Of a stretch of 64,000 nucleotides of DNA, positions 1 to 64,000 are shown one piece after another. A program made the position numbers and the translations under genes. This stretch comes from Oscillospiraceae bacterium. GTDB lineage: Bacteria > Bacillota > Clostridia > Oscillospirales > Oscillospiraceae. Where the stretch lies: NCBI GenBank assembly GCA_910575265.1, contig CAJTEA010000002.1, forward strand, positions 63,503 to 127,502, given 5' to 3'. Each line of letters starts with the position of its first letter. Position 1 is the first letter of the stretch. The notes beneath the pieces are model-generated. The model worked only from the letters and a program-made list of their open reading frames with translations. It was not told the origin of the DNA and searched no databases.

Positions 1-257
1 TCGCGCGCCTGAGCGGGACGCAGCAAAAAGGTCTCTTCCCGGGACTGGCCGGATTGAAGCACCTCCAGCGCGATCCGCTCACCGCGGTGCTCCACCGCTC
101 CGCCCCCGATGGTTCCGGCGACGCGGCCCTTCGCTGTCACCGCCATACAGGCCCCCGGCCCCCGGGGCGTGGAGCCGCTGCTGGATTCAATGGATACCAG
201 CACCGCGTCCTCTCCCGCGGCCAGTGTCTGAAGCAACTGTTGAAATACTCTGTTCAT
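1..257 (-). CDS. XdhC/CoxI-family protein, N-terminal part (gene runs off the window)
   Basis: The reverse strand is open from an ATG at 257 to the window edge, giving about 85 residues that start MNRVFQQLLQTL and include STPRGPGACMAV and GTIGGGAVE. These match the N-terminal XdhC/CoxI domain, whose members help insert or sulfurate the molybdenum cofactor of xanthine-dehydrogenase-type hydroxylases. A clear ribosome binding site (GGGAGGA) lies 5 bases before the ATG. It is 14 bp downstream of the Crp/Fnr gene and probably cotranscribed with it. Its pairing with YqeB, YqeC and SelD supports a role in selenium-dependent molybdenum hydroxylase maturation. The Rossmann-type C-terminal part is outside the window. 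Confidence 0.85.
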   Translation of the reverse strand, partial: MNRVFQQLLQTLAAGEDAVLVSIESSSGSTPRGPGACMAVTAKGRVAGTIGGGAVEHRGERIALEVLQSGQSREETFLLRPAQAR

Positions 258-271
258 ATTGTCCTCCCAAA

Positions 272-967
272 CTAGATCAAACCGTTCCAGCCGCTTTGCT
301 CCTCCCCTTTTGGCAGGAGGGTAAACCGGTTTTTCCAAAAGCGTATCAGCCCTTCCCGCTCCATCAGGCTCAGCTCATGGGACAAGGCGCTGCGATTGAC
401 GCAGAGGAAATCGGCCAGCTCCTCCCGGGAAAAGGATATCTGAAAGCTGTCCTCCTCCCTCCGGACGGCCTGAAGCATCAAATACGTGAGAATTCGGTTC
501 CGGAGGCTCCGCTGGGAAAGCATGGACAGCCGGTTGTGCTTTCGCATATTTGCCTGAGAAAGCATGGTCAGCAGCCGCTGCCATACCAGCATCCGCTCCG
601 TTTCCGTCAGCGGACCCGGCCGCGTCAAAACGCGGCTTGGAAACACCATCACCCGCGACGGGGCGGCGGCAACAGCCCAGTAAGGAGATTTCCGGCTCTT
701 TGTAAAAATCAAGTCGGTTCCCACCGCGTAGGAGGGAAACAGGTTCTCCATCAGACTGCTGTCACCGTTGGAAAAAATCTGGACGATTTGAATCCGGCCC
801 TCCAGAACGACCCCAAACCATTCCACCGGTTCCCGGATGCCGATCAGCTCCTCGTTCCTGGAAAACTGTCTTATCGTTCCCTGGGGAAGCAGCGCCTGTT
901 GGATACGTTCCTCCCCCAAATCGCTGAAAAGTGGACAGGTCCTCAGGATCTCTGCGCAGTTGTCCAT
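272..967 (-). CDS. Crp/Fnr-family transcriptional regulator
   Basis: The product is about 231 residues: an N-terminal cyclic-nucleotide-binding-like beta barrel (roughly 10-120), a long dimerisation helix, and a C-terminal winged helix-turn-helix (roughly 175-218, containing REELADFLCVNRSALSHEL). It lacks the cysteine set of oxygen-sensing FNR, so the effector is unknown. I chose the ATG at 967, which follows GAGGAGGG, over an upstream in-frame ATG at 1030 that lies inside the promoter region. A good promoter (TTGACA-N17-TATAAA, 1002-1030) drives it, and a palindrome at 985-998 covers the predicted start point, so the protein probably represses its own gene. It sits upstream of the XdhC-like gene and divergent from yqeC, so it probably controls the hydroxylase maturation genes. 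Confidence 0.9.
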   Translation of the reverse strand: MDNCAEILRTCPLFSDLGEERIQQALLPQGTIRQFSRNEELIGIREPVEWFGVVLEGRIQIVQIFSNGDSSLMENLFPSYAVGTDLIFTKSRKSPYWAVAAAPSRVMVFPSRVLTRPGPLTETERMLVWQRLLTMLSQANMRKHNRLSMLSQRSLRNRILTYLMLQAVRREEDSFQISFSREELADFLCVNRSALSHELSLMEREGLIRFWKNRFTLLPKGEEQSGWNGLI

Positions 968-984
968 ATGGCCCTCCTCAAAAA

Positions 985-998
985 GTTGTTTGAACAAC
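985..998. promoter_or_regulatory. Predicted Crp/Fnr operator 1 (autorepression site)
   Basis: GTTGTTTGAACAAC is a perfect inverted repeat with 6-bp arms and a 2-bp centre, followed by ATATTTAT. It covers about -3 to +11 of the predicted minus-strand start point (+1 near 995), which is a repressing position. The 14-bp, 2-bp-centre layout resembles PrfA-type boxes of the Crp/Fnr family. Binding by the adjacent regulator is inferred. Confidence 0.65.
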
Positions 999-1001
999 AT
1001 A

Positions 1002-1030
1002 TTTATACCACTACTCCAGCACGCTGTCAA
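1002..1030 (-). promoter_or_regulatory. Promoter of the Crp/Fnr-XdhC unit
   Basis: Read on the minus strand, TTGACA (1030-1025) and TATAAA (1007-1002) are separated by 17 bp, a near-consensus vegetative promoter about 35 bp before the chosen start codon. Confidence 0.7.
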
Positions 1031-1049
1031 CCAGATTCCTTAAATTTTT

Positions 1050-1063
1050 GTTGTCGAGACAAC
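1050..1063. promoter_or_regulatory. Predicted Crp/Fnr operator 2 (activation site for yqeC)
   Basis: GTTGTCGAGACAAC is a perfect inverted repeat with the same arms and 2-bp centre as the site at 985-998, and is also followed by ATATTT. Its centre (1056.5) lies at -41.5 from the start point predicted from the TATAAT at 1086-1091. That is the class II activator position of Crp/Fnr proteins, and no good -35 box is present. Confidence 0.65.
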
Positions 1064-1085
1064 ATATTTTTCCCCGTCCATGTTC

Positions 1086-1091
1086 TATAAT
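1086..1091 (+). promoter_or_regulatory. -10 box of the yqeC-yqeB promoter
   Basis: A perfect TATAAT lies 25 bp before the yqeC start. The -35 position (near 1062-1068) has only ACATAT/CATATT, so this promoter probably needs the activator bound at 1050-1063. Confidence 0.6.
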
Positions 1092-1115
1092 AAATTTCAC
1101 CTTGGAGGTACGCTT

Positions 1116-1799
1116 ATGAAGCTGTCACAGGCGCTTGAGATTCACCGGGGCGTCACCGCTGTCATCGGCGGAGGCGGAAAAACCTCTCTTTTACGCGCGT
1201 TGGGGGAGGAATTGGCTGGTGAAACGCGCACGGTCCTGCTGTGCACCACCACCAAAATCCGCCCGTTTCCAGGTCTGGTCAATCTCAGTTCCCCCTCAGA
1301 AGCGGAGCTGCGCCGGGCGCTTCGGGACAGCCGCCTGATCGCGGCGGGTACTCCTGTCCCCGGAACGGATAAGTGGGGCGCTCCAGAGCTGCCTATGAAC
1401 TGTCTGGCCGCTTTGGCGGATTATGTGTTGGTGGAGGCCGACGGCTCCGCTGGGAGGCCGATGAAGGCCCACGCCCCCCATGAGCCAGTCATCCCCGCTC
1501 AGGCCAGCCAGACCGTTCTGGTGGTAGGCGCTTCCGGCTTTGGACGCCCTATCACTCAGGCGGCCCACCGGCCGGAGCTCTACGCAAAACTGGCCGGTGT
1601 CCCCCCGGACGCGCCTGTCAGCCCGGAGCTGGCGGCCGCGGTTCTGCGGGCGGAGGGCCTGCACGATAGAATCTATGTTAACCAGGCGGACACGGATGAA
1701 CGGCTGTCCGCCGGAAAACATCTGAAAAATATGCTTTCCTGCCCAGTGACGGTGGGAGCGTTGTCAGGTAAAGGAGGTCCCGTATTATGTTGGTCGTAA
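1116..1799 (+). CDS. yqeC: Selenium-dependent hydroxylase accessory protein YqeC
   Basis: The 227-residue product begins MKLSQALEIHRG and has a P-loop-like GGGGKTSLL at about residues 18-26, followed by LCTTTKIRP and LVEADGSAGRPMKAH, which are typical of the YqeC family. YqeC proteins occur with YqeB, SelD and XdhC and are thought to act in maturation of selenium-dependent molybdenum hydroxylases; the exact reaction is not established. The ATG at 1116 follows TTGGAGG; an in-frame ATG at 1080 overlaps the -10 box and is rejected. The last 13 bases overlap yqeB, so the two are probably translationally coupled. Confidence 0.9.
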   Translation: MKLSQALEIHRGVTAVIGGGGKTSLLRALGEELAGETRTVLLCTTTKIRPFPGLVNLSSPSEAELRRALRDSRLIAAGTPVPGTDKWGAPELPMNCLAALADYVLVEADGSAGRPMKAHAPHEPVIPAQASQTVLVVGASGFGRPITQAAHRPELYAKLAGVPPDAPVSPELAAAVLRAEGLHDRIYVNQADTDERLSAGKHLKNMLSCPVTVGALSGKGGPVLCWS

Positions 1800-2584
1800 T
1801 CCGCGGAGCGGGCGATATCGCCACCGGAATTGCCCTTCGGCTTTGGCGGGCGCGTATTCAGGTCGTTATGACCGATCTGGAACGCCCCACCGCCATCCGG
1901 CGGACGGTGTGCTTCTCCCAGGCTATCCCCCTGGAGCGCGCGACGGTAGAGGATGTGACCGCCCAGCGGACAGAAACCGCGGCCCAGGCTCTGGAACGAT
2001 TGGCGCGGGGTATTATTCCTGTGCTGGCCGACCCCCAGGGGAGCTGTATTCCGATTTTAAAACCGGACGGGGTAGTGGACGCGATTCTGGCGAAAAAAAA
2101 TCTGGGCACCCGCATAACGGATGCTCCAGTCGTGATTGGCGTAGGCCCCGGTTTTACCGCGGGGCTGGATTGCCACGCCGTAGTGGAGACAATGCGCGGG
2201 CACTATCTGGGCCGCGTCATCTACCACGGTTCCGCCCAGCCCAATACAGGCATCCCGGGCCTGATCGGCGGCTTCGCCGGGGAGCGGGTGCTCCGCGCCC
2301 CGGCGGACGGGGTATTCCATCCCCTGCGGAACATCGGTGACTCGGTGCGGGAAGGGGATACCGCCGCCACGGTAGGGGGAATCCCCATGATCTGCACCCT
2401 GGATGGAATACTGCGGGGGATTCTCTCCGAGGGCACTCCAGTGTTCCAGGGAATGAAAGCCGGCGACATCGATCCCAGATGCGAGCTGGCACACTGCTCC
2501 TGTGCCAGCGATAAGGCTCTGGCGGTGGGCGGCGGCGTTCTGGAGGCGCTTCTGGCTCTGAGAGCCGGGGATCAGTCCAGATAG
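1787..2584 (+). CDS. yqeB: Selenium-dependent molybdenum hydroxylase maturation protein YqeB (EF2563 type)
   Basis: The 265-residue product opens with a Rossmann-like MLVVIRGAGDIATGIA and contains GVGPGFTAGLDCHAVVET and YHGSAQPNTGIPG, signatures of the EF2563/YqeB family found beside yqeC and selD in bacteria with selenium-dependent molybdenum hydroxylases. The start follows AAAGGAGG within the end of yqeC. Its 3' end overlaps the 3' end of selD on the other strand by 13 bp, so the two halves of the selenium locus are convergent with no terminator between them. Confidence 0.9.
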   Translation: MLVVIRGAGDIATGIALRLWRARIQVVMTDLERPTAIRRTVCFSQAIPLERATVEDVTAQRTETAAQALERLARGIIPVLADPQGSCIPILKPDGVVDAILAKKNLGTRITDAPVVIGVGPGFTAGLDCHAVVETMRGHYLGRVIYHGSAQPNTGIPGLIGGFAGERVLRAPADGVFHPLRNIGDSVREGDTAATVGGIPMICTLDGILRGILSEGTPVFQGMKAGDIDPRCELAHCSCASDKALAVGGGVLEALLALRAGDQSR

Positions 2585-3609
2585 ATCGCGGCCGCCTGCC
2601 GTTCGGTCACACGGCCGACCACAGCCGCCTGGGGAATAGTCTCCCGCAGCCGCGCCAGACAGTCCTCCGCCGCGCCCTCGGGCAGCGCCATGAGCAGTCC
2701 GCCGCTGGTCTGGGGGTCGTAGCAGATATCCTCCAGAGCCCGGGTGACAGCCGGTCCCACCTTCACTTCCGCTCCGGCGTACTCCCGGTTCCGGTAGGCC
2801 CCGGCGGGAATGAAGCCCATCTCCGCCAGCTCATAGGCCTCCGGGTGGTAAGGAATCTTCGCGGCCTCCAGATGAATGGAACAGCCGCTGCCCTGGGCCA
2901 TCTCATAGCTGTGCCCCAGCAGGGCAAAGCCGGTGACATCGGTACAGCTGTGTACCGGGTACCGCACCATAATGTCCCGGGCCGTTTTATTCAGCGCGGC
3001 CATCTGAGCGTAAAGGCGCTCCAGCACCGGTTGCTCCACCAGGTCCGCTTTGGCGGCGGTGGTGAGAATCCCCACTCCCAACGGCTTGGTGAGAATCAGC
3101 GCGTCCCCCGGCCGCGCGGCGGCGTTGGTCAATACCCGGTCCGGGTGGACAAACCCGGTCACCGCCAGACCGTAAATCGGCTCCGCGCCCTGAATGGTGT
3201 GTCCCCCGGCAATGACAGCCCCCGCCTCGTAGGCCTTGGCATAGCCCCCCCGCAGAATCTCCTGGACGGTCTTCTGATCCATTTGATCGGTCAGACACAG
3301 AATATTCAGCGCCAGCCTGGGCTCTCCCCCCATTGCGTACACATCGCTGAGGGCGTTGGCGGCGGCAATCTGGCCGAACAGATAGGGGTCGTCTACAATC
3401 GGAGGGAAAAAATCGGTGGTCTGGACCAGCGCGGTATGTTCGTTGATCTGATAGACACAGGCGTCGTCGCTCCGGTCATAGCCCACAATGAGCCGGGGAT
3501 CGCCGCGGGTCTGAAACCCCTCCAGCAAACGGACAAGGGTTCCCGCCCCCACCTTCGCCCCGCAGCCGGCGCAGCTGGCCAGCCTGGTCAGCCTTCCTTC
3601 TGTTTCCAT
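2572..3609 (-). CDS. selD: Selenide, water dikinase SelD (cysteine form)
   Basis: SelD makes selenophosphate from selenide and ATP, the selenium donor for selenoproteins, selenouridine and the selenium-molybdenum cofactor. The 345-residue length is usual. The N-terminal active-site segment reads SCAGCGAKVGAG: Cys16 matches the essential Cys/Sec position and Lys19 the essential lysine, while the second cysteine of E. coli SelD is Ala here. VGYDRSDDACVYQ, QTTDFFPPIVDDPYLFG and DPQTSGGLL are the ATP and metal-binding segments. A GAGGTGA site precedes the ATG. It is the last gene of a yedE-tusA-like-DUF3343-selD run. No selA, selB or selC is seen in the window, which fits use of selenium in a hydroxylase cofactor. 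Confidence 0.95.
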   Translation of the reverse strand: METEGRLTRLASCAGCGAKVGAGTLVRLLEGFQTRGDPRLIVGYDRSDDACVYQINEHTALVQTTDFFPPIVDDPYLFGQIAAANALSDVYAMGGEPRLALNILCLTDQMDQKTVQEILRGGYAKAYEAGAVIAGGHTIQGAEPIYGLAVTGFVHPDRVLTNAAARPGDALILTKPLGVGILTTAAKADLVEQPVLERLYAQMAALNKTARDIMVRYPVHSCTDVTGFALLGHSYEMAQGSGCSIHLEAAKIPYHPEAYELAEMGFIPAGAYRNREYAGAEVKVGPAVTRALEDICYDPQTSGGLLMALPEGAAEDCLARLRETIPQAAVVGRVTERQAAAIYLD

Positions 3610-3618
3610 TGGTTCACC

Positions 3619-3855
3619 TCAACTGTTCTCCGCCCGGTACAGCGGGCGGTAGCCCTCCCCTTCCAGAACGGCAATCTGCTCGACCTCCTCGGGAATCACC
3701 GCCGGACATTCTCCCTCGTAGCGCACACAGGTTCCGCAGCTGCTGCTCAGGTTCCGGGGCACAGGCATGAGCCGGGCCGGCCAGCCCATGCCTTCACAGG
3801 TTTTTTTGAAGCGGATCGCCCCGAAGTGGGAATAAAATGTAGCAATACAGGTCAT
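3619..3855 (-). CDS. DUF3343 small protein, putative selenium/sulfur carrier
   Basis: This 78-residue protein (start MTCIATFYSHFGAIRFKK) has the DUF3343 pattern, with a conserved SSSCGTCVRY near residues 37-46 that supplies two close cysteines. DUF3343 proteins are encoded beside TusA-like proteins and SelD and have been proposed as carriers of sulfur or selenium; that role is not proven. It overlaps the TusA-like gene by 4 bases (ATGA) and ends 9 bp before selD, so it is translated within the same message. Confidence 0.8.
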   Translation of the reverse strand: MTCIATFYSHFGAIRFKKTCEGMGWPARLMPVPRNLSSSCGTCVRYEGECPAVIPEEVEQIAVLEGEGYRPLYRAENS

Positions 3856-4058
3856 TTGGTCATGGTCAGGGTATACTCTCCGTCCTTCTCTGCCACAGTC
3901 ACGGTGTAACCCTCATGCTGCGCGTAGCGGGTGACATTTTCCTTGGAGGCGGTATTGTCCACGGTCATCTCATAGCCCGTCCCTCCAGACAGCATGGCTT
4001 TCCGGATCATAATCACCGGCTCGGGGCAGGACAGCCCCCTGGCGTCTAATTTTTCCAT
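3852..4058 (-). CDS. TusA/YedF-like sulfurtransferase domain protein
   Basis: The 68-residue protein begins MEKLDARGLSCPEPVIMIRK, with the CPxP motif (Cys11) that carries persulfide or perselenide in the TusA/SirA/YedF family. It is a single-domain protein, unlike longer YedF proteins. Lying between a YedE-type transporter and SelD, it most likely receives selenium from a cysteine-desulfurase-type enzyme and hands it to SelD; this is inferred from context. AAGGAGG lies 10 bases before the start. Confidence 0.88.
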   Translation of the reverse strand: MEKLDARGLSCPEPVIMIRKAMLSGGTGYEMTVDNTASKENVTRYAQHEGYTVTVAEKDGEYTLTMTK

Positions 4059-4073
4059 CGCTCCAGTTCCTCC

Positions 4074-5141
4074 TTACTGTTTTTTTCCAAAGGTGTTCGC
4101 GCAGGCGATCACGGATACCACCGCGATGCCGATGACAACCGCGACCCTGCCGGCGTCAGTGGGACCCGCGGCGCTGGAGGCCAAACCGAAATTGTGGGAG
4201 AAGGCCGCCCCCACCAGCAGGCCCAGCACAGCGGCGGCGCTGTCAGCGTTGCCCTCGCCGGACAGCACCAGCTGCCGCAGGGGACAGCCGCCCAGCAGCA
4301 CACAGCCGTACCCGGCTAAAAACATCCCCAGGGCGTTCCACAGCCCATCCGTGTGGGCCACGGGCTGCTCCGCGAAGCCGGGCGCGAACTTGCCCAGGCA
4401 CAGGTTCGCCACCAGCGCGGCGAGGAAAATGGCGGCGAAGCCCAGAATCAGCTTGGGCTCGCGGAACAGGACCAGGTCCCGGATGCCGCCCACCATGCAC
4501 AGACGGGTCCGCTGGGCCAAAGCGCCCACCACCAGGCCGGCCGCGAGGCTGACCCAGACAGCGGCGCGCAGAGCGCCAGGACCGCCTCCCGCTTCCGTAA
4601 AGTGGAGAAGGCCGGGCACAAATACCAGCAGCGCCAGCAGCACCGCCATGATAGCCGGCAGGACTCCGCCCTCGGCGGCGGGCTGTTTATAGGTGCGCTT
4701 CAGGGAGTAGCCCTTATTGAGAAAGAACACGCCCGCCAAAATACCAACCGCAAAACCGGCAAACCCGAAGAGGGCGTTGCCATCGCCCCCCGCTAGACGC
4801 AGGATCATACGGAAGGGGCACCCCAGAAACATGAGACAGCCGATCATCACAAAGAACCCCAGCACAAACCGGCTGATCGGGGCGCTGCCTCCCCGGGGAG
4901 AGAATTCCTTTTTCACCAGCGCCATCGCCAGGCTCCCCAGGACCAGCCCGGGAATCTCAGGCCTTATGTACTGTACCGCCGCCGCCTGGTGCAGGCCCAC
5001 CGCTCCGGAGATATCCCGCAGGAAACAGGCGATGCAAAAGCCCATATTGGCCGGATTGCCCAGCACCACCAGCCCGACCGCGATGACGCCAATGAGCAGG
5101 CCGCTGACCACAATGGCGGATCGTTCCTTCTTTACATTCAT
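4074..5141 (-). CDS. yedE: YedE-family putative selenium/sulfur transporter
   Basis: A multi-pass membrane protein of about 355 residues with roughly nine hydrophobic segments. Conserved cysteine-containing loops such as GFCIACFLRD, FLGCPFRM, TRLCMVGGIRDLV and LGGCPLRQL are the YeeE/YedE (DUF395) signature. The family is related to thiosulfate transporters, and members beside selD are annotated as putative selenium transporters. I took the ATG at 5141, six bases after GTGGAG; a GTG at 5153 lies directly against another GGAG and is less likely. It is the first gene of the unit ending in selD. A promoter (TTGGAC-N18-TATGAT, 5176-5205) precedes it. Confidence 0.88.
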   Translation of the reverse strand: MNVKKERSAIVVSGLLIGVIAVGLVVLGNPANMGFCIACFLRDISGAVGLHQAAAVQYIRPEIPGLVLGSLAMALVKKEFSPRGGSAPISRFVLGFFVMIGCLMFLGCPFRMILRLAGGDGNALFGFAGFAVGILAGVFFLNKGYSLKRTYKQPAAEGGVLPAIMAVLLALLVFVPGLLHFTEAGGGPGALRAAVWVSLAAGLVVGALAQRTRLCMVGGIRDLVLFREPKLILGFAAIFLAALVANLCLGKFAPGFAEQPVAHTDGLWNALGMFLAGYGCVLLGGCPLRQLVLSGEGNADSAAAVLGLLVGAAFSHNFGLASSAAGPTDAGRVAVVIGIAVVSVIACANTFGKKQ

Positions 5142-5175
5142 GATTTGCTCCACGCTCCTTTTTTAGTATGATCAT

Positions 5176-5265
5176 ATCATACCATCCCGGCATTGATACG
5201 TCCAATTCTGTTTATCTACAAATCCAGTATATTTATTTGTATTTTCGATAAATAGGCGGTATACT
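5176..5265. promoter_or_regulatory. Divergent promoter region with a LysR-type inverted repeat
   Basis: The minus-strand promoter for yedE has -35 at 5200-5205 and -10 at 5176-5181. The plus-strand promoter for the desulfurase-like gene has TTGTAT at 5238-5243 and TATACT at 5260-5265. Between them nested inverted repeats pair TTTATC (5211-5216) with GATAAA (5247-5252), and TACAAAT (5217-5223) with ATTTGTA (5235-5241). Their centre is near -60 of the yedE start and -41 of the divergent start. Control by the LysR protein at 6451-7344 is inferred. Confidence 0.55.
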
Positions 5266-5297
5266 ACCTTCAGTAACCCGTTTCAGGAGGATATACA

Positions 5298-6461
5298 ATG
5301 GAAAAAATCTATTTGGATAACGCCGCTACCACATTTCCCAAGCCCCCCGCCGTGGCCCAGGCCGTATACCGCTATATGACGGGCAGCGGAGCCAACATCA
5401 ACCGGGGCTGCTACGACGCGGCCTACGCGGTGGAGGAACAGGTACTGGAGACCCGGCAGCTGCTGTGTGAGCTGTTCCGCGGCCCTGACTGCCGGAACGT
5501 TATATTTACCAAAAATATCACCGAGAGTCTGAACGTGCTGTTGAAAGGATTTCTGCGGCCGGGGGACCATGTGCTCACCTCCTCTATGGAGCACAACGCG
5601 GTCATGCGCCCTCTGGTTCAGCTGGAACAGGAGGGGGTCACATTCACCCGAGTTCCCTGCGACGGCCAGGGCCGGCTGGAGGCGGACGCCCTGGAGCGCT
5701 GTCTGCGGCCTAATACCCGCCTAGTGGTGATGACTCACGCCAGCAACGTATGCGGAACCATACAGCCCATCGCCCAGGCAGGGGAATTCTGCCACACGCA
5801 TGGCCTGCGTCTTTTTGTGGACAGCGCCCAGACCGCCGGAGTGCTGGACATCGACATGGCGGCGGCCCGCATCGACGCGCTGGCCTTCACCGGACACAAG
5901 GGACTGATGGGACCCCAGGGAACAGGCGGCTTTGTGCTGGCGGAGGGGATGTCGGCGGAGCTGGAGCCCCTGTTGTCCGGCGGGACGGGAAGCCTCAGCC
6001 ACACCGAGGAAATCCCCGGCTTTCTTCCCGACCGCTTTGAGCCGGGGACCATGAACCTTCCCGGCATCCTGGGCCTGCGCCAGGGATTGCTGTTCCTGCG
6101 GGAGACAGGGCTTGATGCCATACGCCGTCATGAACACACTCTGGCCCGGCGCTTCCGGGAGGGCCTGCGTTCTCTGGAAGAGGCCGGATTACTCCGCGTT
6201 CTGGCTGGAAGGACGGATACGGAACAGGTGGGGGTCGTGTCCGTCCAGACGCTCCAAAAAGAGCTGTCCCAGGCTGCCTTTGAGCTGGATGACCACTTTG
6301 GAATCCAGACGCGGGTTGGACTGCACTGCGCTCCCGCCGCCCATAAAACCCTGGGCAGCTACCCCACCGGCTCAATCCGCTTTTCCTTTGGCTGGTACAA
6401 CACACAGGAGCAGGTGGACCTGGCGTTATCCGCTTTGACGGAGGTGTGTCATGGAGCTTAA
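5298..6461 (+). CDS. Cysteine desulfurase-family PLP enzyme (selenium locus type)
   Basis: A 387-residue class V aminotransferase-fold protein beginning MEKIYLDNAATTFPKP. It shows the substrate-loop SSMEHNAVMRPL, the PLP-binding lysine in FTGHKGLMGPQGTGG, and near the C-terminus RVGLHCAPAAHKTLG, where the catalytic cysteine of this subfamily lies. It resembles the cysteine desulfurase family member encoded in selenium-dependent hydroxylase loci (EF2568-like). It probably mobilises sulfur or selenium from (seleno)cysteine for the TusA-like protein and SelD, or sulfurates the molybdenum cofactor; the sequence cannot decide between these. CAGGAGG precedes the ATG. Its end overlaps the LysR gene by 11 bp. 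Confidence 0.9.
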   Translation: MEKIYLDNAATTFPKPPAVAQAVYRYMTGSGANINRGCYDAAYAVEEQVLETRQLLCELFRGPDCRNVIFTKNITESLNVLLKGFLRPGDHVLTSSMEHNAVMRPLVQLEQEGVTFTRVPCDGQGRLEADALERCLRPNTRLVVMTHASNVCGTIQPIAQAGEFCHTHGLRLFVDSAQTAGVLDIDMAAARIDALAFTGHKGLMGPQGTGGFVLAEGMSAELEPLLSGGTGSLSHTEEIPGFLPDRFEPGTMNLPGILGLRQGLLFLRETGLDAIRRHEHTLARRFREGLRSLEEAGLLRVLAGRTDTEQVGVVSVQTLQKELSQAAFELDDHFGIQTRVGLHCAPAAHKTLGSYPTGSIRFSFGWYNTQEQVDLALSALTEVCHGA

Positions 6462-7344
6462 ACAGCTGCGCTCGTTTGTCTGCGTTGTGCAATGCGGCAG
6501 CTTCACCAAGGCGTCGGAAAAGCTTTACCTCTCCCAGCCCACTGTCAGCGCCCACATCCAGGCGCTGGAGGAGGAGCTGGGCAAGCGCCTCCTGCTGCGC
6601 ACAACCAAAAATCTGGAGGTCACCCCCATCGGCCAGGAGGTATACCGCCGGGCGGTCGATATCCTGGAGCTCCAAAACCAAATGGTGGATCTGTGTTCCT
6701 ATAAAAAGCAGCGGGTTATCCGCCTGGGGGCCTCCACCGTCCCTTCCGCCTATCTGCTGCCCCATCTGCTGCCCGAGTTTGGAACGCTTTATCCCGAGAT
6801 CTATTTTACTGTTCAGCAGACCAACAGCCAGGGGGTATTGGATGGACTGCTGGACGGCCTGTTCGACGTGGGCCTCCTTGGATTGAAGGGGGACGACCGG
6901 CTCACCTGTATCCCTTTTTGCGAAGACCGCATCGTTCTCATCGCTCCGGTCGCGGAACCCTATCTGTCCCTGCGCGGCCAGCAGCCGCCTCCCCTGACTG
7001 AGCTGCTGACACAGCCCATCATCCTGCGGGAAAAGTCCAGCGGCAGCCGAAAGACCGCCGACCTCTTTCTGGACAGCATGGGGATCCATGAGGATCAGCT
7101 CCATGTCATCGCCCGGATGAATGACCAGGAGGCGATCAAGAACCTGGTGGCGGGGGGACTGGGCGTCTCTCTCATCTCAGAGCGCGCGGCTCGGAATTTC
7201 GTGGAGGAAAAGCGGGTGCTGAAATTTGATCTCCCCAGCAATAGCGGCCGTACGTTCTACCTGGCCTACCGGCGGGAGCATATCCTTCGGCCCTGTACGA
7301 AAAATTTCCTAAGCTTCGCGCGGGAAAAATACGCGAACGAGTGA
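6451..7344 (+). CDS. LysR-family regulator, selenium-metabolism-associated type
   Basis: A 297-residue LysR regulator: winged helix-turn-helix at 1-60 (MELKQLRSFVCVVQCGSFTKASEKLYLSQPTVS) and a periplasmic-binding-like effector domain. It resembles the CysB-like group encoded with selenium genes. It starts inside the end of the desulfurase-like gene, with its own GACGGAGG site. The likely targets are the two divergent promoters at 5176-5265. Effector unknown; a selenium or sulfur compound is a reasonable guess. Confidence 0.88.
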   Translation: MELKQLRSFVCVVQCGSFTKASEKLYLSQPTVSAHIQALEEELGKRLLLRTTKNLEVTPIGQEVYRRAVDILELQNQMVDLCSYKKQRVIRLGASTVPSAYLLPHLLPEFGTLYPEIYFTVQQTNSQGVLDGLLDGLFDVGLLGLKGDDRLTCIPFCEDRIVLIAPVAEPYLSLRGQQPPPLTELLTQPIILREKSSGSRKTADLFLDSMGIHEDQLHVIARMNDQEAIKNLVAGGLGVSLISERAARNFVEEKRVLKFDLPSNSGRTFYLAYRREHILRPCTKNFLSFAREKYANE

Positions 7345-7375
7345 CTGGCGCCCAACGACACCGCTCAACTATGCC

Positions 7376-7411
7376 AAAAGCGGGACAGGTATCTACCTGC
7401 CCCGCTTTTTC
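7376..7411. terminator. Bidirectional terminator between the LysR gene and yjdF
   Basis: AAAAGCGGGACAGGT (7376-7390) pairs with ACCTGCCCCGCTTTT (7395-7409) around a 4-base loop with one G-T/mismatch position. A-runs on one side and T-runs on the other suit both strands. It overlaps the yjdF stop codon (7393-7395). Confidence 0.75.
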
Positions 7412-7812
7412 GCGCGCTTTTTCTCCTGGCGCAGAAGGTACTTCCGCTCCGTCTCCTCTTGCCGCGCCTGACGGCTTTGGGTTTGACGCAAAAGCCCCTC
7501 CTGCTCCCGCTGGCGGCTGAGGGCCTCCTGAGCCCGGGTGCTGACCCCCTGAAGCCGGGTGGCCGCGCGGGCCTCCCGCTGGGCCCGCTTGGGGTTTTTC
7601 CGCTCCTTGACCGGGCGCTCCCCCTCTACCGCCGGACTGAACCGCAGCCTGTGCCACTCCTTTTCGATCCACTCATAGAGCCGCGCGTCAGTTGGCTCGG
7701 CGCCAAAGACCACCCTGGCCGCCGAATAGCCCTCCTCTTCCCATCGCTCCGCGATCCCCACCCAGAAGGGCGGCTGGAACAGCACGGTAAAGCTGCCTGC
7801 ATTCCGGTCCAT
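7393..7812 (-). CDS. yjdF: YjdF-family protein (DUF2992)
   Basis: A 139-residue protein beginning MDRNAGSFTVLFQPPFWVGI and ending in a long, very basic helical tail rich in Arg, Lys, Glu and Gln. RVVFGAEPTDARLYEW, LRFSPAV and NPKRAQRE match YjdF (DUF2992), whose function is unknown. I placed the start at the ATG at 7812, nine bases after GGGAGG; a GTG at 7836 overlaps that binding site. In Firmicutes this gene is often preceded by the yjdF riboswitch, and a matching leader is present (7836-7926). Confidence 0.9.
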   Translation of the reverse strand: MDRNAGSFTVLFQPPFWVGIAERWEEEGYSAARVVFGAEPTDARLYEWIEKEWHRLRFSPAVEGERPVKERKNPKRAQREARAATRLQGVSTRAQEALSRQREQEGLLRQTQSRQARQEETERKYLLRQEKKRAKKRGR

Positions 7813-7835
7813 ATTCAATTTCCTCCCTGATATCA

Positions 7836-7926
7836 CGTCAGAGAATGGACGACCCGGGAGGGAAGGCTACTGACGGGAGCGCGGCCCGCGGACGGACTAC
7901 CAACCGCCCTGTGTTTTTATCTCCGC
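7836..7926 (-). ncRNA. Candidate yjdF-type riboswitch (azaaromatic-sensing leader)
   Basis: The minus-strand leader of yjdF, from about 7926 down to the GGGAGG site, is about 90 bases long and rich in pairable GC segments. It contains GGCGGTTGGTAGTCC and, further on, GTAGCCTTCC. As I recall the conserved core of the yjdF motif RNA, these segments fit it. Position, length and the downstream gene all fit. The assignment is from memory and not from a covariance search. Confidence 0.6.
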
Positions 7927-7932
7927 GTGAAT

Positions 7933-7962
7933 ATTGTAACAGAGCTCAGGGGAAAAAGTCAA
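7933..7962 (-). promoter_or_regulatory. Promoter of yjdF
   Basis: Minus strand: TTGACT (7962-7957), 18-bp spacer, TACAAT (7938-7933). Transcription would start just upstream of the candidate riboswitch. It overlaps the end of the downstream-reading MgtC-like gene region (stop at 7967), so yjdF is probably transcribed separately. Confidence 0.7.
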
Positions 7963-7966
7963 TCCG

Positions 7967-8656
7967 TTACGTCTCCATCACGGAAATCACTCCCTCGATG
8001 CTGGCGAACTCCCTGAGGATATCCTCCCGGCTGGCCCCCTGGCGGGAGCGGAGGGACAGGACAGCGCAGGAATTGCCCTCCTCGCCGCTCTTTTTCGTAA
8101 TTTCCACATCCACAATCTTAGCCCCCAGAATATGGCACCGGGACACCATCTCCTCCAGACAGGAGGGTTTTGTGTACTCGGTAAACACGTTGACCTCCCG
8201 GTCCTGGCGTACCAGACGGTACTCCAGCTTGGCAAAAAACACCTCCGCCACCAGCACCAGGAAGGTGGCGTAAACCGCCCCCTCGTAAAAGCCGGCTCCG
8301 CAGCACAGCCCTACGATGGCTACCACCCACAGCCCGGCGGCGGTGGTCAGGCCCCGCACCCTCCGCCACTTGGTCATGATAATGGCTCCCGCTCCGATGA
8401 AGCTGACTCCCGCGATTACCTGAGCGCCCATACGGCTCATGCTGATGGGATAGCGCATCACGACATACATATACTGGCTGGTGGCGGTGGTCATGGCCGC
8501 CCCCAGGCAGATGAGGATATGGGTGCGAAAGCCGGCGGGACGGCGCTTGTTGGCCCGCTCGATGCCAATCAGCCCGCCGCACACCAGAGCCAACAGCACC
8601 CGGACCGTCATGCCCAAAAGATCGGGCTGGCGCAGAACATGCAGCCCATTCAGCAT
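7967..8656 (-). CDS. MgtC/SapB-family membrane protein (copy 1)
   Basis: A 229-residue protein: about five N-terminal membrane segments (residues ~15-145) with the family signatures GGLIGIERANKRRPAGFRTH, RMGAQVIAGVSFIGAG and RGLTTAAGLWV, then a soluble ACT-like C-terminal domain. MgtC proteins in pathogens support survival in low magnesium and inhibit the F-type ATPase; commensal homologues are mostly uncharacterised. AAGGAGATGGG precedes the ATG. The second MgtC-like gene ends 12 bp upstream, so the two form a pair. Confidence 0.9.
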   Translation of the reverse strand: MLNGLHVLRQPDLLGMTVRVLLALVCGGLIGIERANKRRPAGFRTHILICLGAAMTTATSQYMYVVMRYPISMSRMGAQVIAGVSFIGAGAIIMTKWRRVRGLTTAAGLWVVAIVGLCCGAGFYEGAVYATFLVLVAEVFFAKLEYRLVRQDREVNVFTEYTKPSCLEEMVSRCHILGAKIVDVEITKKSGEEGNSCAVLSLRSRQGASREDILREFASIEGVISVMET

Positions 8657-8668
8657 ATTCCCATCTCC

Positions 8669-9394
8669 TTAAATTTCATCCACAGCCTTCACATCCGGGC
8701 TGTAGGCCAGTTGGGTCAGCAGCTTGGTGTGGGACTGGTACTTGGGCAGATGGAGATAAAAGACCACACTGATCCGGTCCCGCTCCTCTGAACTTTGCCG
8801 GCGCTCCAGTTCCATGTCGTAAATCTGAATCCCCATACCCTTCATCAGGGCGACAAAATCCCGTACCTGCTCCAGCCCGCCCAATTCCACATACAGGTTC
8901 ATGTTCCGGGACCGGGCCAGGGCGAACTCCTCCAGATAGGGGAATACCTCAATGCACAGGAAGATGCCCAGAAAGCCCAGCAGCACCCCCTCGTAGAACC
9001 CAGCCCCAATGGCCAGTCCCACGCAGGCGGAGGCCCACAGCGCCGCCGCCGTGGTCAAACCCTTAACTTCCCGCTGTTCCGTCACCAGAATGGTGCCAGT
9101 GCCCAGAAAGCCGATGCCGTTAATCACCTGGGCCCCCAGACGGGTGACGTCGGTGATCATCCCCACGTCCCGCTGGGCCTCCTTCCACAGGGTGTTCAGA
9201 ACAGCATACTGATACTGTCCCAGCACCATGGTCAGCGCCGCTCCCATGCTCACCATCATATAGGTGCGGAAGCCCGCCGGGCGGTGCTTGTGCTCCCGGT
9301 TGACCCCGATAACGCCGCCGAAAAACACCGCCAGCGTCAGGCGCAGCAGAACCGAAACCAGATTAAATTGGCGTAAATAGCTCAGCAGGGCCAT
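8669..9394 (-). CDS. MgtC/SapB-family membrane protein (copy 2)
   Basis: A 241-residue protein with the same layout as its neighbour: GGVIGVNREHKHRPAGFRTY, RLGAQVINGIGFLGTGTI and KGLTTAAALWASA in the membrane part, and a C-terminal soluble domain. The two copies are clearly homologous but well diverged, so the duplication is old. They could form a heteromeric complex, which is speculation. GGAGAGGGG precedes the ATG at 9394, and the dnaE stop lies 18 bp upstream, so the pair may be cotranscribed with dnaE. Confidence 0.9.
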   Translation of the reverse strand: MALLSYLRQFNLVSVLLRLTLAVFFGGVIGVNREHKHRPAGFRTYMMVSMGAALTMVLGQYQYAVLNTLWKEAQRDVGMITDVTRLGAQVINGIGFLGTGTILVTEQREVKGLTTAAALWASACVGLAIGAGFYEGVLLGFLGIFLCIEVFPYLEEFALARSRNMNLYVELGGLEQVRDFVALMKGMGIQIYDMELERRQSSEERDRISVVFYLHLPKYQSHTKLLTQLAYSPDVKAVDEI

Positions 9395-9412
9395 GGTTTC
9401 CCCTCTCTCACA

Positions 9413-12400
9413 TCATTTTACTACTACATTTTCCTGTCCCAGCCGCTCAGTCAGGTCCTGAATCAGAGCGGGATGGATCAGGCAGCGGGAGCCGATCCGC
9501 TTTTTACAGTCCTCAAAGTAGAGCACCACCTGGCTCTCCCCGGGGAAAAAGGACAGGGCCAGCCGCACCTTCCTCAGCCGGGGGTCTTCCCGGCTGGGCA
9601 GGCGCAGGTAGAGTGTCTTGCCCCCACCCTGGGGCTGGTCCAGATCGTCAAGGGGCCGGATGGAATCTACCATCAGCTGGGGCTCCTTATCGTCCCGGAC
9701 GGATATCTTCCCGGTGACCAGGATAGCGCTGTTCTCCCGGATATAGCTGCCACTCTCGTTCAGCGCGCGGGAAAAGCACAGCAGCTCCATGGACGAGGTG
9801 TCGTCCTCCAGGTTTATATAAGCCATCAGGGTGTTGTTCCGGGTGGTCCGGGTGCGGTAGGTGGAGATCACCCCGGCAACAGACACCCGCTGGTCGTCCC
9901 GGTAGGTCTTGGGACCGTCCTCCCGGGCAAAATCGGCCATGATCGAGCTGATGGTCACCGCCCCAAACTGCCTGGCGGTCTCCCGGTACTGGTCCATAGG
10001 GTGGCCGGACAGGTAAAGCCCGGTGGTCTCCTTCTCCATGGACATCAATTCCCGCGGCGTATACTCGGGCAGGTCGGGGAGCACCAGAGCGGGCAGAGGG
10101 GCGCTCTCCGTCTCTCCGCCGCCGAAGCCGAACAGGTCCAGCTGCCCCTCCAGGTTCCGTTTCCGGGCGGCGGCGATGCCATCCAGAACCTGGCCGTAGA
10201 CCCGCATCAGCTGGGAACGGCGGCAGCCCATGGTGTCAAAGGCTCCGCTTTTGATCAGACTCTCCATGACCCTCCGGTTCATGTCCTGGTCGAACAGCCG
10301 GTCGCAGAAGTCCATAAAATCGGCGAATGGGCCGTTTTTCTCCCGCTCATTCAGCAGATTGACAATAAAGGCCCGCCCCACCCCTTTCAGGGCTACCAGA
10401 CCGAACCGAATGCCCTCCTCCACCACCGTGAAGTCCGCCCCGGACTGGTTCACGTCGGGGGGCAGGAGCTGGATGCCCATGTCCCGGCACTCGGCGATGT
10501 ACTCGGCCACCTTTTCGGTGGAGTCCAGCACCGAGGTGAGCAGGGCGGCCATGTATTCCTTAGGGTGGTGGCATTTGAACCACGCGGTCTGGTAGCACAC
10601 GATGGCGTAGACCAGGGAGTGGGACTTATTGAAGGCGTACTCGGCGAAGTCGTACATCTCGTTGTAGATGTCCTGGGCCGCCGCCTCGGGCACGCCGTTG
10701 GCCACACAGCCCGGGATGCCCCGCTTGGGGTCACCGTGGAGGAATGCCTCCCGTTCCTTCTCAATCTCTTTTACCTTCTTCTTGCTCATGGCCCGGCGCA
10801 CCATGTCCGCCTGCCCCAGGGAGTAGCCCGCCAGGTCCTGGAAGATGCGGATCACCTGCTCCTGGTAGACGATGCAGCCGTAGGTGCCGGACAGGATGGG
10901 CACCAGAGAGGGGTCCTTATAGGTGACCTTGGCCGGGTCCTGGGCGCAGGCCAGAAATTTGGGGATGGAGTCCATGGGGCCGGGGCGGTACAGGGCAATC
11001 ACCGCGCAGATATCCTCGATATTTTTGGGTTTCAGCCCCACACACACGCTGGTCATGCCGGCGGACTCCAGCTGGAACACGCCGGATGTCCTGCCCTCGG
11101 CCAGCATGGCCATGGTGGCCGGGTCATTCTCCGGGATGGCGTCGATGGTAAAGTCCGGCTCCTTCCTCTGGACCATCCTGGCCGCGTCGTCCAGCACGGT
11201 GAGGTTGCGCAGGCCCAGAAAGTCCATTTTCAGCAGGCCCAGCTCCTCCAGGGTGGTCATGACGTACTGGGTGACGGGCTGGCCGTCGTTGGCGGCCAGA
11301 GGGACGTAGTCCACCACCGGCCGGCGGGTGATCACTACCCCGGCGGCGTGGGTGGAGGTGTTCCGGGGCATCCCCTCGATGGCCATGGCGGTGTCAATGA
11401 GCTTTTTCATGTTGGGGTCGCCGTCGTACACGTCCCTGAGCTGTTTGGACAGCTTCAGGGATTCCTCCAACGTGATATGCAGCGCCCCCGGGCCGCTGGG
11501 AATCAGCTTGGCCAAGGCGTCTACCTCGCCGTAGGGCACCCCCATCACCCGGCCCACGTCCCGGACCGAGCCCCGGGCGGCCATGGTGCCGAAGGTGACG
11601 ATCTGGGCTACGTGGTCCTCGCCGTATTTCCGCTTTACGTAGTCGATGACCTCCTGCCGCCGGCGGGGGCAGAAGTCGATGTCGATGTCCGGCATGGACA
11701 CCCGTTCCGGGTTGAGGAAGCGTTCGAAGTACAGGCCGTACTCCATGGGGTCCACGTTGGTGATATTCAGGCAGTAGGCCACCATGGACCCGGCGGCGGA
11801 GCCCCGGCCCGGTCCCACCGGGATTCCCTGGCCCTTGGCATAGCCGATGAAGTCGGATACAATCAAAAAATAATCCACAAAGCCCATCTTGCGGATCATG
11901 GCCATCTCATACTCCAGCTGCTTCCGGTACTCCGGGGGCTGGTCCGGATAGCGCCGCGCAAAGCCGTTCAGGCAGAGTGTTTCAAAATAGGCGTCCCCAT
12001 CCGTCCAGCCCTCGGGAAGCTGGAACAGGGGCAGATGGTATCTGCCGAACTCAAACTCCACATCGCACAGCTGGGCGATGTTCGCCGTATTTTCGATAGC
12101 CTCAGGGTGATTGGGAAAGAGGGCGGCCATCTCCGCTTCCGACTTGACGAAAAATTCCCTGGTCTCAAAGCGCATGCGGCTGGGGTCGTCCAGTGTCTTG
12201 CCCGTCTGGACGCACATGAGGATGTCCTGCGTCTCCGCGTCCTCCCGGCGGAGATAGTGGGCGTCGTTGGTGGCGATGAGGGGGATGCCCGTCTCCTCGC
12301 TCAGGCGGATGATCTGGGCGTTTATCTGCTTCTGGGCCTTGATGCCGTGGTCCTGGAGCTCCAGATAGTAGCCGTCCTCCCCGAAGAGGGCGCGCATCTC

Positions 12401-12883
12401 CAGGGCCACCGCCTTGGCCTGGTCGTAGTCCCCCGCCAGCAGCAGCCGTGAGATTTCCCCGGACATACAGGCGGAACAGGCAATCAGGCCGCCGGTGTGC
12501 TCCCGCAGTAAATCCAGGTCGATTCGGGGCTTGATGTAAAAGCCCTCCAGATAGCCCTTGGACACCATGTAGGACAGGTTGCGGTAGCCCTCCTCGTTCC
12601 GGCACAGCAGAACCAGGTGGTTGTAGCGGGAGTCGAACTCGTGGACCTTTTGGAACCGGGTACGGCCCCGAGGGGCCACGTAGACCTCACAGCCGATGAT
12701 CGGCTTAATCCCCGCCGCCTTACAGGCCCGATAGAAGTCGATCACCCCGTACATGTTGCCGTGGTCGGTGATGGCCACCGCCTCCTGGCCCATCTCCTTT
12801 ACCCGCTCCACCAGCTTCTTAATCCGGCAGGCCCCGTCCAGCAGGGAAAATTCGGTATGCAGATGTAAGTGGACAAAGGACAT
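9413..12883 (-). CDS. dnaE: DNA polymerase III alpha subunit DnaE
   Basis: A full-length 1156-residue C-family polymerase. The N-terminal PHP domain starts HLHLHTEFSLLDG (residues 5-17). The palm contains GPGRGSAAGS and the catalytic PDIDIDF. A tandem helix-hairpin-helix and an OB-fold (VSVAGVISTYRTRTTRNN) follow near the C-terminus. It is the DnaE1-like type without the PolC exonuclease insertion. In Firmicutes PolC usually shares replication with DnaE; no polC is in the window. AGAGGAGGG precedes the start. Confidence 0.97.
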   Translation of the reverse strand: MSFVHLHLHTEFSLLDGACRIKKLVERVKEMGQEAVAITDHGNMYGVIDFYRACKAAGIKPIIGCEVYVAPRGRTRFQKVHEFDSRYNHLVLLCRNEEGYRNLSYMVSKGYLEGFYIKPRIDLDLLREHTGGLIACSACMSGEISRLLLAGDYDQAKAVALEMRALFGEDGYYLELQDHGIKAQKQINAQIIRLSEETGIPLIATNDAHYLRREDAETQDILMCVQTGKTLDDPSRMRFETREFFVKSEAEMAALFPNHPEAIENTANIAQLCDVEFEFGRYHLPLFQLPEGWTDGDAYFETLCLNGFARRYPDQPPEYRKQLEYEMAMIRKMGFVDYFLIVSDFIGYAKGQGIPVGPGRGSAAGSMVAYCLNITNVDPMEYGLYFERFLNPERVSMPDIDIDFCPRRRQEVIDYVKRKYGEDHVAQIVTFGTMAARGSVRDVGRVMGVPYGEVDALAKLIPSGPGALHITLEESLKLSKQLRDVYDGDPNMKKLIDTAMAIEGMPRNTSTHAAGVVITRRPVVDYVPLAANDGQPVTQYVMTTLEELGLLKMDFLGLRNLTVLDDAARMVQRKEPDFTIDAIPENDPATMAMLAEGRTSGVFQLESAGMTSVCVGLKPKNIEDICAVIALYRPGPMDSIPKFLACAQDPAKVTYKDPSLVPILSGTYGCIVYQEQVIRIFQDLAGYSLGQADMVRRAMSKKKVKEIEKEREAFLHGDPKRGIPGCVANGVPEAAAQDIYNEMYDFAEYAFNKSHSLVYAIVCYQTAWFKCHHPKEYMAALLTSVLDSTEKVAEYIAECRDMGIQLLPPDVNQSGADFTVVEEGIRFGLVALKGVGRAFIVNLLNEREKNGPFADFMDFCDRLFDQDMNRRVMESLIKSGAFDTMGCRRSQLMRVYGQVLDGIAAARKRNLEGQLDLFGFGGGETESAPLPALVLPDLPEYTPRELMSMEKETTGLYLSGHPMDQYRETARQFGAVTISSIMADFAREDGPKTYRDDQRVSVAGVISTYRTRTTRNNTLMAYINLEDDTSSMELLCFSRALNESGSYIRENSAILVTGKISVRDDKEPQLMVDSIRPLDDLDQPQGGGKTLYLRLPSREDPRLRKVRLALSFFPGESQVVLYFEDCKKRIGSRCLIHPALIQDLTERLGQENVVVK

Positions 12884-12899
12884 GGCGATTCCCTCCTCT

Positions 12900-13202
12900 T
12901 TATTCCAAAAGAGTTTGCATTTCGTGAATAATTTCTTCCTTTTCCTGACCCCATCGAGCTATAAAGCTGTCTAAAAGCAAATACTCCGATACATGTGATA
13001 AAGCCGGGTTGTCCCTGTGCACCATAAGCAGAACGAAAATCATTTCGTAAAACCCCTCCTGGTACAACCGGCCTACCAACTGCTTCAGCATATCCATATT
13101 CATATGTTCTTCATTGGGTGTACAGATTAAGTACCATAGACCGCTGTGATTTCGTATCCATTTTAAAAAGCGAAGAGTTTGAACTGTTCTGTTGCTTTTC
13201 AC
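12900..13202 (-). CDS. Small hypothetical protein between dnaE and whiA
   Basis: A 100-residue product, unrecognised. It begins VKSNRTVQTLRFLKWIRNH and looks mainly alpha-helical, with a leucine/hydrophobic-rich middle (MLKQLVGRLYQEGFYEMIFVLL) and an acidic C-terminal helix. I chose the GTG at 13202, eight bases after AAGGAGG; an upstream in-frame ATG at 13235 has no binding site, and an ATG overlapping the GTG is out of frame. The gene is clearly AT-richer than dnaE and whiA on either side, suggesting later acquisition or a fast-evolving family. It ends 16 bp before dnaE. Confidence 0.6.
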   Translation of the reverse strand: MKSNRTVQTLRFLKWIRNHSGLWYLICTPNEEHMNMDMLKQLVGRLYQEGFYEMIFVLLMVHRDNPALSHVSEYLLLDSFIARWGQEKEEIIHEMQTLLE

Positions 13203-13327
13203 ATTAAATCCCTCCTTAGATACTAATATTAGCATTAAAGGAACGGATTGTATAGAATCACAGTGTTAGCACTCTGCTGGCAAAGCAAAAATTTCCTCGT
13301 CCCCCGCAGGGGCCTTTTGCGTGTGGT

Positions 13328-14215
13328 CTATTCTTTTCCCAGTTCCACCAGCTTACGCAGCCGGTGGTTCAGGGCGGATTTTGTGATGGGCGGATCGCAC
13401 CGCTCGGCCAGCTGGGACAGAGTGTCCTCCGGGTGGGCCAGGCGGAGGGCTGCGGCTTCCCGAAGCTTGTCCGGCAAAGTGACCAGCGCCCCTGCCGCCT
13501 CCAGGCGGCGAATGGCCTCCACCTGGGCCATAGCGGCCTCCACCGCCTTGTCCAGGTTGGCGGCGTCGCAGTTCACCCGGCGGTTGACGCTTCCCCGCAG
13601 ATCCCGCTCCAGCTTGGCGTTCATCACCTCCATCGCGGCCAGAGGCGCGCCGATACAGGTGAGAAAATCCTCAATTTTATCGCTCTGCTTGAAGTAGATC
13701 ACCGCGTTTCCCTTGCGCTGGGCGGCTTTCGGCTCCTGGCCCAGCTCCCGCATCAGAGCCAGTACCTCCCGGCTCACGCTCTGGTGGGAGGTGGCCAGCT
13801 CCAGGTGGTAGCCCTTCCGGGGATCGGTCACCGAGCCTCCGGCCAGAAACGCCCCCCGGAGGAAGGAAGCCCGGCAGCAGGCCTCCTCCACCGCGGCAAA
13901 ATTCAGGTGGAGGGCCAGCGCCCTGGGGTCGGCGCCGAAGGTTTGACGGATCACCGCCAGCTTGTCGGGGTCCTCCACGGCAAAAATCCGCTTGCCGGCC
14001 CCCTCGGGCAAGCGGTCAAAAGCGAGCTGAAACGCTTTTTTGAACAGGATGGGCAGCCGCTGGGCAAAGGCCTCGCTCTCGGTGACAATCCGGACCTGTC
14101 CGGCCTGAAAGGTGTTGCAGTAGAGCAGCACACCGTAGGCCTCCGCCTGGGCGCAGCATTCGCGGCTCAGGGGGACGCGGCACACCTCCTGTTTCACATC
14201 TCCGGAAAAGGACAT
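13328..14215 (-). CDS. whiA: DNA-binding protein WhiA
   Basis: A 295-residue protein with the WhiA layout: an N-terminal degenerate LAGLIDADG homing-endonuclease-like domain (GAFLAGGSVTDPRKGYHLE at about 133-151) and a C-terminal helix-turn-helix (TLSQLAERCDPPITKSALNHRL). WhiA is linked to cell division and chromosome segregation in Firmicutes and to sporulation control in Streptomyces. The start lies 3 bp after the yvcK stop, with GGAGGA inside the end of yvcK, so translation is coupled. The rapZ-yvcK-whiA order is classic for Gram-positives. Confidence 0.95.
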   Translation of the reverse strand: MSFSGDVKQEVCRVPLSRECCAQAEAYGVLLYCNTFQAGQVRIVTESEAFAQRLPILFKKAFQLAFDRLPEGAGKRIFAVEDPDKLAVIRQTFGADPRALALHLNFAAVEEACCRASFLRGAFLAGGSVTDPRKGYHLELATSHQSVSREVLALMRELGQEPKAAQRKGNAVIYFKQSDKIEDFLTCIGAPLAAMEVMNAKLERDLRGSVNRRVNCDAANLDKAVEAAMAQVEAIRRLEAAGALVTLPDKLREAAALRLAHPEDTLSQLAERCDPPITKSALNHRLRKLVELGKE

Positions 14216-14218
14216 GGG

Positions 14219-15259
14219 TCATTCCTCCAATATATACCGCCTCGCGCCGCGGAAGATGCGCATGGCCCGGCGGCGGTAGACCTCCAGAACGGCCTGGGCC
14301 AGCCGGTCCGGGTCGTGGCGGGCGTAGTTCCCTCCCTCGGACGCCACCGGCCGTTCCACCAGCTCCAGCCCCAGAGCTGCGATCCGGTCCTTGTCCACCG
14401 TCAGGGGAACGGCGTCCTCCTCCCGGTAGCGTTCCTGCAATCCCGCGTCCACCGGGGCGGAGTTGGCCAGACACAGGTCCAGCAGCCCCGGCTCCCCGTG
14501 GGCCAGAAGGGCCTCCAGGTGGTCGGCGGCGGTGTAGCCCTCCGTTTCCCCGTCCTGGGTCATGATGTTGCAGATGTACAGCTTGGGGGCGTCCGACTGG
14601 GCGATGGCCCGGGCCACCCCCTCCACCAGCAGATTGGGAATCACGCTGGTGTACAGGCTCCCCGGCCCCAACAGGATCAGGTCCGCCTCCCCGATGGCCT
14701 CCAGCGCGGCGGGAGTGGCCTTGGGGGTTCGGGGAATCAGGTTCACATGGTGGATCCGGCAGTCCTGCTGTTTTTTAAAATCCGCGATCTGAGACTCGCC
14801 CACCACCCGGGTGTCGTTCTCAAACACGGCCTCAAGCTGTACGTCGGCGCTGGTCACCGGGATCACCCGGCCAGTGATGGCCAGGACGTGGCTCATCTGG
14901 CTCACCGCCGTCTCAAAGGAGCCGGTAATGCCGTTGAGGGCCGCCAGAATCAGGTTTCCGAAGGACTGGCCGGCCAGCACCCCTTCGGGAAAGCGGTAGG
15001 TCAGCAGCCGCTCCATGATGGGCTCGGTGTTGGCCAGGGCCTCCATACAGTGGCGGATGTCCCCCGGCGGCAGGATGCGCAGGTCCTGGCGCAGCGCGCC
15101 GGAACCGCCGCCGTTGTCCGCCACCGTGACGATGGCGGTGAGGTTCTGGGTATATTTTTTCAGCCCCCGCAGCATGGTGGACAGCCCCGTCCCGCCGCCG
15201 ATGGCGACGATCTTCGGGCCCCGCTCCCACTGCTGGAGGGTGGGATATGCTTCACTCAT
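14219..15259 (-). CDS. yvcK: YvcK/CofD-like protein (gluconeogenesis factor)
   Basis: A 346-residue protein starting MSEAYPTLQQWERGPKIVAIGGGTG. GGGTGLSTMLRGLK and VADNGGGSG form the nucleotide-sugar binding region typical of YvcK. B. subtilis YvcK binds UDP-sugars and is needed for growth on gluconeogenic carbon sources and for proper cell-wall synthesis. The ATG at 15259 was chosen over an upstream in-frame start that would overlap rapZ; GAGAGGA precedes it. It sits between rapZ and whiA. Confidence 0.93.
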   Translation of the reverse strand: MSEAYPTLQQWERGPKIVAIGGGTGLSTMLRGLKKYTQNLTAIVTVADNGGGSGALRQDLRILPPGDIRHCMEALANTEPIMERLLTYRFPEGVLAGQSFGNLILAALNGITGSFETAVSQMSHVLAITGRVIPVTSADVQLEAVFENDTRVVGESQIADFKKQQDCRIHHVNLIPRTPKATPAALEAIGEADLILLGPGSLYTSVIPNLLVEGVARAIAQSDAPKLYICNIMTQDGETEGYTAADHLEALLAHGEPGLLDLCLANSAPVDAGLQERYREEDAVPLTVDKDRIAALGLELVERPVASEGGNYARHDPDRLAQAVLEVYRRRAMRIFRGARRYILEE

Positions 15260-15333
15260 CCGTTTTCCTCTCTTCCGGCTCCGGCCAGTCCAATTTGTGC
15301 CGCTCCAATATGTCCAGACTGAACCGCCACCGC

Positions 15334-16197
15334 CTAATTCCGTCCCAGATCCCGGTGGCTCTCGGTCACCGGCCAGCCCTGGGCACGGATTTTCTCCCCC
15401 AGGGCGTGGGCCATGGCCACCGAACGGTGGTGCCCGCCGGTACAACCGATGGAGATAACCAGAGAGGTTTTCCCCTCCTCCTCATACCGGGGCAGCAGCC
15501 AGCCCACCAGATTCCACAGGCGGGTTAAAAACTCCTCCGCCTGACCGTTCTGCCAGACATAGTCCCGCACCCCGGCGTCCAAACCGGTGCGTGGGCGCAG
15601 CTCGGTCACATAGAAGGGGTTGGGCAGAAAGCGGGCGTCGAAAATCAGATCCGCCTCCATGGGCACCCCGTGCTTGAAGCCGAAGGAGGTCACCCGGACC
15701 TCCATCCGGCCCTCCGCCGTCCCCGCCCGGCCGAACATCTGCCGCAGCACCCCTTTCAGCTTGGCGGTGGACAGATTGGTGGTGTTGACAATCTTGTCCG
15801 CCCGTTCCCGCAGGGGGGCGAGCATCCGCCGCTCCAGGGCAATGGCCTCCTCCAGGCTGTCCGCCACCTCGGCCAGGGGATGAGAGCGGCGGCTCTCCTT
15901 ATAGCGCTTGATGATGGCCGCGTCGTCCGCCTCCATAAACAGGATGCGGTAAGGACACCGCAGAACCTCCAGGGCGTCCAGCGCGTGGAACAGGCCGCCG
16001 AAGTTGGTGCCGCCCCGCACGTCTGTGACCAGCGCCACCCGCTGATACTCCCCCGTGCCGTCCATGCCCAGCTCGGCGAATTTGGGAATCAAGGGCGCGG
16101 GCAGATTGTCCACACAGAAGTAGTCCATATCCTCCATAAAGGAGGCCGCTTTGCTCTTTCCCGCTCCGGACAGGCCGGAAATGATGACAAACTCCAT
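15334..16197 (-). CDS. rapZ: RNase adapter / nucleotide-binding protein RapZ (YvcJ)
   Basis: A 287-residue protein: Walker A GLSGAGKSKA at residues 8-17, DNLPAPLIPKF, and a C-terminal domain with IGCTGGHHRSVAMA. It is homologous to B. subtilis YvcJ and E. coli RapZ, the GlcN6P-sensing RNase adapter; in Firmicutes YvcJ has GTPase activity and affects competence. It starts 19 bp after the unknown gene at 16217. Its stop is 74 bp from yvcK, and the gap holds a 30-codon open frame without ATG (see findings). Confidence 0.94.
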   Translation of the reverse strand: MEFVIISGLSGAGKSKAASFMEDMDYFCVDNLPAPLIPKFAELGMDGTGEYQRVALVTDVRGGTNFGGLFHALDALEVLRCPYRILFMEADDAAIIKRYKESRRSHPLAEVADSLEEAIALERRMLAPLRERADKIVNTTNLSTAKLKGVLRQMFGRAGTAEGRMEVRVTSFGFKHGVPMEADLIFDARFLPNPFYVTELRPRTGLDAGVRDYVWQNGQAEEFLTRLWNLVGWLLPRYEEEGKTSLVISIGCTGGHHRSVAMAHALGEKIRAQGWPVTESHRDLGRN

Positions 16198-16216
16198 GAA
16201 ATCACTCTCTTTTGTC

Positions 16217-16678
16217 TCAGGTTTTCAGGGGCAAGCCCCGTTCCTTCTCCACCAGAGGGAGCAGCACCGCTAGAATGGCCTCTCCCAGCTCCCTAGGGCC
16301 AATCCCGTCCCGAAGTACCGTACAGGGCTCCAGCTCCGGGACAAACCCCCGCTCAGAGCGGCCGTCCAGCCGGGTAATCCACAGCTCCGTCCCTCTCCGC
16401 GTCACATCAACCGAAGAGGACGCCGCCTGAAAGGCCTTCCAGCTTCGGATACCCGGCTGAAACCAGTAGCCCTTGGCCTCCGGGTCATACTGGACGCGCC
16501 CCGCTTCCAAGTCCGCCAGCAGCTCCAGCACCGCCGTCCCAAGCTCCTCCGCCTGGGGCGGCCAGGGCAGCTTCCGGGCCTCGTGGGAGGCGCATTTGAT
16601 GCCCACCGTGGGCACCAGCAGGGTGGTTTTCTCCCGGACGGCGTAAACGCTCACCGGGTATCGCTCGCTCAGCTTCAT
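16217..16678 (-). CDS. Conserved hypothetical protein coupled to murB
   Basis: A 153-residue soluble protein I do not recognise. It begins MKLSERYPVSVYAVREKTTL, contains a KLPWPPQAEELGTAVLELL segment and a GYWFQPGIRSWKAFQ segment, and has no signal peptide or membrane segment. Its ATG overlaps the murB stop (ATGA), so it is translated with murB, and rapZ follows 19 bp later. A longer open frame extends upstream within murB but has no start-site support. The context suggests a link to cell-wall growth, which is inference only. Confidence 0.75.
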   Translation of the reverse strand: MKLSERYPVSVYAVREKTTLLVPTVGIKCASHEARKLPWPPQAEELGTAVLELLADLEAGRVQYDPEAKGYWFQPGIRSWKAFQAASSSVDVTRRGTELWITRLDGRSERGFVPELEPCTVLRDGIGPRELGEAILAVLLPLVEKERGLPLKT

Positions 16679-17577
16679 TTCAGCACCTTGACCTCCATTT
16701 CCAGCTCCACGCCGGTCTGTGCCAGCACCCGCTCCTTCACCTGGTCCACCAGCTTCAGCGCGTCGGCGCAGGTGGCCCCGCCCCGGTTGACCACAAAGCC
16801 GGCGTGCTTCTCCGACACCTGGGCCCCACCCACCGTCAGGCCTTTCAGCCCGCACTGGTCGATGAGGGCGGCGGCGAAGTGTCCTGGCGGGCGTTTGAAC
16901 ATGGACCCGGCGCTGGGGTACTCCAAAGGCTGCTTTTCTCTGCGTTTCGCGGCCAGCTCATCCATGCGGGCCTTGATAACCGCCGGGTCCCCCAGCTCCA
17001 GCCGGAAGCGGGCCTTTAAAATCAGGAACCTCCGGCTGGCGAAGACGCTGCTCCGATAGCCGAAGCCGCACGCTGAGGCGGGAAGGGCGCGGACCTCCCC
17101 CTCCTCATCCAGAAAGGTGACCTCCTCCAGCACCTGGGCCATCTCCCCGCCGTAGGCTCCGGCGTTCATGGTGACCGCCCCGCCCACGCTGCCAGGAATT
17201 CCTCCGGCAAACTCCAGGCCGGTGAGGCCCCGGCCCAGGGCCGCGTTGGACAGCCGGGACAGCAGGACCGCGCCGCCCGCCTCCAGCCCACGGTTGACCT
17301 CCCGAATCTCGTCAAAGTCCCAGGTCAGCTTCATCACAAAGCCGGGATAACCCTCGTCTGCCACCAGCAGGTTGGAGCCGTTACCCAGGAAAAAGGGCCG
17401 GACATTCATCTCCTGGGCGGCCTTTACCGCCGCTTTCGCCTCTCCCTGGTTTTTGGGCAGCGCCATCAACGCCACCGGACCGCCGACGCGGAAGGTGGTG
17501 TGCTTCGCCATCGGCTCATTGAGCCGCAGTTCTATTTCCGGACAGCGCTCCCGGAGCCGTTTTTCCAGTCGTTCCAT
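16675..17577 (-). CDS. murB: UDP-N-acetylenolpyruvoylglucosamine reductase MurB
   Basis: A 300-residue flavoprotein that reduces UDP-GlcNAc-enolpyruvate to UDP-MurNAc in peptidoglycan precursor synthesis. AKHTTFRVGGPVALM, GNGSNLLV and GGIPGSVGGAVTMNAG form the FAD-binding part, and YPSAGSMFKRP carries the catalytic serine region of type II MurB. GRG/TGLEFAGGIPGS and FVVNRGGAT are also usual. It is the first gene of the murB-unknown-rapZ-yvcK-whiA run. Confidence 0.96.
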   Translation of the reverse strand: MERLEKRLRERCPEIELRLNEPMAKHTTFRVGGPVALMALPKNQGEAKAAVKAAQEMNVRPFFLGNGSNLLVADEGYPGFVMKLTWDFDEIREVNRGLEAGGAVLLSRLSNAALGRGLTGLEFAGGIPGSVGGAVTMNAGAYGGEMAQVLEEVTFLDEEGEVRALPASACGFGYRSSVFASRRFLILKARFRLELGDPAVIKARMDELAAKRREKQPLEYPSAGSMFKRPPGHFAAALIDQCGLKGLTVGGAQVSEKHAGFVVNRGGATCADALKLVDQVKERVLAQTGVELEMEVKVLK

Positions 17578-17671
17578 AGGCCCTCCCAGTCAAAGAAATG
17601 TATGTTAACTGATTATAGCAAATTTTTCGCAAAAATAGAATAGCTTTCCCAAAAGAATTCCGCCTGTTCCG

Positions 17672-17707
17672 CAAAAAACGCCTGAGTAACGGCACATTAC
17701 TCAGGCG
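17672..17707 (-). terminator. Terminator of guaB
   Basis: On the minus strand CGCCTGAGTAA (17707-17697) pairs perfectly with TTACTCAGGCG (17689-17679) around a 7-base loop, and TTTTTT follows (17678-17673). It lies 11 bp after the guaB stop. Confidence 0.9.
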
Positions 17708-17717
17708 CTTTACGCGT

Positions 17718-19256
<1,539 letters not shown>

Positions 19257-19571
19257 TTATTCTTTGTAGTGATACAACTCCAGTTCCCAAGCCTCAAAGG
19301 CCGGTTCCACCTGATATTCCGGCTCAAAATAACGCTTGATATACTGTGCAGCCCGCCGTTCGCAGTATTTGTAGTTGGTCACTCTTCCGGTCTCATCCAG
19401 CTCCAGATTGTTCATAAAAATGGCAAAGGCCATCTCGGCAAAGCCGCTCTCCTCTTTCAGAGTATCATCCAAGTATTCAACACCCTCCAGAAGAGGATAG
19501 CCGAGCGTGCCATGGGCAAACCAGTAGGCAAACTGCCGTACCGCACCGCTAATATAAGGACTGACTTTCAT
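19257..19571 (-). CDS. Small conserved protein, possibly the DUF7677 family
   Basis: A 104-residue acidic protein, MKVSPYISGAVRQFAYWFAHG to ELELYHYKE, with many aromatic residues and no signal peptide or membrane segment. The pattern (GAVRQFAYWFA, FAEMAFAIF, YKYCERRAAQYI) resembles small unknown-function proteins I associate with DUF7677, recalled with moderate certainty. The ATG at 19571 follows AGAGAGGAA. It begins 13 bp after the thioesterase gene and is probably the last gene of that unit; guaB then starts from its own promoter. Confidence 0.7.
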   Translation of the reverse strand: MKVSPYISGAVRQFAYWFAHGTLGYPLLEGVEYLDDTLKEESGFAEMAFAIFMNNLELDETGRVTNYKYCERRAAQYIKRYFEPEYQVEPAFEAWELELYHYKE

Positions 19572-19584
19572 TTCATATTCCTCT

Positions 19585-20328
19585 CTAAGCCGGCGTCTCC
19601 CCAAAGTACAGCGCCGCCTCAAACCGGGGCTTGCCGGTATCGTCCACTCCCCGGACAAACCGGCTGTCCCCCAGGCCGCTGGTCTGGATGGTGAGCACCT
19701 CGCCGGGGCGGCACTCAGCCAGGTAGCCGATCTGCATCTCCGCCAGAAAGCGGTCCTCCGGTAGGCGCTCCATGCCCACGGCGTCGCAGGCGAAGTCGGC
19801 GTACCGGGTGTTGTTCACATGGCCGTTCAGGTCGGTGTCGCTGTACCGCATGGGGCGGCGCTCCGCCTCCCGCAGGTCGCCGGGCTGGCGGAGCTTGGCC
19901 AGGGTCATGGTCTTGCAAAGCTCGCCGCCGTCGGTACCCTCAAACTCCGCGATGGCCCCCAGGCGCATCAGCTTGCGGCTGTTCACGTCGGCCAGCACCC
20001 AGGCGGACACCGACTCCCCCACCAGCTGTCCGTTGGCTAAAATGTCGTAGTCCCGGTACATGATGGCGCTCTTGCCTCCCCGGTGCCAGGTGCGGACAGT
20101 GAGCTTGTCCTCATACCGCGGCGGCCGGGCCAGCCGGTACCAGGATCGGGCCAGCATCCAGAAGGCCCCGTACCGCTCCACCAGGGTTTCACGGGAGAAA
20201 CCGCCGTCCTCCGCCGCCAGGGTGGCGGCGTTTTGCAGATGGTTCAGCAGGGCCGAGGCCTTGCAGATTCCACGGCCATCCACATCCAGGCCATTCAAAC
20301 GGATATCGTACTCAAAAAACATGCTCAT
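19585..20328 (-). CDS. Acyl-ACP thioesterase (double hot-dog fold)
   Basis: A 247-residue protein, beginning MSMFFEYDIRLNGLDVDGRG, with two hot-dog halves. The first has LARSWYRLARPPRYEDKLTVRTW, the second RYSDTDLNGHVNNTRYADF, which holds the Asp-Asn-His catalytic region of acyl-ACP thioesterases (FatA-like). It should release fatty acids from acyl carrier protein; chain length cannot be read from the sequence. Its ATG overlaps the preceding gene's stop (ATGA), with AAGGAA just upstream. A longer open frame upstream in the same frame is a shadow of the preceding gene. Confidence 0.88.
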   Translation of the reverse strand: MSMFFEYDIRLNGLDVDGRGICKASALLNHLQNAATLAAEDGGFSRETLVERYGAFWMLARSWYRLARPPRYEDKLTVRTWHRGGKSAIMYRDYDILANGQLVGESVSAWVLADVNSRKLMRLGAIAEFEGTDGGELCKTMTLAKLRQPGDLREAERRPMRYSDTDLNGHVNNTRYADFACDAVGMERLPEDRFLAEMQIGYLAECRPGEVLTIQTSGLGDSRFVRGVDDTGKPRFEAALYFGETPA

Positions 20329-20936
20329 TTTTCCTTGCCTCGAATCAAAATTGAAGTTTTGCAGCACAGGTCGTCGATGTCGTCCGCGGTAGCGGCAGGG
20401 ACGCGGTATCTGCCGCCGCACTCCTGGCAGTACAGGTCCACCGAGCTGAAATGGACGTCGAACCCCCACTTTCTGCTGCCGCAGGCGCAGGAGACGCCGC
20501 CCCGGGCGGCGATGTCCTTCAGCTCGGAGAGAACCTCCTCCATAACGATTTCGTCCAGAAACGCCCCCTGTTCGGCGGCGTTCTCCCCCAGCTTGTCCAC
20601 CGCCCGCTCCAGCCGGGCGGTGGCTGCGTAAACCGGGCCCTCCTCGCCCACGTAGCAGCAGTCCAGTCCGGAGGCGGCGCAGGAGAAGGCCAGGGCCTTT
20701 TCCCGGATGAAGGCATGGGAGGAGCAGGACACCGTGTGCTCCCGCCCGCAGAACAAGCAGGGCACTGTCAGCCGCACCTGGTTGGGCTTGAACTCCACCC
20801 CAAGCTCCGACTTGCCGCAGGGACACTTAATATGGGCCGGGGCCGCGGCCAGAGAAAACAGATCCCGCTCCACAATCACCGACCGCGTACAGTGGGGGCA
20901 GATGTAGGACAAAAACCGTTTTGTCTCCTGTACCAT
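20325..20936 (-). CDS. Multi-zinc-ribbon hypothetical protein
   Basis: A 203-residue cytosolic protein (start MVQETKRFLSYICPHCTRS) with five cysteine pairs: CPHC near residue 13, CPCG, CLFC, CAC and CQEC near the C-terminus. These suggest two or more zinc ribbons separated by a helical middle (about residues 85-140). I do not recognise a named family. AAGGAG precedes the ATG at 20936, and a promoter lies at 20971-20999. It is the first gene of a unit with the acyl-ACP thioesterase (4-base overlap), so a link to lipid metabolism is possible but unproven. Confidence 0.75.
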   Translation of the reverse strand: MVQETKRFLSYICPHCTRSVIVERDLFSLAAAPAHIKCPCGKSELGVEFKPNQVRLTVPCLFCGREHTVSCSSHAFIREKALAFSCAASGLDCCYVGEEGPVYAATARLERAVDKLGENAAEQGAFLDEIVMEEVLSELKDIAARGGVSCACGSRKWGFDVHFSSVDLYCQECGGRYRVPAATADDIDDLCCKTSILIRGKEK

Positions 20937-20970
20937 AATGGTTCGCTCCTTTTGGTTTTTCTTATGGAGT

Positions 20971-20999
20971 ATTATAGCGCGGTTCTTCGAAAAAAACAA
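20971..20999 (-). promoter_or_regulatory. Promoter of the zinc-ribbon / thioesterase unit
   Basis: Minus strand: TTGTTT (20999-20994), 17-bp spacer, TATAAT (20976-20971), 35 bp before the chosen start codon. Confidence 0.65.
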
Positions 21000-21047
21000 G
21001 ACAGCAAGGCGCCGATCCAGTGAATGTGTCTCTGTAAAACAATGGGC

Positions 21048-21962
21048 TCATCGGCAATATATTTTTTCTAAGAACCGCGAAAAGACCGCTCCGCTTCGCG
21101 CGATATACTCAGAAAAGCAATTTACCGCGGTCGACAAATCCTGTTTTTGATTCCACATCAGATAAAGCTGTCTGGGAGGTAAATTATTGGCAACTGGTAC
21201 GACTTTTGTATGATATGGAATACCTCCCAGAGGATAAGGTACAAGGGCAACACCGCAGTTGGCCGCTACTAAACTGTCCATAATTAGATCCTGATTCGTT
21301 TCCGCCTTTATCGCGGGATGAATATCCAGTGTACGAAACGCCTCATCAACAAGCTTCCGCAGTTGGCAGTCGGGAGAAAACGCAATAAAGTCTTCTCCAT
21401 CCAGCATGCGCAATTCTACCTCGCCGTACTGGGCGAATCGATGCGTTTCAGAAACTAAAAGAACGATTGGATGCTCGCCGATATACGTTGAGCCAATCTG
21501 AGAATGCTCAATTTTTGTGGAGAACGCCAAATCCACCTTACCGGACAGCAAATGCTCTCGCAGCTGGGCGATTGTGGTCTCCTGATTGAACTGTAAACGC
21601 ACCCCAGCGCGTTTCGTATCCGCCATATAGCGAACCATAATATCCGACGCAAATTGGGCCAGTGACGGCGTACCCGCTATCGTGATCGTTCCTGTATCCG
21701 GACCAGCGGGATCCGCCAGTCTGGATACTCCTGATTCCAGCATTTTCAGCGCTTTTTGAACATAGGGTAAAAAAAGCTGGCCATATTTTGTCAGTTCTAC
21801 ATTGCGGCCCCGTTTTTGGAACAGCTCTACATTCAACTCGCGCTCTAATTCCCGTATAGCGTGGCTGAGGCCAGACTGGCTGGCGCGAGAGATCTCAGCC
21901 GCTTTGGTATAATGCCGCAGTTCAGCAACATTTCTAAAATAGTACAGTTGTCTTAAAGTCAT
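21048..21962 (-). CDS. LysR-family regulator (downstream flank of the quinate/shikimate-like cluster)
   Basis: A 304-residue LysR regulator: helix-turn-helix at 1-60 (MTLRQLYYFRNVAELRHYTKAAE, ASQSGLSHAIRELE) and an effector domain beginning near residue 90 (GTITIAGTPSLAQF). It resembles the CynR/BenM-like group, members of which often sense aromatic or alicyclic acids. It is in the same orientation as the transporter/aro genes and lies 95 bp past the last of them, behind a terminator-like hairpin. It resembles the LysR at 28077 in its first 60 residues, so the two may be paralogues. Confidence 0.88.
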   Translation of the reverse strand: MTLRQLYYFRNVAELRHYTKAAEISRASQSGLSHAIRELERELNVELFQKRGRNVELTKYGQLFLPYVQKALKMLESGVSRLADPAGPDTGTITIAGTPSLAQFASDIMVRYMADTKRAGVRLQFNQETTIAQLREHLLSGKVDLAFSTKIEHSQIGSTYIGEHPIVLLVSETHRFAQYGEVELRMLDGEDFIAFSPDCQLRKLVDEAFRTLDIHPAIKAETNQDLIMDSLVAANCGVALVPYPLGGIPYHTKVVPVANNLPPRQLYLMWNQKQDLSTAVNCFSEYIARSGAVFSRFLEKIYCR

Positions 21963-21999
21963 AATACACCCCCACCATTAAACCTCAGCTATACTGAAT

Positions 22000-22051
22000 A
22001 AGGACCATCAGAGAAGCGCGCGGGCCGAACCCCGCTCCTCTAACGGTCCTT
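22000..22051 (-). terminator. Probable terminator of the transporter/aro operon
   Basis: Minus strand: AAGGACC (22051-22045) pairs with GGTCCTT (22006-22000), extended by TTAGAG/CTCTGA and AGCG/CGCT around a large GC loop. The T-run after it is weak (TTATT), so it may be leaky into the LysR gene. Confidence 0.5.
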
Positions 22052-22056
22052 CTTTA

Positions 22057-22893
22057 TTACTGATGCGCCGCGAAAAATGCCTTCGCGGTTTCCAAACAGC
22101 GGGTCGCGTGTCCCTCCACTCCCAGTTCCTTTATTCGCGCCAAATTAGGCAGCTCAATGGACAGGGGCAGTCCAGGCAGCGCATCTACCATCCCCGCCAA
22201 ATCCATGACGCCTTCTCCGGGATAAAGACGTCCCTCCCGCGCGGTAAAAAGCATCTGTTCATCTTTAATGTTGTCCAGAACCGGGTCGCCGTCTGGGCCA
22301 GCGGGACCGTCACACAGGTGGATAAAGCGGAAATATTTCTTGTCGGCGCGGGCCAGCTCCGCGGCAGTCACACCGGCCCGTCCGGCATGGAGCGTATCTA
22401 CCATGATGTACAGATTGTCAGCGCCTACATTGTCTACCAGGGTAATGGCCTCCTGCAAATTCCGGACGCCGGCCCACGGCAGAAACTCCACGTTGTAGTT
22501 CAGGCCATACCTCTTTGCCATTTCAGCAATACGTCCCACCTGCTCCGTATAAAAAGCGCGGTCACGGGTCCATACACTGCCCAGGACATCGGTGCCATTC
22601 AAAGCGGCGGCACGTTCAAACGCTGGCTCATATTCATCAATGTTCAAATCAGGACGCACACGGGCTAGCTCAATGTCCATCAAGGGAATGTCATACTCCA
22701 GCATCGCCTGTTTTGTCGCCTGAAAGAGTTTCTCGTCCTTATGGAGCAAAAACTCAGGCTCACCGGGCAGGCGCATGGGAATGGTACGCAGACTGACCGA
22801 ATCATAGCCTGCCGTTTTCGCGACGCGGATCTGTTCCATCGGATTGGTACCCGGGATTGTCAGATACGCCAAAGAGTATTTTCTGTCCATCAT
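22057..22893 (-). CDS. Xylose-isomerase-like TIM-barrel enzyme; candidate 3-dehydroshikimate dehydratase
   Basis: A 278-residue protein of the sugar phosphate isomerase/epimerase superfamily. A likely metal-ligand set is visible: Glu in NVEFLPW, Asp and His in MVDTLHAG, His in FIHLCDG and Glu in LSIELPN. AsbF/QuiC-type 3-dehydroshikimate dehydratases belong to this superfamily and make protocatechuate. Its place directly after a 3-dehydroquinate dehydratase and an AroE-like dehydrogenase makes that reaction the best guess, but a sugar or inositol-type epimerase cannot be excluded. Two adjacent ATGs exist (22893, 22890) after GGAAGGAA; the second has the better spacing. It is the last gene of the operon. 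Confidence 0.75.
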   Translation of the reverse strand: MMDRKYSLAYLTIPGTNPMEQIRVAKTAGYDSVSLRTIPMRLPGEPEFLLHKDEKLFQATKQAMLEYDIPLMDIELARVRPDLNIDEYEPAFERAAALNGTDVLGSVWTRDRAFYTEQVGRIAEMAKRYGLNYNVEFLPWAGVRNLQEAITLVDNVGADNLYIMVDTLHAGRAGVTAAELARADKKYFRFIHLCDGPAGPDGDPVLDNIKDEQMLFTAREGRLYPGEGVMDLAGMVDALPGLPLSIELPNLARIKELGVEGHATRCLETAKAFFAAHQ

Positions 22894-22928
22894 ATTCCTT
22901 CCTTCCGTCTGTCTGTGGGCAGGATATA

Positions 22929-23690
22929 TTACAGCGCGTTGTGGATAATCCCAGTGGCGCTGTTAAGCTGCTCCACAGGAATCTGGCCGGGCGCGGAGGC
23001 CTGCCCCACTGTACCGAATGTCATAGCGGAACCGAATACTTCACCGCACAGACGGCTGAGCACACCAGTGGCCGACATGGACATGGTAATAATCGGGCGG
23101 TCCGCGTAGCAGCGGGACATCTCCTCGGTGGCGCTGAGAAGGGTCAATACATCCGCTTTATTCTGGGGCATAACCGCGATCTTGGGCAGGTCAGCCCCCA
23201 TATCCTGCATCTTCCGCAGACGGTAAACCAAATCAGCCTGGGACGGCGTTTTATGAAAGTCATGGTTGGAGCCGACCACTACCTTACCGGCGGCGTGAAT
23301 CGTCTCGATGTTTTGGGACACCACCTGGTCCCCGGAGAAAATTTCCACATCAATCGCGTCAGCGCTGCCGGAGCGCGCCACGGCGGTATTGAGGGCAGTA
23401 TAATCATCCATGGTGATCTCTTTTTCTCCGCCCTCTTTCCGCGTCCGGAAGGTAAACAGGATTGGGGTCTCGCCCAGAACAGCGCGCAGCTGGGCCAGTG
23501 TATCCAGCACCTTTTCGGTATCGAATACATCCTCGTAAAAATCCACCCGCCACTCCACAACATGCAGCGGAATCTCGGCCAGCTCCCTGCCCTTCGCCAG
23601 GATTTCCTCCCGGGTCTTACCCACGATGGGAACGATTACCTTGGGCACACCCGCCCCCACCTCCACGTTTCTCAGCTTGACAGTGTTCAT
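22929..23690 (-). CDS. aroD: Type I 3-dehydroquinate dehydratase AroD
   Basis: A 253-residue class I dehydroquinase that forms a Schiff base with 3-dehydroquinate to give 3-dehydroshikimate. The general-base histidine is in VGSNHDFHKTP and the Schiff-base lysine in LPKIAVMP; VEWRVDFYED holds the substrate-binding Glu and Arg. SMSATGVLSRLCGEVFGSAMT is the C-terminal signature. Start ATG at 23690 after AAGGAAAGGG. It sits 18 bp after aroE and 35 bp before the TIM-barrel gene. Type I enzymes serve either shikimate biosynthesis or quinate breakdown; the transporter neighbours favour breakdown. Confidence 0.93.
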   Translation of the reverse strand: MNTVKLRNVEVGAGVPKVIVPIVGKTREEILAKGRELAEIPLHVVEWRVDFYEDVFDTEKVLDTLAQLRAVLGETPILFTFRTRKEGGEKEITMDDYTALNTAVARSGSADAIDVEIFSGDQVVSQNIETIHAAGKVVVGSNHDFHKTPSQADLVYRLRKMQDMGADLPKIAVMPQNKADVLTLLSATEEMSRCYADRPIITMSMSATGVLSRLCGEVFGSAMTFGTVGQASAPGQIPVEQLNSATGIIHNAL

Positions 23691-23708
23691 ATCCAAAACC
23701 CTTTCCTT

Positions 23709-24572
23709 TTATAACGTAGTGTGTAAAGCATGGTACATAATTTCCGGATCCGCTCGGACCCCGGTCCATAACTCGATTTGCGCCAGGCCCTGATAAATCA
23801 CCATACCCAGCCCATTCAGCGTTTGACAGCCAGCAGCTTCCGCGTCCTCCAAAAAACGGGTCTTTTCTGGATTGTAAATAGCGTCGTAGCACAGCTGGCC
23901 TGGACGCAGCCATGTGCTGTCCGCCGGAGTTTCATTCAGGTGGGGCGCCATACCAAGCCCGGTCAGATTTAAAACCAAGTCCGCTTTCGCTGTCTCCTGG
24001 ACCAGAATGTCCCGCTGGGACATATCCACACCTTGGCACAGGCCTGGGTAACAGCGGTTCAAATCCTCCGCCAGCCGTTGAGCCATACCGTCTAACGCGG
24101 CTATGGTAATTTGCTTCGCCTCTTGTGACGCAAGCTGGAACAGGACCGCTCGGGCCGCCCCCCCAGCTCCATAGGAAAAGATGCGTTTTCCCCGCGCGCA
24201 AAAGCCCCGCTCCACTTCCAGCGAACGGACACTGCCCACACCATCGGTATTGTAGCCTACCAGCTGGCCGTCCCGCATCACAACCGTGTTGCAGGCTCCT
24301 ACCTTCTTTGCCGTATCATCCAGGCGGTCCAGATAGGGCAGCACACATTCCTTGTAGGGCTTGGTCACAGCAAATCCAGCGAAGTTCATCTGCCGGAACC
24401 CATGAATGACACATTCCAGCTGTTCTTTCCGCGGCAGCTCCACCGGAAAATAGTAGTAGTCCAGCCCCAATTCCTCATAAACCTGGTTCTGAATCAGGTA
24501 CGAAACCGACTGCTTCAATGGATATCCCAGCAGCGCGACGAGCTTGGTATCCACCGTAATATGTCTTGGCAT
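23709..24572 (-). CDS. Shikimate/quinate dehydrogenase family protein (AroE-like)
   Basis: A 287-residue AroE-family protein. The substrate lobe begins VALLGYPLKQSVSYLIQN: the usual HSxSP reads QSVSY, keeping both serines but losing His and Pro. The catalytic lysine is in FAVTKPYKE (usually NVTIPxK), the Asn in GACNTV and the catalytic Asp in GYNTDGVG. FSYGAGGAARAV is the NAD(P) Rossmann loop and NGLGMVIYQGLAQIELWTG the C-terminal signature. These substitutions in substrate-facing motifs suggest a paralogue, possibly quinate/shikimate dehydrogenase (YdiB/QuiA role) and not the biosynthetic enzyme. AAGGAGGAAGG precedes the ATG. It is 25 bp after tctA. Confidence 0.88.
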   Translation of the reverse strand: MPRHITVDTKLVALLGYPLKQSVSYLIQNQVYEELGLDYYYFPVELPRKEQLECVIHGFRQMNFAGFAVTKPYKECVLPYLDRLDDTAKKVGACNTVVMRDGQLVGYNTDGVGSVRSLEVERGFCARGKRIFSYGAGGAARAVLFQLASQEAKQITIAALDGMAQRLAEDLNRCYPGLCQGVDMSQRDILVQETAKADLVLNLTGLGMAPHLNETPADSTWLRPGQLCYDAIYNPEKTRFLEDAEAAGCQTLNGLGMVIYQGLAQIELWTGVRADPEIMYHALHTTL

Positions 24573-24597
24573 GATGGTTTCCTTCCTCCTTCGCCCA

Positions 24598-26109
24598 CTA
24601 CACGGAAGCGCGGTTTCTTTCCCGCTTCCGCTTCCAATTTTTATAAAACTCAGTCTGTGTTATAAACAGGAACACCAGCAGGGCACACAGGATAATCGAG
24701 ATCGGACTGGTGAAAATGCTGGCCAGCATACCGGGGATGGAGCCCTCCAGCATGACGCCGCGGCGGTAATTTTCCTCACACAGCTTGGTCAGGATAACGC
24801 CCAGCACAATAGGGGCGATGGGGTAGTTGAAGCGCTTGAGGAAGTAGCCGATCAGGCCAAAGCCAAACATCCAGAAGATATCGTACAGACTGTTGCGGAT
24901 GGCATAGGCGCCGATGACCGATAAAATCAGAATCGTGGGCATCAGGATTCCCTTGGGAATCTCTACAATCTTGGTGAACGCCTTGATTCCGGTCAGTCCA
25001 AAGACCAGCAGGAAGATGGAGGCCAGCAGCAGCGCCGCCACAATGAGCCAGAACAGGTCCGGGGTCTCGTTAATCAGGTTGGGACCGGGACGCAGTCCCT
25101 GGATGGTTAAGGCGCTGATGAGCACGGCGGTCACCGCATCGCCTGGAATTCCCATGGTGAGCATGGGGATAAAGGCTCCGCCAATGGCCGCGTTGTTGGC
25201 GGATTCAGGGGCGATGATGCCCTCTACCGCGCCTTGTCCGAAGGGGGCGCTGGGCTTCTTCACCGAACGCTTGGCCTGGTCATAACTGAGCAGGGCGGCG
25301 ATATCTCCTCCGGCTCCCGGCAGGGCTCCCACCAGAACGCCAATAACAGAGGATTTAATCGTCAGGGGAAGGTACTGGGCGGATTCCTTCCAGGAGGGAA
25401 TAATTTTATCCACCTTTTGCTTGACAGGCTGGGACTTCATGTCCGTAATCTGGCTGAGGGCCTCAGAGGCGCCGAACAGGCCAATCATAGCCACTACATA
25501 GTCCACACCGGAGTTGAGATAGACGATATCGAAGGTAAACCGCTTGACGGCGGTCTGTCCATCGACTCCTACACAGCCCAGAAAAATACCAATGCACCCG
25601 GCAATCAGGCCGAATTTAACGGAACGGCCGCACAGGGACCCCACCATCATCAGGCCCATCAGGGAGAGCATCAGATAGTCAATGGAGTGAAAATTACGGG
25701 CAACCCCAGCCACCACAGGAGCGCAGACCGCCAGGGCGAATACGCCCAGCAAGGTGCCAATCACCGACTGGGAGGTGGCAAGGCCCATGGCCTCCCCCGC
25801 CCGGCCCTGTTTGGCCAATTGATACCCGTCCAAGGCGGTGGCAACCGCGGCGGGAGCGCCGGGGATATTCAAAAGGATCGCGGAGCGGGAGCCGCCAAAC
25901 ACCGAGCCAACGAACACTCCGATCATGACCGCCAGCGCGCTGTGGGTTTCCCACCCAAAGGTAAAGGAGACCAGAAGAGAAACTGCCATCGTTCCGGACA
26001 GCCCGGGAATGGCGCCGACATAGATGCCGGCACAGGTGCCCGCCGCCACCAGAAGGATGAGCCAAGGCTCGCGGATCACTACCGCCATGTAAGATAACGC
26101 TTCCATCAT
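24598..26109 (-). CDS. TctA-family large membrane subunit of a tripartite tricarboxylate transporter
   Basis: A 503-residue protein with about twelve membrane segments. GAIPGLSGTMAVSLL, the conserved VGALPGAGGDIAALLSY and TMGIPGDAVTAVLISAL are the two homologous TctA signature loops. TTT systems use a periplasmic/extracellular binding protein (TctC) and cation-coupled uptake of carboxylates. The ATG at 26109 (second of an in-frame series) follows GAGGTGAAGG. It starts 19 bp after tctB. Substrate unknown; neighbouring aroD/aroE-like genes suggest quinate, shikimate or a related acid. Confidence 0.93.
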   Translation of the reverse strand: MMEALSYMAVVIREPWLILLVAAGTCAGIYVGAIPGLSGTMAVSLLVSFTFGWETHSALAVMIGVFVGSVFGGSRSAILLNIPGAPAAVATALDGYQLAKQGRAGEAMGLATSQSVIGTLLGVFALAVCAPVVAGVARNFHSIDYLMLSLMGLMMVGSLCGRSVKFGLIAGCIGIFLGCVGVDGQTAVKRFTFDIVYLNSGVDYVVAMIGLFGASEALSQITDMKSQPVKQKVDKIIPSWKESAQYLPLTIKSSVIGVLVGALPGAGGDIAALLSYDQAKRSVKKPSAPFGQGAVEGIIAPESANNAAIGGAFIPMLTMGIPGDAVTAVLISALTIQGLRPGPNLINETPDLFWLIVAALLLASIFLLVFGLTGIKAFTKIVEIPKGILMPTILILSVIGAYAIRNSLYDIFWMFGFGLIGYFLKRFNYPIAPIVLGVILTKLCEENYRRGVMLEGSIPGMLASIFTSPISIILCALLVFLFITQTEFYKNWKRKRERNRASV

Positions 26110-26128
26110 AGTGTTTCCTTCACCTCTC

Positions 26129-26671
26129 TTATGGGAAAATGACACTGAACAGCACCCGGAACACGAGAACGATAAACGCCATCACAACGCTTGTCCACAG
26201 GATGTTCTTCAAATAGTTCTTGCGCGTCAGATAACACATGCTGCCATACAGGAACAGCGGAGTCGCGACGTAGAAGCTGATTCCCACCAGCAGCAGGACA
26301 CAGTAGGCCAGAATGGCCCCCAGCATAACCACCACATCTGAGGGCAGCGCGTAGCGCAAGCCCGCCAGCAATTTCTCCTTCACTCCGGACATCCCGGTCA
26401 AGGGGGTATCCAGCTTGAAATTCTCGATTACGGTAAGCAGCGCCATAATCACCCACAGTCCGCTGACAAACAGGGGCAGCGCCGCCGCGGAGGCGATTTT
26501 AGGCTCGCTCATCCGGGACCACAGCTCCAGGGTCAAGCCAAACGCGGCCAGACCGGTCAGCAGCAACACCACAGCAAAAACTTTTTCGCCGGAGGCCAGC
26601 GCGGGCTTGCGCGTTTCCGGCTGGACGGCGCTCTCCTCCTTGCGCTGACTTTCCTTTCGCTCTTCCATCAT
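26129..26671 (-). CDS. TctB-family small membrane subunit of the tripartite transporter
   Basis: A 180-residue protein: a charged, cytosolic N-terminal tail (about 27 residues, rich in Glu, Lys and Arg) followed by four hydrophobic segments, the second starting near SAAALPLFVSGLWVI. This matches the small TctB subunit, which pairs with TctA. GAGGTGAAG lies before the ATG pair. An intercistronic hairpin (26712-26743) separates it from the upstream binding-protein gene. Confidence 0.85.
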   Translation of the reverse strand: MMEERKESQRKEESAVQPETRKPALASGEKVFAVVLLLTGLAAFGLTLELWSRMSEPKIASAAALPLFVSGLWVIMALLTVIENFKLDTPLTGMSGVKEKLLAGLRYALPSDVVVMLGAILAYCVLLLVGISFYVATPLFLYGSMCYLTRKNYLKNILWTSVVMAFIVLVFRVLFSVIFP

Positions 26672-26711
26672 ATTGAATCTTCACCTCGATTAAAATGTTG
26701 ATTTCGCGCGA

Positions 26712-26743
26712 AAGCGGCGCAAGGCTGAAGCCCTGCGCCGCTT
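26712..26743 (-). promoter_or_regulatory. Intercistronic hairpin between tctC and tctB
   Basis: AAGCGGCGCAGGGC and GCCTTGCGCCGCTT (minus strand, 26743-26730 and 26725-26712) form a 14-bp stem with one G-U pair and a 4-base loop. No T-run follows. Such hairpins after binding-protein genes commonly stabilise the upstream message and lower downstream expression; here that role is inferred. Confidence 0.7.
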
Positions 26744-26754
26744 ATCGTTCGCGG

Positions 26755-27786
26755 TCAGCTCAGAGCACCGCTGTTTTTCAACGCGTTGACCGTGTTTTCG
26801 CGCCAGGATGTAATGTAATCCGCGGCTTCGCTTCCGGTGTAGCCAAGGAAGTTGATGTTGAAGTTGGCTAACACTTCCTGATAGCTGGGGTCTGTGCCCA
26901 CCGCCTTGAAAGCGCTGCCCAGAGTTTCCGTGATCGAGGCGTCAGTGCCCTCCTTCACAAAGATACCGTAGAAGGGACCCCAGGGGAGATACTTGCTGAA
27001 ATCGGGATACTCAGCAGTGATCAGCGGAACCTCCGGCATAATCTCCACCGGCGCCTCGGACAGCAGGCAGAGGAATTTGATATCTCCGGCCTTGTAATCC
27101 TCAATGCCGGACTGGACCTTACATACGGTGAAATCACACTCGCCGCTCATCACCGCGGTTTTGGCGGAGGCATCACTGTCATAGGGGATTTGATTGAACG
27201 TCGCGCCGGTGATGTCGGTAATGAACGCGCCGACTTCCCAGGGCAGGCCTCCGGTGCCGGTGGTGGACAGCTTGACGCTGTTGGGCGCGGCCAGAGCGGC
27301 ATCCACAATTTCAGTGAAGCTGGCATATTTGGAGTCCTTGCTCACAATGATACCCACCACTTCGTCGCCAATGAGATAGACACAGTCGAAGTTGTCATAG
27401 GTCAGCTGGCTGATTTCCAGTACGTCATAGAGGGCGGGATTTTCCGCGCCCATCAGCAAATTGTAACCGTCCGTATTCGCATCATAGACATACTGGGTTG
27501 CCACAGAGCCGGTGGCGCCGGTCATGTTCTGGATAACGATGGATTTGCCCAGTTGCTGCTCCGCCAGCGCGGCCAGAGGGCGCATCAGGGAATCCGTCCC
27601 GCCGCCAGCCCCCCACTGGACAATTCCATTTACGTTTTGGGTGGGATAGGTCCCGGCGGGCGCAGGCTGAGAGGTGCTTCCTCCGTTGGAACCAGAGCCG
27701 GATTTGGAGGGCTCTCCGCCTCCGGAACAGGCGGCCAGGGAGAGGGCCATACACAAAGCCAAAGCCGCGGCAATCATTTTTTTCAT
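26755..27786 (-). CDS. TctC-family substrate-binding lipoprotein of the tripartite transporter
   Basis: A 343-residue secreted lipoprotein: signal peptide MKKMIAAALALCMALSLAA with lipobox LAAC (Cys20), a Gly/Ser-rich linker (to about residue 42), and a TctC/Bug domain. The latter has VNGIVQWGAGGGTDSLMRPL, NMTGATGSVATQYVYDANTDG and STTGTGGLPWEVG, which form the carboxylate-binding loops of the family. It would capture the substrate outside the cell. It is the first gene of the operon, with AATGAGGAGG before the ATG. An extended -10-like TGGTATATT lies about 55 bp upstream. Confidence 0.93.
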   Translation of the reverse strand: MKKMIAAALALCMALSLAACSGGGEPSKSGSGSNGGSTSQPAPAGTYPTQNVNGIVQWGAGGGTDSLMRPLAALAEQQLGKSIVIQNMTGATGSVATQYVYDANTDGYNLLMGAENPALYDVLEISQLTYDNFDCVYLIGDEVVGIIVSKDSKYASFTEIVDAALAAPNSVKLSTTGTGGLPWEVGAFITDITGATFNQIPYDSDASAKTAVMSGECDFTVCKVQSGIEDYKAGDIKFLCLLSEAPVEIMPEVPLITAEYPDFSKYLPWGPFYGIFVKEGTDASITETLGSAFKAVGTDPSYQEVLANFNINFLGYTGSEAADYITSWRENTVNALKNSGALS

Positions 27787-27842
27787 ACAGGTTCCTCCTC
27801 ATTTTGGTTTAGTTTTGTGCTATTCGCAAAGTTGATGGTTGA

Positions 27843-27934
27843 AATATACCATATTGCTGTGCAAAGTGTCCAATTCTTTTCTTGAATTTGTTCATTACGG
27901 GTCATTGCATGATAATATGTATTTTCCGCATGAT
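27843..27934 (-). promoter_or_regulatory. tctC promoter region with a GCATGAT direct repeat
   Basis: A -10 candidate TATATT (27848-27843), preceded by TGG, points at tctC; TTGGAC lies 19 bp upstream. Two GCATGAT copies (27907-27913 and 27928-27934, plus-strand reading) are exactly 21 bp apart, two helical turns, at about -70 to -98. They may bind one of the flanking LysR proteins. Confidence 0.4.
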
Positions 27935-27990
27935 TCCATAAAATGTTTGAGATTTACAGTCTGACCGGCTAAAACGCAATTTCAGGAGCA

Positions 27991-28037
27991 AAAAAAGGTG
28001 CGAAGAATGGTCAAAATGACAATTCTTCGCACCTTTT
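27991..28037. terminator. Terminator between the LysR gene (28077) and the tct operon
   Basis: A-rich AAAAAAGGTGCGAAGAAT (27991-28008) pairs with ATTCTTCGCACCTTTTT (about 28021-28037) around a 12-base loop, with A/T runs on both sides. Read on the minus strand it ends the LysR gene 40 bp earlier; it can work both ways. Confidence 0.8.
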
Positions 28038-28076
28038 TATTGCTATATCTTGCGCGCCTCATTCCACCGGTCCGCT

Positions 28077-28994
28077 TCAATTTACGCAGTCGACCTGCTG
28101 GCGGCGAAATTCGTCGAACAGTCCAGGCTGGTTAATTACATAATCCCGGAACCGGCATATTGCCGGGGAAATATATTTTACATCCTTCCATTTCAGATAA
28201 ATTTCATGGCCCGGAATATCGTTCTCAATCCGAAGCAGTTTTATGTTGTAATGCTGTTCGCTGAGCGGAGCCGGAGCAAGCGCCAGACCAAGATTCGCCG
28301 CCACAGAACCAAAGATCATCGTATCGTGTATGGTTTCCAGCTTAATCCGGGGGCTTACCCGCAAAGATTTCAAGATGTCATCAATCAAATCCCGGATAGA
28401 ACATTCTGTTTTGTAGGCAATAAAATTTTCTCCGTCAATATCCCGCAGATCCACAGAATCTTGCTTTGCCAGAGGATGGTCGTTCGATACCAGCAGGGTC
28501 AGTTCATGATTGCCCAGCTTATGTGTTTTTAAGCCAGCCGCTTCGTCATACAGCATTCCAAGCCCCAAATCGGCCTCTCCAGAGAGAAGATGGCTTTGTA
28601 TGCGGATATTCGTATCCTGCTGGAGCTGGAATGTAGTCTGAAAGCCGGTATCCTGGAAATACCTGGCCAGCAAATAGGAGATAAACGGATCAATCGAGCT
28701 GACATAGTGCAGGGAGACGGTTCCTTGTTCTGGTGATATAAAATCATTCAGCTTGATTTGTCCCTCATCTAAAATGGCGAGAGCCTGGTCAACATATTCT
28801 AAAAACAGCTGGCCGTATTTTGTCAATGTGATTTGACGATTGTCACGATTAAACAGGCTAATGCCCAGTTCAGACTCCAGATCATTGATGGAATGACTCA
28901 GACTGGGCTGAGCTACCATCAGCTTGACCGACGCCTTGGTAAAATGCTTTACCTCGGCCAAGGTTCGAAAATAGTATAACTGCTGTAAATTCAT
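28077..28994 (-). CDS. LysR-family regulator (upstream flank of the quinate/shikimate-like cluster)
   Basis: A 305-residue LysR regulator, MNLQQLYYFRTLAEVKHFTKAS at its N-terminus, with helix-turn-helix at 1-60 (VAQPSLSHSINDLESELG) and an effector domain from about residue 90 (GTVSLHYVSSIDPF). I used the ATG at 28994, preceded by a GGGGAAAG stretch; an upstream in-frame start at 29021 has no site. It lies directly upstream of tctC in the same orientation but is separated from it by a terminator, so it probably acts on the tct-aro promoter. It is related to the LysR at 21048. Confidence 0.88.
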   Translation of the reverse strand: MNLQQLYYFRTLAEVKHFTKASVKLMVAQPSLSHSINDLESELGISLFNRDNRQITLTKYGQLFLEYVDQALAILDEGQIKLNDFISPEQGTVSLHYVSSIDPFISYLLARYFQDTGFQTTFQLQQDTNIRIQSHLLSGEADLGLGMLYDEAAGLKTHKLGNHELTLLVSNDHPLAKQDSVDLRDIDGENFIAYKTECSIRDLIDDILKSLRVSPRIKLETIHDTMIFGSVAANLGLALAPAPLSEQHYNIKLLRIENDIPGHEIYLKWKDVKYISPAICRFRDYVINQPGLFDEFRRQQVDCVN

Positions 28995-29142
28995 GCCGTC
29001 TTTCCCCGCTCTTTTTTGCAAATTTGCCCAAAAACTGATTTTAATATATCATGTTGTGTCAAATCGGTCAAGGTGTTTTCTCGGAGCTGGTATAAGTTTC
29101 ATGTCAGGCTGCCGTTCTCCCGCCAGCGATACTCCTTGGATA

Positions 29143-29520
29143 CTAGTCCCGCTTTGTACGGATCATCCAGCGCCCACTACAATGTGACGTTCGCGTCCTT
29201 TTGTTTTTTCCACCATCAATTCCACGTTCTTCGGCGGCCGAAGTAGTTTTTACGCTTCGCAAGTTGATAATCTTGTAGCTGGGGCCCGCGTTTTGCTCTG
29301 TCTCTGTCCGTACCCGTTCCACCAGTACCGCACGGATCTTCTCCCAAAGCCCACTTCGGATCGCGGTGTAATAAACGTTGGCGGCTGTTGTATATGGCGG
29401 AAAATCATGGGGCGGATTGCGCGATAAATACATATAACCGCTGAGTGGGGAAAGCCATCAGAAAAATTCTGGCAGCTGGATAAACAGATGGAGGGTGATA
29501 AGGAAAATCCAGGCATCCAG
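29143..29520 (-). pseudogene. Decayed IS5-family transposase fragment
   Basis: The minus strand encodes about 96 open residues containing PHDFPPYTT, SGLWEKIRAVL and the strongly IS5-like SVKTTSAAEERGIDGGKN, followed by a degraded KRTRTSHC tail in place of the usual KGRKRH. The open frame has an internal stop just upstream (near 29460), and the catalytic C-terminal two thirds are missing. There is no intact transposase or visible terminal repeat pair. It is a remnant with no function. Confidence 0.7.
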
Positions 29521-29580
29521 TCGAAGATGACCTGAACAAACTTGATCTATCACATTGTCTCACTAATCTACCATGATGTA

Positions 29581-29850
29581 ATCAGCATGAAAGAGCTGGA
29601 AAATTTTAGCGATGAACGGAAGGAAACTGTAAATAACTTTCTTAAGTAACAGGATCGGAACCGCTCAGATGAGTAGCCCCAGGCGGATAGAGCGCAAGCG
29701 GTTGGGACAAGAGGCAGATGTGGACATCTCGCCGGAGCTGGTGAGTAAGATCAGCGAGTAAAAAGGCCGGTCCGCGCAAAGCAGATCGACCTCTATCGGC
29801 AGGATGCGCTGGTTGTCTACAAGTGTTTTCATTGGAACTGTCTTCCTTTT
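29581..29850 (+). pseudogene. Probable decayed IS256-family transposase fragment
   Basis: Short plus-strand open pieces resemble an IS256 transposase when joined. 29669-29761 encodes LGQEADVDISPELVSKISE, close to the family's 'VSPxLVSxItDK' region. In another frame, 29762-29823 encodes RPVRAKQIDLYRQDALVVYK, close to the 'RPLxxxYPIVYxDALVV' catalytic Asp region. Frameshifts and stops break it. Assignment rests on my memory of the family pattern. Confidence 0.45.
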
Positions 29851-29895
29851 GTAGATGAAGGGGTTCCATAACGTTCTCCTTTCTATGGGGTAAAT

Positions 29896-30513
29896 TCAGC
29901 TGTCCATATGAGTTGCCGCAAGAATCAATTCCACACAGCGGTCGATCCCCAGCTTGCTGCTGTTCAGGCAGAGGTCATAATTTGCCGCCATCCCCCACGC
30001 CTGATCGGTGATATGCTTGTAGTAGCTGGAACGCTTCCTGTCCCGTTCCTTCACGTGGCTTCTGGCAGCGTCAGCGGCAACCCCATGCTCCGCGATGACA
30101 CGGTTGGCCCGGTCAGGCAGCGCGCCGGTGATAAAAACGTGGAAGCAGTCCTTCCGCCCTTGCAGGATGTAGTCGGCGCACCGCCCCACAATGACGCAGG
30201 ACTCCTTCTCCGCCAGCTCCTTAATGAGCTCGGTCTGATAGGCGTTGATCTGATCGGGCAGGGCCATATTCTCCCTCTGATTGGCGTTATAGGCCGAGTA
30301 GCCCCGCGATGAAACGCTGGTGAACAGGCTGCTGGCGGAGGAGTATTCCCCCTCCCGCCGCACCGTCTCAGCAGACAGCCCGCTGCGCTCCGCCACGATC
30401 TGCACCAGCTTCTTGTCGTAGAAGGGAATGCCCAGCCGTTCCGCCACGGTTTTCCCGATGGTATGGCCTCCGCTGCCGCACTGACGGCCTATGGTAATCA
30501 CACATTTTTTCAT
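29896..30513 (-). CDS. Cytidylate kinase-like family protein
   Basis: A 205-residue P-loop protein: MKKCVITIGRQCGSGGHTIGK carries a Walker-A-like GRQCGSGGHTIGK (residues 9-21), followed by GIPFYDKKLVQIVAERSG and CVIVGRCADYIL, and a basic lid HVKERDRKRSSYYKHIT. This is the cytidylate-kinase-like group found next to transporters in Clostridia; it is not the essential Cmk and its substrate is unknown. Its ATG overlaps the stop of the truncated MATE gene upstream (ATGA), so the two were once an operon. Since the MATE gene has lost its 5' part, the present promoter is unclear. Confidence 0.85.
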   Translation of the reverse strand: MKKCVITIGRQCGSGGHTIGKTVAERLGIPFYDKKLVQIVAERSGLSAETVRREGEYSSASSLFTSVSSRGYSAYNANQRENMALPDQINAYQTELIKELAEKESCVIVGRCADYILQGRKDCFHVFITGALPDRANRVIAEHGVAADAARSHVKERDRKRSSYYKHITDQAWGMAANYDLCLNSSKLGIDRCVELILAATHMDS

Positions 30514-30818
30514 TTTTCCGCTACCTCTCTATTGAAAATCTTTTTCCAGGACAACCATACAGTAATTAAGGAGATTACGCCAGATAGCCCGTCACTGAAG
30601 GGACCAGCCCAGAGAACCCCTTCCACACCCATAAAATATCCAAAAATCAACATCGCCGGAATCAAGAAAATAATCTGCCGGGACAATGAGAGCAGCGTGG
30701 CGGGAACGGGCTTGCCGATGGCTTGGAAGAAAATCCCGGTGACAGCTCCGGCAGGGATCAGGAAGCAGGCCAGCAAATAAACCCGGAAGCATTTTACCGC
30801 AAACTCTATGTACAGTTC
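30510..30818 (-). pseudogene. Truncated MATE-family efflux transporter, C-terminal part only
   Basis: From about 30818 to the stop at 30510 the minus strand encodes FAVKCFRVYLLACFLIPAGAV, IFFQAIGKPVPATLLSLSRQ and ending FNREVAEK, the last three membrane segments of a MATE-type multidrug exporter. The preceding nine or so segments are missing: upstream the sequence switches abruptly into the adhesin gene in a different frame. It is a break point left by an insertion or deletion. Confidence 0.75.
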
Positions 30819-33800
30819 CGTCCGCGTACATGACCTTGAACTCGGCGTTCTGGAGGGTCACGCTGGGGTTGGTGGCGCAGACCTTCCGAATGAGCAGGAT
30901 GCCGTCCGGGGCGTTGTCGAAAGAGACCGTGATCACGTTCTGCTCACCCTTGTCGGAGATATAGACGGTCTCGGAGGCATTGATGATGCTGTACCCGTCC
31001 GCCGGGTCGATCTCCTCCACGATATAGGTGCCGGCAGTCAGCCCGGTCCAGATGGCGGTCCCGTTCTTGCCCGTCACCTTCGTGCCGATGACCGTGCCGC
31101 CAGTGCCGCTGGTCCCGCCCAGATATTTCAGCTGGAAGGTGCAGCCGGGTAGGGCCTCGTGGGTCACACTGTCATACTTCTCCACCACGATGGCGTTTAA
31201 CGGCTCATTGAAAAAAGTCAGGGTTTTGCTCTCGCCGCCATGGAGGATCACCTTCTGGGTGAGAGGCTCTTTCATCTGATATCCGGGAGCAGGCTCCACC
31301 TCAGTCACGGTGTATTCGCCGGGGTACAGCTTCTTGCCTTTCTCATGGAGCTTGATCTGGCCGCTGGCATCCGTGACGAAGATACCAAAGTCCATGGAGG
31401 CGGGAGCGCCCGCAGCCTCACCATTGCTGGTGTAGGTCACACGGAACTTGGCGCCCTCGATGGGAGCGCCGGCCACGCTGTCCTCCTTGAAGATGGTCAG
31501 CTCCGGGGTCTTGTGGTTGCGGAACACCACCGTCTTTTCATCGCCGGGGTTCAGAGAGATGGTCTGCACCCGGTCCGCGTCCTTATCCGGGAGGTAGTAG
31601 GGCGCGGGGACGGATTTCTCCGTGATGCGGTAGGTTCCGGGGTCAACACGCAGAGCCACTGTGCCGTCCGGCCCGGTTCTCCAGTCATCCTTGTAGTCGC
31701 TGTCGATCCCCTCCACGGTGAGGACGGTGCCGGGGACAGGCACTCCGGTATCGGCGTCAATCTTGGAGAGGGTCAGCAGGGGCTTCTTGCTGTTTTTGAA
31801 GATCAGGGTCTTATCATCGCCGCCGTTCAGGCTGATGGTCTGGGTCCGGTCAGCCTCGTCCTCCGGCAGACAATAGGGTTCGGGGACGGACTTCTCCGTC
31901 ACCCGGTAGCTGCCGGGGGCAACGCGCAGAGTGGCGAAGCCGTCCGCCTCGGTGGTCACATCCTGGCGGTAGTCGCTGTCGATGCCCTCCACGGTGAACA
32001 CCGTGCCGGGAATGGGGGTGTTGGCCCCCTGCTCTACCTTGGAGATTTTCAGGACAGGCTGCTTCAGGTTGTCAAAGACCAGCTCCTTGCTGTCTCCGGC
32101 CCCCAGCCAGATCGTCTGTGTGGGTTCGTCTCCCACCACATAGGGATCAGGGACGGACTTTTCCGTCACCTCGTAGCTATCCACAGGAATATTGGATAGG
32201 ACCGCCCTGCCGTCCGGCCCGGTGGTCACATCGTTGTGGTAGCCGTAATGGATGCCGCGGATTTCAAAATGGGTGTTGGGGATCACATCCCCGGTCTGCG
32301 CGTCCCGCTTGAGAATAGTGAGGCTGGGCAGCCGCTTGTCCGCCGCTGTGACGGTGACTGTGCCGCCGCCGTTGATGGTGGCCTGATCCACATGGGCAAT
32401 CACAGGCTCAGTCAGCGCGGCGTAGGGGGCGGGGGCGGACACCTCCACGAAGGCGTACATCCCCTCGGTCACATCGGTGACAGTGATGGAGCCGTCTGCT
32501 TTCGTCTCCTCTGTGCCGATGATCTGGCCATCTTTCACGATGTTGAACACAGCGCCGGGGAGAGGGTTATCAGAATCGTCTTTTTTGATAAGACGTACCT
32601 TCACCTTGGCGTCATTCTCGAACACCAGAGCAATGTCAGTTTTGCCGTCCCAGACAAAGGTCTGCTTGGTTTTATTGACGTCCAGGCTTTTGGTGTAGCC
32701 CTCCGGGGGTGTGACCTCCTCGGCGGTAAAGCTGCCCAGGGGCATATCTTTCCAAGGCACATCGGTGAGGTATCCGCCCGCGCCGGTGATGAAAGTTCCA
32801 GTAAAATCGTTGTCCACACCCTCGATTTTAATGACCGCCCCGGCGAGGCCCCTGGTGGGATTGTCCGCGTCTACTTTGCGGATGCTGCCCTCACCAGTAA
32901 TCTCAGGCGTATCAGAAAAGGTGACCGTCACAGTTTTATCGCTGCCGCTGGGCAGAACAACATACTGCGGCCCAGGATTGTCGATCTCATAGGACTCCGG
33001 AGGCTCCAATTCAGTCACGGCGTAAGTGCCGGCCTCCAAATTGGGTACGGTCACAGTGCCGTCGCTGCCTGTCACCACTTCCTTGGAGTAGGCGCCATTT
33101 TCAGAGGCAACGAGGAACCGCGCTCCGGGCAGAGTCTTGTTGGGATTGGTGGAATCCACCTTCTTGACCGTCAAGCTGTACTTTTCGCGGGTGACATTCA
33201 GCTCTCCCACCATGACGGCCTGCACATCATTGGAGGGGTGGTAGCTGGAGCCAGGGCCTGTGTAGGCGTACTCATAGACCTCGCAATCGCCCCATACGCC
33301 CTGCGCGCCCAGGTCGAGGATATACTGCGCCCGGTCCCGGAACGATCTGCCGTCCATAGTCTCGTCAATACTGGAATAATTGGTGTGTTCCAGATTGTTG
33401 TAGACGCACAGCAGTTCCTCTGCACAGGCCACCACGGGGTCGGACAGCAGACCGGCCTTGTACCGCCAGACGACAGCCTGCGTCCAGGAATTCATGGTCC
33501 AGGTGTAGTCGCTGTTCCACACATCGTCCACACCCAGGGCCTTGGCCTGATCGGTGAAGACGCCGGTGGAATGGGCGTAAAAATAGGCCATCATGGTCTT
33601 GACCGTGGGGTCGGAAATGGGCTGGGGATTGCCCCAGGTGTGGCCCTTCAGGGACCAGCCCATCCCTTTTCCTTTTTCGGCACAGAAGCCCATGGTGCTT
33701 TTGCCGTTGTAGTTGAAGTGCATCTGGTGCATATAGCACTCGCCCAGGGCCGGGGAATCGTACTTGGTCCCGCTGTAAGCGCAATCATCCATTTTGATGG

Positions 33801-33906
33801 TGGACGGGTTGGCGGCGAGAGCCGTTGCGGGCAGCAGGCCCAGCACACACACCAGCACCAGCAGCAGAGCCGTCATGCGGGTGAGTGCGGAATAGGTTTT
33901 TCGCAT
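30592..33906 (-). CDS. Surface adhesin with thioester domain and Cna-B/SpaA repeats, 3' end lost at a junction
   Basis: A 1104-residue open frame. Signal peptide about 1-33 (MRKTYSALTRMTALLL...ATALAA). A thioester-like domain follows, with Cys in TMGFCAEKGKG and Gln in SWTQAVVWRY as candidate bond partners. Then come eight complete Cna-B/SpaA-like repeats of about 85-95 residues, each opening with a lysine-bearing strand such as LTVKKVDS, LTILKRDA, LKISKVEQ, LTLSKIDA, LTIFKEDS and closing with a Y.VTE isopeptide motif. A ninth repeat stops at EFKVMYADGT. The last roughly 75 residues (from about 30818) are an out-of-frame reading of the MATE remnant, so the sorting signal is lost and the protein can probably not be anchored. 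AAAGGAG precedes the ATG at 33906. Confidence 0.85.
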   Translation of the reverse strand: MRKTYSALTRMTALLLVLVCVLGLLPATALAANPSTIKMDDCAYSGTKYDSPALGECYMHQMHFNYNGKSTMGFCAEKGKGMGWSLKGHTWGNPQPISDPTVKTMMAYFYAHSTGVFTDQAKALGVDDVWNSDYTWTMNSWTQAVVWRYKAGLLSDPVVACAEELLCVYNNLEHTNYSSIDETMDGRSFRDRAQYILDLGAQGVWGDCEVYEYAYTGPGSSYHPSNDVQAVMVGELNVTREKYSLTVKKVDSTNPNKTLPGARFLVASENGAYSKEVVTGSDGTVTVPNLEAGTYAVTELEPPESYEIDNPGPQYVVLPSGSDKTVTVTFSDTPEITGEGSIRKVDADNPTRGLAGAVIKIEGVDNDFTGTFITGAGGYLTDVPWKDMPLGSFTAEEVTPPEGYTKSLDVNKTKQTFVWDGKTDIALVFENDAKVKVRLIKKDDSDNPLPGAVFNIVKDGQIIGTEETKADGSITVTDVTEGMYAFVEVSAPAPYAALTEPVIAHVDQATINGGGTVTVTAADKRLPSLTILKRDAQTGDVIPNTHFEIRGIHYGYHNDVTTGPDGRAVLSNIPVDSYEVTEKSVPDPYVVGDEPTQTIWLGAGDSKELVFDNLKQPVLKISKVEQGANTPIPGTVFTVEGIDSDYRQDVTTEADGFATLRVAPGSYRVTEKSVPEPYCLPEDEADRTQTISLNGGDDKTLIFKNSKKPLLTLSKIDADTGVPVPGTVLTVEGIDSDYKDDWRTGPDGTVALRVDPGTYRITEKSVPAPYYLPDKDADRVQTISLNPGDEKTVVFRNHKTPELTIFKEDSVAGAPIEGAKFRVTYTSNGEAAGAPASMDFGIFVTDASGQIKLHEKGKKLYPGEYTVTEVEPAPGYQMKEPLTQKVILHGGESKTLTFFNEPLNAIVVEKYDSVTHEALPGCTFQLKYLGGTSGTGGTVIGTKVTGKNGTAIWTGLTAGTYIVEEIDPADGYSIINASETVYISDKGEQNVITVSFDNAPDGILLIRKVCATNPSVTLQNAEFKVMYADGTVHRVCGKMLPGLFAGLLPDPCRSCHRDFLPSHRQARSRHAALIVPADYFLDSGDVDFWIFYGCGRGSLGWSLQ

Positions 33907-33988
33907 AAATAAAACGCTCCTTTCATTTTGGGGAATAAAAAGTGGCCCTCCAGCTTGCGCTGAAAGGCCGTTCCCGGTTTCGATTCTG

Positions 33989-34744
33989 TTACGCATAGAA
34001 GTTGACGCTGTTAGGGATTCCAACGAACATAAAACAGTAGGTAATGCCGTCCACCTGGGTCACGCCCACCCCGATGCAGTCGCAGGCCGGGTCGATCATG
34101 GTCTGGAAATGACCGGGAGAGTTGATCCAGTTGTCCAGGGCGTGTTGGGCGGCATCCTCTGTGCCGGTGAACACGGTGAGGTTATCCCCGAAGCCGTAGG
34201 GGTAGCCTGCGTCGGCGGCAGCTTGACACTCCTCTTGTGAGTGATGCCAGGTATAGCGCCGGTCGGAGCAGACCTGGGCGGCATTCATCAGGGCCTCGCT
34301 GACAGACAGCTCCGACACGCCATTGGCCTTGCGGGTCTGGTTGATCAGACGAATCAGCTCCTGCCGTATCTCCATGTTGTCCGGCTGGATTGCGCTGTCT
34401 GGGCTGGCGGATGCATTGGCGGAGCCGACCGTGAGTGTCAGGGTTCCAGACGCCCCGGCTCGGTTGGCGGCGGTAATCTCTGCGGTTCCCTCCGACTTGG
34501 CGACAGCTACCCAGAAGGTCAGCACCTGCTCCACCGCCACGATATCCGGGGCGCTGGAGGTAACGGTGTACTCCGCACCGCTGGGGCCGATGATGAGGCC
34601 GCTTCGCTCTCCCACCTCCAGGGTACTTCCCTTATAGCTGTTTACCCGGATGGGCTGGGTCTCTGCCGCCTGGGCGGGGACGGCCAACAGGGCTGCGGTC
34701 ATGACGCCAGTCAAAAGCAGGGACACGATTTTTTTGCGTTTCAT
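33989..34744 (-). CDS. Secreted CAP-domain (SCP/PR-1) protein
   Basis: A 251-residue exported protein: signal peptide about 1-27 (MKRKKIVSLLLTGVMTAALLA), a bacterial Ig-like (BIG2-type) segment (about 30-105, EYTVTSSAPDIVAVEQ), and a CAP domain (about 120-251) with LIRLINQTRKANG, SDRRYTWHH, WINSPGHFQTMIDP and GVGVTQVDGITYCFMFVG. CAP proteins are widespread extracellular proteins with ill-defined roles. The gene lies between the adhesin and the sortase in a surface-protein block, with GAGGAA before the ATG. A longer open frame upstream to 34867 is not supported by a binding site. Confidence 0.88.
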   Translation of the reverse strand: MKRKKIVSLLLTGVMTAALLAVPAQAAETQPIRVNSYKGSTLEVGERSGLIIGPSGAEYTVTSSAPDIVAVEQVLTFWVAVAKSEGTAEITAANRAGASGTLTLTVGSANASASPDSAIQPDNMEIRQELIRLINQTRKANGVSELSVSEALMNAAQVCSDRRYTWHHSQEECQAAADAGYPYGFGDNLTVFTGTEDAAQHALDNWINSPGHFQTMIDPACDCIGVGVTQVDGITYCFMFVGIPNSVNFYA

Positions 34745-34839
34745 GCTCAATTCCTCCGTTTCGTAATTATGGTGGGGCTTTCGCAAACCGAACGATACCA
34801 CATAGCGGAGGGAAAGTCGAACACAATCCGCAGACAGTT

Positions 34840-35688
34840 TTATCCCTGCTGAATAGCGGTCACGCACCAGCGGTACTCCGGCTGATTCATAACGCAGGTA
34901 TAGAGTGTCACCCGGTTATCCGTGGTGGGGGCGGTGCCGCTGGAATCGTTGACACTGACCTTCTCCACGCTGGTCACAGCATAGGTTCGGGTCCCCAGCA
35001 GGGTGGTCAGGGTGATGGTGTCGCCAGCCTCCAGAGTATGAATCTTTCCGAAGTGATTGTTCACCCCTCGGTTATGTCCGGCGAAGCAGACGTTGCCATC
35101 CCAGATGCTGGTGTTGGTGAAGTGGCCCGCGCCCTTTTTCAACGCAGCGCTGTCCGTCCCCTGGTAGACCTTGACGGTCAGGTTGATGGCGGGGATCTTC
35201 AGGGTTCCCAGGCTGCCGTTGCTGTAGTAGAGATCGTCTGTCACCTCGGTGTAGCCGCCCGTGGTATTGCCCTGGGCGATGTCGGTGGGGCTGCCGCCGG
35301 GGATCTGGGTCATGGTGACATTGCCGCTCACCGAGGGGTACTGGCCGGGGATGACGGAACTGCCCGCCGCGCCGCCGGCAGCATTGGCCCCAGCGCTGCC
35401 CACCTGATTCACCAGCCCGCCAGACAACGCGCCGGGGACGAGGTTGGGGGTAAGGTACTCGCCGCTGCCGGGGAGGTAGCTGGTGGGGGTCCCAAAACCG
35501 GGGGCCACGAGGGCCGTGTTCTTGCTCCGGTCCACGTTAGGGTTTTCCCACTCGTAGATGGTGTCATCGCTGGTGGGCTGGCCGAAGAGGTAGTCCTCCG
35601 GGGCGTCGAAGTCATATTCCAGGGCGCTGGCCTGGGTGACGCACAGGGCGCACAGCATCATGGCCAGCAGAAAACTTCGCAATTTCAA
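34840..35688 (-). CDS. Sortase (class D-like)
   Basis: A 282-residue protein with an N-terminal hydrophobic segment (about 1-22), a long low-complexity Gly/Ser/Pro linker (about 60-150), and a sortase domain. Catalytic residues: His in CFAGHNRGVNNHFGKIH, Cys in VTLYTCVMNQP and Arg in EYRWCVTAIQQ. It should join LPxTG-like proteins to the cell wall or to each other. The start is a TTG at 35688, eight bases after AGAGGAG; no ATG suits. It lies 4 bp after the surface-protein gene at 35693, so the two are cotranscribed. The substrate is probably the adjacent adhesin or surface protein. Confidence 0.9.
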   Translation of the reverse strand: MKLRSFLLAMMLCALCVTQASALEYDFDAPEDYLFGQPTSDDTIYEWENPNVDRSKNTALVAPGFGTPTSYLPGSGEYLTPNLVPGALSGGLVNQVGSAGANAAGGAAGSSVIPGQYPSVSGNVTMTQIPGGSPTDIAQGNTTGGYTEVTDDLYYSNGSLGTLKIPAINLTVKVYQGTDSAALKKGAGHFTNTSIWDGNVCFAGHNRGVNNHFGKIHTLEAGDTITLTTLLGTRTYAVTSVEKVSVNDSSGTAPTTDNRVTLYTCVMNQPEYRWCVTAIQQG

Positions 35689-35692
35689 TCGA

Positions 35693-36640
35693 TCATCTCC
35701 TCTCACGGAATTTTTTGTAAGCGAACACACCTCCAGCGCCCAAGGCCAAAACCACCACGCCAATCATCACGGGGCGCTTCAGGCCGGACAGATCCACAGG
35801 TTCCTTGGCGGTGTCCGGGGCCTCCGTCTGGCCGGGGTCAGAGTCGTGCTGTTCATCGCCGTCAGGGGCTTTGGACTCCTCCGGGGCCTTTTCGCTGCCG
35901 AAGATGGCGGTGTAGGTGACCACGGCACAGTTGGCCTTGGACACCTCGCCGGTGTAGCTGGCGCTGACGGTGTAGCCGGTGGCGTACCGGCTGGAGGCGG
36001 TCCCGGTATAGCTGGCGGTGGCGGTGTACCGGGTGACAGGGTTGCCCTCGCCGTCCACATCGGCGGTCTCGCTCCACTTCACATCCCCCAAGGTCAGGGT
36101 CTTGCCCTTGTCCTCGATGCTTTTGGGGATGAGGGACACGTCTGCCTCAGACAGATTGGGATAGCTGCGGCTGGCGGTGAGGGTGCTGGTCTTGGTGGCG
36201 TAGCCGTCCGTGGTCACCTGGACGCTGGTGTGGTCCAGCCGCAGGATGCCCACATAGCCGTCCTCGGTGGTCACCTCCATCTCCGCGTCCAGCCGCTGGA
36301 GGATGGTCTCCAGGTTATTGGTATCGCTGGCCTGGGTGACGGCTTCTGTATGAGTTTGGATGTCCACGCCTACCTCGTCCTTCCGGGTCATGTCCAGCAG
36401 GTAATACCTTCGGCCATTGCGGACAAAGTCCTCCGTAGGGATGAGGCTGGGATCGTCCGACAGCGAGAGCTGATAGGTCTTGTTGATCCGCAGCTCGTCA
36501 AAGTCGCCGTAGGTGTACTCCTCCACGGACACGGGGTAATAGCTGGCGCTCTGGCCCGCTTCCGGTTCCGCCGCCAGGGCGGTGGCGCTCCCGGCCATGA
36601 CGATGGCCAGGGAGCACAGGATGGTGAAAATGCGCTTCAT
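35693..36640 (-). CDS. Exported membrane-anchored surface protein of the element
   Basis: A 315-residue protein: signal peptide about 1-23 (MKRIFTILCSLAIVMAGSA), an extracellular beta-rich region with Tyr/Thr-rich repeats (RYTATASYTGTA, GYTVSASYTGEV), an acidic Asp/Glu/Pro linker (about 250-282), then a transmembrane helix (about 288-307, PVMIGVVVLALGAGGVFAY) with a basic tail KKFRERR. This layout recurs in surface proteins next to sortases in Firmicute integrative elements. The function is unknown. It precedes the sortase gene by 4 bp. Confidence 0.8.
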   Translation of the reverse strand: MKRIFTILCSLAIVMAGSATALAAEPEAGQSASYYPVSVEEYTYGDFDELRINKTYQLSLSDDPSLIPTEDFVRNGRRYYLLDMTRKDEVGVDIQTHTEAVTQASDTNNLETILQRLDAEMEVTTEDGYVGILRLDHTSVQVTTDGYATKTSTLTASRSYPNLSEADVSLIPKSIEDKGKTLTLGDVKWSETADVDGEGNPVTRYTATASYTGTASSRYATGYTVSASYTGEVSKANCAVVTYTAIFGSEKAPEESKAPDGDEQHDSDPGQTEAPDTAKEPVDLSGLKRPVMIGVVVLALGAGGVFAYKKFRERR

Positions 36641-36688
36641 GTGTACTTTCCTCCGTTTTTTCGTTTATTTTCAGCCTGGATGATGATG

Positions 36689-37663
36689 TTATCTGGCCGC
36701 AGCCTGCCGATAATCCCCCCTTTCCCTGGTCCGGCCGCGCTGCTGCAGGTACTCGTTCCAGTCCTTCCCCTGGGCGGGTGTCCGGGTGGACACGTCATAG
36801 CCCTTCTGCCCGTACTCTGCCCGGAACTTCTCCGTGGCCTCCTGGCCCGGCCCGTCCGCGTCCAGACACAGAACGATCCGCTTCAGATGGGGATTCTCTT
36901 GCAGGTAGGTGTCCAGGGGGCCTTGGTAAAGTCCGCACAGGGCCACGGCGTTGCTCCGCACCTGCCGGTGCAGGGTACAGAAGCTCATCAGGTCGATGGG
37001 AGCTTCGAATACCGCCACCCAATCCAGAGCCGGGTCGCAGGGGAGCCGGAAGGCTACGCTTTTGTCGCTGCCGGGGGCGTCCCGCTTGAAGCTGGAGCCG
37101 CCCAGGTCATAGGTGCCGCGCTTGCTGGCGAATACCGGCTTTCCGTTGCCGTCCCGGCCCACGAACACGCAGTTGTGGTGCAGGCTGTCCTCATAGAGCA
37201 GGCCGGAGTCGATAAAGCCACGGATGACCTGGGCGGCGATGCCTCTCTTTTGAAGATAGGCAAACACCCGCCGCTGATCTGCATGGGCGATGGGCAGGGT
37301 GAAGACAGGTTTTTCCTTCTTCTGGACAGGCTTGGGGTGGGGGATGGGGGAGTCCCTGGCGCGGCCTCCATTGAACTCCAGCAGGTAGTTCACCGCCTCC
37401 CGGAAATCCTTGCCGCAGAACTCCTGCAAAAACGTGATGGCGTCCCCGCCCGTGCCGTTGGAGTAGCGCTTCCAGATCCGGCGGTCCTTGATGCGGAGGC
37501 TGTCCATCTCCCTGGTGGTGTGATACCGGCTACCCAGGCGGCGGACGGTGTAGCCCAAGTGTTCCAGCAGGTCCGGCAGGTCTGTCCCCTTGGCAGTCTC
37601 CATCTCCTCGTCCGTGAATTTCCAGAAATCCTCTGGATTTGGGGTTCGTCTCGTAGTAGTCAC
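36689..37663 (-). CDS. DUF3991/Toprim-domain protein of an integrative element (start uncertain)
   Basis: About 324 residues. The N-terminal part (LLEHLGYTVRRLGSRYHT, MDSLRIKDRRIWKRYSN, FLQEFCGKDFREAVNYLL) is the DUF3991/primase-zinc-finger-like region. The C-terminal part (about 215-310) is a Toprim-like domain with VAVFEAPIDLMSF and IVLCLDADGPGQEA, the latter carrying the metal-binding Asp pair. Such proteins accompany plasmid and conjugative-element replication or transfer. The start is odd: a perfect AAAGGAGGTGA ends in the GTG at 37663, which overlaps the binding site, and the codon at proper distance is ACG. The next in-frame ATG is near 37601. Either ACG/GTG is used or the start is damaged. 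Confidence 0.75.
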   Translation of the reverse strand: MTTTRRTPNPEDFWKFTDEEMETAKGTDLPDLLEHLGYTVRRLGSRYHTTREMDSLRIKDRRIWKRYSNGTGGDAITFLQEFCGKDFREAVNYLLEFNGGRARDSPIPHPKPVQKKEKPVFTLPIAHADQRRVFAYLQKRGIAAQVIRGFIDSGLLYEDSLHHNCVFVGRDGNGKPVFASKRGTYDLGGSSFKRDAPGSDKSVAFRLPCDPALDWVAVFEAPIDLMSFCTLHRQVRSNAVALCGLYQGPLDTYLQENPHLKRIVLCLDADGPGQEATEKFRAEYGQKGYDVSTRTPAQGKDWNEYLQQRGRTRERGDYRQAAAR

Positions 37664-37680
37664 CTCCTTTGGCGAAAACG

Positions 37681-37728
37681 AAAAGAGGCCCCCAGAGCAT
37701 CCCGGTCTTGGGATGCTCTGGGGGCCTC
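37681..37728 (-). terminator. Strong hairpin terminator upstream of the Toprim gene
   Basis: A 19-bp perfect stem, GAGGCCCCCAGAGCATCCC (37685-37703) with its complement at 37710-37728, 6-base loop, then TTTT on the minus strand. It ends transcription from the ribbon-helix-helix gene before the Toprim gene. Confidence 0.85.
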
Positions 37729-37766
37729 TCATCTGCTGTTTGGTTGTCGCCGCCTCACACGGCCCA

Positions 37767-38189
37767 CTACGCGCTCAACGCGGCGGGGGTGTCCTCCTCC
37801 TGGGGCTGGGCGCTGCCGTCCTCCGACCCGGCCTCACAGGGGCTGACACCGGCCTCGTCCACGTCCATCGGCTCACTCATGTTCAGCACTCCGATGATTG
37901 CGTTCAGGACGAACTCCCGCTGGGTGACCTTCCGGCCCAGGCGGGCGCTCTCTCGCTCCAGGTGCGCCTTGATCCGCTGAAAAAGTTCTTCATCGATTTG
38001 GAAGGCCAGGGTTCGATTCTTGCCATTCGTCATAGCTGCATTTCCTCCATTTTCTTTCATTTCATAGTATTCGAGTAACAGATTGGTGATGTACTGCGCG
38101 GTGGTCAGGCCCGATTCCTCTCTGGCCTCCGTTACTCGGTCGTGGAGGCTGAGTGGTATCTGAGCGCATAGGTTCTTTTTTTGCTCCAT
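37767..38189 (-). CDS. Ribbon-helix-helix-like protein of the element
   Basis: A 140-residue protein with two Arc/MetJ-like segments. The first is about residues 9-42 (CAQIPLSLHDRVTEAREESG, LTTAQYITNLLLEYYEM), the second about 58-100 (TLAFQIDEELFQRIKAHLERE, KVTQREFVLNAIIGVL), followed by an acidic tail. Each resembles a strand-helix-helix unit, so a single chain could form one RHH dimer-like fold. Proteins of this type act as plasmid or element copy-number, partition or relaxosome regulators. AAAGGAG precedes the ATG at 38189. The assignment as RHH is from pattern and position. Confidence 0.65.
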   Translation of the reverse strand: MEQKKNLCAQIPLSLHDRVTEAREESGLTTAQYITNLLLEYYEMKENGGNAAMTNGKNRTLAFQIDEELFQRIKAHLERESARLGRKVTQREFVLNAIIGVLNMSEPMDVDEAGVSPCEAGSEDGSAQPQEEDTPAALSA

Positions 38190-38324
38190 ACTGCTGTTCT
38201 CCTTTCCGCTGATTGCAAGGCAAGTATAGTCGAAAGGCATTGAGAAAGCTATTACCATTACCAACAACGATTGAGGGACAAAGTAAGCACAAGCACCAAT
38301 GTGAACAGTTGATAGAACGAAAAA

Positions 38325-38368
38325 GCCGCCCGCCGTCCTTACCAATGCTTGGCAGGACAGCGGGCGGC
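38325..38368 (-). terminator. GC-rich hairpin with T-run on the minus strand
   Basis: GCCGCCCGCCGTCCT (38325-38339) pairs with AGGACAGCGGGCGGC (38354-38368), one mismatch, 14-base loop. TTTTTCG follows on the minus strand. It is terminator-like; what it ends is unclear, since only the tRNA lies upstream. Confidence 0.5.
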
Positions 38369-38535
38369 CTTCTTCGCTTTTTGAGTGCTTGGGAGTTCGA
38401 GTCTCGTGTGTTTCCTGAAATCCCCAAATTCGGCGGATTTACATCTCCGGCACGTTATTTTTATTTTACGCTCTCTGATTTTTCCAATATGCGGTTATTG
38501 TTTCTGATTACTCTTGTTTTTCTGCTTTGTGTGCA

Positions 38536-38564
38536 AAAATCCCGCACTTCAGTGCGGGATTTTT
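38536..38564. terminator. Terminator after tRNA-Leu
   Basis: AAAATCCCGCAC and GTGCGGGATTTTT form a 12-bp stem with a TTCA-type loop, 28 bp past the tRNA 3' end on the minus strand. A/T runs on both sides allow both directions. Confidence 0.8.
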
Positions 38565-38591
38565 GTCTGCATCTTTTTTGTCAATGCAAGT

Positions 38592-38676
38592 TGGTGCGCC
38601 TGAAGGGACTCGAACCCACACGCGTTGCCGCACGAGAACCTAAATCTCGCATGTCTGCCAATTCCATCACAGGCGC
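38592..38676 (-). tRNA. tRNA-Leu (anticodon UAG)
   Basis: The minus strand folds as an 85-base class II tRNA: acceptor GCGCCTG pairing with CAGGCGC, then encoded ACCA; D-arm region with TTGGCAGA; anticodon stem CGAGA/TCTCG around TTTAGGT, giving anticodon UAG (anticodon bases at 38640-38642); a long variable arm (TGCGGCAACGCG); and T-arm GTGGGTTCGAGTCCC. It reads CUA and, by wobble, other CUN leucine codons. It borders the mobile-element remnant, and tRNA genes are common insertion sites. Confidence 0.95.
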
Positions 38677-38715
38677 GTATCACAGGGATTATCATACAGG
38701 AGCGCGCCCCAAAAG

Positions 38716-39129
38716 TCAATCCCTTTCCAGCTCCCCGGCCAGCGCTTCTACCGCCTGGGACACGTAAGCGGCCAGAGACAGTTCCTCCACACCGGCCACC
38801 ACCACGCCGCAGCTGTTCATGGGCACCAGAAATTTTTTCGCCCGGCAGCCACCCACAGCCTCGGCCATGGCGGGGGTAACCTCCCCCAGAATGGCGTTGG
38901 CCACCACGATGCCCACCGGACCCAAAACTCCGTCGGCGTCCATCACGCCCCGGACCACCGGATTTTCTCCAGTGGCGCCGAAATCCGCTCCCGCCTTCAG
39001 CATGGCGGCGGTGGCCACGGTGTTGGTGCCCAGCGCGCAGACCTGTGCCTGGGGCAGACGGGCCTTGACGCCCGCCGTCAGCAGCTGGCCCAGCCGGCCG
39101 CCCTGACCGTCAATCACAACGATTTTCAC
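38716..39129 (-). CDS. DUF3842-family protein
   Basis: A 137-residue protein, start VKIVVIDGQGGRLGQLL, with a Rossmann-like glycine loop (GQGGRLG, residues 8-14) and FGATGENPVVRGVMDADGVLGP and KKFLVPMNSCGVVVAG, which match DUF3842, a family of unknown function in anaerobic Firmicutes. The GTG start at 39129 follows AAAGGAG. It reads towards the tRNA-Leu gene. Confidence 0.88.
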   Translation of the reverse strand: MKIVVIDGQGGRLGQLLTAGVKARLPQAQVCALGTNTVATAAMLKAGADFGATGENPVVRGVMDADGVLGPVGIVVANAILGEVTPAMAEAVGGCRAKKFLVPMNSCGVVVAGVEELSLAAYVSQAVEALAGELERD

Positions 39130-39186
39130 ACGCAAAACTCCTTTTTCATTCCCGCCCGGCTCAAACCGGCATAGGATAGTACGGGG

Positions 39187-39459
39187 GTGGTGGTTTTGTC
39201 TTCCATTTATAACGCGAACAGCGGGGAACTGCTCACTATGGCGGTGGCTCTCTCCGCCGTTTTGGCCCAGGGGCAGAGCCAGGCCCAGCTGGCCAAGCTG
39301 GGGGCATTCTTTACCATCGTGGGGGATACTCTGAACCTGTACGCCCTGGAGCCCGGCCAGACGAACGCGGCCGCATCCCGGTCCCGGTCCCAGGTCCGGC
39401 AGAAGGTGGAAACAGAGACGGCCGTCACATCCGCCCTCAGCCTTGGAGAAAATCTCTGA
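39187..39459 (+). CDS. Small protein, possibly DUF6774-like
   Basis: A 90-residue frame. The segment ELLTMAVALSAVLAQGQSQA followed by LAKLGAFFTIVGDTLNLYAL resembles short proteins I associate with DUF6774 (small, helical, unknown function). A Ser/Arg-rich tail follows. The start is uncertain: GTG at 39187 or 39190, or TTG at 39196, with GGGGGTGG as a weak site. The last 23 bases overlap the end of the patatin-like gene on the opposite strand. Confidence 0.5.
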   Translation: MVVLSSIYNANSGELLTMAVALSAVLAQGQSQAQLAKLGAFFTIVGDTLNLYALEPGQTNAAASRSRSQVRQKVETETAVTSALSLGENL

Positions 39460-40285
39460 TCTCCTCCAGCCGGTCGATGGCTGTCTGATAGCCCGCCGCC
39501 CACAGCAGCCGCAGCTTCTCGGTGTCCCGCTCTGTCCGGGACACGCCCAGGGTGGACTGGGGCGCGATGACCACCAGCCGTCCCTCCCGCTCCGCCTGAA
39601 ACAGCTGGGCCCGGTCCCGGTTGTAGACCTCCGCCCGGTGCTCCATGGCCTCCACAAAGGCGGGGTAGTCCCGGTACCGCCCGCGGATCAGCTTCATCAC
39701 CTTGTCCGGCCGGCGGCGGTAGCCCCGGGGCCGGGTGAGCACCACGATCACCCGGTCGCATTTGTCCAGCGCCCTCCGCCAGGGGATGGCGTCGCCGATG
39801 CCGCCGTCCAGGTAGGGCTGGCCGCCGATTTCAAAGATGGGAAACAGCAGCGGCATGGCGCAGCTGGCCTGGAGGACGATGGATTCCCTGTCCCGCCGGG
39901 GGACGGGCAGATAGTCCGCCTTTCCGGTGTTCAGGTTGGTAACCACCGCCTCCACCTCGCCAGGGAAGGCGGCGAACGCGTCGTAGTCAAAGGGTACCAG
40001 CTCATTGGGAATGGTGCTGAAACCAAATTCCAGCCCGAAATAGCTGCGGTTATGCCTGTCGGTCAGGTTCCGCAGCCCCATATACCGCCTGTCCGGGGCG
40101 AAACGGGTCACCACCTCCAGGTTCCGCCTGGGCTGTTTTGACACATAGCTCACTCCATAGGCAATCCCCGCCGACACCCCGATCACATAGTCGGCCATCA
40201 CGCCGCCCTCCAGCAGGCCGTCGCACACGCCGCTGGAAAAAATCGCCCGGAGGGCACCGCCCTCCAGCACAAGTCCTGTCCTCAT
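39437..40285 (-). CDS. Patatin-like phospholipase
   Basis: A 282-residue cytosolic protein, start MRTGLVLEGGALRAIFSSGV. The oxyanion loop GGALR, the nucleophile serine in GVSAGIAYG and the catalytic Asp in YLDGGIGDAI form the Ser-Asp dyad of patatin-like acyl hydrolases. No signal peptide, so it should act on membrane lipids from inside. The ATG at 40285 was chosen because the upstream extension overlaps the divergent promoter region. It belongs to the DUF6363-like YjjU group by length; this is a guess. Confidence 0.9.
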   Translation of the reverse strand: MRTGLVLEGGALRAIFSSGVCDGLLEGGVMADYVIGVSAGIAYGVSYVSKQPRRNLEVVTRFAPDRRYMGLRNLTDRHNRSYFGLEFGFSTIPNELVPFDYDAFAAFPGEVEAVVTNLNTGKADYLPVPRRDRESIVLQASCAMPLLFPIFEIGGQPYLDGGIGDAIPWRRALDKCDRVIVVLTRPRGYRRRPDKVMKLIRGRYRDYPAFVEAMEHRAEVYNRDRAQLFQAEREGRLVVIAPQSTLGVSRTERDTEKLRLLWAAGYQTAIDRLEEIRDFLQG

Positions 40286-40366
40286 AGCGACCTCCCGCGC
40301 CCAGATGGGGCGCTTTTTTCCTATTATACCCCTCTCTGGCCAAATTTGCAAACTATTCCAATTTCC

Positions 40367-40396
40367 TTGACACTCCCCGGCTTTTGGGGGTACAAT
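40367..40396 (+). promoter_or_regulatory. Promoter of the xpaC-telA-TPM operon
   Basis: TTGACA (40367-40372), 18-bp spacer, TACAAT (40391-40396), 31 bp before the first gene. Confidence 0.8.
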
Positions 40397-40427
40397 ACAG
40401 ATGATATATTTCATGCGGAGGTGCCCC

Positions 40428-41123
40428 ATGACAACCCACAAAAAAGTCTCTGTCCTGCCCATTTATCTGGTGGGTATCGTGTGGCTTTGCTACGCCCTGT
40501 TCCTTCCCCTGAACGCTCCGCTTCACTACGCGCTGTGCGCCGGGGCGTCTCTGGTGGTCTATACCATCGGCAAGGCCATTTTCCCGGACAAGGTCTACCA
40601 GACTCCGGAGCCCCCCAAAACGGAGGCCAAAAAGACTGAACCCAAACCGGAGGAGGACCCCCAGGTGGCCGCCCTCCGCAAGGAGAAGGACCGGGCCATC
40701 TCTGAGCTGCGGCGGCTGAACGACGCCATCCCGGACCCGAAAATCTCCGCTCAGATCGACCACCTGGAGGAGGTCACCGGCAAAATCATCGACTATGTCA
40801 TCGCCCACCCCCAGAAAAAGCCCCAGATCTCCCGCTTTCTGGACTACTTCCTGCCCACCACCCTCAAGCTGCTCAACGCCTACGACCGGATGGACTCCGC
40901 CGGCGTCTCAGGCAGCAACATCGACGCCACCAAGGCTAAGGTGGAGAAGATGCTGGACACCCTGTGCGCCGCCTTCGACAAGCAGCTGGACGCCCTGTTC
41001 GGCGACGAGGCCCTGGATATCTCCACCGATATCACCGTGATGGAGAACCTGCTGGCCCAGGAGGGGCTGTCCGGCCCCTCCAAACCCACTGGCGGCACCG
41101 GAGGACCTACGCTGGAGCTGTAG
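40428..41123 (+). CDS. XpaC-like 5-bromo-4-chloroindolyl phosphate hydrolysis family protein
   Basis: A 231-residue protein: two N-terminal membrane segments (about 10-27 and 33-50), an acidic/Pro-rich linker (about 58-78), and a helical cytosolic domain (about 80-210) with KISAQIDHLEEVTGKIIDYV, PQISRFLDYFLPTTLKLLN and AYDRM. This matches the XpaC family named after a B. subtilis phenotype; its biochemical role is unknown. Family members are often encoded directly before TelA, as here. The ATG at 40428 follows GCGGAGG. Confidence 0.85.
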   Translation: MTTHKKVSVLPIYLVGIVWLCYALFLPLNAPLHYALCAGASLVVYTIGKAIFPDKVYQTPEPPKTEAKKTEPKPEEDPQVAALRKEKDRAISELRRLNDAIPDPKISAQIDHLEEVTGKIIDYVIAHPQKKPQISRFLDYFLPTTLKLLNAYDRMDSAGVSGSNIDATKAKVEKMLDTLCAAFDKQLDALFGDEALDISTDITVMENLLAQEGLSGPSKPTGGTGGPTLEL

Positions 41124-41134
41124 GGGGAGTTGTG

Positions 41135-41329
41135 ATGAACAGAGATTTAAAGCACGCCCTGTCCATAGCGATTGTATGGACGCTCTTGGCAATCCTTGCC
41201 ACTGCTGTTATATTATTTCGGGAGGCAGGCCCATTTCAAATCTTGGCTGCCATAGTTTTTACCTTTGACGCGATCCTTTGGTGGAGCAACTACGCGAAAA
41301 AACGACAGGAGGAACAAAACCATGAGTGA
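41135..41329 (+). CDS. Small two-helix membrane protein
   Basis: A 64-residue protein, MNRDLKHALSIAIVWTLLAI at the start, with two hydrophobic helices (about 8-27 and 34-50) and a charged tail KKRQEEQNHE. Not recognised. GGGGGAG lies just upstream of the ATG at 41135, 11 bp after xpaC, and the end overlaps telA by 8 bases (ATGAGTGA). It is therefore a genuine member of the operon and may help anchor TelA/XpaC at the membrane, which is inference. Confidence 0.75.
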   Translation: MNRDLKHALSIAIVWTLLAILATAVILFREAGPFQILAAIVFTFDAILWWSNYAKKRQEEQNHE

Positions 41330-42512
41330 CGAACTGAATCTGAATACCACCCCGGAGTTGACCTTTGAACCCGCCGCCGCCCAGGCGGTGGCGGCCCCGG
41401 AGCTGACCCTGACCCCCTCCGCCCCAGAAGCCCCCGCGGTTTCCCAGGCGGACCAAGCCGCCCGGGACGCCAACGCCGTCAAGCTGGACGAATCCATGCT
41501 CAGCGAGGCGGAGAAAAAGATGGTGGAGGAGTTCTCCCAGAAGATCGACATTGCCGACTCCAACCTGGTGCTGAACTACGGCGCCGCCGCCCAGAAGAAC
41601 ATCGCCGCCTTCTCCGAGAGCGCCTTGAACAACGTAAGGACCAAGGACCTGGGCGAGGTGGGCGAGGCCCTGTCCTCCCTGGTGGTGGAGCTGAAAACCT
41701 TCGGCCAGCCGGAGAAAAAGGGCATCGGCGGTTTCTTCCAGAAGAAGAAAAACGAGCTGGAGGCCATGAAGGCCAGCTACGCCAAGGCGGAAACCAACGT
41801 GGACAAGATCGTCAAGGTGCTGGAGAACCATCAGGTCACCCTGATGAAGGACGTGGCCATGTTCGACCAGATGTATGAGCTGAACACCAAGTATTACAAG
41901 GAGCTGACCATGTACATTCTGGCCGGCAAGAAGCGGCTGGAATATCTGCGCGCCCACGACCTGGCGGATTTAAAAAAGAAGGCGGAGGCCACCGGAGCCC
42001 AGGAGGACGCCCAGGCCTACAACGACTTCGCCAACCTGTGCAACCGGTTTGAGAAGAAGCTCCACGACCTGGAGCTCACCCGGATGATCTCCATCCAGAT
42101 GGGCCCCCAGACCCGGCTGCTGCAAAATAACGACACCCAGATGCTGGAGAAAATCCAGTCCTCCCTGGTGAACACCATCCCCCTGTGGAAGAGCCAGATG
42201 GTGCTGGCCCTGGGGCTGGAACACGGCCGTCAGGCCACCGCCGCCCAGGCGGCGGTCACCAACATGACCAACGAGCTGCTGCAAAAGAACGCCGACATGC
42301 TGAAAATGGGCACCATCGAAACCGCCCGGGAGGCGGAGCGCAGCGTGGTCTCCATCGAGACCCTCCAGCACACTAACCAGCAGCTCATCACCACCCTGGA
42401 CGAGGTGATGAAGATTCAGACCGAGGGCGCTCAAAAGCGCCAGGAGGCCGAAAAGGAGCTGGGCCGCATCGAGGGCGAGCTGAAGCAGAAGCTGCTGGAG
42501 CTGAGGGGCTGA
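41322..42512 (+). CDS. telA: Toxic anion resistance family protein TelA
   Basis: A 396-residue, mostly coiled-coil cytosolic protein. SQKIDIADSNLVLNYGAAAQKNI, GFFQKKKNELEAMKASY and ELTMYILAGKKRLEYLR are TelA-family segments. TelA was linked to tellurite resistance and is present in many Firmicutes without that role; it tends to occur with XpaC. The first 45 residues are a Pro/Ala-rich flexible tail. AGGAGG precedes the ATG at 41322. It is followed 16 bp later by the TPM-domain gene. Confidence 0.92.
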   Translation: MSDELNLNTTPELTFEPAAAQAVAAPELTLTPSAPEAPAVSQADQAARDANAVKLDESMLSEAEKKMVEEFSQKIDIADSNLVLNYGAAAQKNIAAFSESALNNVRTKDLGEVGEALSSLVVELKTFGQPEKKGIGGFFQKKKNELEAMKASYAKAETNVDKIVKVLENHQVTLMKDVAMFDQMYELNTKYYKELTMYILAGKKRLEYLRAHDLADLKKKAEATGAQEDAQAYNDFANLCNRFEKKLHDLELTRMISIQMGPQTRLLQNNDTQMLEKIQSSLVNTIPLWKSQMVLALGLEHGRQATAAQAAVTNMTNELLQKNADMLKMGTIETAREAERSVVSIETLQHTNQQLITTLDEVMKIQTEGAQKRQEAEKELGRIEGELKQKLLELRG

Positions 42513-42528
42513 GTTTTAGGAGAATGCC

Positions 42529-43644
42529 ATGAAATTTTTTCAAAAAACCTGGGTAGCCTGGCTGCTCACCGCAGTCATGATCGCGGCGGCGGTGGGAATC
42601 GGACTGTCGAAGAGCTTTGAACGGGCGCAGGACGCCCCCGCCCCTTCCCCGTCCACCGGACTGGACACCACCCTGTCCACCCAGAGCGTCCAAAAATTCC
42701 TTTGGGATGACGCGGATATCCTGTCCGCGTCCACAGAGAAGCGGATTAACCTCTACAACGCCAACTGGGACTTTCGCTACAACAGCGTGGTAGCTCTTGT
42801 GACCACCGATTCCTCCGGTGATCTGGAGGAGTTCGCCTGGGATCAGGGCGTCGACATGGGTCTGGGCGAGGGGGACGCCGTCCTGGCCATTTCGGTTCAG
42901 GACAGGGAATACTACCTGTTCTCCGGCGACGATTTTTCCACCATCCTGACCAACCGGGTGGTCTCTGATCTGGAGGACGTCCTGTCCGGCGACCTGAACG
43001 ACAAGACTGTGCTGGCCTTTTACGCGGCGCTGGACGGGGTATATCAGAGCAATTTCGGCCTTGGAAACGCGGAGGGGCCTGTCGCGGCCACCCCGGTTCC
43101 GGGCTACGGCGGCGGGAGCGGCTCCCGCGCGGCGGGGCTTATGCTGCTGGTCTTTATCATGATCGCCATTATCCTCGTAGTCAACTCCATCGACCATATG
43201 CGCTACAACACCTACCGTCAGCGGTACTACGGCGTGCTCAATCCCCCGGTGATCTTCCGGCCCATCTTCTTCTGGCACGGGCCGGGCACCAGCTGGTACC
43301 GTCGGAACTGGCGTCAGCCACCCCCGCCTCCGCCCCCAAGAGGGCCGGGCGGACCTGGTCCCGGCCCCGGAAACCGCCCGGGCGGCGGCTTTGGCGGCGG
43401 AAGCTCCGGCGGCTTCGGCGGCATGGGCAATTCCGGCCCCAGAGGGGGCGGCACCTTCGGCGGACGTCCCTCCGGCGGCGGACGGTCCGGGGGCTTTGGA
43501 GGTTCCTTCGGCGGCGGGTCCTTTGGAGGCGGACGGAGCGGAGGCTCCTTCGGCGGGTCCCGGGGCGGCAGCTTCGGAGGCGGACGCTCGGGCGGCTCCT
43601 TTGGGGGCGGGTCCCGGGGCGGCGGCTTCGGAGGCCGGCGCTAA
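42529..43644 (+). CDS. TPM-domain membrane protein with glycine-rich tail
   Basis: A 371-residue protein: N-terminal membrane anchor (about 10-26), a TPM domain (about 50-180, FLWDDADILSASTEKRINLYN, GVDMGLGEGDAVLAISVQDRE), a second membrane helix (about 208-226, GLMLLVFIMIAIILVV), then a 130-residue tail, first Pro-rich (PPPPPPPRG) and then Gly/Ser/Phe repeats of the type FGGG. TPM proteins are membrane-linked, possibly with phosphatase activity. It is the last gene of the xpaC-telA operon, before a terminator. Confidence 0.85.
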   Translation: MKFFQKTWVAWLLTAVMIAAAVGIGLSKSFERAQDAPAPSPSTGLDTTLSTQSVQKFLWDDADILSASTEKRINLYNANWDFRYNSVVALVTTDSSGDLEEFAWDQGVDMGLGEGDAVLAISVQDREYYLFSGDDFSTILTNRVVSDLEDVLSGDLNDKTVLAFYAALDGVYQSNFGLGNAEGPVAATPVPGYGGGSGSRAAGLMLLVFIMIAIILVVNSIDHMRYNTYRQRYYGVLNPPVIFRPIFFWHGPGTSWYRRNWRQPPPPPPPRGPGGPGPGPGNRPGGGFGGGSSGGFGGMGNSGPRGGGTFGGRPSGGGRSGGFGGSFGGGSFGGGRSGGSFGGSRGGSFGGGRSGGSFGGGSRGGGFGGRR

Positions 43645-43659
43645 GTGTTTATCTGGCAT

Positions 43660-43693
43660 AATTCCCCGGAAGGAAGGTCCTTCCGGGGAATTA
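43660..43693 (+). terminator. Terminator of the xpaC-telA-TPM operon
   Basis: AATTCCCCGGAAGG (43660-43673) pairs with CCTTCCGGGGAATT (about 43679-43693), with a short loop, followed by ACTTTTGG; 15 bp after the stop. Confidence 0.75.
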
Positions 43694-43727
43694 CTTTTGG
43701 ACATACCTTCCGGTTTTTCCGCATAGA

Positions 43728-43765
43728 ATGGAAGCAACAGATGATAATAGGAGTGTTGCTTCCAT
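43728..43765 (+). promoter_or_regulatory. Hairpin that would sequester the start codon of the SSB-like gene
   Basis: ATGGAAGCAAC (43728-43738) and GTTGCTTCCAT (43755-43765) are perfect 11-bp inverted repeats, 16 bp apart. In the message the second arm contains the A and T of the start codon (43764-43766), and the loop holds the AGGAG site (43749-43753). This arrangement suits translational control. Confidence 0.6.
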
Positions 43766-44384
43766 GCAGACCAACAAAAACAAAATATTTCTCCGCGGCC
43801 GGCTGGCCGCGCCCCCCGCACCCTCCCATGTAAACCACGGCATACCCTACCTCACCTTTCCCCTGACGGTGCGCCGTCTGTCCGGGGCGGAGGACCGGCT
43901 GAACGTGGTGGCCTCTCAGGAACAGCTTGACCAGTTCCCGCCCTTGGAGGCGGGGGACCCGCTGGCCGTCTGGGGGGAGGTGCGCACCTTCAACAACCGC
44001 AGCGGCGTGGGCAGCCGGCTGGTGGTCAGCGTCTTCGCCCGGGAGCTGAGCCGGGAGGAGGGGGAGGACGAAAACCGTCTGGAGTTGTCCGGCACCCTGT
44101 GCAAGCCCCCCGCCCTCCGGTCCACCCCCCTGGGCCGGACGATCTGCGATATGATTCTGGCCGCCAATCGGCGCTATGGCCGGGCGGACTATCTGCCCTG
44201 CATCGCCTGGGGCAGTCTGGCCTACCGCTGCGGGGCCATGGAGGTGGGGGACACGCTGGCCCTGGAGGGCAGGCTGCAAAGCCGGGTGTACACCAAGGAG
44301 ATCGACGGCCAGCCCCAGGAGCGCACCGCCTTCGAGGTATCCGTCATGTCCCTGACCGAACCGGAGGAGCTTTACATAGAGTGA
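43764..44384 (+). CDS. SSB-like single-stranded DNA-binding protein (OB fold)
   Basis: A 206-residue protein, MQTNKNKIFLRGRLAAPP at the start. It has two tandem OB-like halves: residues about 5-105 (RGRLAAPPAPSHVNHG, LTFPLTVRRLSG) and about 110-200 (ELSGTLCKPPALRSTPLGRT, ICDMILAANRR, YLPCIAWGSLAYRCGAMEVGD, LQSRVYTKE). The second half matches the SSB pattern closely. It lacks the acidic C-terminal tip of classical SSB, so it is more likely an accessory paralogue. The ATG at 43764 follows AGGAG; an in-frame ATG at 43728 has no binding site and is part of the hairpin. Confidence 0.75.
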   Translation: MQTNKNKIFLRGRLAAPPAPSHVNHGIPYLTFPLTVRRLSGAEDRLNVVASQEQLDQFPPLEAGDPLAVWGEVRTFNNRSGVGSRLVVSVFARELSREEGEDENRLELSGTLCKPPALRSTPLGRTICDMILAANRRYGRADYLPCIAWGSLAYRCGAMEVGDTLALEGRLQSRVYTKEIDGQPQERTAFEVSVMSLTEPEELYIE

Positions 44385-44465
44385 GCCAGTCCATTTTTCT
44401 CCCCGCATAATTTTCCTGAAACGGAAAAACAATAGGGATACACTCACTTTGAAGGAGGTATCCCT

Positions 44466-45785
44466 ATGCAGCGCAAATTCTCTCTTCGCCGGGGGCTGGC
44501 TCCATTTCTGATGCTGGCCCTGGCGCTTTCCCTGTCCCTGCCCACCTCCGCCTTTTTCTGGAGCAAAAAGACGGACCAGCCCTATGTGGCGGACTTTTCC
44601 AAAAACGGGCTGATCGGCTCGGTCATCGCCTTTGACCCGGAGGACTTTGTGGTCAAGACGGAGGGCAAGGTCTCTCTCAGCGGCATTACCATTGACGAGC
44701 TCCCCGACCCGGGGGCCGGCGCGCTGCGCGTCGGCGGGCAGCCGGTGGAGGCGGGAACCTTTGTGGACGCCACCGCTCTGTCCGGCCTGCGCTTCCAGAG
44801 CGCGGAGAACCCCACCGTCACCACCACCACCCTGCTGTTCACTCCCGCCTTCTCCTCCGCTCAGGAGACCCGGCAGTCCACCGTGACCATTTACCTCCTG
44901 ACCCAGGAGAACAATCCCCCGGTGGCCCGGAACATGGAGCTGACCACCTATAAAAATGTGGCCATCACCGGCTACTTCGACGCGGTGGACGGAGAGGGGG
45001 ATGCCCTCACCTTCCAGCTCACCTCCACTCCGGCCCGGGGAGCGGTCACCCTGGCGGAGGACGGCTCCAGCCAGTTTGTCTATACCCCCTATGAGAACAA
45101 GACAGGCTCCGATTCCTTCACCTATGTGGCCATCGACCCCGCCGGCAACACCTCCCCCGAGGCCAGGGTTTCCCTGCGTATCAACAAGCCGGACACCAGG
45201 GTGGCCTACTCCGACCTGGCCGGCCACCCGGTTCAGAAATCCGCCGTCCGGCTGGCGGAGGAGGGTATCTACGTGGGCCGGTATGTGGACGGCCGGTATT
45301 TCTTTGACCCGGACCAGACCGTCACTCGGGCCCAGTTCCTCACCATGGCCATGTCGGTGGCCGGACTGGAGGACCTGGAGGGGGTCACCCTCACCGGCTT
45401 CTCTGACGACGACGCCATCCCTACCTGGGCCAAGGGGGCCGTCTCCGCCGCGCTGAAGGCGGGGGTGGTCCAAGGCTCCCGGGATGAGAGCGGCGCGCCC
45501 GTCTTCGGCGCAGACCAGACCATCACCCGGGCGGAGGCCACGGTGATGCTGGACAACCTTCTGGACATTACTGACGTGCCGGTGGCGGTGTTCTCCGCCG
45601 ACGGCGCCGACTACTGGGCCGCCCAGGCGGCGGCCAACCTGTCCGCCTCCGGAATTCTCCGGGCGGACACCGCCGGGGCAGTGCGGCTGGCCGACACCCT
45701 CACCATGGCCGACGCCGCCGAAATGCTGGACGGCGCGCTGGACGTGATGAACGCCCGCGGCGGCGGCTGGCTCCCCTGGGCCTGA
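44466..45785 (+). CDS. Secreted SLH-domain protein
   Basis: A 439-residue protein: signal peptide about 1-29 (APFLMLALALSLSLPTSA), a cadherin/Ig-like middle (about 150-240, NNPPVARNMELTTYKNV, DAVDGEGDALTFQLTSTPARG, FVYTPYENKTGSDSFTYVA), and at least two S-layer homology motifs at the C-terminus (AVRLAEEGIYVGRYVDGRYF, PDQTVTRAQFLTMAMSVAG, GADQTITRAEATVMLDNLL). SLH domains bind secondary cell-wall polymers, so it is held at the surface by its C-terminus. GAAGGAGG precedes the ATG and a terminator follows. Confidence 0.9.
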   Translation: MQRKFSLRRGLAPFLMLALALSLSLPTSAFFWSKKTDQPYVADFSKNGLIGSVIAFDPEDFVVKTEGKVSLSGITIDELPDPGAGALRVGGQPVEAGTFVDATALSGLRFQSAENPTVTTTTLLFTPAFSSAQETRQSTVTIYLLTQENNPPVARNMELTTYKNVAITGYFDAVDGEGDALTFQLTSTPARGAVTLAEDGSSQFVYTPYENKTGSDSFTYVAIDPAGNTSPEARVSLRINKPDTRVAYSDLAGHPVQKSAVRLAEEGIYVGRYVDGRYFFDPDQTVTRAQFLTMAMSVAGLEDLEGVTLTGFSDDDAIPTWAKGAVSAALKAGVVQGSRDESGAPVFGADQTITRAEATVMLDNLLDITDVPVAVFSADGADYWAAQAAANLSASGILRADTAGAVRLADTLTMADAAEMLDGALDVMNARGGGWLPWA

Positions 45786-45804
45786 CAAATCAAACCGAAA
45801 AAAC

Positions 45805-45837
45805 GGAGCGGCGCGGTACAAAGCGCCGCTCCATTTT
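45805..45837 (+). terminator. Terminator of the SLH-protein gene
   Basis: GGAGCGGCGC and GCGCCGCTCC (45805-45814, 45823-45832) form a 10-bp stem, 8-base loop, followed by ATTTTT. Confidence 0.85.
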
Positions 45838-45850
45838 TCCGCGCTTTTTG

Positions 45851-45879
45851 TTGCAATTCCCGCCCACGGCGAGTATAAT
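45851..45879 (+). promoter_or_regulatory. Promoter of the asnA-metH unit
   Basis: TTGCAA (45851-45856), 17-bp spacer, TATAAT (45874-45879), 31 bp before asnA. The leader is too short for a T-box. Confidence 0.75.
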
Positions 45880-45909
45880 AAAAAAATCCGAGAAAAAGGA
45901 GCTTTGATC

Positions 45910-46923
45910 ATGAAAGATTTCAGATTCCCCCAGGGATATAAACCCCTGCTGTCCATTTACGAGACCCAGAAGGCCATCGACCTGGGCAACCGGCTGTTCG
46001 CCGACAAGCTGGCCGGGGCTCTGCGGCTGCACCGGGTGTCCGCCCCTCTGTTCGTGGCGGCGGCCTCCGGCCTGAACGACGACCTGAACGGTGTGGAGCG
46101 GGCGGTGGCCTTTGACGTCAACGGTGTGGAGGGGGACGCCGCCGTGGTCCACTCCCTGGCCAAGTGGAAACGTCTGGCTCTGAAGCGCTACCAGTTCCAC
46201 CCCGGTGAGGGCCTGTACGCCAACATGAACGCCATCCGCCGGGACGAGGAGCTGGACTCCCTCCACTCCGCCTATGTGGACCAGTGGGACTGGGAGAAAA
46301 TCATCACCCGGGAACAGCGCGATGTAGAGTATTTGAAGCGGACGGTGCGCTCCATCGTCAGCGCCCTGTCCGAAACCCAGACATTTCTGCGCACCGTTTT
46401 CCCCCAGCTGAATGTGTTGCCCCAGGTGTCCACCGATATCGCCTTCATCACCGCTCAGGAGCTGGAGGACATGTTCCCCGGCAAGACCCCCAAGGGGCGG
46501 GAGGACGCCTTTGTGAAGGACCACCCCACCACCTTCCTCATGGGCATCGGCGGGGCGCTGAAGTCCGGCAGGCCCCACGACGGCCGCGCCCCCGACTATG
46601 ACGACTGGGACCTGAACGGCGACCTGCTGGTGTGGGACAGCGTGGGCCAGCGGTCTTTCGAGGTGTCCTCCATGGGCATTCGGGTGGACCCGGAGAGCCT
46701 GGCCCGCCAGCTCAGGCTGGCCGGGTGCGAGGACCGCCGGGAGCTGCCCTTCCATAAGATGCTGCTCAACGGCGAGCTGCCCCTGACCATGGGCGGCGGC
46801 ATCGGCCAGAGCCGGGTGTCCATGCTTCTGCTGGGCAAGGCCCACATCGGCGAGGTCCAGTCCTCCCTGTGGGATGAGGAAAATCTCAAAGCCGCCGAGG
46901 CGGCGGGCATCACACTGCTGTGA
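45910..46923 (+). CDS. asnA: Aspartate-ammonia ligase (asparagine synthetase A)
   Basis: A 337-residue class II aminoacyl-tRNA-synthetase-like enzyme that makes asparagine from aspartate, ammonia and ATP. KPLLSIYETQKAIDLGNRLF, VAFDVNGVEGDAAVVHSLAKWKR, LYANMNAIRRDEELD, VDQWDWEK and GGGIGQSRVSMLLL are AsnA signatures. The ATG at 45910 follows AAAAGGAG; the TTG at 45904 is an unlikely start. Its stop overlaps the GTG of the next gene (GTGA), so it is translationally coupled to the methionine synthase genes. Confidence 0.96.
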   Translation: MKDFRFPQGYKPLLSIYETQKAIDLGNRLFADKLAGALRLHRVSAPLFVAAASGLNDDLNGVERAVAFDVNGVEGDAAVVHSLAKWKRLALKRYQFHPGEGLYANMNAIRRDEELDSLHSAYVDQWDWEKIITREQRDVEYLKRTVRSIVSALSETQTFLRTVFPQLNVLPQVSTDIAFITAQELEDMFPGKTPKGREDAFVKDHPTTFLMGIGGALKSGRPHDGRAPDYDDWDLNGDLLVWDSVGQRSFEVSSMGIRVDPESLARQLRLAGCEDRRELPFHKMLLNGELPLTMGGGIGQSRVSMLLLGKAHIGEVQSSLWDEENLKAAEAAGITLL

Positions 46924-47594
46924 TCGCGGTTGACCGGCTGGACGCCGGCGAGGTCCTGCGGTACATGGGTTGTCCCCCCGAGCGGGCGGACACCGCTCTG
47001 CGGGCCCAGGTGGAGGCCCGCGCCCGGGAGCTGCTGGCCGTTGTCCGGCCCCGGTGGAGCTGGCGGGAGCTGGCGATCACCTTTGAAACAGGCGGCGTCC
47101 GCCTGGAAGGCGGCCTGCTCCTGCCCGGGGCCGACCTGAGCGCCCACCTGACCGGCTGCGACCGGGCGGCGGTGTTCTGCGCCACCCTGGGAGCGGAGGT
47201 GGACGCCCTTATCCGCCGGGCCGAGCGGCTGGACATGGCAAAGGCGCTGACGCTGGACTGCTGCGCCTCGGCGGCGGTGGAAACGGTCTGCGACCGGATC
47301 GAGGCGGAGCTTCAGGAAAAGTTCCCCGGCCGCTCCTTCCCCTTCCGCTACAGCCCCGGCTACGGCGACCTGCCCCTGGAGGTTCAGGGTCCCCTGCTGG
47401 ACCTGCTGGACGCCCCCCGCCGGGTGGGGCTGTGCGCCACCGCGAACCATCTGCTCACCCCACGGAAGTCGGTAACCGCCATTCTGGGGGTGGCCGAGGG
47501 GGAAATCCAACGAAACAAGAGAAGCTGCCTGAGCTGTCCCGCTCAGGGCGGCTGTCAATACCGAAAGGCGGGCGGACACTGTGGAATTTCGTGA
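46920..47594 (+). CDS. Methionine synthase reactivation-domain protein (separate polypeptide)
   Basis: A 224-residue protein, GTG start at 46920 overlapping the asnA stop. SPGYGDLPLEVQGPLL and TPRKSVTAILGV match the S-adenosylmethionine-binding activation domain that sits at the C-terminus of E. coli MetH; here it is a free protein. The C-terminal SCLSCPAQGGCQYRKAGG adds a four-cysteine cluster that may bind a metal or iron-sulfur centre. It overlaps the following metH by 14 bases and should reductively reactivate its oxidised cobalamin. Confidence 0.9.
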   Translation: MIAVDRLDAGEVLRYMGCPPERADTALRAQVEARARELLAVVRPRWSWRELAITFETGGVRLEGGLLLPGADLSAHLTGCDRAAVFCATLGAEVDALIRRAERLDMAKALTLDCCASAAVETVCDRIEAELQEKFPGRSFPFRYSPGYGDLPLEVQGPLLDLLDAPRRVGLCATANHLLTPRKSVTAILGVAEGEIQRNKRSCLSCPAQGGCQYRKAGGHCGIS

Positions 47595-49974
47595 ACTGTT
47601 AAACATGGACGGCCCCATTTTGCTGGACGGCGGCATGGGCACCATGCTCCAGGCCAAGGGGCTGAGGCTGGGGGAGCACCCGGAGCTGGCCGCGCTGGAG
47701 CATCCCGACTGGCTTCTGGATATCCACCGGGCCTATGTGGAGGCGGGGACGCGGATTTTGTGCGCCAACACCTTCGGTGCCAACCGGGAGAAGCTGAAAC
47801 GCGCCGGAAAGACGGTGGAGGAGGTCATCCCCCCCTCCATCGCCATCGCGAAAGAGGCGGCGGCGGGCCGGGCCCTGGTGGCTCTGGATCTGGGTCCCTC
47901 AGGGCAGCTTCTGGAGCCCACCGGCACCCTGGATTTTGAGACGGCGGTGGACATCTTTGCCCAAGAGGTCCGGGCGGCGGTGTCCGCCGGGGCGGACCTG
48001 GTGATGATCGAGACCATGACCGACCTTCAGGAGTGCCGCGCCGCCCTGCTGGCGGTGAAGGAGAACAGTACCCTGCCCGTTCTGGTGTCCCTGACCTACG
48101 AGGAGCGGGGGCGCACCTTCCTGGGCCACTCCCCCGCCTGCGCCGCCCTCACCCTGGAGGGGATGGGGGCGGACGCCATCGGCATCAACTGCTCTCTGGG
48201 CCCCCGGGAAATGCCCGCTCTGGTGGAGGAGCTGACCCGGTGGACCACCCTGCCCATCTCCGTCAAGCCCAACGCCGGTCTGCCCGACCCGGGCGGGGCG
48301 GGCTACGACATCACGGCGGACCAGTTTGCCGAGGCTATGGCAGAGCTGACTGAGCTGGGCGTGAAGTGCTACGGCGGCTGCTGCGGCACCACCCCGGAGT
48401 ACATCGCCAAGCTGAAAGCGGCCCTGTCCGGCCGGGCCATCCGGAACGCGCCCCGCTCCGTCCCCGCCGCCGTGTGCGGTCCGGCCCGCGCTGTTCCCAT
48501 CGACCGGGTGCGGGTGATTGGCGAGCGGATCAACCCCACCGGCAAAAAGCGGATGAAGGAGGCCCTGGTCCGGGACGACATCGACTACATGCTGGGGCAG
48601 GCTCTGGAGCAGACACAAGCGGGGGCGGACCTTCTGGACGTGAACGTGGGCCTGCCCGAGATCGACGAGGCCGAAATGATGGTGAAGGTGGTAAAAGCCC
48701 TCCAGGGGGTCACCGACGCCCCCCTCCAGCTGGACTCCACCCGCCCCGAGGTGCTGGAGCGGGCTCTGCGGGTTTACTGCGGCAAGGCCATCGTCAACTC
48801 GGTGAACGGGGAGGAAACGGTGCTGGACGCCATCCTGCCCCTGGTAAAAAAATACGGCGCGGCGGTGGTGGGCCTGACTCTGGATCAGAATGGCATCCCC
48901 AAAACGGTCCAGGCCCGGATGGACATCGCGCGAAAAATTCTGGACAAGGCCCTGTCTTACGGAATCCGAAAGGAGGACGTGTACATCGACTGTCTCACCC
49001 TCACTGTCTCCGCCGAGCAGGAGGCGGCGTCCCAGACGCTGGAGGCCCTGCGCCGGGTGAAATCGGAGCTGGGGCTGAAAACCGTGCTGGGGGTGTCCAA
49101 CATCTCCTTCGGCCTGCCCGCCCGCCCCCTGGTCAACCAGAACTTCCTCACCATGGCCATGACCTGTGGGCTGGACCTGCCCATCCTCAACCCCAACCTG
49201 GACGCCATGATGGCGGCGGTGCGCAGCTACCACCTGCTGATGAACATCGACAAGGAGGCCCGGGACTTTATCGCCGCCTACGGCAGCGCCACGGTGTCCA
49301 CTTCCATCACCTCCGGCGGCGGAGCCGCTCCGTCCGCCGCCCCCGGCGGGGAGCGCGCCCTGGACCAGATCGTGATCGCCGGCCTGAAGGGCGAGGCCCC
49401 CGCCGCCACCCAAAAGCTGTTGGAGACAGCGGACGCCATGACGGTGGTGGACGATATCCTCATTCCCGCTCTGGACAAGGTGGGAGCGGACTTCGAGGCG
49501 GGAAAGGTCTTTCTGCCCCAGCTGATCCAGGCGGCGGGAGCGGCCCAGGCCGCCTTTGAGGTGATCCGGGAGCGGCTGGCCGCTCAGCCCGGAGCGGAGA
49601 GCGCCCCCAAGGGGACCATCGTTCTGGCCACTGTCAAGGGGGACATCCACGACATCGGCAAGAATATCGTCAAGGTGCTGCTGGAAAACTACGGCTATCC
49701 GGTGGTGGACCTGGGCAAGGACGTGGAACCCGCCGCCGTGGTGGAGGCCGCACGGAAGCACAGCGCCCCCCTGGTGGGCCTGTCCGCCCTGATGACCACC
49801 ACCCTGGGCAGCATGGAGGCTACCATCAAGCTTCTCCAGGAGGAGGGCCTGCCCTGCAAGGTGGTGGTGGGCGGCGCGGTGCTCACCCCGGACTACGCCA
49901 GACAGATCGGCGCCGATTTCTACGCCAGGGACGCCAAGGAGAGCGTGGATGTGGCCCGGCAGGTTATTGGATAA
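47581..49974 (+). CDS. metH: Cobalamin-dependent methionine synthase MetH, three-domain form
   Basis: A 797-residue enzyme: homocysteine-binding barrel (about 1-290, ILLDGGMGTMLQAKGL and zinc-binding GINCSLG/GGCCGTTPE), pterin (methyltetrahydrofolate) domain (about 310-570, VIGERINPTGKKRM), cobalamin domain (about 600-797) with the lower-ligand His in KGDIHDIGKNIVKVLL. The activation domain is absent and supplied by the gene before it. It methylates homocysteine with methyl-B12. GTG start at 47581. No cobalamin riboswitch is seen upstream of the unit. Confidence 0.95.
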   Translation: MEFRELLNMDGPILLDGGMGTMLQAKGLRLGEHPELAALEHPDWLLDIHRAYVEAGTRILCANTFGANREKLKRAGKTVEEVIPPSIAIAKEAAAGRALVALDLGPSGQLLEPTGTLDFETAVDIFAQEVRAAVSAGADLVMIETMTDLQECRAALLAVKENSTLPVLVSLTYEERGRTFLGHSPACAALTLEGMGADAIGINCSLGPREMPALVEELTRWTTLPISVKPNAGLPDPGGAGYDITADQFAEAMAELTELGVKCYGGCCGTTPEYIAKLKAALSGRAIRNAPRSVPAAVCGPARAVPIDRVRVIGERINPTGKKRMKEALVRDDIDYMLGQALEQTQAGADLLDVNVGLPEIDEAEMMVKVVKALQGVTDAPLQLDSTRPEVLERALRVYCGKAIVNSVNGEETVLDAILPLVKKYGAAVVGLTLDQNGIPKTVQARMDIARKILDKALSYGIRKEDVYIDCLTLTVSAEQEAASQTLEALRRVKSELGLKTVLGVSNISFGLPARPLVNQNFLTMAMTCGLDLPILNPNLDAMMAAVRSYHLLMNIDKEARDFIAAYGSATVSTSITSGGGAAPSAAPGGERALDQIVIAGLKGEAPAATQKLLETADAMTVVDDILIPALDKVGADFEAGKVFLPQLIQAAGAAQAAFEVIRERLAAQPGAESAPKGTIVLATVKGDIHDIGKNIVKVLLENYGYPVVDLGKDVEPAAVVEAARKHSAPLVGLSALMTTTLGSMEATIKLLQEEGLPCKVVVGGAVLTPDYARQIGADFYARDAKESVDVARQVIG

Positions 49975-49989
49975 GAATCCGCTTTTTCC

Positions 49990-50018
49990 TTGCGGCTTCC
50001 GGACTTCTGTGTTAGAAT
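49990..50018 (+). promoter_or_regulatory. Promoter of the GH25 gene
   Basis: TTGCGG (49990-49995), 17-bp spacer, TAGAAT (50013-50018), 32 bp before the GTG start. Confidence 0.6.
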
Positions 50019-50050
50019 AAAGAAAATGTCGAAGTCTGGAGGAATGCTCT

Positions 50051-51043
50051 GTGAATGATTATCCGTCTGAATGGGACGTCATGGAAGAACAGGACCCCCA
50101 GCCGGCCGAAGAACCGGAATACCGGCCAGCTCCGGCCCCCCGGCCCCGCCGCCAGCCGACTCCGCCGCCCTCGGTCCGCCGCCGCGAGGGCCGGCTGAGC
50201 GGGCTGGCTCTGGCCGTTGCCATTCTGGCCCTGATCGTAGCCGCGATCGCCCTCTTTCTCTCCTTGCGGACAGAGGAGGAGCTTGATCCGCCCCCTGATA
50301 CCTCCGTGGAGGAGCCGATTACCTTCCGGTTCGGCGACATGACCCTGACTCCGCTGGAGGGAATGCCCCTCAACCCCTACGACCGGGAGAGCTTCTCTCT
50401 GGATGAAAAGGGCCGGGTGGTCTACGAAAAGAACGGAACGCGGGCCAAAACCGGCATTGACGTGTCCACCTATCAGAAGGACATCGACTGGCAGGCGGTG
50501 GCGGCGGATGGCATCGACTTCGTGATTCTACGCCTGGGCTACCGGGGCTACACCGAGGGCGGCCTGTTTATGGACGAGACCTTCTACCCTAACATCCAGG
50601 GCGCGGCGGAGGCCGGACTGGAGGTGGGGATCTACTTCTTCTCCCAGGCCATCACCCCGGAGGAGGCCGAGGCCGAAGCCGCCTACGTCCTCAACGCCAT
50701 CGAGGGCTATGAGGTCACCTACCCCATCGCCTTCGACTGGGAGCCGGTCGCCCCCGGTCAGGGCGCCCGCACCGACGGTCTGGACAACGACACCCTGACC
50801 CGGTGCGCCGCCGCCTTCTGCGCCAAGGTCCAGGAGGCCGGCTATCAGGCGGCGGTCTACTTCAACCAGACCCAGGGCTATCTCCGCTACGACCTGCGGG
50901 AGCTGACCGGGTATCACCTGTGGCTGGCGGAGTACGACACAAAACCGGATTTCTACTACCACTTTGACCTGTGGCAGTACACCCACACCGGACAGGTAGC
51001 CGGCGTGGAGGGAGAGGTGGATCTGGACCTGGATCTTCGATAA
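50051..51043 (+). CDS. Membrane-anchored GH25 lysozyme
   Basis: A 330-residue protein: a cytosolic Pro/Arg/Glu-rich N-terminal tail (1-48), one membrane helix (about 50-70, LALAVAILALIVAAIALFL), a linker, then a GH25 domain (about 135-330). The domain starts KTGIDVSTYQKDIDWQAV, with the catalytic Asp in GIDVSTYQ, and contains IDFVILRLGYRGYTEGG, PIAFDWEPV and FDLWQYTHTG. It should cut peptidoglycan glycan strands outside the membrane. GTG start at 50051 after CTGGAGGA. A terminator follows directly. Confidence 0.92.
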   Translation: MNDYPSEWDVMEEQDPQPAEEPEYRPAPAPRPRRQPTPPPSVRRREGRLSGLALAVAILALIVAAIALFLSLRTEEELDPPPDTSVEEPITFRFGDMTLTPLEGMPLNPYDRESFSLDEKGRVVYEKNGTRAKTGIDVSTYQKDIDWQAVAADGIDFVILRLGYRGYTEGGLFMDETFYPNIQGAAEAGLEVGIYFFSQAITPEEAEAEAAYVLNAIEGYEVTYPIAFDWEPVAPGQGARTDGLDNDTLTRCAAAFCAKVQEAGYQAAVYFNQTQGYLRYDLRELTGYHLWLAEYDTKPDFYYHFDLWQYTHTGQVAGVEGEVDLDLDLR

Positions 51044-51078
51044 AAACACGGACTCTCCCAGTGGGAGGGTCCGTGTTT
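51044..51078. terminator. Bidirectional terminator between the GH25 and P-loop genes
   Basis: AAACACGGACTCTCCCA (51044-51060) pairs with GGGAGGGTCCGTGTTT (51063-51078), one mismatch, 2-4-base loop. It lies between two convergent genes. Confidence 0.85.
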
Positions 51079-51084
51079 CATGGC

Positions 51085-52164
51085 CTAAAAGGTGAGAATC
51101 TCGCTCCAGACGTCCTGGGCGATTTCGTCCACAAGATCGAAGTCCACATGGGGGTTGTAGATGGCCTCCAGGTCGTCGTGCATGGCCTTGGCCAGAGCCA
51201 GGGAGGACACCGCCTCCTCAACAAGCGCGGCGGACACCTTTTTGGCAAACCGCAGCCTGGGACGGCTGCGCCGCAGAACCTCCCCATCCGCGGCGGCATC
51301 CAGACGGAGCCGGCGGTAAGGTGTACCCGGAACCGGCAGGGCGGCGGCGGTCAGAAACGCCAGTCCAAGCCGCGGAACCAGAAGATGCGCCAGCCGGTCG
51401 GGAGCCATGGGGTCGGGACAGGCCACCGCGTCATAGCCGTTGGCCGTCACCCCGGCCAGTAGATGGATGAGAAGCTCATGGGCCAGCCCGCAGCTGTCCG
51501 CCAGAACATAGACCCGGCCGCACTGGGCCAGGGCGGTGTCATACAGGCACACGGGCCCCCGGTGGGTGACCGCCCCCAAGAAGCGCAGCTTCACCTGCCC
51601 GGGACGCTCTCCCCTTCTCCGGGGAACCTCCCGGGTCAGAATGCCTCGGGCCCGCTTGGCCAGCTTCTGGGCCAGGTCGTCGGTGAGCAGTGCGGAGCGC
51701 TGGTCCTCCATAATCTCCGCCGCCGCCCCCAGGCAGCGGTAGGCCCGCTGATAGCAGCCCTTGTAGCCGGACATGCACTCCATAATCTCCCCCCGCAGCG
51801 GCCACAGCGCCTCCTTGTCATAGCAATCTCCCATGTTGACATAGCGCTCCACCGCTCCGGGATATTTGGGCTCCATCACGTGGGGCGCGGTGCCATCCAC
51901 AATGGCCACGCCCGACGCGGGGAGGATGACGGCGTCCAGGGAGTCCGGGTCGCCGGAGCAGAGGATGTATTCCGTTTCCAGTCCCGCCTCCTCGGCCCAG
52001 GCGCCGATTTTGCGCATCAGGGTGGATTTGCCGCAGCCAGGTCCGCCCTTTAAAATGTAGATGGCCCTGGCCCGCTCCGGTGGAAGCAGGTGGTCATACA
52101 GGGAGTAGAAGCCGGTGGGGGAGTTGGCCCCCAGAAAGTATTGGATATGTGGTAAAGCAGTCAT
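51085..52164 (-). CDS. PRK06851-family P-loop NTPase-like protein
   Basis: A 359-residue protein of the PRK06851 type, two homologous P-loop halves. The N-terminal half has an intact Walker A, LKGGPGCGKSTLMRKIG (residues 39-55), and YILCSGDPDSLDAVIL. In the C-terminal half, after CLYDTALAQCGRVYVLADSC, the usual GxxGxGKS loop is replaced by ADSCGLAHELL, so this half has probably lost nucleotide binding. The function is unknown; the family is found in spore-forming and related Firmicutes. The ATG at 52164 follows GGAGGGTCG. Confidence 0.85.
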   Translation of the reverse strand: MTALPHIQYFLGANSPTGFYSLYDHLLPPERARAIYILKGGPGCGKSTLMRKIGAWAEEAGLETEYILCSGDPDSLDAVILPASGVAIVDGTAPHVMEPKYPGAVERYVNMGDCYDKEALWPLRGEIMECMSGYKGCYQRAYRCLGAAAEIMEDQRSALLTDDLAQKLAKRARGILTREVPRRRGERPGQVKLRFLGAVTHRGPVCLYDTALAQCGRVYVLADSCGLAHELLIHLLAGVTANGYDAVACPDPMAPDRLAHLLVPRLGLAFLTAAALPVPGTPYRRLRLDAAADGEVLRRSRPRLRFAKKVSAALVEEAVSSLALAKAMHDDLEAIYNPHVDFDLVDEIAQDVWSEILTF

Positions 52165-52250
52165 AAACGACCCTCCGTATTATCAATTTTACACCTCAAC
52201 CTATGACAGGACAGGCCAGTTGGTGAAAATGGAAAAACAGCGGACAGGGA

Positions 52251-52279
52251 TTGAATACTGGGGTATTTTGTGGTATACT
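52251..52279 (+). promoter_or_regulatory. Promoter of the sulfite/nitrite reductase gene
   Basis: TTGAAT (52251-52256), 17-bp spacer, TATACT (52274-52279), about 60 bp before the start codon. Confidence 0.65.
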
Positions 52280-52339
52280 AACCTGGAGTAAAATTGGGCC
52301 AAGCGGGCTTGAATGATAGAGGAAAGGGTTGGTAACACG

Positions 52340-53884
52340 ATGAATCAGCAGTGGACTGACACATTCCGCGGAGAAATTGAGGGCTTTCAAGAGACCATCA
52401 CCGCCTTTGACAAGGGGGAGCTGGACCGGAAGGCCTACAAGGGCATCTCTGGCGGACTGGGTTCCTACGCCCAGCGGGACGCCTCCAGGCATATGCTGCG
52501 CCTGCGCCTGCCGGGCGGCCGGCTGACGCTGGAGCGGCTGAAATTTCTGGCCGAGGTGGTGGAGCGGGAGCGGGTCGCCCGCATGAAGCTGACCACCTGC
52601 GAGACCATCCAGCTCCACGACCTGTCCGCCGCACAGGTACCCGTCATCATGGAGGAGGCCATCGGCTGCGGCATCCTGACCAAGGGCGGTGGCGGCGACA
52701 ACCCCCGAAACGTAATGGCCAGTCCCCTGTCCGGGGTCCAGCCTGGCGAGGCCTTCGATGTGATGCCCTACGCCGAGGCGGCGACTAAATATCTGCTGTC
52801 CATCTGCCGGGACATCAAGATGCCCCGCAAGCTGAAGATCGCCTTCTGCAACGGGGTGGACGACTGTGTCCACAGCGCCTTCCGGGACATGGGCTTCCTG
52901 GCCCAGGAGGACGGCGCCTTCGCCCTGCGCGTCGCGGGCGGACTGGGGGCGGCCCGGCCCTCTATGGGCGTGCTGGTGGACGAGTCGGTGAGCCCGAAGG
53001 AGATTTTGTACTACGTCCGGGCCATGGTGGACACCTTCTGCGCCCACGGCGACTACAACAACCGGGCCAGGGCCCGCACCCGCTATATGCAGGACACCCT
53101 GGGGCCCGACGGCCTGAAGGAAGCGTTCCTCAAGAACGTGGCCGCCCGGAAGTCGGAGGGCGGTCTGGAGCTCACCGACCTGGAGGCCCCCGCTCACATT
53201 GTCGGAGTCGATGGCGGCACGGTGGACCATCCCCGGGCCATCCCCCAGAAGCAGTCCGGCATGTACTCCGTGAAGTACCACCCCATCGGGGGCCTGCTGC
53301 CGGTGGAGAAGCCCCGCCAGCTCTATGAGCTGCTGAAGGACATCCCCGGGGCGGAGATCCGCGTGGCCCCCAACGAGACGCTGTATGTCATCAACCTCAC
53401 CGCCAACCAGGCGGAGCGGGTGATCGCCGCTACCGCTGACAGCGCGGCCACCGAGTTTGAGACCAGCGTGGCCTGCGTCGGCTCCACCACCTGCCAGCAG
53501 GGGATCCGCGACAGCCAGGGCGTACTCCAGACGGTGGTGAAGGCAGTCCGGGAAGCCGGCATTCCCGACGGGGCCCTGCCCAAGATCTGTATCTCCGGCT
53601 GTCCCTCCAGCTGTTCGGGTCACCAGGCGGGGGCCATCGGCTTCCAGGGCGGCGTGAAACTGGTGGACAAAAAGCCCCAGCCCGCCTTCAAGATGTTCCT
53701 GAATGGCAGTGACGAACTGGGTCAGGCCCGCTTCGGCCAGGAGGCCGGCACCATTCTGGAGACCGACCTGCCCGCCCTGCTGGTGGAGCTGGGCAAGGCG
53801 GCGGCCGCCGCCGGCCAGAGCTGGGGTCTGTGGTCCGCGGAGCACGCCCAGGAGCGGGACACCATTATCGCCAAGTACGCGTAA
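52340..53884 (+). CDS. Siroheme-dependent nitrite/sulfite reductase family protein
   Basis: A 514-residue protein of the assimilatory type, with duplicated ferredoxin-like and siroheme/4Fe4S domains. The cluster ligands are visible as TCQQGIRDSQG (first Cys pair region, SVACVGSTTCQQG) and ICISGCPSSCSGHQAG (second pair with CxxxC). Siroheme-contacting arginines fit TTCETIQLHDL and GGLGSYAQRDASRHMLRLRLPGG. It reduces sulfite to sulfide or nitrite to ammonia with ferredoxin-type electrons; sequence alone does not decide which. Downstream are an iron transporter and a siroheme synthase. The ATG at 52340 follows AGGAAAGGG. Confidence 0.93.
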   Translation: MNQQWTDTFRGEIEGFQETITAFDKGELDRKAYKGISGGLGSYAQRDASRHMLRLRLPGGRLTLERLKFLAEVVERERVARMKLTTCETIQLHDLSAAQVPVIMEEAIGCGILTKGGGGDNPRNVMASPLSGVQPGEAFDVMPYAEAATKYLLSICRDIKMPRKLKIAFCNGVDDCVHSAFRDMGFLAQEDGAFALRVAGGLGAARPSMGVLVDESVSPKEILYYVRAMVDTFCAHGDYNNRARARTRYMQDTLGPDGLKEAFLKNVAARKSEGGLELTDLEAPAHIVGVDGGTVDHPRAIPQKQSGMYSVKYHPIGGLLPVEKPRQLYELLKDIPGAEIRVAPNETLYVINLTANQAERVIAATADSAATEFETSVACVGSTTCQQGIRDSQGVLQTVVKAVREAGIPDGALPKICISGCPSSCSGHQAGAIGFQGGVKLVDKKPQPAFKMFLNGSDELGQARFGQEAGTILETDLPALLVELGKAAAAAGQSWGLWSAEHAQERDTIIAKYA

Positions 53885-53898
53885 GCTTATGGACCCGT

Positions 53899-53930
53899 AG
53901 GGGCGGCCCGACCGGGCCGCTCCTGTTTTT
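53899..53930 (+). terminator. Terminator after the sulfite/nitrite reductase gene
   Basis: AGGGGCGGCCCG (53899-53910) pairs with CGGGCCGCTCCT (53913-53924) around a 2-base-plus loop, followed by GTTTTT (53925-53930). It separates this gene from the iron transporter, perhaps incompletely. Confidence 0.75.
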
Positions 53931-53947
53931 CGCAAAGGATGATTACG

Positions 53948-54922
53948 ATGAAGCGACGTATATTCAGCGCGATTTTACTTCTTGCCCTCCTTCTGACCGC
54001 CGCCTGTCAACCGGAGCGTACCCAGACCATAACGGCGTACTATTCTCAGCCTGACGCCGCAGACTCCGAGGCGGGAAACATTACCTTCACCGACGCCCTG
54101 GGCCGGGAAATCACCCTGGATAAGCCCCAGCGGGTAGCGGCGATGATCGGCAGCTTCGCCGACGTCTGGTGTCTGGCGGGGGGACAGGACACCCTGGTGG
54201 CGGCGGCCAACGACTCCTGGACCTCCTTTGAGCTTCCCCTGGGGGAGGAGGTAGCCAACATCGGCAGCTCCAAGGCCCCCAACGTGGAGCTGCTTCTGGG
54301 AGCGGAACCCGACTTCATCATGGCCAGCTCCAACACCTCCGCCAATCTGGAGCTGCTGGATACCTTTGAACAGTCGGGCATCCCTACCGCCTACTTTGAC
54401 ATTCTGTCCTTCGACGACTATCTGGAGCTGCTGGAGCTGTGCGCCCGGCTCACCGGACATCCGGAGAATTTCGAGACCTACGGCGCCGCCGTCCAGGCCC
54501 AGGTGGAGGAGGCGCTGTCCCGACAGGACGGCAGCCACCCCACCGTGCTGAACATCCGGGCCTCCGGCTCCAAGTGCGAGGTCAAGGGCAGCGAGGGCAA
54601 CGTTCTGGGGGAGATGCTGGCGGAGATGGGCTGTATCAACGTGGCCGATCAGGACGGCTCCCTGCTGGAGGACCTGAGCCTGGAGGCCATCATTCAGGCC
54701 GATCCGGACTATATTTTCGCCGTCCTCCAAAGCGCCGACGCCTCGGAGGCCATGGAGACGCTGGAGGCCACCTTGCTGTCCAACCCCGCCTGGAGCTCCC
54801 TCCGGGCAGTGCGGGAGGGCCGCTTCTATACCATGGAGCACCGGCTGTACAATCTGAAGCCCAACGCCCGGTGGGGCGAGGCCAGCGGAAGGCTGGCGGA
54901 TATTCTGTATGGCGGCCAATAA
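53948..54922 (+). CDS. Iron/siderophore-type ABC transporter substrate-binding lipoprotein
   Basis: A 324-residue lipoprotein: signal peptide MKRRIFSAILLLALLLTAAC with the lipobox Cys at about 20. The FecB-like domain has TFTDALGREITLDKPQRVAAMIGSFADVWCLAGG, ELLLGAEPDFIMASS and a second lobe from about residue 180. The family binds iron chelates or cobalamin. AAAGGATG precedes the ATG at 53948. It starts the three-gene transporter and overlaps the permease by 14 bp. Confidence 0.92.
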   Translation: MKRRIFSAILLLALLLTAACQPERTQTITAYYSQPDAADSEAGNITFTDALGREITLDKPQRVAAMIGSFADVWCLAGGQDTLVAAANDSWTSFELPLGEEVANIGSSKAPNVELLLGAEPDFIMASSNTSANLELLDTFEQSGIPTAYFDILSFDDYLELLELCARLTGHPENFETYGAAVQAQVEEALSRQDGSHPTVLNIRASGSKCEVKGSEGNVLGEMLAEMGCINVADQDGSLLEDLSLEAIIQADPDYIFAVLQSADASEAMETLEATLLSNPAWSSLRAVREGRFYTMEHRLYNLKPNARWGEASGRLADILYGGQ

Positions 54923-55904
54923 GCGGCCCGCCGCCCTGATCGCCGTTTTGGCGGGACTGGTGGTGCTGTGCTCCGGGGCCAGTCTGGCCCTCGGCGCGGT
55001 GTCTCTCCCCATTGGCGAGGTGCTGGCCGCTGTGGCGGGCCGGGGCGACGGTACAGCCACCCGGATTGTCATGCTCTCCCGCCTGCCCCGGCTGTGCGGC
55101 TGTCTGCTGGCGGGCGCGGCCCTGGCCTCCGCCGGGGTCATCATTCAGGGGGTTCTGAACAACCCCCTGGCCGCCCCCAACATCATCGGAGTCAACTCCG
55201 GGGCGGGGCTGGCCACCGCCGTCTGCTGCGCCGCCGCCCCCAAAGCGGCCCATTTGACCCCCGCCGCCGCCTTTCTGGGGGCGCTGGCTGGGGTGCTTCT
55301 GGTGCTGTTTATCTCTGAACGGGCGGGGGCGTCCCGAATCACCCTGGTCCTGGCGGGAGTGGCCATCTCCAGCATGTTCAGCGCCGGAATTGACGGAATA
55401 CTGACCTTTTTCCCCGACGCGCTCAACGGATACACCGATTTCCGCGTTGGCGGGGTGAAAAACCTGTCCATGGCCCGGATTACCCCCGCCTTCTGGATTG
55501 TTTTGCTGGCCCTGCTGATCGCTCTGTCTCTGCACAATGAGCTGGACCTGCTTCTGCTGGGCCGGGAGACCGCCCGGAGCCTGGGGCTGCCCGCCGGTCC
55601 GCTGCGGCTGGTGCTGCTGATGCTGGCGGCGGCGCTGGCGGGGGCGGCGGTGAGCTTCGCGGGTCTGCTGGGGTTCGTGGGGCTGCTGGTGCCTCACATA
55701 ACGCGCCGCCTCATCGGAGAGGAGAGCCTCCCCCTTCTCATCGCCTCCGCGCTGGGGGGCGCGCTGCTGCTGACTGTGTGCGACCTGCTCTCCCGGCTGC
55801 TCTTCGCCCCCTTTGAGGTCCCCTTGGGGGTGGTGTTGTCTCTGGCGGGAGGCCCCTTCTTTATCTGGCTGCTGCTGCGGCAGAGAAGGGGGAACGGCGC
55901 GTGA
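54909..55904 (+). CDS. FecCD-type ABC transporter permease
   Basis: A 331-residue permease with about nine to ten membrane segments. LPRLCGCLLAGAALASAGVIIQGVLNNPLA is the FecCD N-terminal signature (I name only its parts: RLCGCLLAGAALA and GVLNNPLAAPNIIGVNSGAG). Further ones are FRVGGVKNLSM, FAGLLGFVGLLVPHITR and the C-terminal LFAPFEVPLGVV. Partner of the lipoprotein before and ATPase after; both overlap it. Confidence 0.93.
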   Translation: MAANKRPAALIAVLAGLVVLCSGASLALGAVSLPIGEVLAAVAGRGDGTATRIVMLSRLPRLCGCLLAGAALASAGVIIQGVLNNPLAAPNIIGVNSGAGLATAVCCAAAPKAAHLTPAAAFLGALAGVLLVLFISERAGASRITLVLAGVAISSMFSAGIDGILTFFPDALNGYTDFRVGGVKNLSMARITPAFWIVLLALLIALSLHNELDLLLLGRETARSLGLPAGPLRLVLLMLAAALAGAAVSFAGLLGFVGLLVPHITRRLIGEESLPLLIASALGGALLLTVCDLLSRLLFAPFEVPLGVVLSLAGGPFFIWLLLRQRRGNGA

Positions 55905-56656
55905 TCCAGCTGAGAAACCTGCGGGCGGGCTACCCCGGACGGACGGTGCTGGATGGGATCGACCTGGACTTCCGTCCTGGCGAGGTGCTGGCCCTGCTTG
56001 GCCCCAACGGCTGCGGCAAGAGCACCCTGCTCCGGACGGCCAACGGCCTGCTGCCCAAATCGGGGGGGCAGGTCCTACTGGACGGCGTTCCCATTGAGAC
56101 GCTGACCTCGAAGGAAATCGCCCAAAAGGCGGCTTATCTGCCCCAGTCCCGGCCGGTGCCCAGCATCACCGCCCGGCGGATGGTACTCCATGGCCGGTTT
56201 CCCTATCTGTCCTACCCCCGGCGCTACCGGGCGGAGGACCATGCGATGGTCCAAAAGGCCCTGGGCTGGGTTGGCGGGACCGAGCTGGCGGACCGGCCCC
56301 TCCCGGAGCTGTCCGGAGGGCAGCGGCAGAAGGTCTATCTGGCCATGGCCCTGGCCCAGGACACCCAGACCATTCTAATGGACGAGCCCACCACCTATCT
56401 GGACGTGAGCTGCCAGCTGGAAGTGATGGCCATGGCCCGGCGGCTGGCCGGGGAGGGCAAATCGGTGGTGATGGTCCTCCATGACCTGTGTCTGGCCCTC
56501 CAATACGCCCACCGGGCGGCGCTGCTCCAGGACGGTCGCGTTCTCCAGGCGGGGACGCCGGAGGAGGTGTACAGGGGCGGCGCGCTGGAGCGGGTTATGG
56601 GCGCGGCGCTGGGCCGGATTGAGACAGCGCGCGGCTGGCGGTATTTTTATCCGTAG
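55901..56656 (+). CDS. FecE-type ABC transporter ATP-binding protein
   Basis: A 251-residue ATPase: Walker A LLGPNGCGKSTLL (residues 32-44), signature LSGGQRQKVYLAMALA, Walker B TILMDEPTTYLDVS, and HDLCLAL switch. GTG start at 55901 overlaps the permease stop (GTGA). A short 13-bp gap leads to the siroheme synthase gene, so the four genes are probably one message. Confidence 0.95.
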   Translation: MIQLRNLRAGYPGRTVLDGIDLDFRPGEVLALLGPNGCGKSTLLRTANGLLPKSGGQVLLDGVPIETLTSKEIAQKAAYLPQSRPVPSITARRMVLHGRFPYLSYPRRYRAEDHAMVQKALGWVGGTELADRPLPELSGGQRQKVYLAMALAQDTQTILMDEPTTYLDVSCQLEVMAMARRLAGEGKSVVMVLHDLCLALQYAHRAALLQDGRVLQAGTPEEVYRGGALERVMGAALGRIETARGWRYFYP

Positions 56657-56669
56657 AGGAGGGACAATT

Positions 56670-57320
56670 GTGGCGTATTTTCCGTTTTTTGTGGAGTTAT
56701 CCGGCAAAAAGGGCCTGATTGTAGGCGGAGGAACGGTGGCCCTGCGCAAGGCGGAAAAGCTGCTGCCTTACGGCCCGGAGCTGACTTTGGCCGCCCCCCG
56801 GCTTCTGCCCGGGCTGGAGGCGCTCCCCGGACTGACCCTGCTCCGCTGTCCCTTCGGCCCGGAGCTGTTGGAGGGGATGTATTTTGTCATCGCCGCCACT
56901 GGTGATCCGGAGCTGAACCACCACATCGCGGCGCTTTGCGGGGCGCGGGGCATTCTGGTCAACGTGGTGGACGACCGGGAGCACTGCTCCTTTCTGTTCC
57001 CCGCACTGGTTCAGGACGGCCCGCTGTCCGTGGGAATCTCTACCGGGGGGGCCAGTCCCACCGCCGCCGTATGGGTGAAGGAGCGGGTCGCCGCGGCGCT
57101 GCCGGAGAACTTCGGCGCTTTGCTGGACTGGCTGGAATCGGTCCGTCCGGCGGCGCGGGCGGCGCTGCCGGATCAGAGCGGCCACGGACCGGCCTTCGCC
57201 AGGCTGTTTTCCGCCTGCCTGGAGCTGGGACGGCCCCTGGAAACGGAGGAATGGACCGCCCTCCTGGCGGAGTTTGGGCGGAAAAACAGTTTGTCCACTC
57301 AAACTGTGGACAAGGTATAA
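56670..57320 (+). CDS. Precorrin-2 dehydrogenase / siroheme synthase N-terminal-type protein
   Basis: A 216-residue protein: VAYFPFFVELSGKKGLIVGGG and VALRKAEKLLPYGPELTLAAP form the NAD-binding part; AATGDPELNHHIAALC, VNVVDDREHCSFLFPALVQ and SVGISTGGASPTAAVWVKER match the CysG N-terminal/Met8 dehydrogenase-chelatase. It converts precorrin-2 to sirohydrochlorin and may insert iron. GTG start at 56670 after GAGGAGGG. The product, siroheme, is the cofactor of the reductase at 52340. Methyltransferase and other tetrapyrrole steps are not in the window. Confidence 0.92.
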   Translation: MAYFPFFVELSGKKGLIVGGGTVALRKAEKLLPYGPELTLAAPRLLPGLEALPGLTLLRCPFGPELLEGMYFVIAATGDPELNHHIAALCGARGILVNVVDDREHCSFLFPALVQDGPLSVGISTGGASPTAAVWVKERVAAALPENFGALLDWLESVRPAARAALPDQSGHGPAFARLFSACLELGRPLETEEWTALLAEFGRKNSLSTQTVDKV

Positions 57321-57361
57321 AAGGGGCGGTTCATCGCCTGTGGAATGGTGTAAAATGTCTC

Positions 57362-57390
57362 TTGACAATTTTCCGCCGCGCAGGTAAAAT
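57362..57390 (+). promoter_or_regulatory. Promoter of the [FeFe] hydrogenase gene
   Basis: TTGACA (57362-57367), 17-bp spacer, TAAAAT (57385-57390), leaving a leader of about 100 bases. Confidence 0.75.
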
Positions 57391-57409
57391 GTGTTCAAAA
57401 TGAAAGAAA

Positions 57410-57447
57410 TCCTGCAAATCGCAAGACATTTTTTGGGAATTGCAGGA
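57410..57447 (+). promoter_or_regulatory. Inverted repeat in the hydrogenase leader
   Basis: TCCTGCAA (57410-57417) and TTGCAGGA (57440-57447) are perfect 8-bp arms, 22 bp apart, downstream of the start point. It may be a leader hairpin or a repressor site; it does not look like a Rex box. Confidence 0.4.
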
Positions 57448-57496
57448 ATCACATATGGACTGTCTTTGAACAGGCACACGTGGAAGGAGAGAACAT

Positions 57497-58978
57497 ATGC
57501 ATACCTTTGAGACGAAAATCCAGGAGCTGAAAACCGGCGTTCTGACCGAGGTGGCCCGCTTGACCTGGGAGGATAAGCTCCAGACCGGTATTCTGGACAT
57601 CCCGGAGAAAATCATTCCCGGCCCTGAATCCAGCCTGCGCTGCTGTATCTATAAGGAGCGGGCCATCGTCAGCAGCCGGGTGAAGATGGCTATGGGCGGC
57701 GACAAGACCAACCCCAGCGTGGTGGAGGTCCTGCCCATCGCCTGCGACGAGTGCCCGGTGACCGAGATGACGGTGAGCGCCTCCTGCCGGGGCTGTCTGG
57801 CCACCCGCTGCCGCAACGCCTGTCCCAAGGACGCCATTACCATTGTCAACCACCGGGCCAGCATCGACCACAGCAAATGCATCACCTGCGGCAAGTGCGT
57901 CAGCGCCTGCCAGTACAGCGCCATTGTGAAGAATCAGCGTCCCTGTGAAAAGAGCTGTCCCGCCAAGGCCATCTCCATGGGGCCGGACAAAAAGGCCTCC
58001 ATCGACATCAACGAGTGCATCTCCTGCGGCAACTGCGTGTATCAGTGCCCCTTCGGCGCCATTCAGGACAAGTCCTGGATTGTGGACACCATCCAGATGA
58101 TCCGGGGCGGCACCCACTGGGGCTATAAGACCTACGCCGTGATCGCCCCCTCCATCGCCGGCCAGTTTGCCCCCGCAACCTACGGCCAGGTAGTGGCCGG
58201 CCTGAAGCGGCTCGGCTTCTCCGGGGTGGCCGAGGTGGCCCTGGGTGCCGACATGGTGGCCGACCGGGAGGCGGAAGAGCTGGCGGAGAAGGGCGTGCTC
58301 ACCTCCTCCTGCTGCCCCGGCTTTGTGGGGTACGTGAAGAAAAAACATCCTGAGCTGAACCAGTACGTCTCTCACACCCCCTCTCCCATGGTCATGATCG
58401 GCCTGCACCTGAAGGAGAGGGAGCCGGACGCCAAGGTGGTCTTTATCGGCCCCTGCGTGGCCAAAAAGAAGGAGTTCCAGCTGGGCCGCACCATGAACGC
58501 CATCGACAGCGTGCTGACCTACGAGGAGCTGTACGCCCTGTTCGCCTCCAGGGACATTGAGCTGGAGAAGCTGGAGGAGGCCGCTCTGGATGAGGCCAGC
58601 GGCTATGGCCGCAACTTCGCCCGCAGCGGCGGCGTGGCCGAGGCGGTGGTTGAGACCCTGAAGGAGAAGAATATCGGCTTTGAGGCCAAGGCTGTCCCCT
58701 GCAGCGGCACCGCCGCCTGCGAGGTGGCCCTGATGAAGCTGAAGCTGGGCCGCCTGGAGGGCAACTTTATCGAGGGCATGGCCTGCGAGGGCGGCTGCGT
58801 CCAGGGCGCCGGCTGCCTGGTCCGGAGCCCCAAGAACAAGCTGGACGTGGAGAAGCACGCCAAGGAGGCCAAGGGCCGGGGTGTGGTAGAGGCGGTGAAC
58901 GCCGCCAAGGGGATTGAGTCCCCCGCGGCGCCCGCTGAAGCCGCCGCCAAGACCGAGAGCAAGACGGGAAAAGCGTAA
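57497..58978 (+). CDS. Monomeric [FeFe] hydrogenase, group-B-like
   Basis: A 493-residue iron-sulfur protein. The N-terminal third has cysteine-rich cluster motifs: CDECPV, CRGCLATRCRNACP, CITCGKCVSACQ, CEKSCP and CISCGNCVYQCP. The H-cluster domain has LTSSCCPGFVGYV, FIGPCVAKKKEF and MACEGGCVQGAG, which correspond to the L1-L3 motifs. TSSCCP and GPC in place of TSCCP and MPC fit the poorly characterised group B. It either makes or oxidises H2 with ferredoxin. The C-terminal tail (about 465-493) is Ala/Lys/Glu-rich and flexible. AAGGAGAG precedes the ATG. Hydrogenase maturases (HydE/F/G) are not in the window. Confidence 0.9.
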   Translation: MHTFETKIQELKTGVLTEVARLTWEDKLQTGILDIPEKIIPGPESSLRCCIYKERAIVSSRVKMAMGGDKTNPSVVEVLPIACDECPVTEMTVSASCRGCLATRCRNACPKDAITIVNHRASIDHSKCITCGKCVSACQYSAIVKNQRPCEKSCPAKAISMGPDKKASIDINECISCGNCVYQCPFGAIQDKSWIVDTIQMIRGGTHWGYKTYAVIAPSIAGQFAPATYGQVVAGLKRLGFSGVAEVALGADMVADREAEELAEKGVLTSSCCPGFVGYVKKKHPELNQYVSHTPSPMVMIGLHLKEREPDAKVVFIGPCVAKKKEFQLGRTMNAIDSVLTYEELYALFASRDIELEKLEEAALDEASGYGRNFARSGGVAEAVVETLKEKNIGFEAKAVPCSGTAACEVALMKLKLGRLEGNFIEGMACEGGCVQGAGCLVRSPKNKLDVEKHAKEAKGRGVVEAVNAAKGIESPAAPAEAAAKTESKTGKA

Positions 58979-58990
58979 CCAAATGTATCA

Positions 58991-59018
58991 GGACCGCCGT
59001 CCGTTTGGACGGCGGTCC
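58991..59018. terminator. Terminator between the hydrogenase and pyruvate-kinase-like genes
   Basis: GGACCGCCGTCC and GGACGGCGGTCC (58991-59002, 59007-59018) form a perfect 12-bp stem with a 4-base loop between convergent genes. Confidence 0.8.
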
Positions 59019-59022
59019 TCCT

Positions 59023-60006
59023 TCACATCGCCTTTACGGCCTCTTGGGCTGTTTTCACCAGATAGCCCATAGCATGGACAGGCCAGCGGCCCGCCGCCGT
59101 CTCCCCGGTGAGCATCAGGGAGGAGGCGCCGTCCAGAACCCCGTTGTAGATGTCACTCACCTCCGCCCGGGTGGGAACAGGGCGCCGCTCCATGGACCAC
59201 AGCAGCTGGGTCACCAGGCAGAAGGGCGTTCCCGCCGCCCGGCACCGCCGGGCGATGTCCTTTTGGATGGCTGGCAGCTTCCACAGGGGCATAGTGTTGC
59301 CCAGGTCGCCCCGGGCGACGCAGACCTGATCCGCCGTCCGGATGATCTCATCCAGGTGCTCCAGCCCCTGCTCCTCCTCGATTTTTGCCATAATCCGGAC
59401 CCCGCCCAGCCCCAGGCTGTCCAGGGTGTCCCGCAGGATCTCAATGTCCCGGCGGCCCCGGACGAAGGGCTGCAAAATATGGGTCGCGCCGCACTGCCCC
59501 GCCTGGTTCAGGTTTTCCAGGTCGGCGGGTGTGAGAGTGGGGGTGTCCACCTCCATGCCCAGGAGGGACAGGCTTTTTTTGCTCCGCAGCGGCCCGCCCC
59601 GGACCACCTGGCACAGCAGCACGGAAGGGCTGGAGCGCTTGACCTGAAGGAGCAGCGCGCCGTCGTCAATGGAAATCTCCTGGCCCCGCCGGGCGCTCTG
59701 GAGGATGCTGGGCGGCACCGGGATGCCGCCGTCTCCCAGCAGCACCTCGTCCCCCTCCCGCAGCAGGATGGGCCGGGGCAGGTCACCCACCCGCAGCTCC
59801 GGCCCCTGAAGGTCCAGAATCAGGTGGGCGTTCCCCCGCCCCGCCCCACGGGCGGAGGGCCAGTACAGTTCCTGAAGCAGCGGGGCGCACTGGGTCAGAC
59901 TGGTGTGGGACAGGTTTACCCGGATGCCCGTCATGCCCGCTTGGAACATCTGGTCCAAAATGTCCCGCCGGGCACAGGGCTCCCCCAGGGTGGCGTAAAA
60001 TTCCAT
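59023..60006 (-). CDS. Short pyruvate kinase-like protein lacking the C-terminal domain
   Basis: A 327-residue protein homologous to the A and B domains of pyruvate kinase but about 140-250 residues shorter than usual. Seen: GIRVNLSHTSL (usually RxNFSHG), LDLQGPELRVG, ISIDDGALLLQV, IMAKIEEEQG (catalytic Lys and metal Glu), ARGDLGNTMP and PTRAEVSDIYNGVLDGASSLMLTGETAAG. The allosteric C-domain is absent and the sequence ends at VKTAQEAVKAM, right after the barrel. The key catalytic residues appear kept, so it may be an active, unregulated paralogue; whether it uses PEP is unproven. ATG at 60006 after AAAGGGG. A canonical pyruvate kinase is not in the window. Confidence 0.82.
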   Translation of the reverse strand: MEFYATLGEPCARRDILDQMFQAGMTGIRVNLSHTSLTQCAPLLQELYWPSARGAGRGNAHLILDLQGPELRVGDLPRPILLREGDEVLLGDGGIPVPPSILQSARRGQEISIDDGALLLQVKRSSPSVLLCQVVRGGPLRSKKSLSLLGMEVDTPTLTPADLENLNQAGQCGATHILQPFVRGRRDIEILRDTLDSLGLGGVRIMAKIEEEQGLEHLDEIIRTADQVCVARGDLGNTMPLWKLPAIQKDIARRCRAAGTPFCLVTQLLWSMERRPVPTRAEVSDIYNGVLDGASSLMLTGETAAGRWPVHAMGYLVKTAQEAVKAM

Positions 60007-60060
60007 ACAGATCATCCCCTTTGTTCCTATTATGAGGGCTAAGAGTCCGGAAGTCAAGGG

Positions 60061-60089
60061 TTGCCCTTTGGCGAACTTTCCGGTATAAT
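60061..60089 (+). promoter_or_regulatory. Promoter of the ruvX unit
   Basis: TTGCCC (60061-60066), 17-bp spacer, TATAAT (60084-60089), 25 bp before the start codon. Confidence 0.7.
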
Positions 60090-60113
60090 GGGCCAGAAGA
60101 GAGGAGCGATACC

Positions 60114-60536
60114 ATGCGCGTAATGGCAATCGACTACGGCGACGCCCACACCGGGGTGGCCATTTCCGATCCCACCGGCTTTCTCACCGGGACCACCACC
60201 ACCATCAACAGCTGGCGGCAGGAGGTTGTGGTGGACAAGCTGGCCCGGTTGATCGAAGAGCACCGCCCGGACGAGGTGGTGCTGGGCTTTCCCAAAAATA
60301 TGGACGGCACCGACGGGAAAAAGGCGGACCTCTACCGGGAGCTGGCCGCGGCGCTGGAGGAGGTCACCGGCACGCGGGTGATCCTCTGGGACGAGCGCCG
60401 CACCACCATCGACGCCCACCAGATTCTGCTCAACCAGGGCAAAGACGGCCGGAAGCGGAAAAAAATTGTGGATTCTGTGGCCGCGTCCCTGATTCTGGAG
60501 AACTATTTAGACTTTAAACGGATGAAACAGGAGTGA
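60114..60536 (+). CDS. ruvX: Putative Holliday junction resolvase RuvX/YqgF
   Basis: A 140-residue RNase H-fold protein: MRVMAIDYGDAHTGVAISD carries the first catalytic Asp, LGFPKNMDGT and WDERRTT the middle motif, and KKIVDSVAASLILENYL the C-terminal Asp. YqgF is linked to 16S rRNA 5' processing and DNA repair. GAGGAG precedes the ATG. The ribonuclease-like lipoprotein gene follows 6 bp later, an unusual partner. Confidence 0.92.
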   Translation: MRVMAIDYGDAHTGVAISDPTGFLTGTTTTINSWRQEVVVDKLARLIEEHRPDEVVLGFPKNMDGTDGKKADLYRELAAALEEVTGTRVILWDERRTTIDAHQILLNQGKDGRKRKKIVDSVAASLILENYLDFKRMKQE

Positions 60537-60542
60537 TTTAAG

Positions 60543-61103
60543 ATGAAACGACGGATTCCCAGCCTTCTGCTGTCTCTGTTGGCCCTGCTGACGCTCACCG
60601 CCTGCGGGGAAAGCCCGGGGGACAGCTTTGTACCGGAAGCGTCCAACGACACCATCTGGGCCGTGGTTCCGGATGGCGGCGGTTCCGAGGAGAATCAGGC
60701 TCCTTCCAACGCCGACCAAAGCGGCGGCAAGAGCGGCGAAGGCAACGGTTCAATCGACGAGGACGGCTGGTATGATTCCAAGAAGGAGGTGGCCCTGTAC
60801 ATCCATCTGTACGGCGAGCTGCCGGACAACTACGTCACGAAAAAAGAGGCCGAGGACGCCGGCTGGACCGGCGGCAATGTGGAGCGCTGGACTGGAGAGG
60901 GCACCGCCATCGGCGGCGGCTACTTCGGCAACTACGAGGCTCTGCTCCCCAAGGAACAGGGCCGGACCTACACCGAGTGCGATATCGACACCGTAGGAGA
61001 GAACTCCCGGGGAGCCAAACGCATCATCTTTTCCAACGACGGCCTGATCTACTACACCGAGGACCACTACGAGAGCTTCGAGCTGCTGTATGGGGAACCA
61101 TAA
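60543..61103 (+). CDS. Barnase-like ribonuclease lipoprotein
   Basis: A 186-residue protein: signal peptide MKRRIPSLLLSLLALLTLTAC with lipobox LTAC (Cys21), an acidic Gly/Ser linker (about 22-75) and a microbial ribonuclease (N1/T1-like) domain (about 76-186). The latter has VALYIHLYGELPDNYVTKKE, FGNYEALLP, RTYTECDIDTVG (general-base Glu), AKRIIFSNDGLIYYTEDHY (Arg and His). The residue set matches barnase, a guanyl-preferring RNase. A lipid anchor would place it outside the cell. No barstar-like inhibitor is adjacent. Confidence 0.88.
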   Translation: MKRRIPSLLLSLLALLTLTACGESPGDSFVPEASNDTIWAVVPDGGGSEENQAPSNADQSGGKSGEGNGSIDEDGWYDSKKEVALYIHLYGELPDNYVTKKEAEDAGWTGGNVERWTGEGTAIGGGYFGNYEALLPKEQGRTYTECDIDTVGENSRGAKRIIFSNDGLIYYTEDHYESFELLYGEP

Positions 61104-61112
61104 TATCACACA

Positions 61113-61140
61113 CAAGAGCCGCCCGGCGGGGCGGCTCTTG
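61113..61140. terminator. Terminator between the ribonuclease and GH13 genes
   Basis: CAAGAGCCGCCC and GGGCGGCTCTTG (61113-61124, 61129-61140) form a perfect 12-bp stem with GGCG loop, between convergent genes. Confidence 0.85.
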
Positions 61141-61153
61141 CTTATTGTATTTA

Positions 61154-62467
61154 TCAGCGCTCGCACTTCCAGAAGAAGGCGCTGTAGGGGGGCAGCTCGC
61201 TGCCGCCGCCGAAGTCGTGGTCCTCCCCGGAAATCAGATCTTCCGCCCGACCGCAGCCGGCGTCAAAGTGGGCGGTGTAGGGGACGCCCTCGGCGTTGAT
61301 CGCCACCAGCACCCGCTCGCCGTCGCAGGAGCGCTCAAAGATGATCTGTCTGTTGGTGAGGACCACGTTGCGGTAGGCCCCATAACACAGGGCGCGGCTG
61401 TTCTTCTTGGCCTCGGCCAGTCGGGCGATCCAGGCGGTCAGGTCGTTCCACTCCGGCTTCTCCAGGGCGGGGCGCAGCTCCGCGTCGCTGCCGCGGCTCT
61501 TGCTCCCCTGAATCCCCCACTCGCTGCCGTAGTAGATGGAGGGCACCCCCGGCATGCCGAAGGCCATGGCCCAGGCGGGGCGCAGATGGTCCGGGTTGGT
61601 GAGCTTGGAGGCGATCCGGTCCACATCGTGGTTGTCCAGAAAGGAGAGCAGGTGCTTTCCCTTGTACAACGTCCACTGCTCCGGGCCGAACTGCCGGGCC
61701 AGGGAGTGGCCGATCTCGAACATGTTCATGGAGTTGAACGCCGACCACAGCCCCTTGTAGCACTCGTAGTTGGTGACGGAGTGGCACATGTCATCGGCCA
61801 TCCAGCGGTTGTAATCGCCGTGGAGGGTCTCACCCATCAGCGCGAAATCGGGCTTGACGCTGTTGGCAAAGCTCCGCAGCCGCTTCAGGTACTCGGGAGC
61901 CAGACAGTAGGCCACATCCAGCCGCAGGCCGTCAATGCCAAAGCGCTCCACCCAGGAGCGGATGGCGTCGAACTGGTGCTGGACCACCGCCGGGTTGAAC
62001 AGATTCAGCTTGACCAGCTCGTTGTGGCCCTCCCAGCCCTCATACCAGAAGCCGTCGCCGTACTCGGTATTGCCGTCGAAGTTCAGGTTGAACCAGTCCT
62101 TGTAGGGACTGTCCCACTTCTTCTCCCGCACATCCTTGAAGGCCCAGAAGCCCCGGCCCACATGGTTGAACACGCCGTCCAGCATCACCCGCAGCCCGGC
62201 GTCGTGAAAGGCCTGACAGACCGCGGCCAGGTCGCCGTCAGTGCCCAGGCGGGGATCCAGATGGTAGTAGTCCCGGGTGTCGTAGCCGTGGCGGTCGCTG
62301 TCGAACACCGGGTTGAGCAGGACCGTGTCCGCCCCGGTCTTTTTGATATGCTCCACCCAATCCAGCAGACGCAGGATGCGGGGAGCCACTACCCCGTCGT
62401 TTTCCGCCGGCGCGCCGCACAGGCCGAGGGGGTAAATTTGATAGATTACCGCTTGATCAAACCACAT
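61154..62467 (-). CDS. GH13 alpha-amylase-family glycosidase
   Basis: A 437-residue cytosolic enzyme: region I DGVFNHVG, region II GLRLDVAYC (nucleophile Asp), region III ALMGETLHGD (acid/base Glu), region IV FLDNHDVDRI. The barrel starts AVIYQIYPLGLCG and a short beta C-domain follows. The sequence resembles neopullulanase/cyclomaltodextrinase-like or maltodextrin glucosidases, but no N-terminal dimerisation domain is present. It has no signal peptide, so the substrate is probably an imported or stored alpha-glucan oligosaccharide. The ATG at 62467 follows GGAGAG. Confidence 0.92.
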   Translation of the reverse strand: MWFDQAVIYQIYPLGLCGAPAENDGVVAPRILRLLDWVEHIKKTGADTVLLNPVFDSDRHGYDTRDYYHLDPRLGTDGDLAAVCQAFHDAGLRVMLDGVFNHVGRGFWAFKDVREKKWDSPYKDWFNLNFDGNTEYGDGFWYEGWEGHNELVKLNLFNPAVVQHQFDAIRSWVERFGIDGLRLDVAYCLAPEYLKRLRSFANSVKPDFALMGETLHGDYNRWMADDMCHSVTNYECYKGLWSAFNSMNMFEIGHSLARQFGPEQWTLYKGKHLLSFLDNHDVDRIASKLTNPDHLRPAWAMAFGMPGVPSIYYGSEWGIQGSKSRGSDAELRPALEKPEWNDLTAWIARLAEAKKNSRALCYGAYRNVVLTNRQIIFERSCDGERVLVAINAEGVPYTAHFDAGCGRAEDLISGEDHDFGGGSELPPYSAFFWKCER

Positions 62468-62520
62468 TGTGAATCTCTCCTTTCGCCCGGTTGGGCGAGA
62501 TTTTGTCCTCGTCCATCATA

Positions 62521-63441
62521 CTACGTTTGACCGTTTTTCGCAAGCAGGGATTCCACCTCCGGCCGTTTTTCCAGCTCCCGGTCCAGGCAGGCGAGAAAGG
62601 CCTGGGTGAGCTCCTCCTTCCGCCGGGGGCCCAGCAGATAGTAGATGATTTCATCCGGGGGGCCGTTTTCCAGCCGGCGAACCGTCAGCCCCAGCTTTCG
62701 GCTCAGGGGGACCGCCACCACCGCCGGAGCCACCGCCCAGCTGTCCCACCAGCTGTCCCGCCAGCCGAAGAACTCCTCCAGCAGGGACATCTGGTCCAAC
62801 ACCGCCCGGGGCGGCGAGGCCGTGCTGAACCAGAAGGAGTGCCAAAGGTCGTATTCTGGGTTCCAGGGCAGGCGCAGCTCCCGGGACGGATCCAGCTGGG
62901 AGGGCTGGACTGTCTCCGGCCAGTCCAGCCCCGGCCCGGTGAGCAGCATCATCGTTGAACGGAAGGCGGGAACCGTCTCCACCTGGGGGTGGTACATGTG
63001 GTCGGAGATCAGCGCGATGTCCGCCAGACCCTGGGCGATGTAGTCATAGGCCTCCCGGGAGTGGTAGTTGTGGAAGGTGAGCGCCCGGTCCGGCTCCTCC
63101 TCCAGGAAATCCCGGAGTACCGGCGGCAGCAGATAGGACACCAGACTGCCCACCGAGGCCACCCGCAGCTTCTTCCTCCAGTCCTGTCCGGCCACCTCCC
63201 GGGCCTCTCGCCACAACAGCCGCCACTTTTCCGCCACCTGGACAAAATCCCGCCCCTGATCGGTGAGCTCCGTCTGCCGCTGGCCCCGGCCCCGGCTGAC
63301 CAGAGCGCAGCCCAGCTCCTCCTCCAGCGCCCGCAGGTGCCGGCTCACCGCCGGCTGAGTAATATACAGCGCCCGCGCCGCCGCCGAAACACCGCCCAAT
63401 TTGGCCACGGCCAGAAAAACCTCAATTTCCTGATGGGTCAT
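62521..63441 (-). CDS. LysR-family regulator divergent from a MATE transporter gene
   Basis: A 306-residue LysR regulator: helix-turn-helix in 1-60 (MTHQEIEVFLAVAKLGGVSA, TQPAVSRHLRALEEELG) and effector domain from about residue 92 (KLRVASVGSLVSYLLPP). Trp-rich effector-domain stretch WHSFWFSTASPP and WRDSWWDSWA is unusual and may line an aromatic ligand site. A perfect palindrome at 63458-63475 lies between it and the MATE gene. It probably controls that exporter. Confidence 0.9.
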   Translation of the reverse strand: MTHQEIEVFLAVAKLGGVSAAARALYITQPAVSRHLRALEEELGCALVSRGRGQRQTELTDQGRDFVQVAEKWRLLWREAREVAGQDWRKKLRVASVGSLVSYLLPPVLRDFLEEEPDRALTFHNYHSREAYDYIAQGLADIALISDHMYHPQVETVPAFRSTMMLLTGPGLDWPETVQPSQLDPSRELRLPWNPEYDLWHSFWFSTASPPRAVLDQMSLLEEFFGWRDSWWDSWAVAPAVVAVPLSRKLGLTVRRLENGPPDEIIYYLLGPRRKEELTQAFLACLDRELEKRPEVESLLAKNGQT

Positions 63442-63457
63442 CGTGTCACCCTCTAAA

Positions 63458-63475
63458 TATAATCAGTTGATTATA
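63458..63475. promoter_or_regulatory. Palindrome in the LysR/MATE intergenic region
   Basis: TATAATCAGTTGATTATA is a perfect palindrome with 8-bp arms. The ATxxTCA..TGAxxAT symmetry and AT content suit a LysR binding site. It lies 16 bp upstream of the LysR start and about 40 bp before the MATE promoter. Confidence 0.55.
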
Positions 63476-63496
63476 TTATAGCGTAGAAAACGGCAT

Positions 63497-63525
63497 TTTA
63501 CAAGGGATATCCGGTTTGCTATACT
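63497..63525 (+). promoter_or_regulatory. Promoter of the MATE gene
   Basis: TTTACA (63497-63502), 17-bp spacer, TATACT (63520-63525), 48 bp before the start codon. Confidence 0.65.
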
Positions 63526-63540
63526 GTGCTCAGAACCGAT

Positions 63541-63554
63541 CCCCCCCCCGGGGG
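63541..63554 (+). repeat. C9G5 homopolymer tract in the MATE leader
   Basis: Nine C directly followed by five G, between the promoter and the ribosome binding site (AAAGGAG, 63558-63564). It can form a GGGG/CCCC hairpin and is prone to length change. Confidence 0.6.
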
Positions 63555-63572
63555 ATGAAAGGAGCACACACT

Positions 63573-64000
63573 ATGAGTCGCGCACCGCTCACCCATGGAA
63601 CCATCAGCCATCAGCTGGCGGCGTTATCCGTCCCGATGCTGGCGGGAAACATCCTCCAGCAGCTGTATAATACGGTGGACGCGGTGATCGTGGGCCGCTT
63701 CGTTGGGGACGCCGCCTTTGGGGCGGTGGGGGTGGCCGGGTCGGTGATGAACCTGTTCCTGTTCCTCATCAGCGGCGGCTGTGACGGGGTGGAAACTCTC
63801 CTGTCCCAGTTTTACGGAGCGGAGGACGGCCCGACCTTCCGCCGGGACTTCTACCTGTCCGGGGTGTTCGGTGCGGGGGCGTCCCTGGCGCTCACGGCGC
63901 TGGGCCTGCTGGCGCTCTCCCCGCTGCTGGCCCTGCTCCGGACCCCGGATAACGTGGCGGGCTACACCGCGGACTATCTGCAAATCATCTTCCTGGGTTT
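63573..64000 (+). CDS. MATE-family efflux transporter, N-terminal part (gene runs off the window)
   Basis: The first 142 residues: MSRAPLTHGTISHQLAALSV and PMLAGNILQQLYNTVDAVIVG, RFVGDAAFGAVGVAGSVMN, and ISGGCDGVETLLSQFYGAED are the MATE signature for the first three to four membrane helices. MATE proteins export cationic drugs or metabolites with Na+ or H+. AAAGGAG precedes the ATG at 63573. Likely controlled by the divergent LysR. Confidence 0.9.
   Translation, partial: MSRAPLTHGTISHQLAALSVPMLAGNILQQLYNTVDAVIVGRFVGDAAFGAVGVAGSVMNLFLFLISGGCDGVETLLSQFYGAEDGPTFRRDFYLSGVFGAGASLALTALGLLALSPLLALLRTPDNVAGYTADYLQIIFLG

Follow-up and report, generated by a model that had tools for sequence, protein, structure and literature searches.

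Organization of the operon

The window analysed is a stretch of 64,000 nucleotides from a genome of the Oscillospiraceae. At 21048..28994, eight genes were confirmed as open reading frames, all on the minus strand. They follow the order TctC–TctB–TctA, AroE-like dehydrogenase, type I dehydroquinase and xylose-isomerase-like TIM barrel, with a LysR gene at each flank. The upstream LysR-type regulator occupies 28077..29021 (ATG at 28994), with both its HTH_1 and LysR_substrate domains over the cut-off. The TTT transporter is complete, its three adjacent subunits each scoring above the Pfam cut-off: the substrate-binding protein TctC (26755..27786; PF03401, 1.6e-25), the small membrane subunit TctB (26129..26671; PF07331, 35.2 bits against a cut-off of 29.1) and the large membrane subunit TctA (24598..26145; PF01970, 1.6e-147). 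The AroE-like dehydrogenase (23709..24572) carries Shikimate_dh_N (PF08501) and SDH_C, the dehydroquinase (22929..23696) carries DHquinase_I (PF01487, 2.6e-75) and the TIM barrel (22057..22893) carries AP_endonuc_2 (PF01261), all beyond the curated Pfam cut-offs. The downstream LysR-type regulator (21048..21962) also has its LysR Pfam domain over the cut-off.

The intergenic gaps from TctC through the TIM barrel range from -17 to +83 bp, a spacing that is compatible with a single transcript. Frames, domains and spacing thus agree with the single operon of full transporter, AroE-like dehydrogenase, type I dehydroquinase and TIM barrel that a previous sequence-only reading had described. That reading had also considered the two LysR genes around the operon to be related, and the NCBIfam GltC model is indeed the best match for both, with scores below its cut-off. 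The downstream regulator shares 62% identity with the LysR gene in a TIM–AroE–TRAP cluster on contig C5 of the same genome.

The dehydrogenase and the dehydroquinase

Both enzymes with names borrowed from aromatic biosynthesis pass the corresponding NCBIfam models, aroE (TIGR00507) with 224.6 bits for a cut-off of 200.2 and aroD (TIGR01093) with 240.1 bits for a cut-off of 139.3. In alignments, the AroE-like protein keeps the K and D of the motifs VTKPYK and YNTDG, which we take to be the catalytic Lys and Asp of the AroE superfamily. Its substrate motif, described previously as altered, reads QSVSY: the usual preceding His and following Pro do differ, but both serines of the S-x-S element are kept. 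The AroE-like paralogues encoded on contigs C5 and C15 read QSFAA and have lost the second Ser. The stretches SNHDFHKTP and LPKIAVMPQ of the dehydroquinase agree with those of solved dehydroquinases, and its sequence suggests that it interconverts dehydroshikimate and dehydroquinate.

Biosynthesis appears to be served from another place. A separate aroB–aroA–aroC–aroE/K–aroD operon lies elsewhere on the contig, with its aroE fused to aroK. The second aroE and aroD, whose absence would have spoken for a biosynthetic role of the operon, are therefore both present beside aroB, aroA and aroC. The AroE-like dehydrogenase shares 31.7% identity with the AroE–AroK fusion. Because of this separate aro operon, the genes studied here are not the biosynthetic set, which supports the catabolic entry of quinate or shikimate proposed from sequence. 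The operon probably imports and oxidises one or both of these acids, a reading with good support, and the AroE-like enzyme is best viewed as a putative catabolic shikimate/quinate paralogue. In three modules of the genome, an AroE-like dehydrogenase and a TIM barrel are accompanied by either a TTT or a TRAP transporter; one of these modules has a Gfo/Idh dehydrogenase.

The TIM barrel

The TIM barrel was credited with a complete set of metal ligands, and this description holds: the residues E136, D166, H192 and E247, taken as ligands by homology, are invariant in an alignment of 35 sequences. Its structure was predicted with a pLDDT of 92.9. The nearest folds are 1i60, 2g0w and 5hmq, and the model lies at much the same distance from IolI, Lmo2234 (perhaps the Listeria QuiC2) and the QuiC-type dehydratase 5hmq, with lower scores for AsbF, IolE and sugar epimerases. 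Structure comparison shows the fold to be common to epimerases as well. Against the NCBIfam QuiC model the protein reaches 19.5 bits for a cut-off of 1200; since this model, with its 635 positions, describes the two-domain type, the low score excludes that type alone. In view of its genomic company, the protein is a candidate dehydratase that would convert 3-dehydroquinate into a cyclic 1,2-dione.

Conserved gene company

Two short peptide patterns served to collect loci with related TIM barrels, a search that passed over distant relatives. Of the 103 loci found, the best 80 were taken; some share a genome (L062 and L063, for example). Companion genes were counted at identities of at least 45% for an HMG-CoA-lyase-like enzyme, 50% for a ThDP enzyme and 40% for an acylating aldehyde dehydrogenase. 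Among these best 80 of 103 loci, an AroE-like gene occurs in 59, the lyase in 56, TRAP DctM in 50, the ThDP gene in 31, the aldehyde dehydrogenase in 27 and AroD in 10. Of the 80, 66 have one or more of the genes for ThDP enzyme, aldehyde dehydrogenase and lyase, 21 have all three and 14 have none. Where the TIM barrel is at least 70% identical to that of the window, 32 of 43 loci hold one or more of the three. Two loci of the same genus, L129 and L133, gather TIM, AroE, TRAP, ThDP, aldehyde dehydrogenase and lyase genes in a single cluster. A ThDP gene and a TIM barrel adjoin TctC/TctA in L124. The full set is found in the cultured strains Pseudoflavonifractor phocaeensis An858 (L133) and Lutispora thermophila DSM 19022 (L083), and the TIM, AroE, TRAP and ThDP genes in cultured [Clostridium] aminophilum DSM 10710 (L023). 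A cluster of Azoarcus sp. KH32C combines aroD, a shikimate dehydrogenase, a ThDP enzyme (54% identity), a citryl-CoA lyase, a CoA transferase and a TIM barrel; the latter is hardly related to that of the window, which slightly lowers the odds of the route proposed below.

The genome under study has its own copies of these companions. Its ThDP enzyme, on contig C5, is 74% identical to that of locus L080, with an aldehyde dehydrogenase gene about 1 kb away; its lyase, on contig C1, is 65% identical to the L080 lyase. A 2-hydroxyglutarate-type operon is also present. The module lyase passes the NF004283 model of the HMG-CoA lyase subfamily (308.1 bits against 246) and mostly retains the RDGxQNE and GGC stretches; the GSGC stretch of the aldehyde dehydrogenase is kept in 28 of 28 aligned sequences. 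We assume all three stretches to be catalytic.

The ThDP enzymes of the module share a histidine stretch, GLCGHT, found in all 33 aligned rows, those of the own genome and Azoarcus included. They were compared with two IolD proteins, E. coli glyoxylate carboligase and the two acetolactate-synthase-like proteins of the genome. None of these five has a His in the corresponding columns, although IolD has one in that stretch, displaced by a few residues. Identity to the two IolD is 22–26%, these being 39% identical to each other, and no IolD model figures among the best 25 of the 54 NCBIfam matches to two ThDP enzymes of the module. The L080 enzyme matches cyclohexane-1,2-dione hydrolase (PDB 2pgn) at 3.7e-50, with better matches to BbmA and acetolactate synthases. 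This hydrolase may have histidines similar to those of the module family. A search with the Azoarcus ThDP protein listed 120 matches, most of them without names, among which no Propionivibrio or Ilyobacter name appears.

Co-occurrence extends beyond the gene clusters. Among 61 genomes of the same genus, including the one under study, the TIM barrel is present in 15, the ThDP enzyme in 21 and the lyase in 17. ThDP is found in all 15 TIM-bearing genomes (Fisher 7.7e-10) and the lyase in 14 of them (Fisher 4.3e-10), values that overstate the significance because related genomes were counted as independent. Presence was set by hand from match tables. For ThDP it meant at least 80% identity, with fragments accepted in G003 (49 residues) and G026 (91 residues, one stop); for TIM, at least 40%, with a 61-residue one-stop fragment accepted in G001 and the 31–33% matches of G027 and G053 dropped; for the lyase, at least 64%, with an 83-residue fragment accepted in G046 and matches at or below 39% left out. 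In Synergistota, 26 TIM-bearing genomes with no ThDP gene at the TIM locus (0 of 26) were examined. The prediction that it would be encoded elsewhere was tested, and it was found in all 26 beyond the stretch inspected around that locus, at 79–84% identity and in three as fragments only.

A possible ring-opening route

From these observed genes, families, conserved company and co-occurrence we infer a substrate, a transporter specificity and reactions for the TIM, ThDP, aldehyde dehydrogenase and lyase enzymes. The TTT transporter would bring in shikimate and/or quinate, which the AroE-like enzyme would oxidise to 3-dehydroshikimate or 3-dehydroquinate, the dehydroquinase interconverting the two. 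The TIM barrel may handle dehydroquinate as IolE handles keto-inositol, removing the C4 proton and the C5 hydroxyl; its product would be 1-hydroxy-3,4-dioxocyclohexane-1-carboxylate, a cyclic 1,2-dione. The ThDP enzyme of contig C5 would then hydrolytically cut the bond joining the two carbonyls to give homocitrate semialdehyde, the CoA-acylating aldehyde dehydrogenase would form homocitryl-CoA, and the HMG-CoA-lyase-like enzyme would split it into acetyl-CoA and 2-oxoglutarate. The latter could reach butyrate via the 2-hydroxyglutarate pathway. As computed, the conversion of quinate into acetate, butyrate and CO2 balances exactly, both for atoms and for electrons; two NADH are formed and two consumed. 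Import, oxidation and ring cleavage to acetyl-CoA and 2-oxoglutarate, with no aromatic intermediate, is our best explanation, to which we give slightly better than an even chance. A version with citryl-CoA lyase perhaps exists in Azoarcus and Streptomyces.

Alternative explanations

The sequence-only reading had the operon end in protocatechuate, the TIM barrel acting as a dehydroshikimate dehydratase and the product being excreted or consumed elsewhere. The proximity of the TIM model to 5hmq and Lmo2234, the weak QuiC match and the linkage of AroD and AroE-like genes are in line with this, as are the TctCBA, shikimate dehydrogenase and QuiC-type fusion of Paracoccus alcaliphilus. A QuiC2 dehydratase class in Listeria is named in the title of a paper, and PMC11602726 cites, as one of the routes proposed, the oxidation of quinic acid to protocatechuic acid. 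Excretion would require no additional enzyme. However, the protocatechuate route is not supported, because the ThDP, aldehyde dehydrogenase and lyase genes that travel with the TIM barrel have no place in it and are left unexplained. In L121 and L125, a TIM barrel 74–80% identical to that of the window replaces the C5-type TIM in a ThDP-bearing cluster, alongside lyase, AroE and TRAP genes. A UbiD-type decarboxylase, one possible user of protocatechuate, was found neither in the own genome nor in 27 of the 30 TIM-bearing relatives examined (it is present in three), and the variant through UbiD was rejected. We consider the protocatechuate reading rather unlikely.

It is likewise unlikely, in our estimation, that the ring-cleavage logic is right while the AroE-like and TIM enzymes have drifted from quinate/shikimate to another cyclitol-like or hydroxy acid. 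The rarity of AroD in the 80 loci, the S-x-A motif of AroE-like proteins in 55 of 65 aligned rows and the diversity of the three modules of the genome would fit such a drift. Against it, a type I dehydroquinase stands beside AroE-like and TIM genes in the window operon, in L015 and in several Synergistota loci, and also in the Azoarcus cluster, which ties the modules to dehydroquinate/dehydroshikimate. Ordinary aromatic biosynthesis has in its favour the 63% identity between the AroD of the operon and the other AroD of the genome; given the second aro operon and the linked transporter and LysR genes, it is rejected as extremely improbable.

Comparison with known systems

The qui, qsu and qa operons convert quinate/shikimate to protocatechuate. 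Like the present operon, they have an AroE-family dehydrogenase, a dehydroquinase, a TIM enzyme of the AP_endonuc_2 superfamily and a dedicated transporter and regulator. They differ from the module in its TTT (or TRAP) transporter, its ThDP, acylating aldehyde dehydrogenase and HMG-CoA-lyase-like companions, and the lack of a detected UbiD in 27 of 30 relatives. Myo-inositol catabolism (IolG–IolE–IolD and following enzymes) offers the same logic of dehydrogenase, TIM-barrel dehydratase, ThDP ring opening and CoA-acylating aldehyde dehydrogenase, with a TIM barrel of the same superfamily and fold. In contrast, most module copies use an AroE-type rather than Gfo/Idh dehydrogenase, the ThDP enzyme is distant from IolD, an HMG-CoA-type lyase is present and the window operon includes a type I dehydroquinase. 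Cyclohexane-1,2-dione hydrolase belongs to the same ThDP superfamily, although it is not the closest relative of the module enzyme. The transporter resembles other TctABC systems in its three subunits and departs from them in its putative substrate, a hydroaromatic acid. Ilyobacter insuetus and Propionivibrio limicola grow anaerobically on quinate/shikimate, a phenotype to which the module can be likened.

Implications

Coffee and many fruits are rich in quinate, and shikimate is an acid common among plants. In a 2024 study, Lawsonibacter asaccharolyticus was linked to coffee consumption and to quinic acid in plasma; the same paper states that knowledge of gut enzymes degrading quinic acid is mostly lacking (PMC11602726). 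In the titles and abstract openings of the open-access literature searched, no quinate genes were reported in gut anaerobes. One AroE-like relative in our set (P0145) bears the name of this coffee-associated species. Many of the Clostridia and Synergistota hosts of the proposed pathway come from gut and rumen.

Taken together, the data might reflect an undescribed, non-aromatic ring-opening pathway for quinate/shikimate in Clostridia and Synergistota that would underlie hydroaromatic fermentation genetically and account for some of the Lawsonibacter coffee response, a joint reading that we hold at somewhat less than an even chance. Its new parts, equally tentative, would be a TIM-barrel dehydroquinate dehydratase and a ThDP ring hydrolase, joined by AroE, an acylating aldehyde dehydrogenase and a homocitryl-CoA lyase. 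The prediction from this route is that the carbon is recovered as acetate, butyrate and CO2 and that protocatechuate is not formed. The operon and its module partners supply named candidate genes both for cultured strains and for the genus to which Lawsonibacter MAGs belong. Hydroaromatic fermentation has been a known phenotype for decades; if the proposal is true, it would provide candidate genes for this phenotype, and could help to account for the growth of some gut bacteria on compounds from coffee and fruit.

The operon and its biosynthetic counterpart

The operon lies on the minus strand and looks as the sequence-only reading had described it, the domain claimed for each gene being present above the curated cut-off. 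A LysR gene (28077-29021) comes first, followed in order by tctC, tctB, tctA, the AroE-like gene, aroD and the TIM-barrel gene, with a second LysR gene (21048-21962) at the end. From tctC through the TIM barrel, the genes overlap or are separated by gaps of 12-83 bp. By its scores the dehydroquinase is a genuine type I enzyme, the TIM barrel retains the positions expected of metal ligands, and the AroE-like protein keeps a lysine and an aspartate, which we take to be catalytic. Its substrate motif, described earlier as altered, is so only in part: both S-x-S serines are still there (QSVSY), whereas its paralogues on contigs C5 and C15 have QSFAA. Next to the operon, a 1143-residue open frame (30592-34023) carries eight SpaA repeats (prealbumin-like fold) of the surface-protein type.

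The genome (3.61 Mb, 96% complete) holds four AroE-type and two AroD-type genes. One of each is found on the window's contig behind genes with prephenate dehydrogenase, dehydroquinate synthase, EPSP synthase and chorismate synthase domains, the AroE of this group being fused to shikimate kinase. A second, biosynthetic aroE/aroD pair, on which the catabolic reading depended, is thus present on the same contig; the window copies are therefore extra, and the operon is not biosynthetic.

AroE-like and TIM-barrel genes are paired at three places in this genome, with a TTT transporter in the window and TRAP transporters on contigs C5 and C15. The gene of a ThDP enzyme lies directly behind the C5 module, that of an acylating aldehyde dehydrogenase follows roughly 1 kb later, with one small gene in between, and that of an HMG-CoA-lyase-like protein is on contig C1. 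The C15 module (L008:8109-15666) also includes a Gfo/Idh dehydrogenase, an aldo/keto reductase and an IolO-like TIM barrel; its QuiC-like TIM gene is readable in frame only in part, matching residues 158-273 of the window protein.

Gene company of the TIM barrel in relatives

Named genomes were scanned with the TIM-barrel alignment, and the best 80 of 103 loci were taken; their titles place them in Oscillospiraceae, Lachnospiraceae, other Clostridia, Tissierellia and Synergistota, and the gut or the rumen is the source of many. Neighbours were called by matching open frames to reference proteins over at most 9 kb on each side, often less at contig ends, and representative partners were assigned to families with Pfam and NCBIfam. 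Among these best 80 of 103 loci, an AroE-like gene is found near the TIM barrel in 59, a lyase gene in 56, TRAP DctM in 50, the ThDP enzyme in 31, the aldehyde dehydrogenase in 27, aroD in 10 and tctA in 3. At least one of the ThDP enzyme, aldehyde dehydrogenase and lyase is present in 66, and none in 14. Within the genus, one cluster unites TIM, AroE, TRAP, ThDP enzyme, aldehyde dehydrogenase and lyase (L129, L133). At two other loci (L121, L125), a TIM barrel 74-80% identical to that of the window replaces the C5-type one beside lyase, AroE, TRAP and ThDP enzyme. In Pseudoflavonifractor phocaeensis An858, which also carries L133, ThDP and TIM genes adjoin tctC/tctA (L124).

The linkage extends to whole genomes. 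Among 61 of the same genus, the ThDP enzyme is present in all 15 genomes with the TIM barrel and all 17 with the lyase, and the lyase in 14 of the 15. As counter-evidence, the TIM barrel is missing from six of the 21 ThDP genomes and the lyase from four. Two of these six are less than 90% complete, but neither TIM barrel nor lyase is present in G009 and G026, each 98% complete, the ThDP gene of G026 being a fragment only. In 26 Synergistota, the TIM locus contains no ThDP gene, while the lyase is found there in 25 and AroE in 24. Should the route depend on the ThDP enzyme, its gene must sit elsewhere, and it was found outside this stretch in 26 of 26 (79-84% identity; three as fragments only).

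A possible ring-opening route

In dehydroquinate, C3 is a ketone, C4 and C5 carry hydroxyls, and C1 bears both a carboxyl and a tertiary hydroxyl. From the reactions known for IolE, IolD, acylating aldehyde dehydrogenases and HMG-CoA lyase, we infer that removal of the C4 proton together with the C5 hydroxyl would give a 3,4-dione, and that hydrolytic C3-C4 cleavage, C3 leaving as an aldehyde, would yield homocitrate semialdehyde. Its oxidation to the CoA ester would produce homocitryl-CoA (a 3-hydroxy-3-carboxyadipyl-CoA), which retro-Claisen cleavage could split into acetyl-CoA and 2-oxoglutarate. Since dehydroshikimate, dehydrated in the same way, would become the aromatic protocatechuate, this route requires dehydroquinate; the operon's aroD would give shikimate a way in. 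Two NADH would be produced, by the AroE-like enzyme and the aldehyde dehydrogenase, and two consumed from 2-oxoglutarate to butyrate through 2-hydroxyglutarate. The computed balance is exact: C7H12O6 = C2H4O2 + C4H8O2 + CO2. A set for this last conversion can be read in an operon on contig C8 (L116:2648-12956), encoding glutaconate CoA-transferase A (1.2e-120 to 1poi), glutaconyl-CoA decarboxylase A (6e-283 to 1pix), an activator, a sodium-pump decarboxylase subunit and two dehydratase subunits, whose closest solved relative is a 2-hydroxyacyl-CoA dehydratase (5.7e-87) and whose substrate is suggested by the neighbouring genes.

The ThDP family has histidines of its own (L098:1884-3719), in GLCGHT and mostly in CH[LV]GPG and HPHQE; none stands at those columns in the two IolD, one Gcl and two acetolactate-synthase-like proteins compared.

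A possible counterpart and related gene sets in other phyla

In one cluster on a plasmid of Azoarcus sp. KH32C (L101:18391-25905), aroD and shikimate dehydrogenase stand with citryl-CoA lyase, a class III CoA transferase and a ThDP enzyme that shares 54% identity with the one in our genome. The cluster also encodes a TIM barrel and, separately, an HPPD-like protein, which together resemble a split QuiC dehydratase; this TIM barrel is barely related to that of the window (22.5%, E 0.003). Within 18 kb, a Streptomyces plasmid holds a ThDP enzyme (47%), citryl-CoA lyase (55% to Azoarcus), CoA transferase (57%), and AroE-like (29%) and HMG-CoA-lyase-like (38%) frames; no TIM match was found in those 18 kb. 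Citryl-CoA lyase and HMG-CoA lyase are different proteins with the same reaction type, cleaving a 3-hydroxyacyl-CoA with a tertiary alcohol, hence the homocitryl-CoA proposal.

A Paracoccus alcaliphilus plasmid (L108:4608-10516 and L103) has TctCBA beside shikimate dehydrogenase, a QuiC-type TIM-HPPD fusion and a LysR gene. In a second set nearby, a TIM barrel with 33% identity to that of the window accompanies FAD-dependent oxidoreductases and a protein of the TctC type.

Coffee, quinate and the fate of the ring

The same-genus genomes include Lawsonibacter sp. MAGs and P. phocaeensis An858, as identified through exact matches of 300 bases from their contigs, and an AroE-like protein named from Lawsonibacter asaccharolyticus shares 68% identity and the QSVSY motif with that of the window. 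One study ties this species to coffee, which stimulates it in vitro, describes an interaction of coffee and L. asaccharolyticus for quinic acid, and gives higher plasma quinic acid in carriers (PMC11602726). This last result is not simply accounted for by a consumer of quinate. The study also describes the enzymes that degrade quinic acid in the gut as for the most part missing from current knowledge, and cites routes leading to protocatechuate, pyrogallol and hexahydrobenzoate (PMC11602726). For the window operon, import and oxidation of quinate or shikimate, as first proposed, appear likely. The subsequent conversion to protocatechuate looks less likely than a ring cleavage without aromatic intermediates, which we propose from the gene company and the chemistry.
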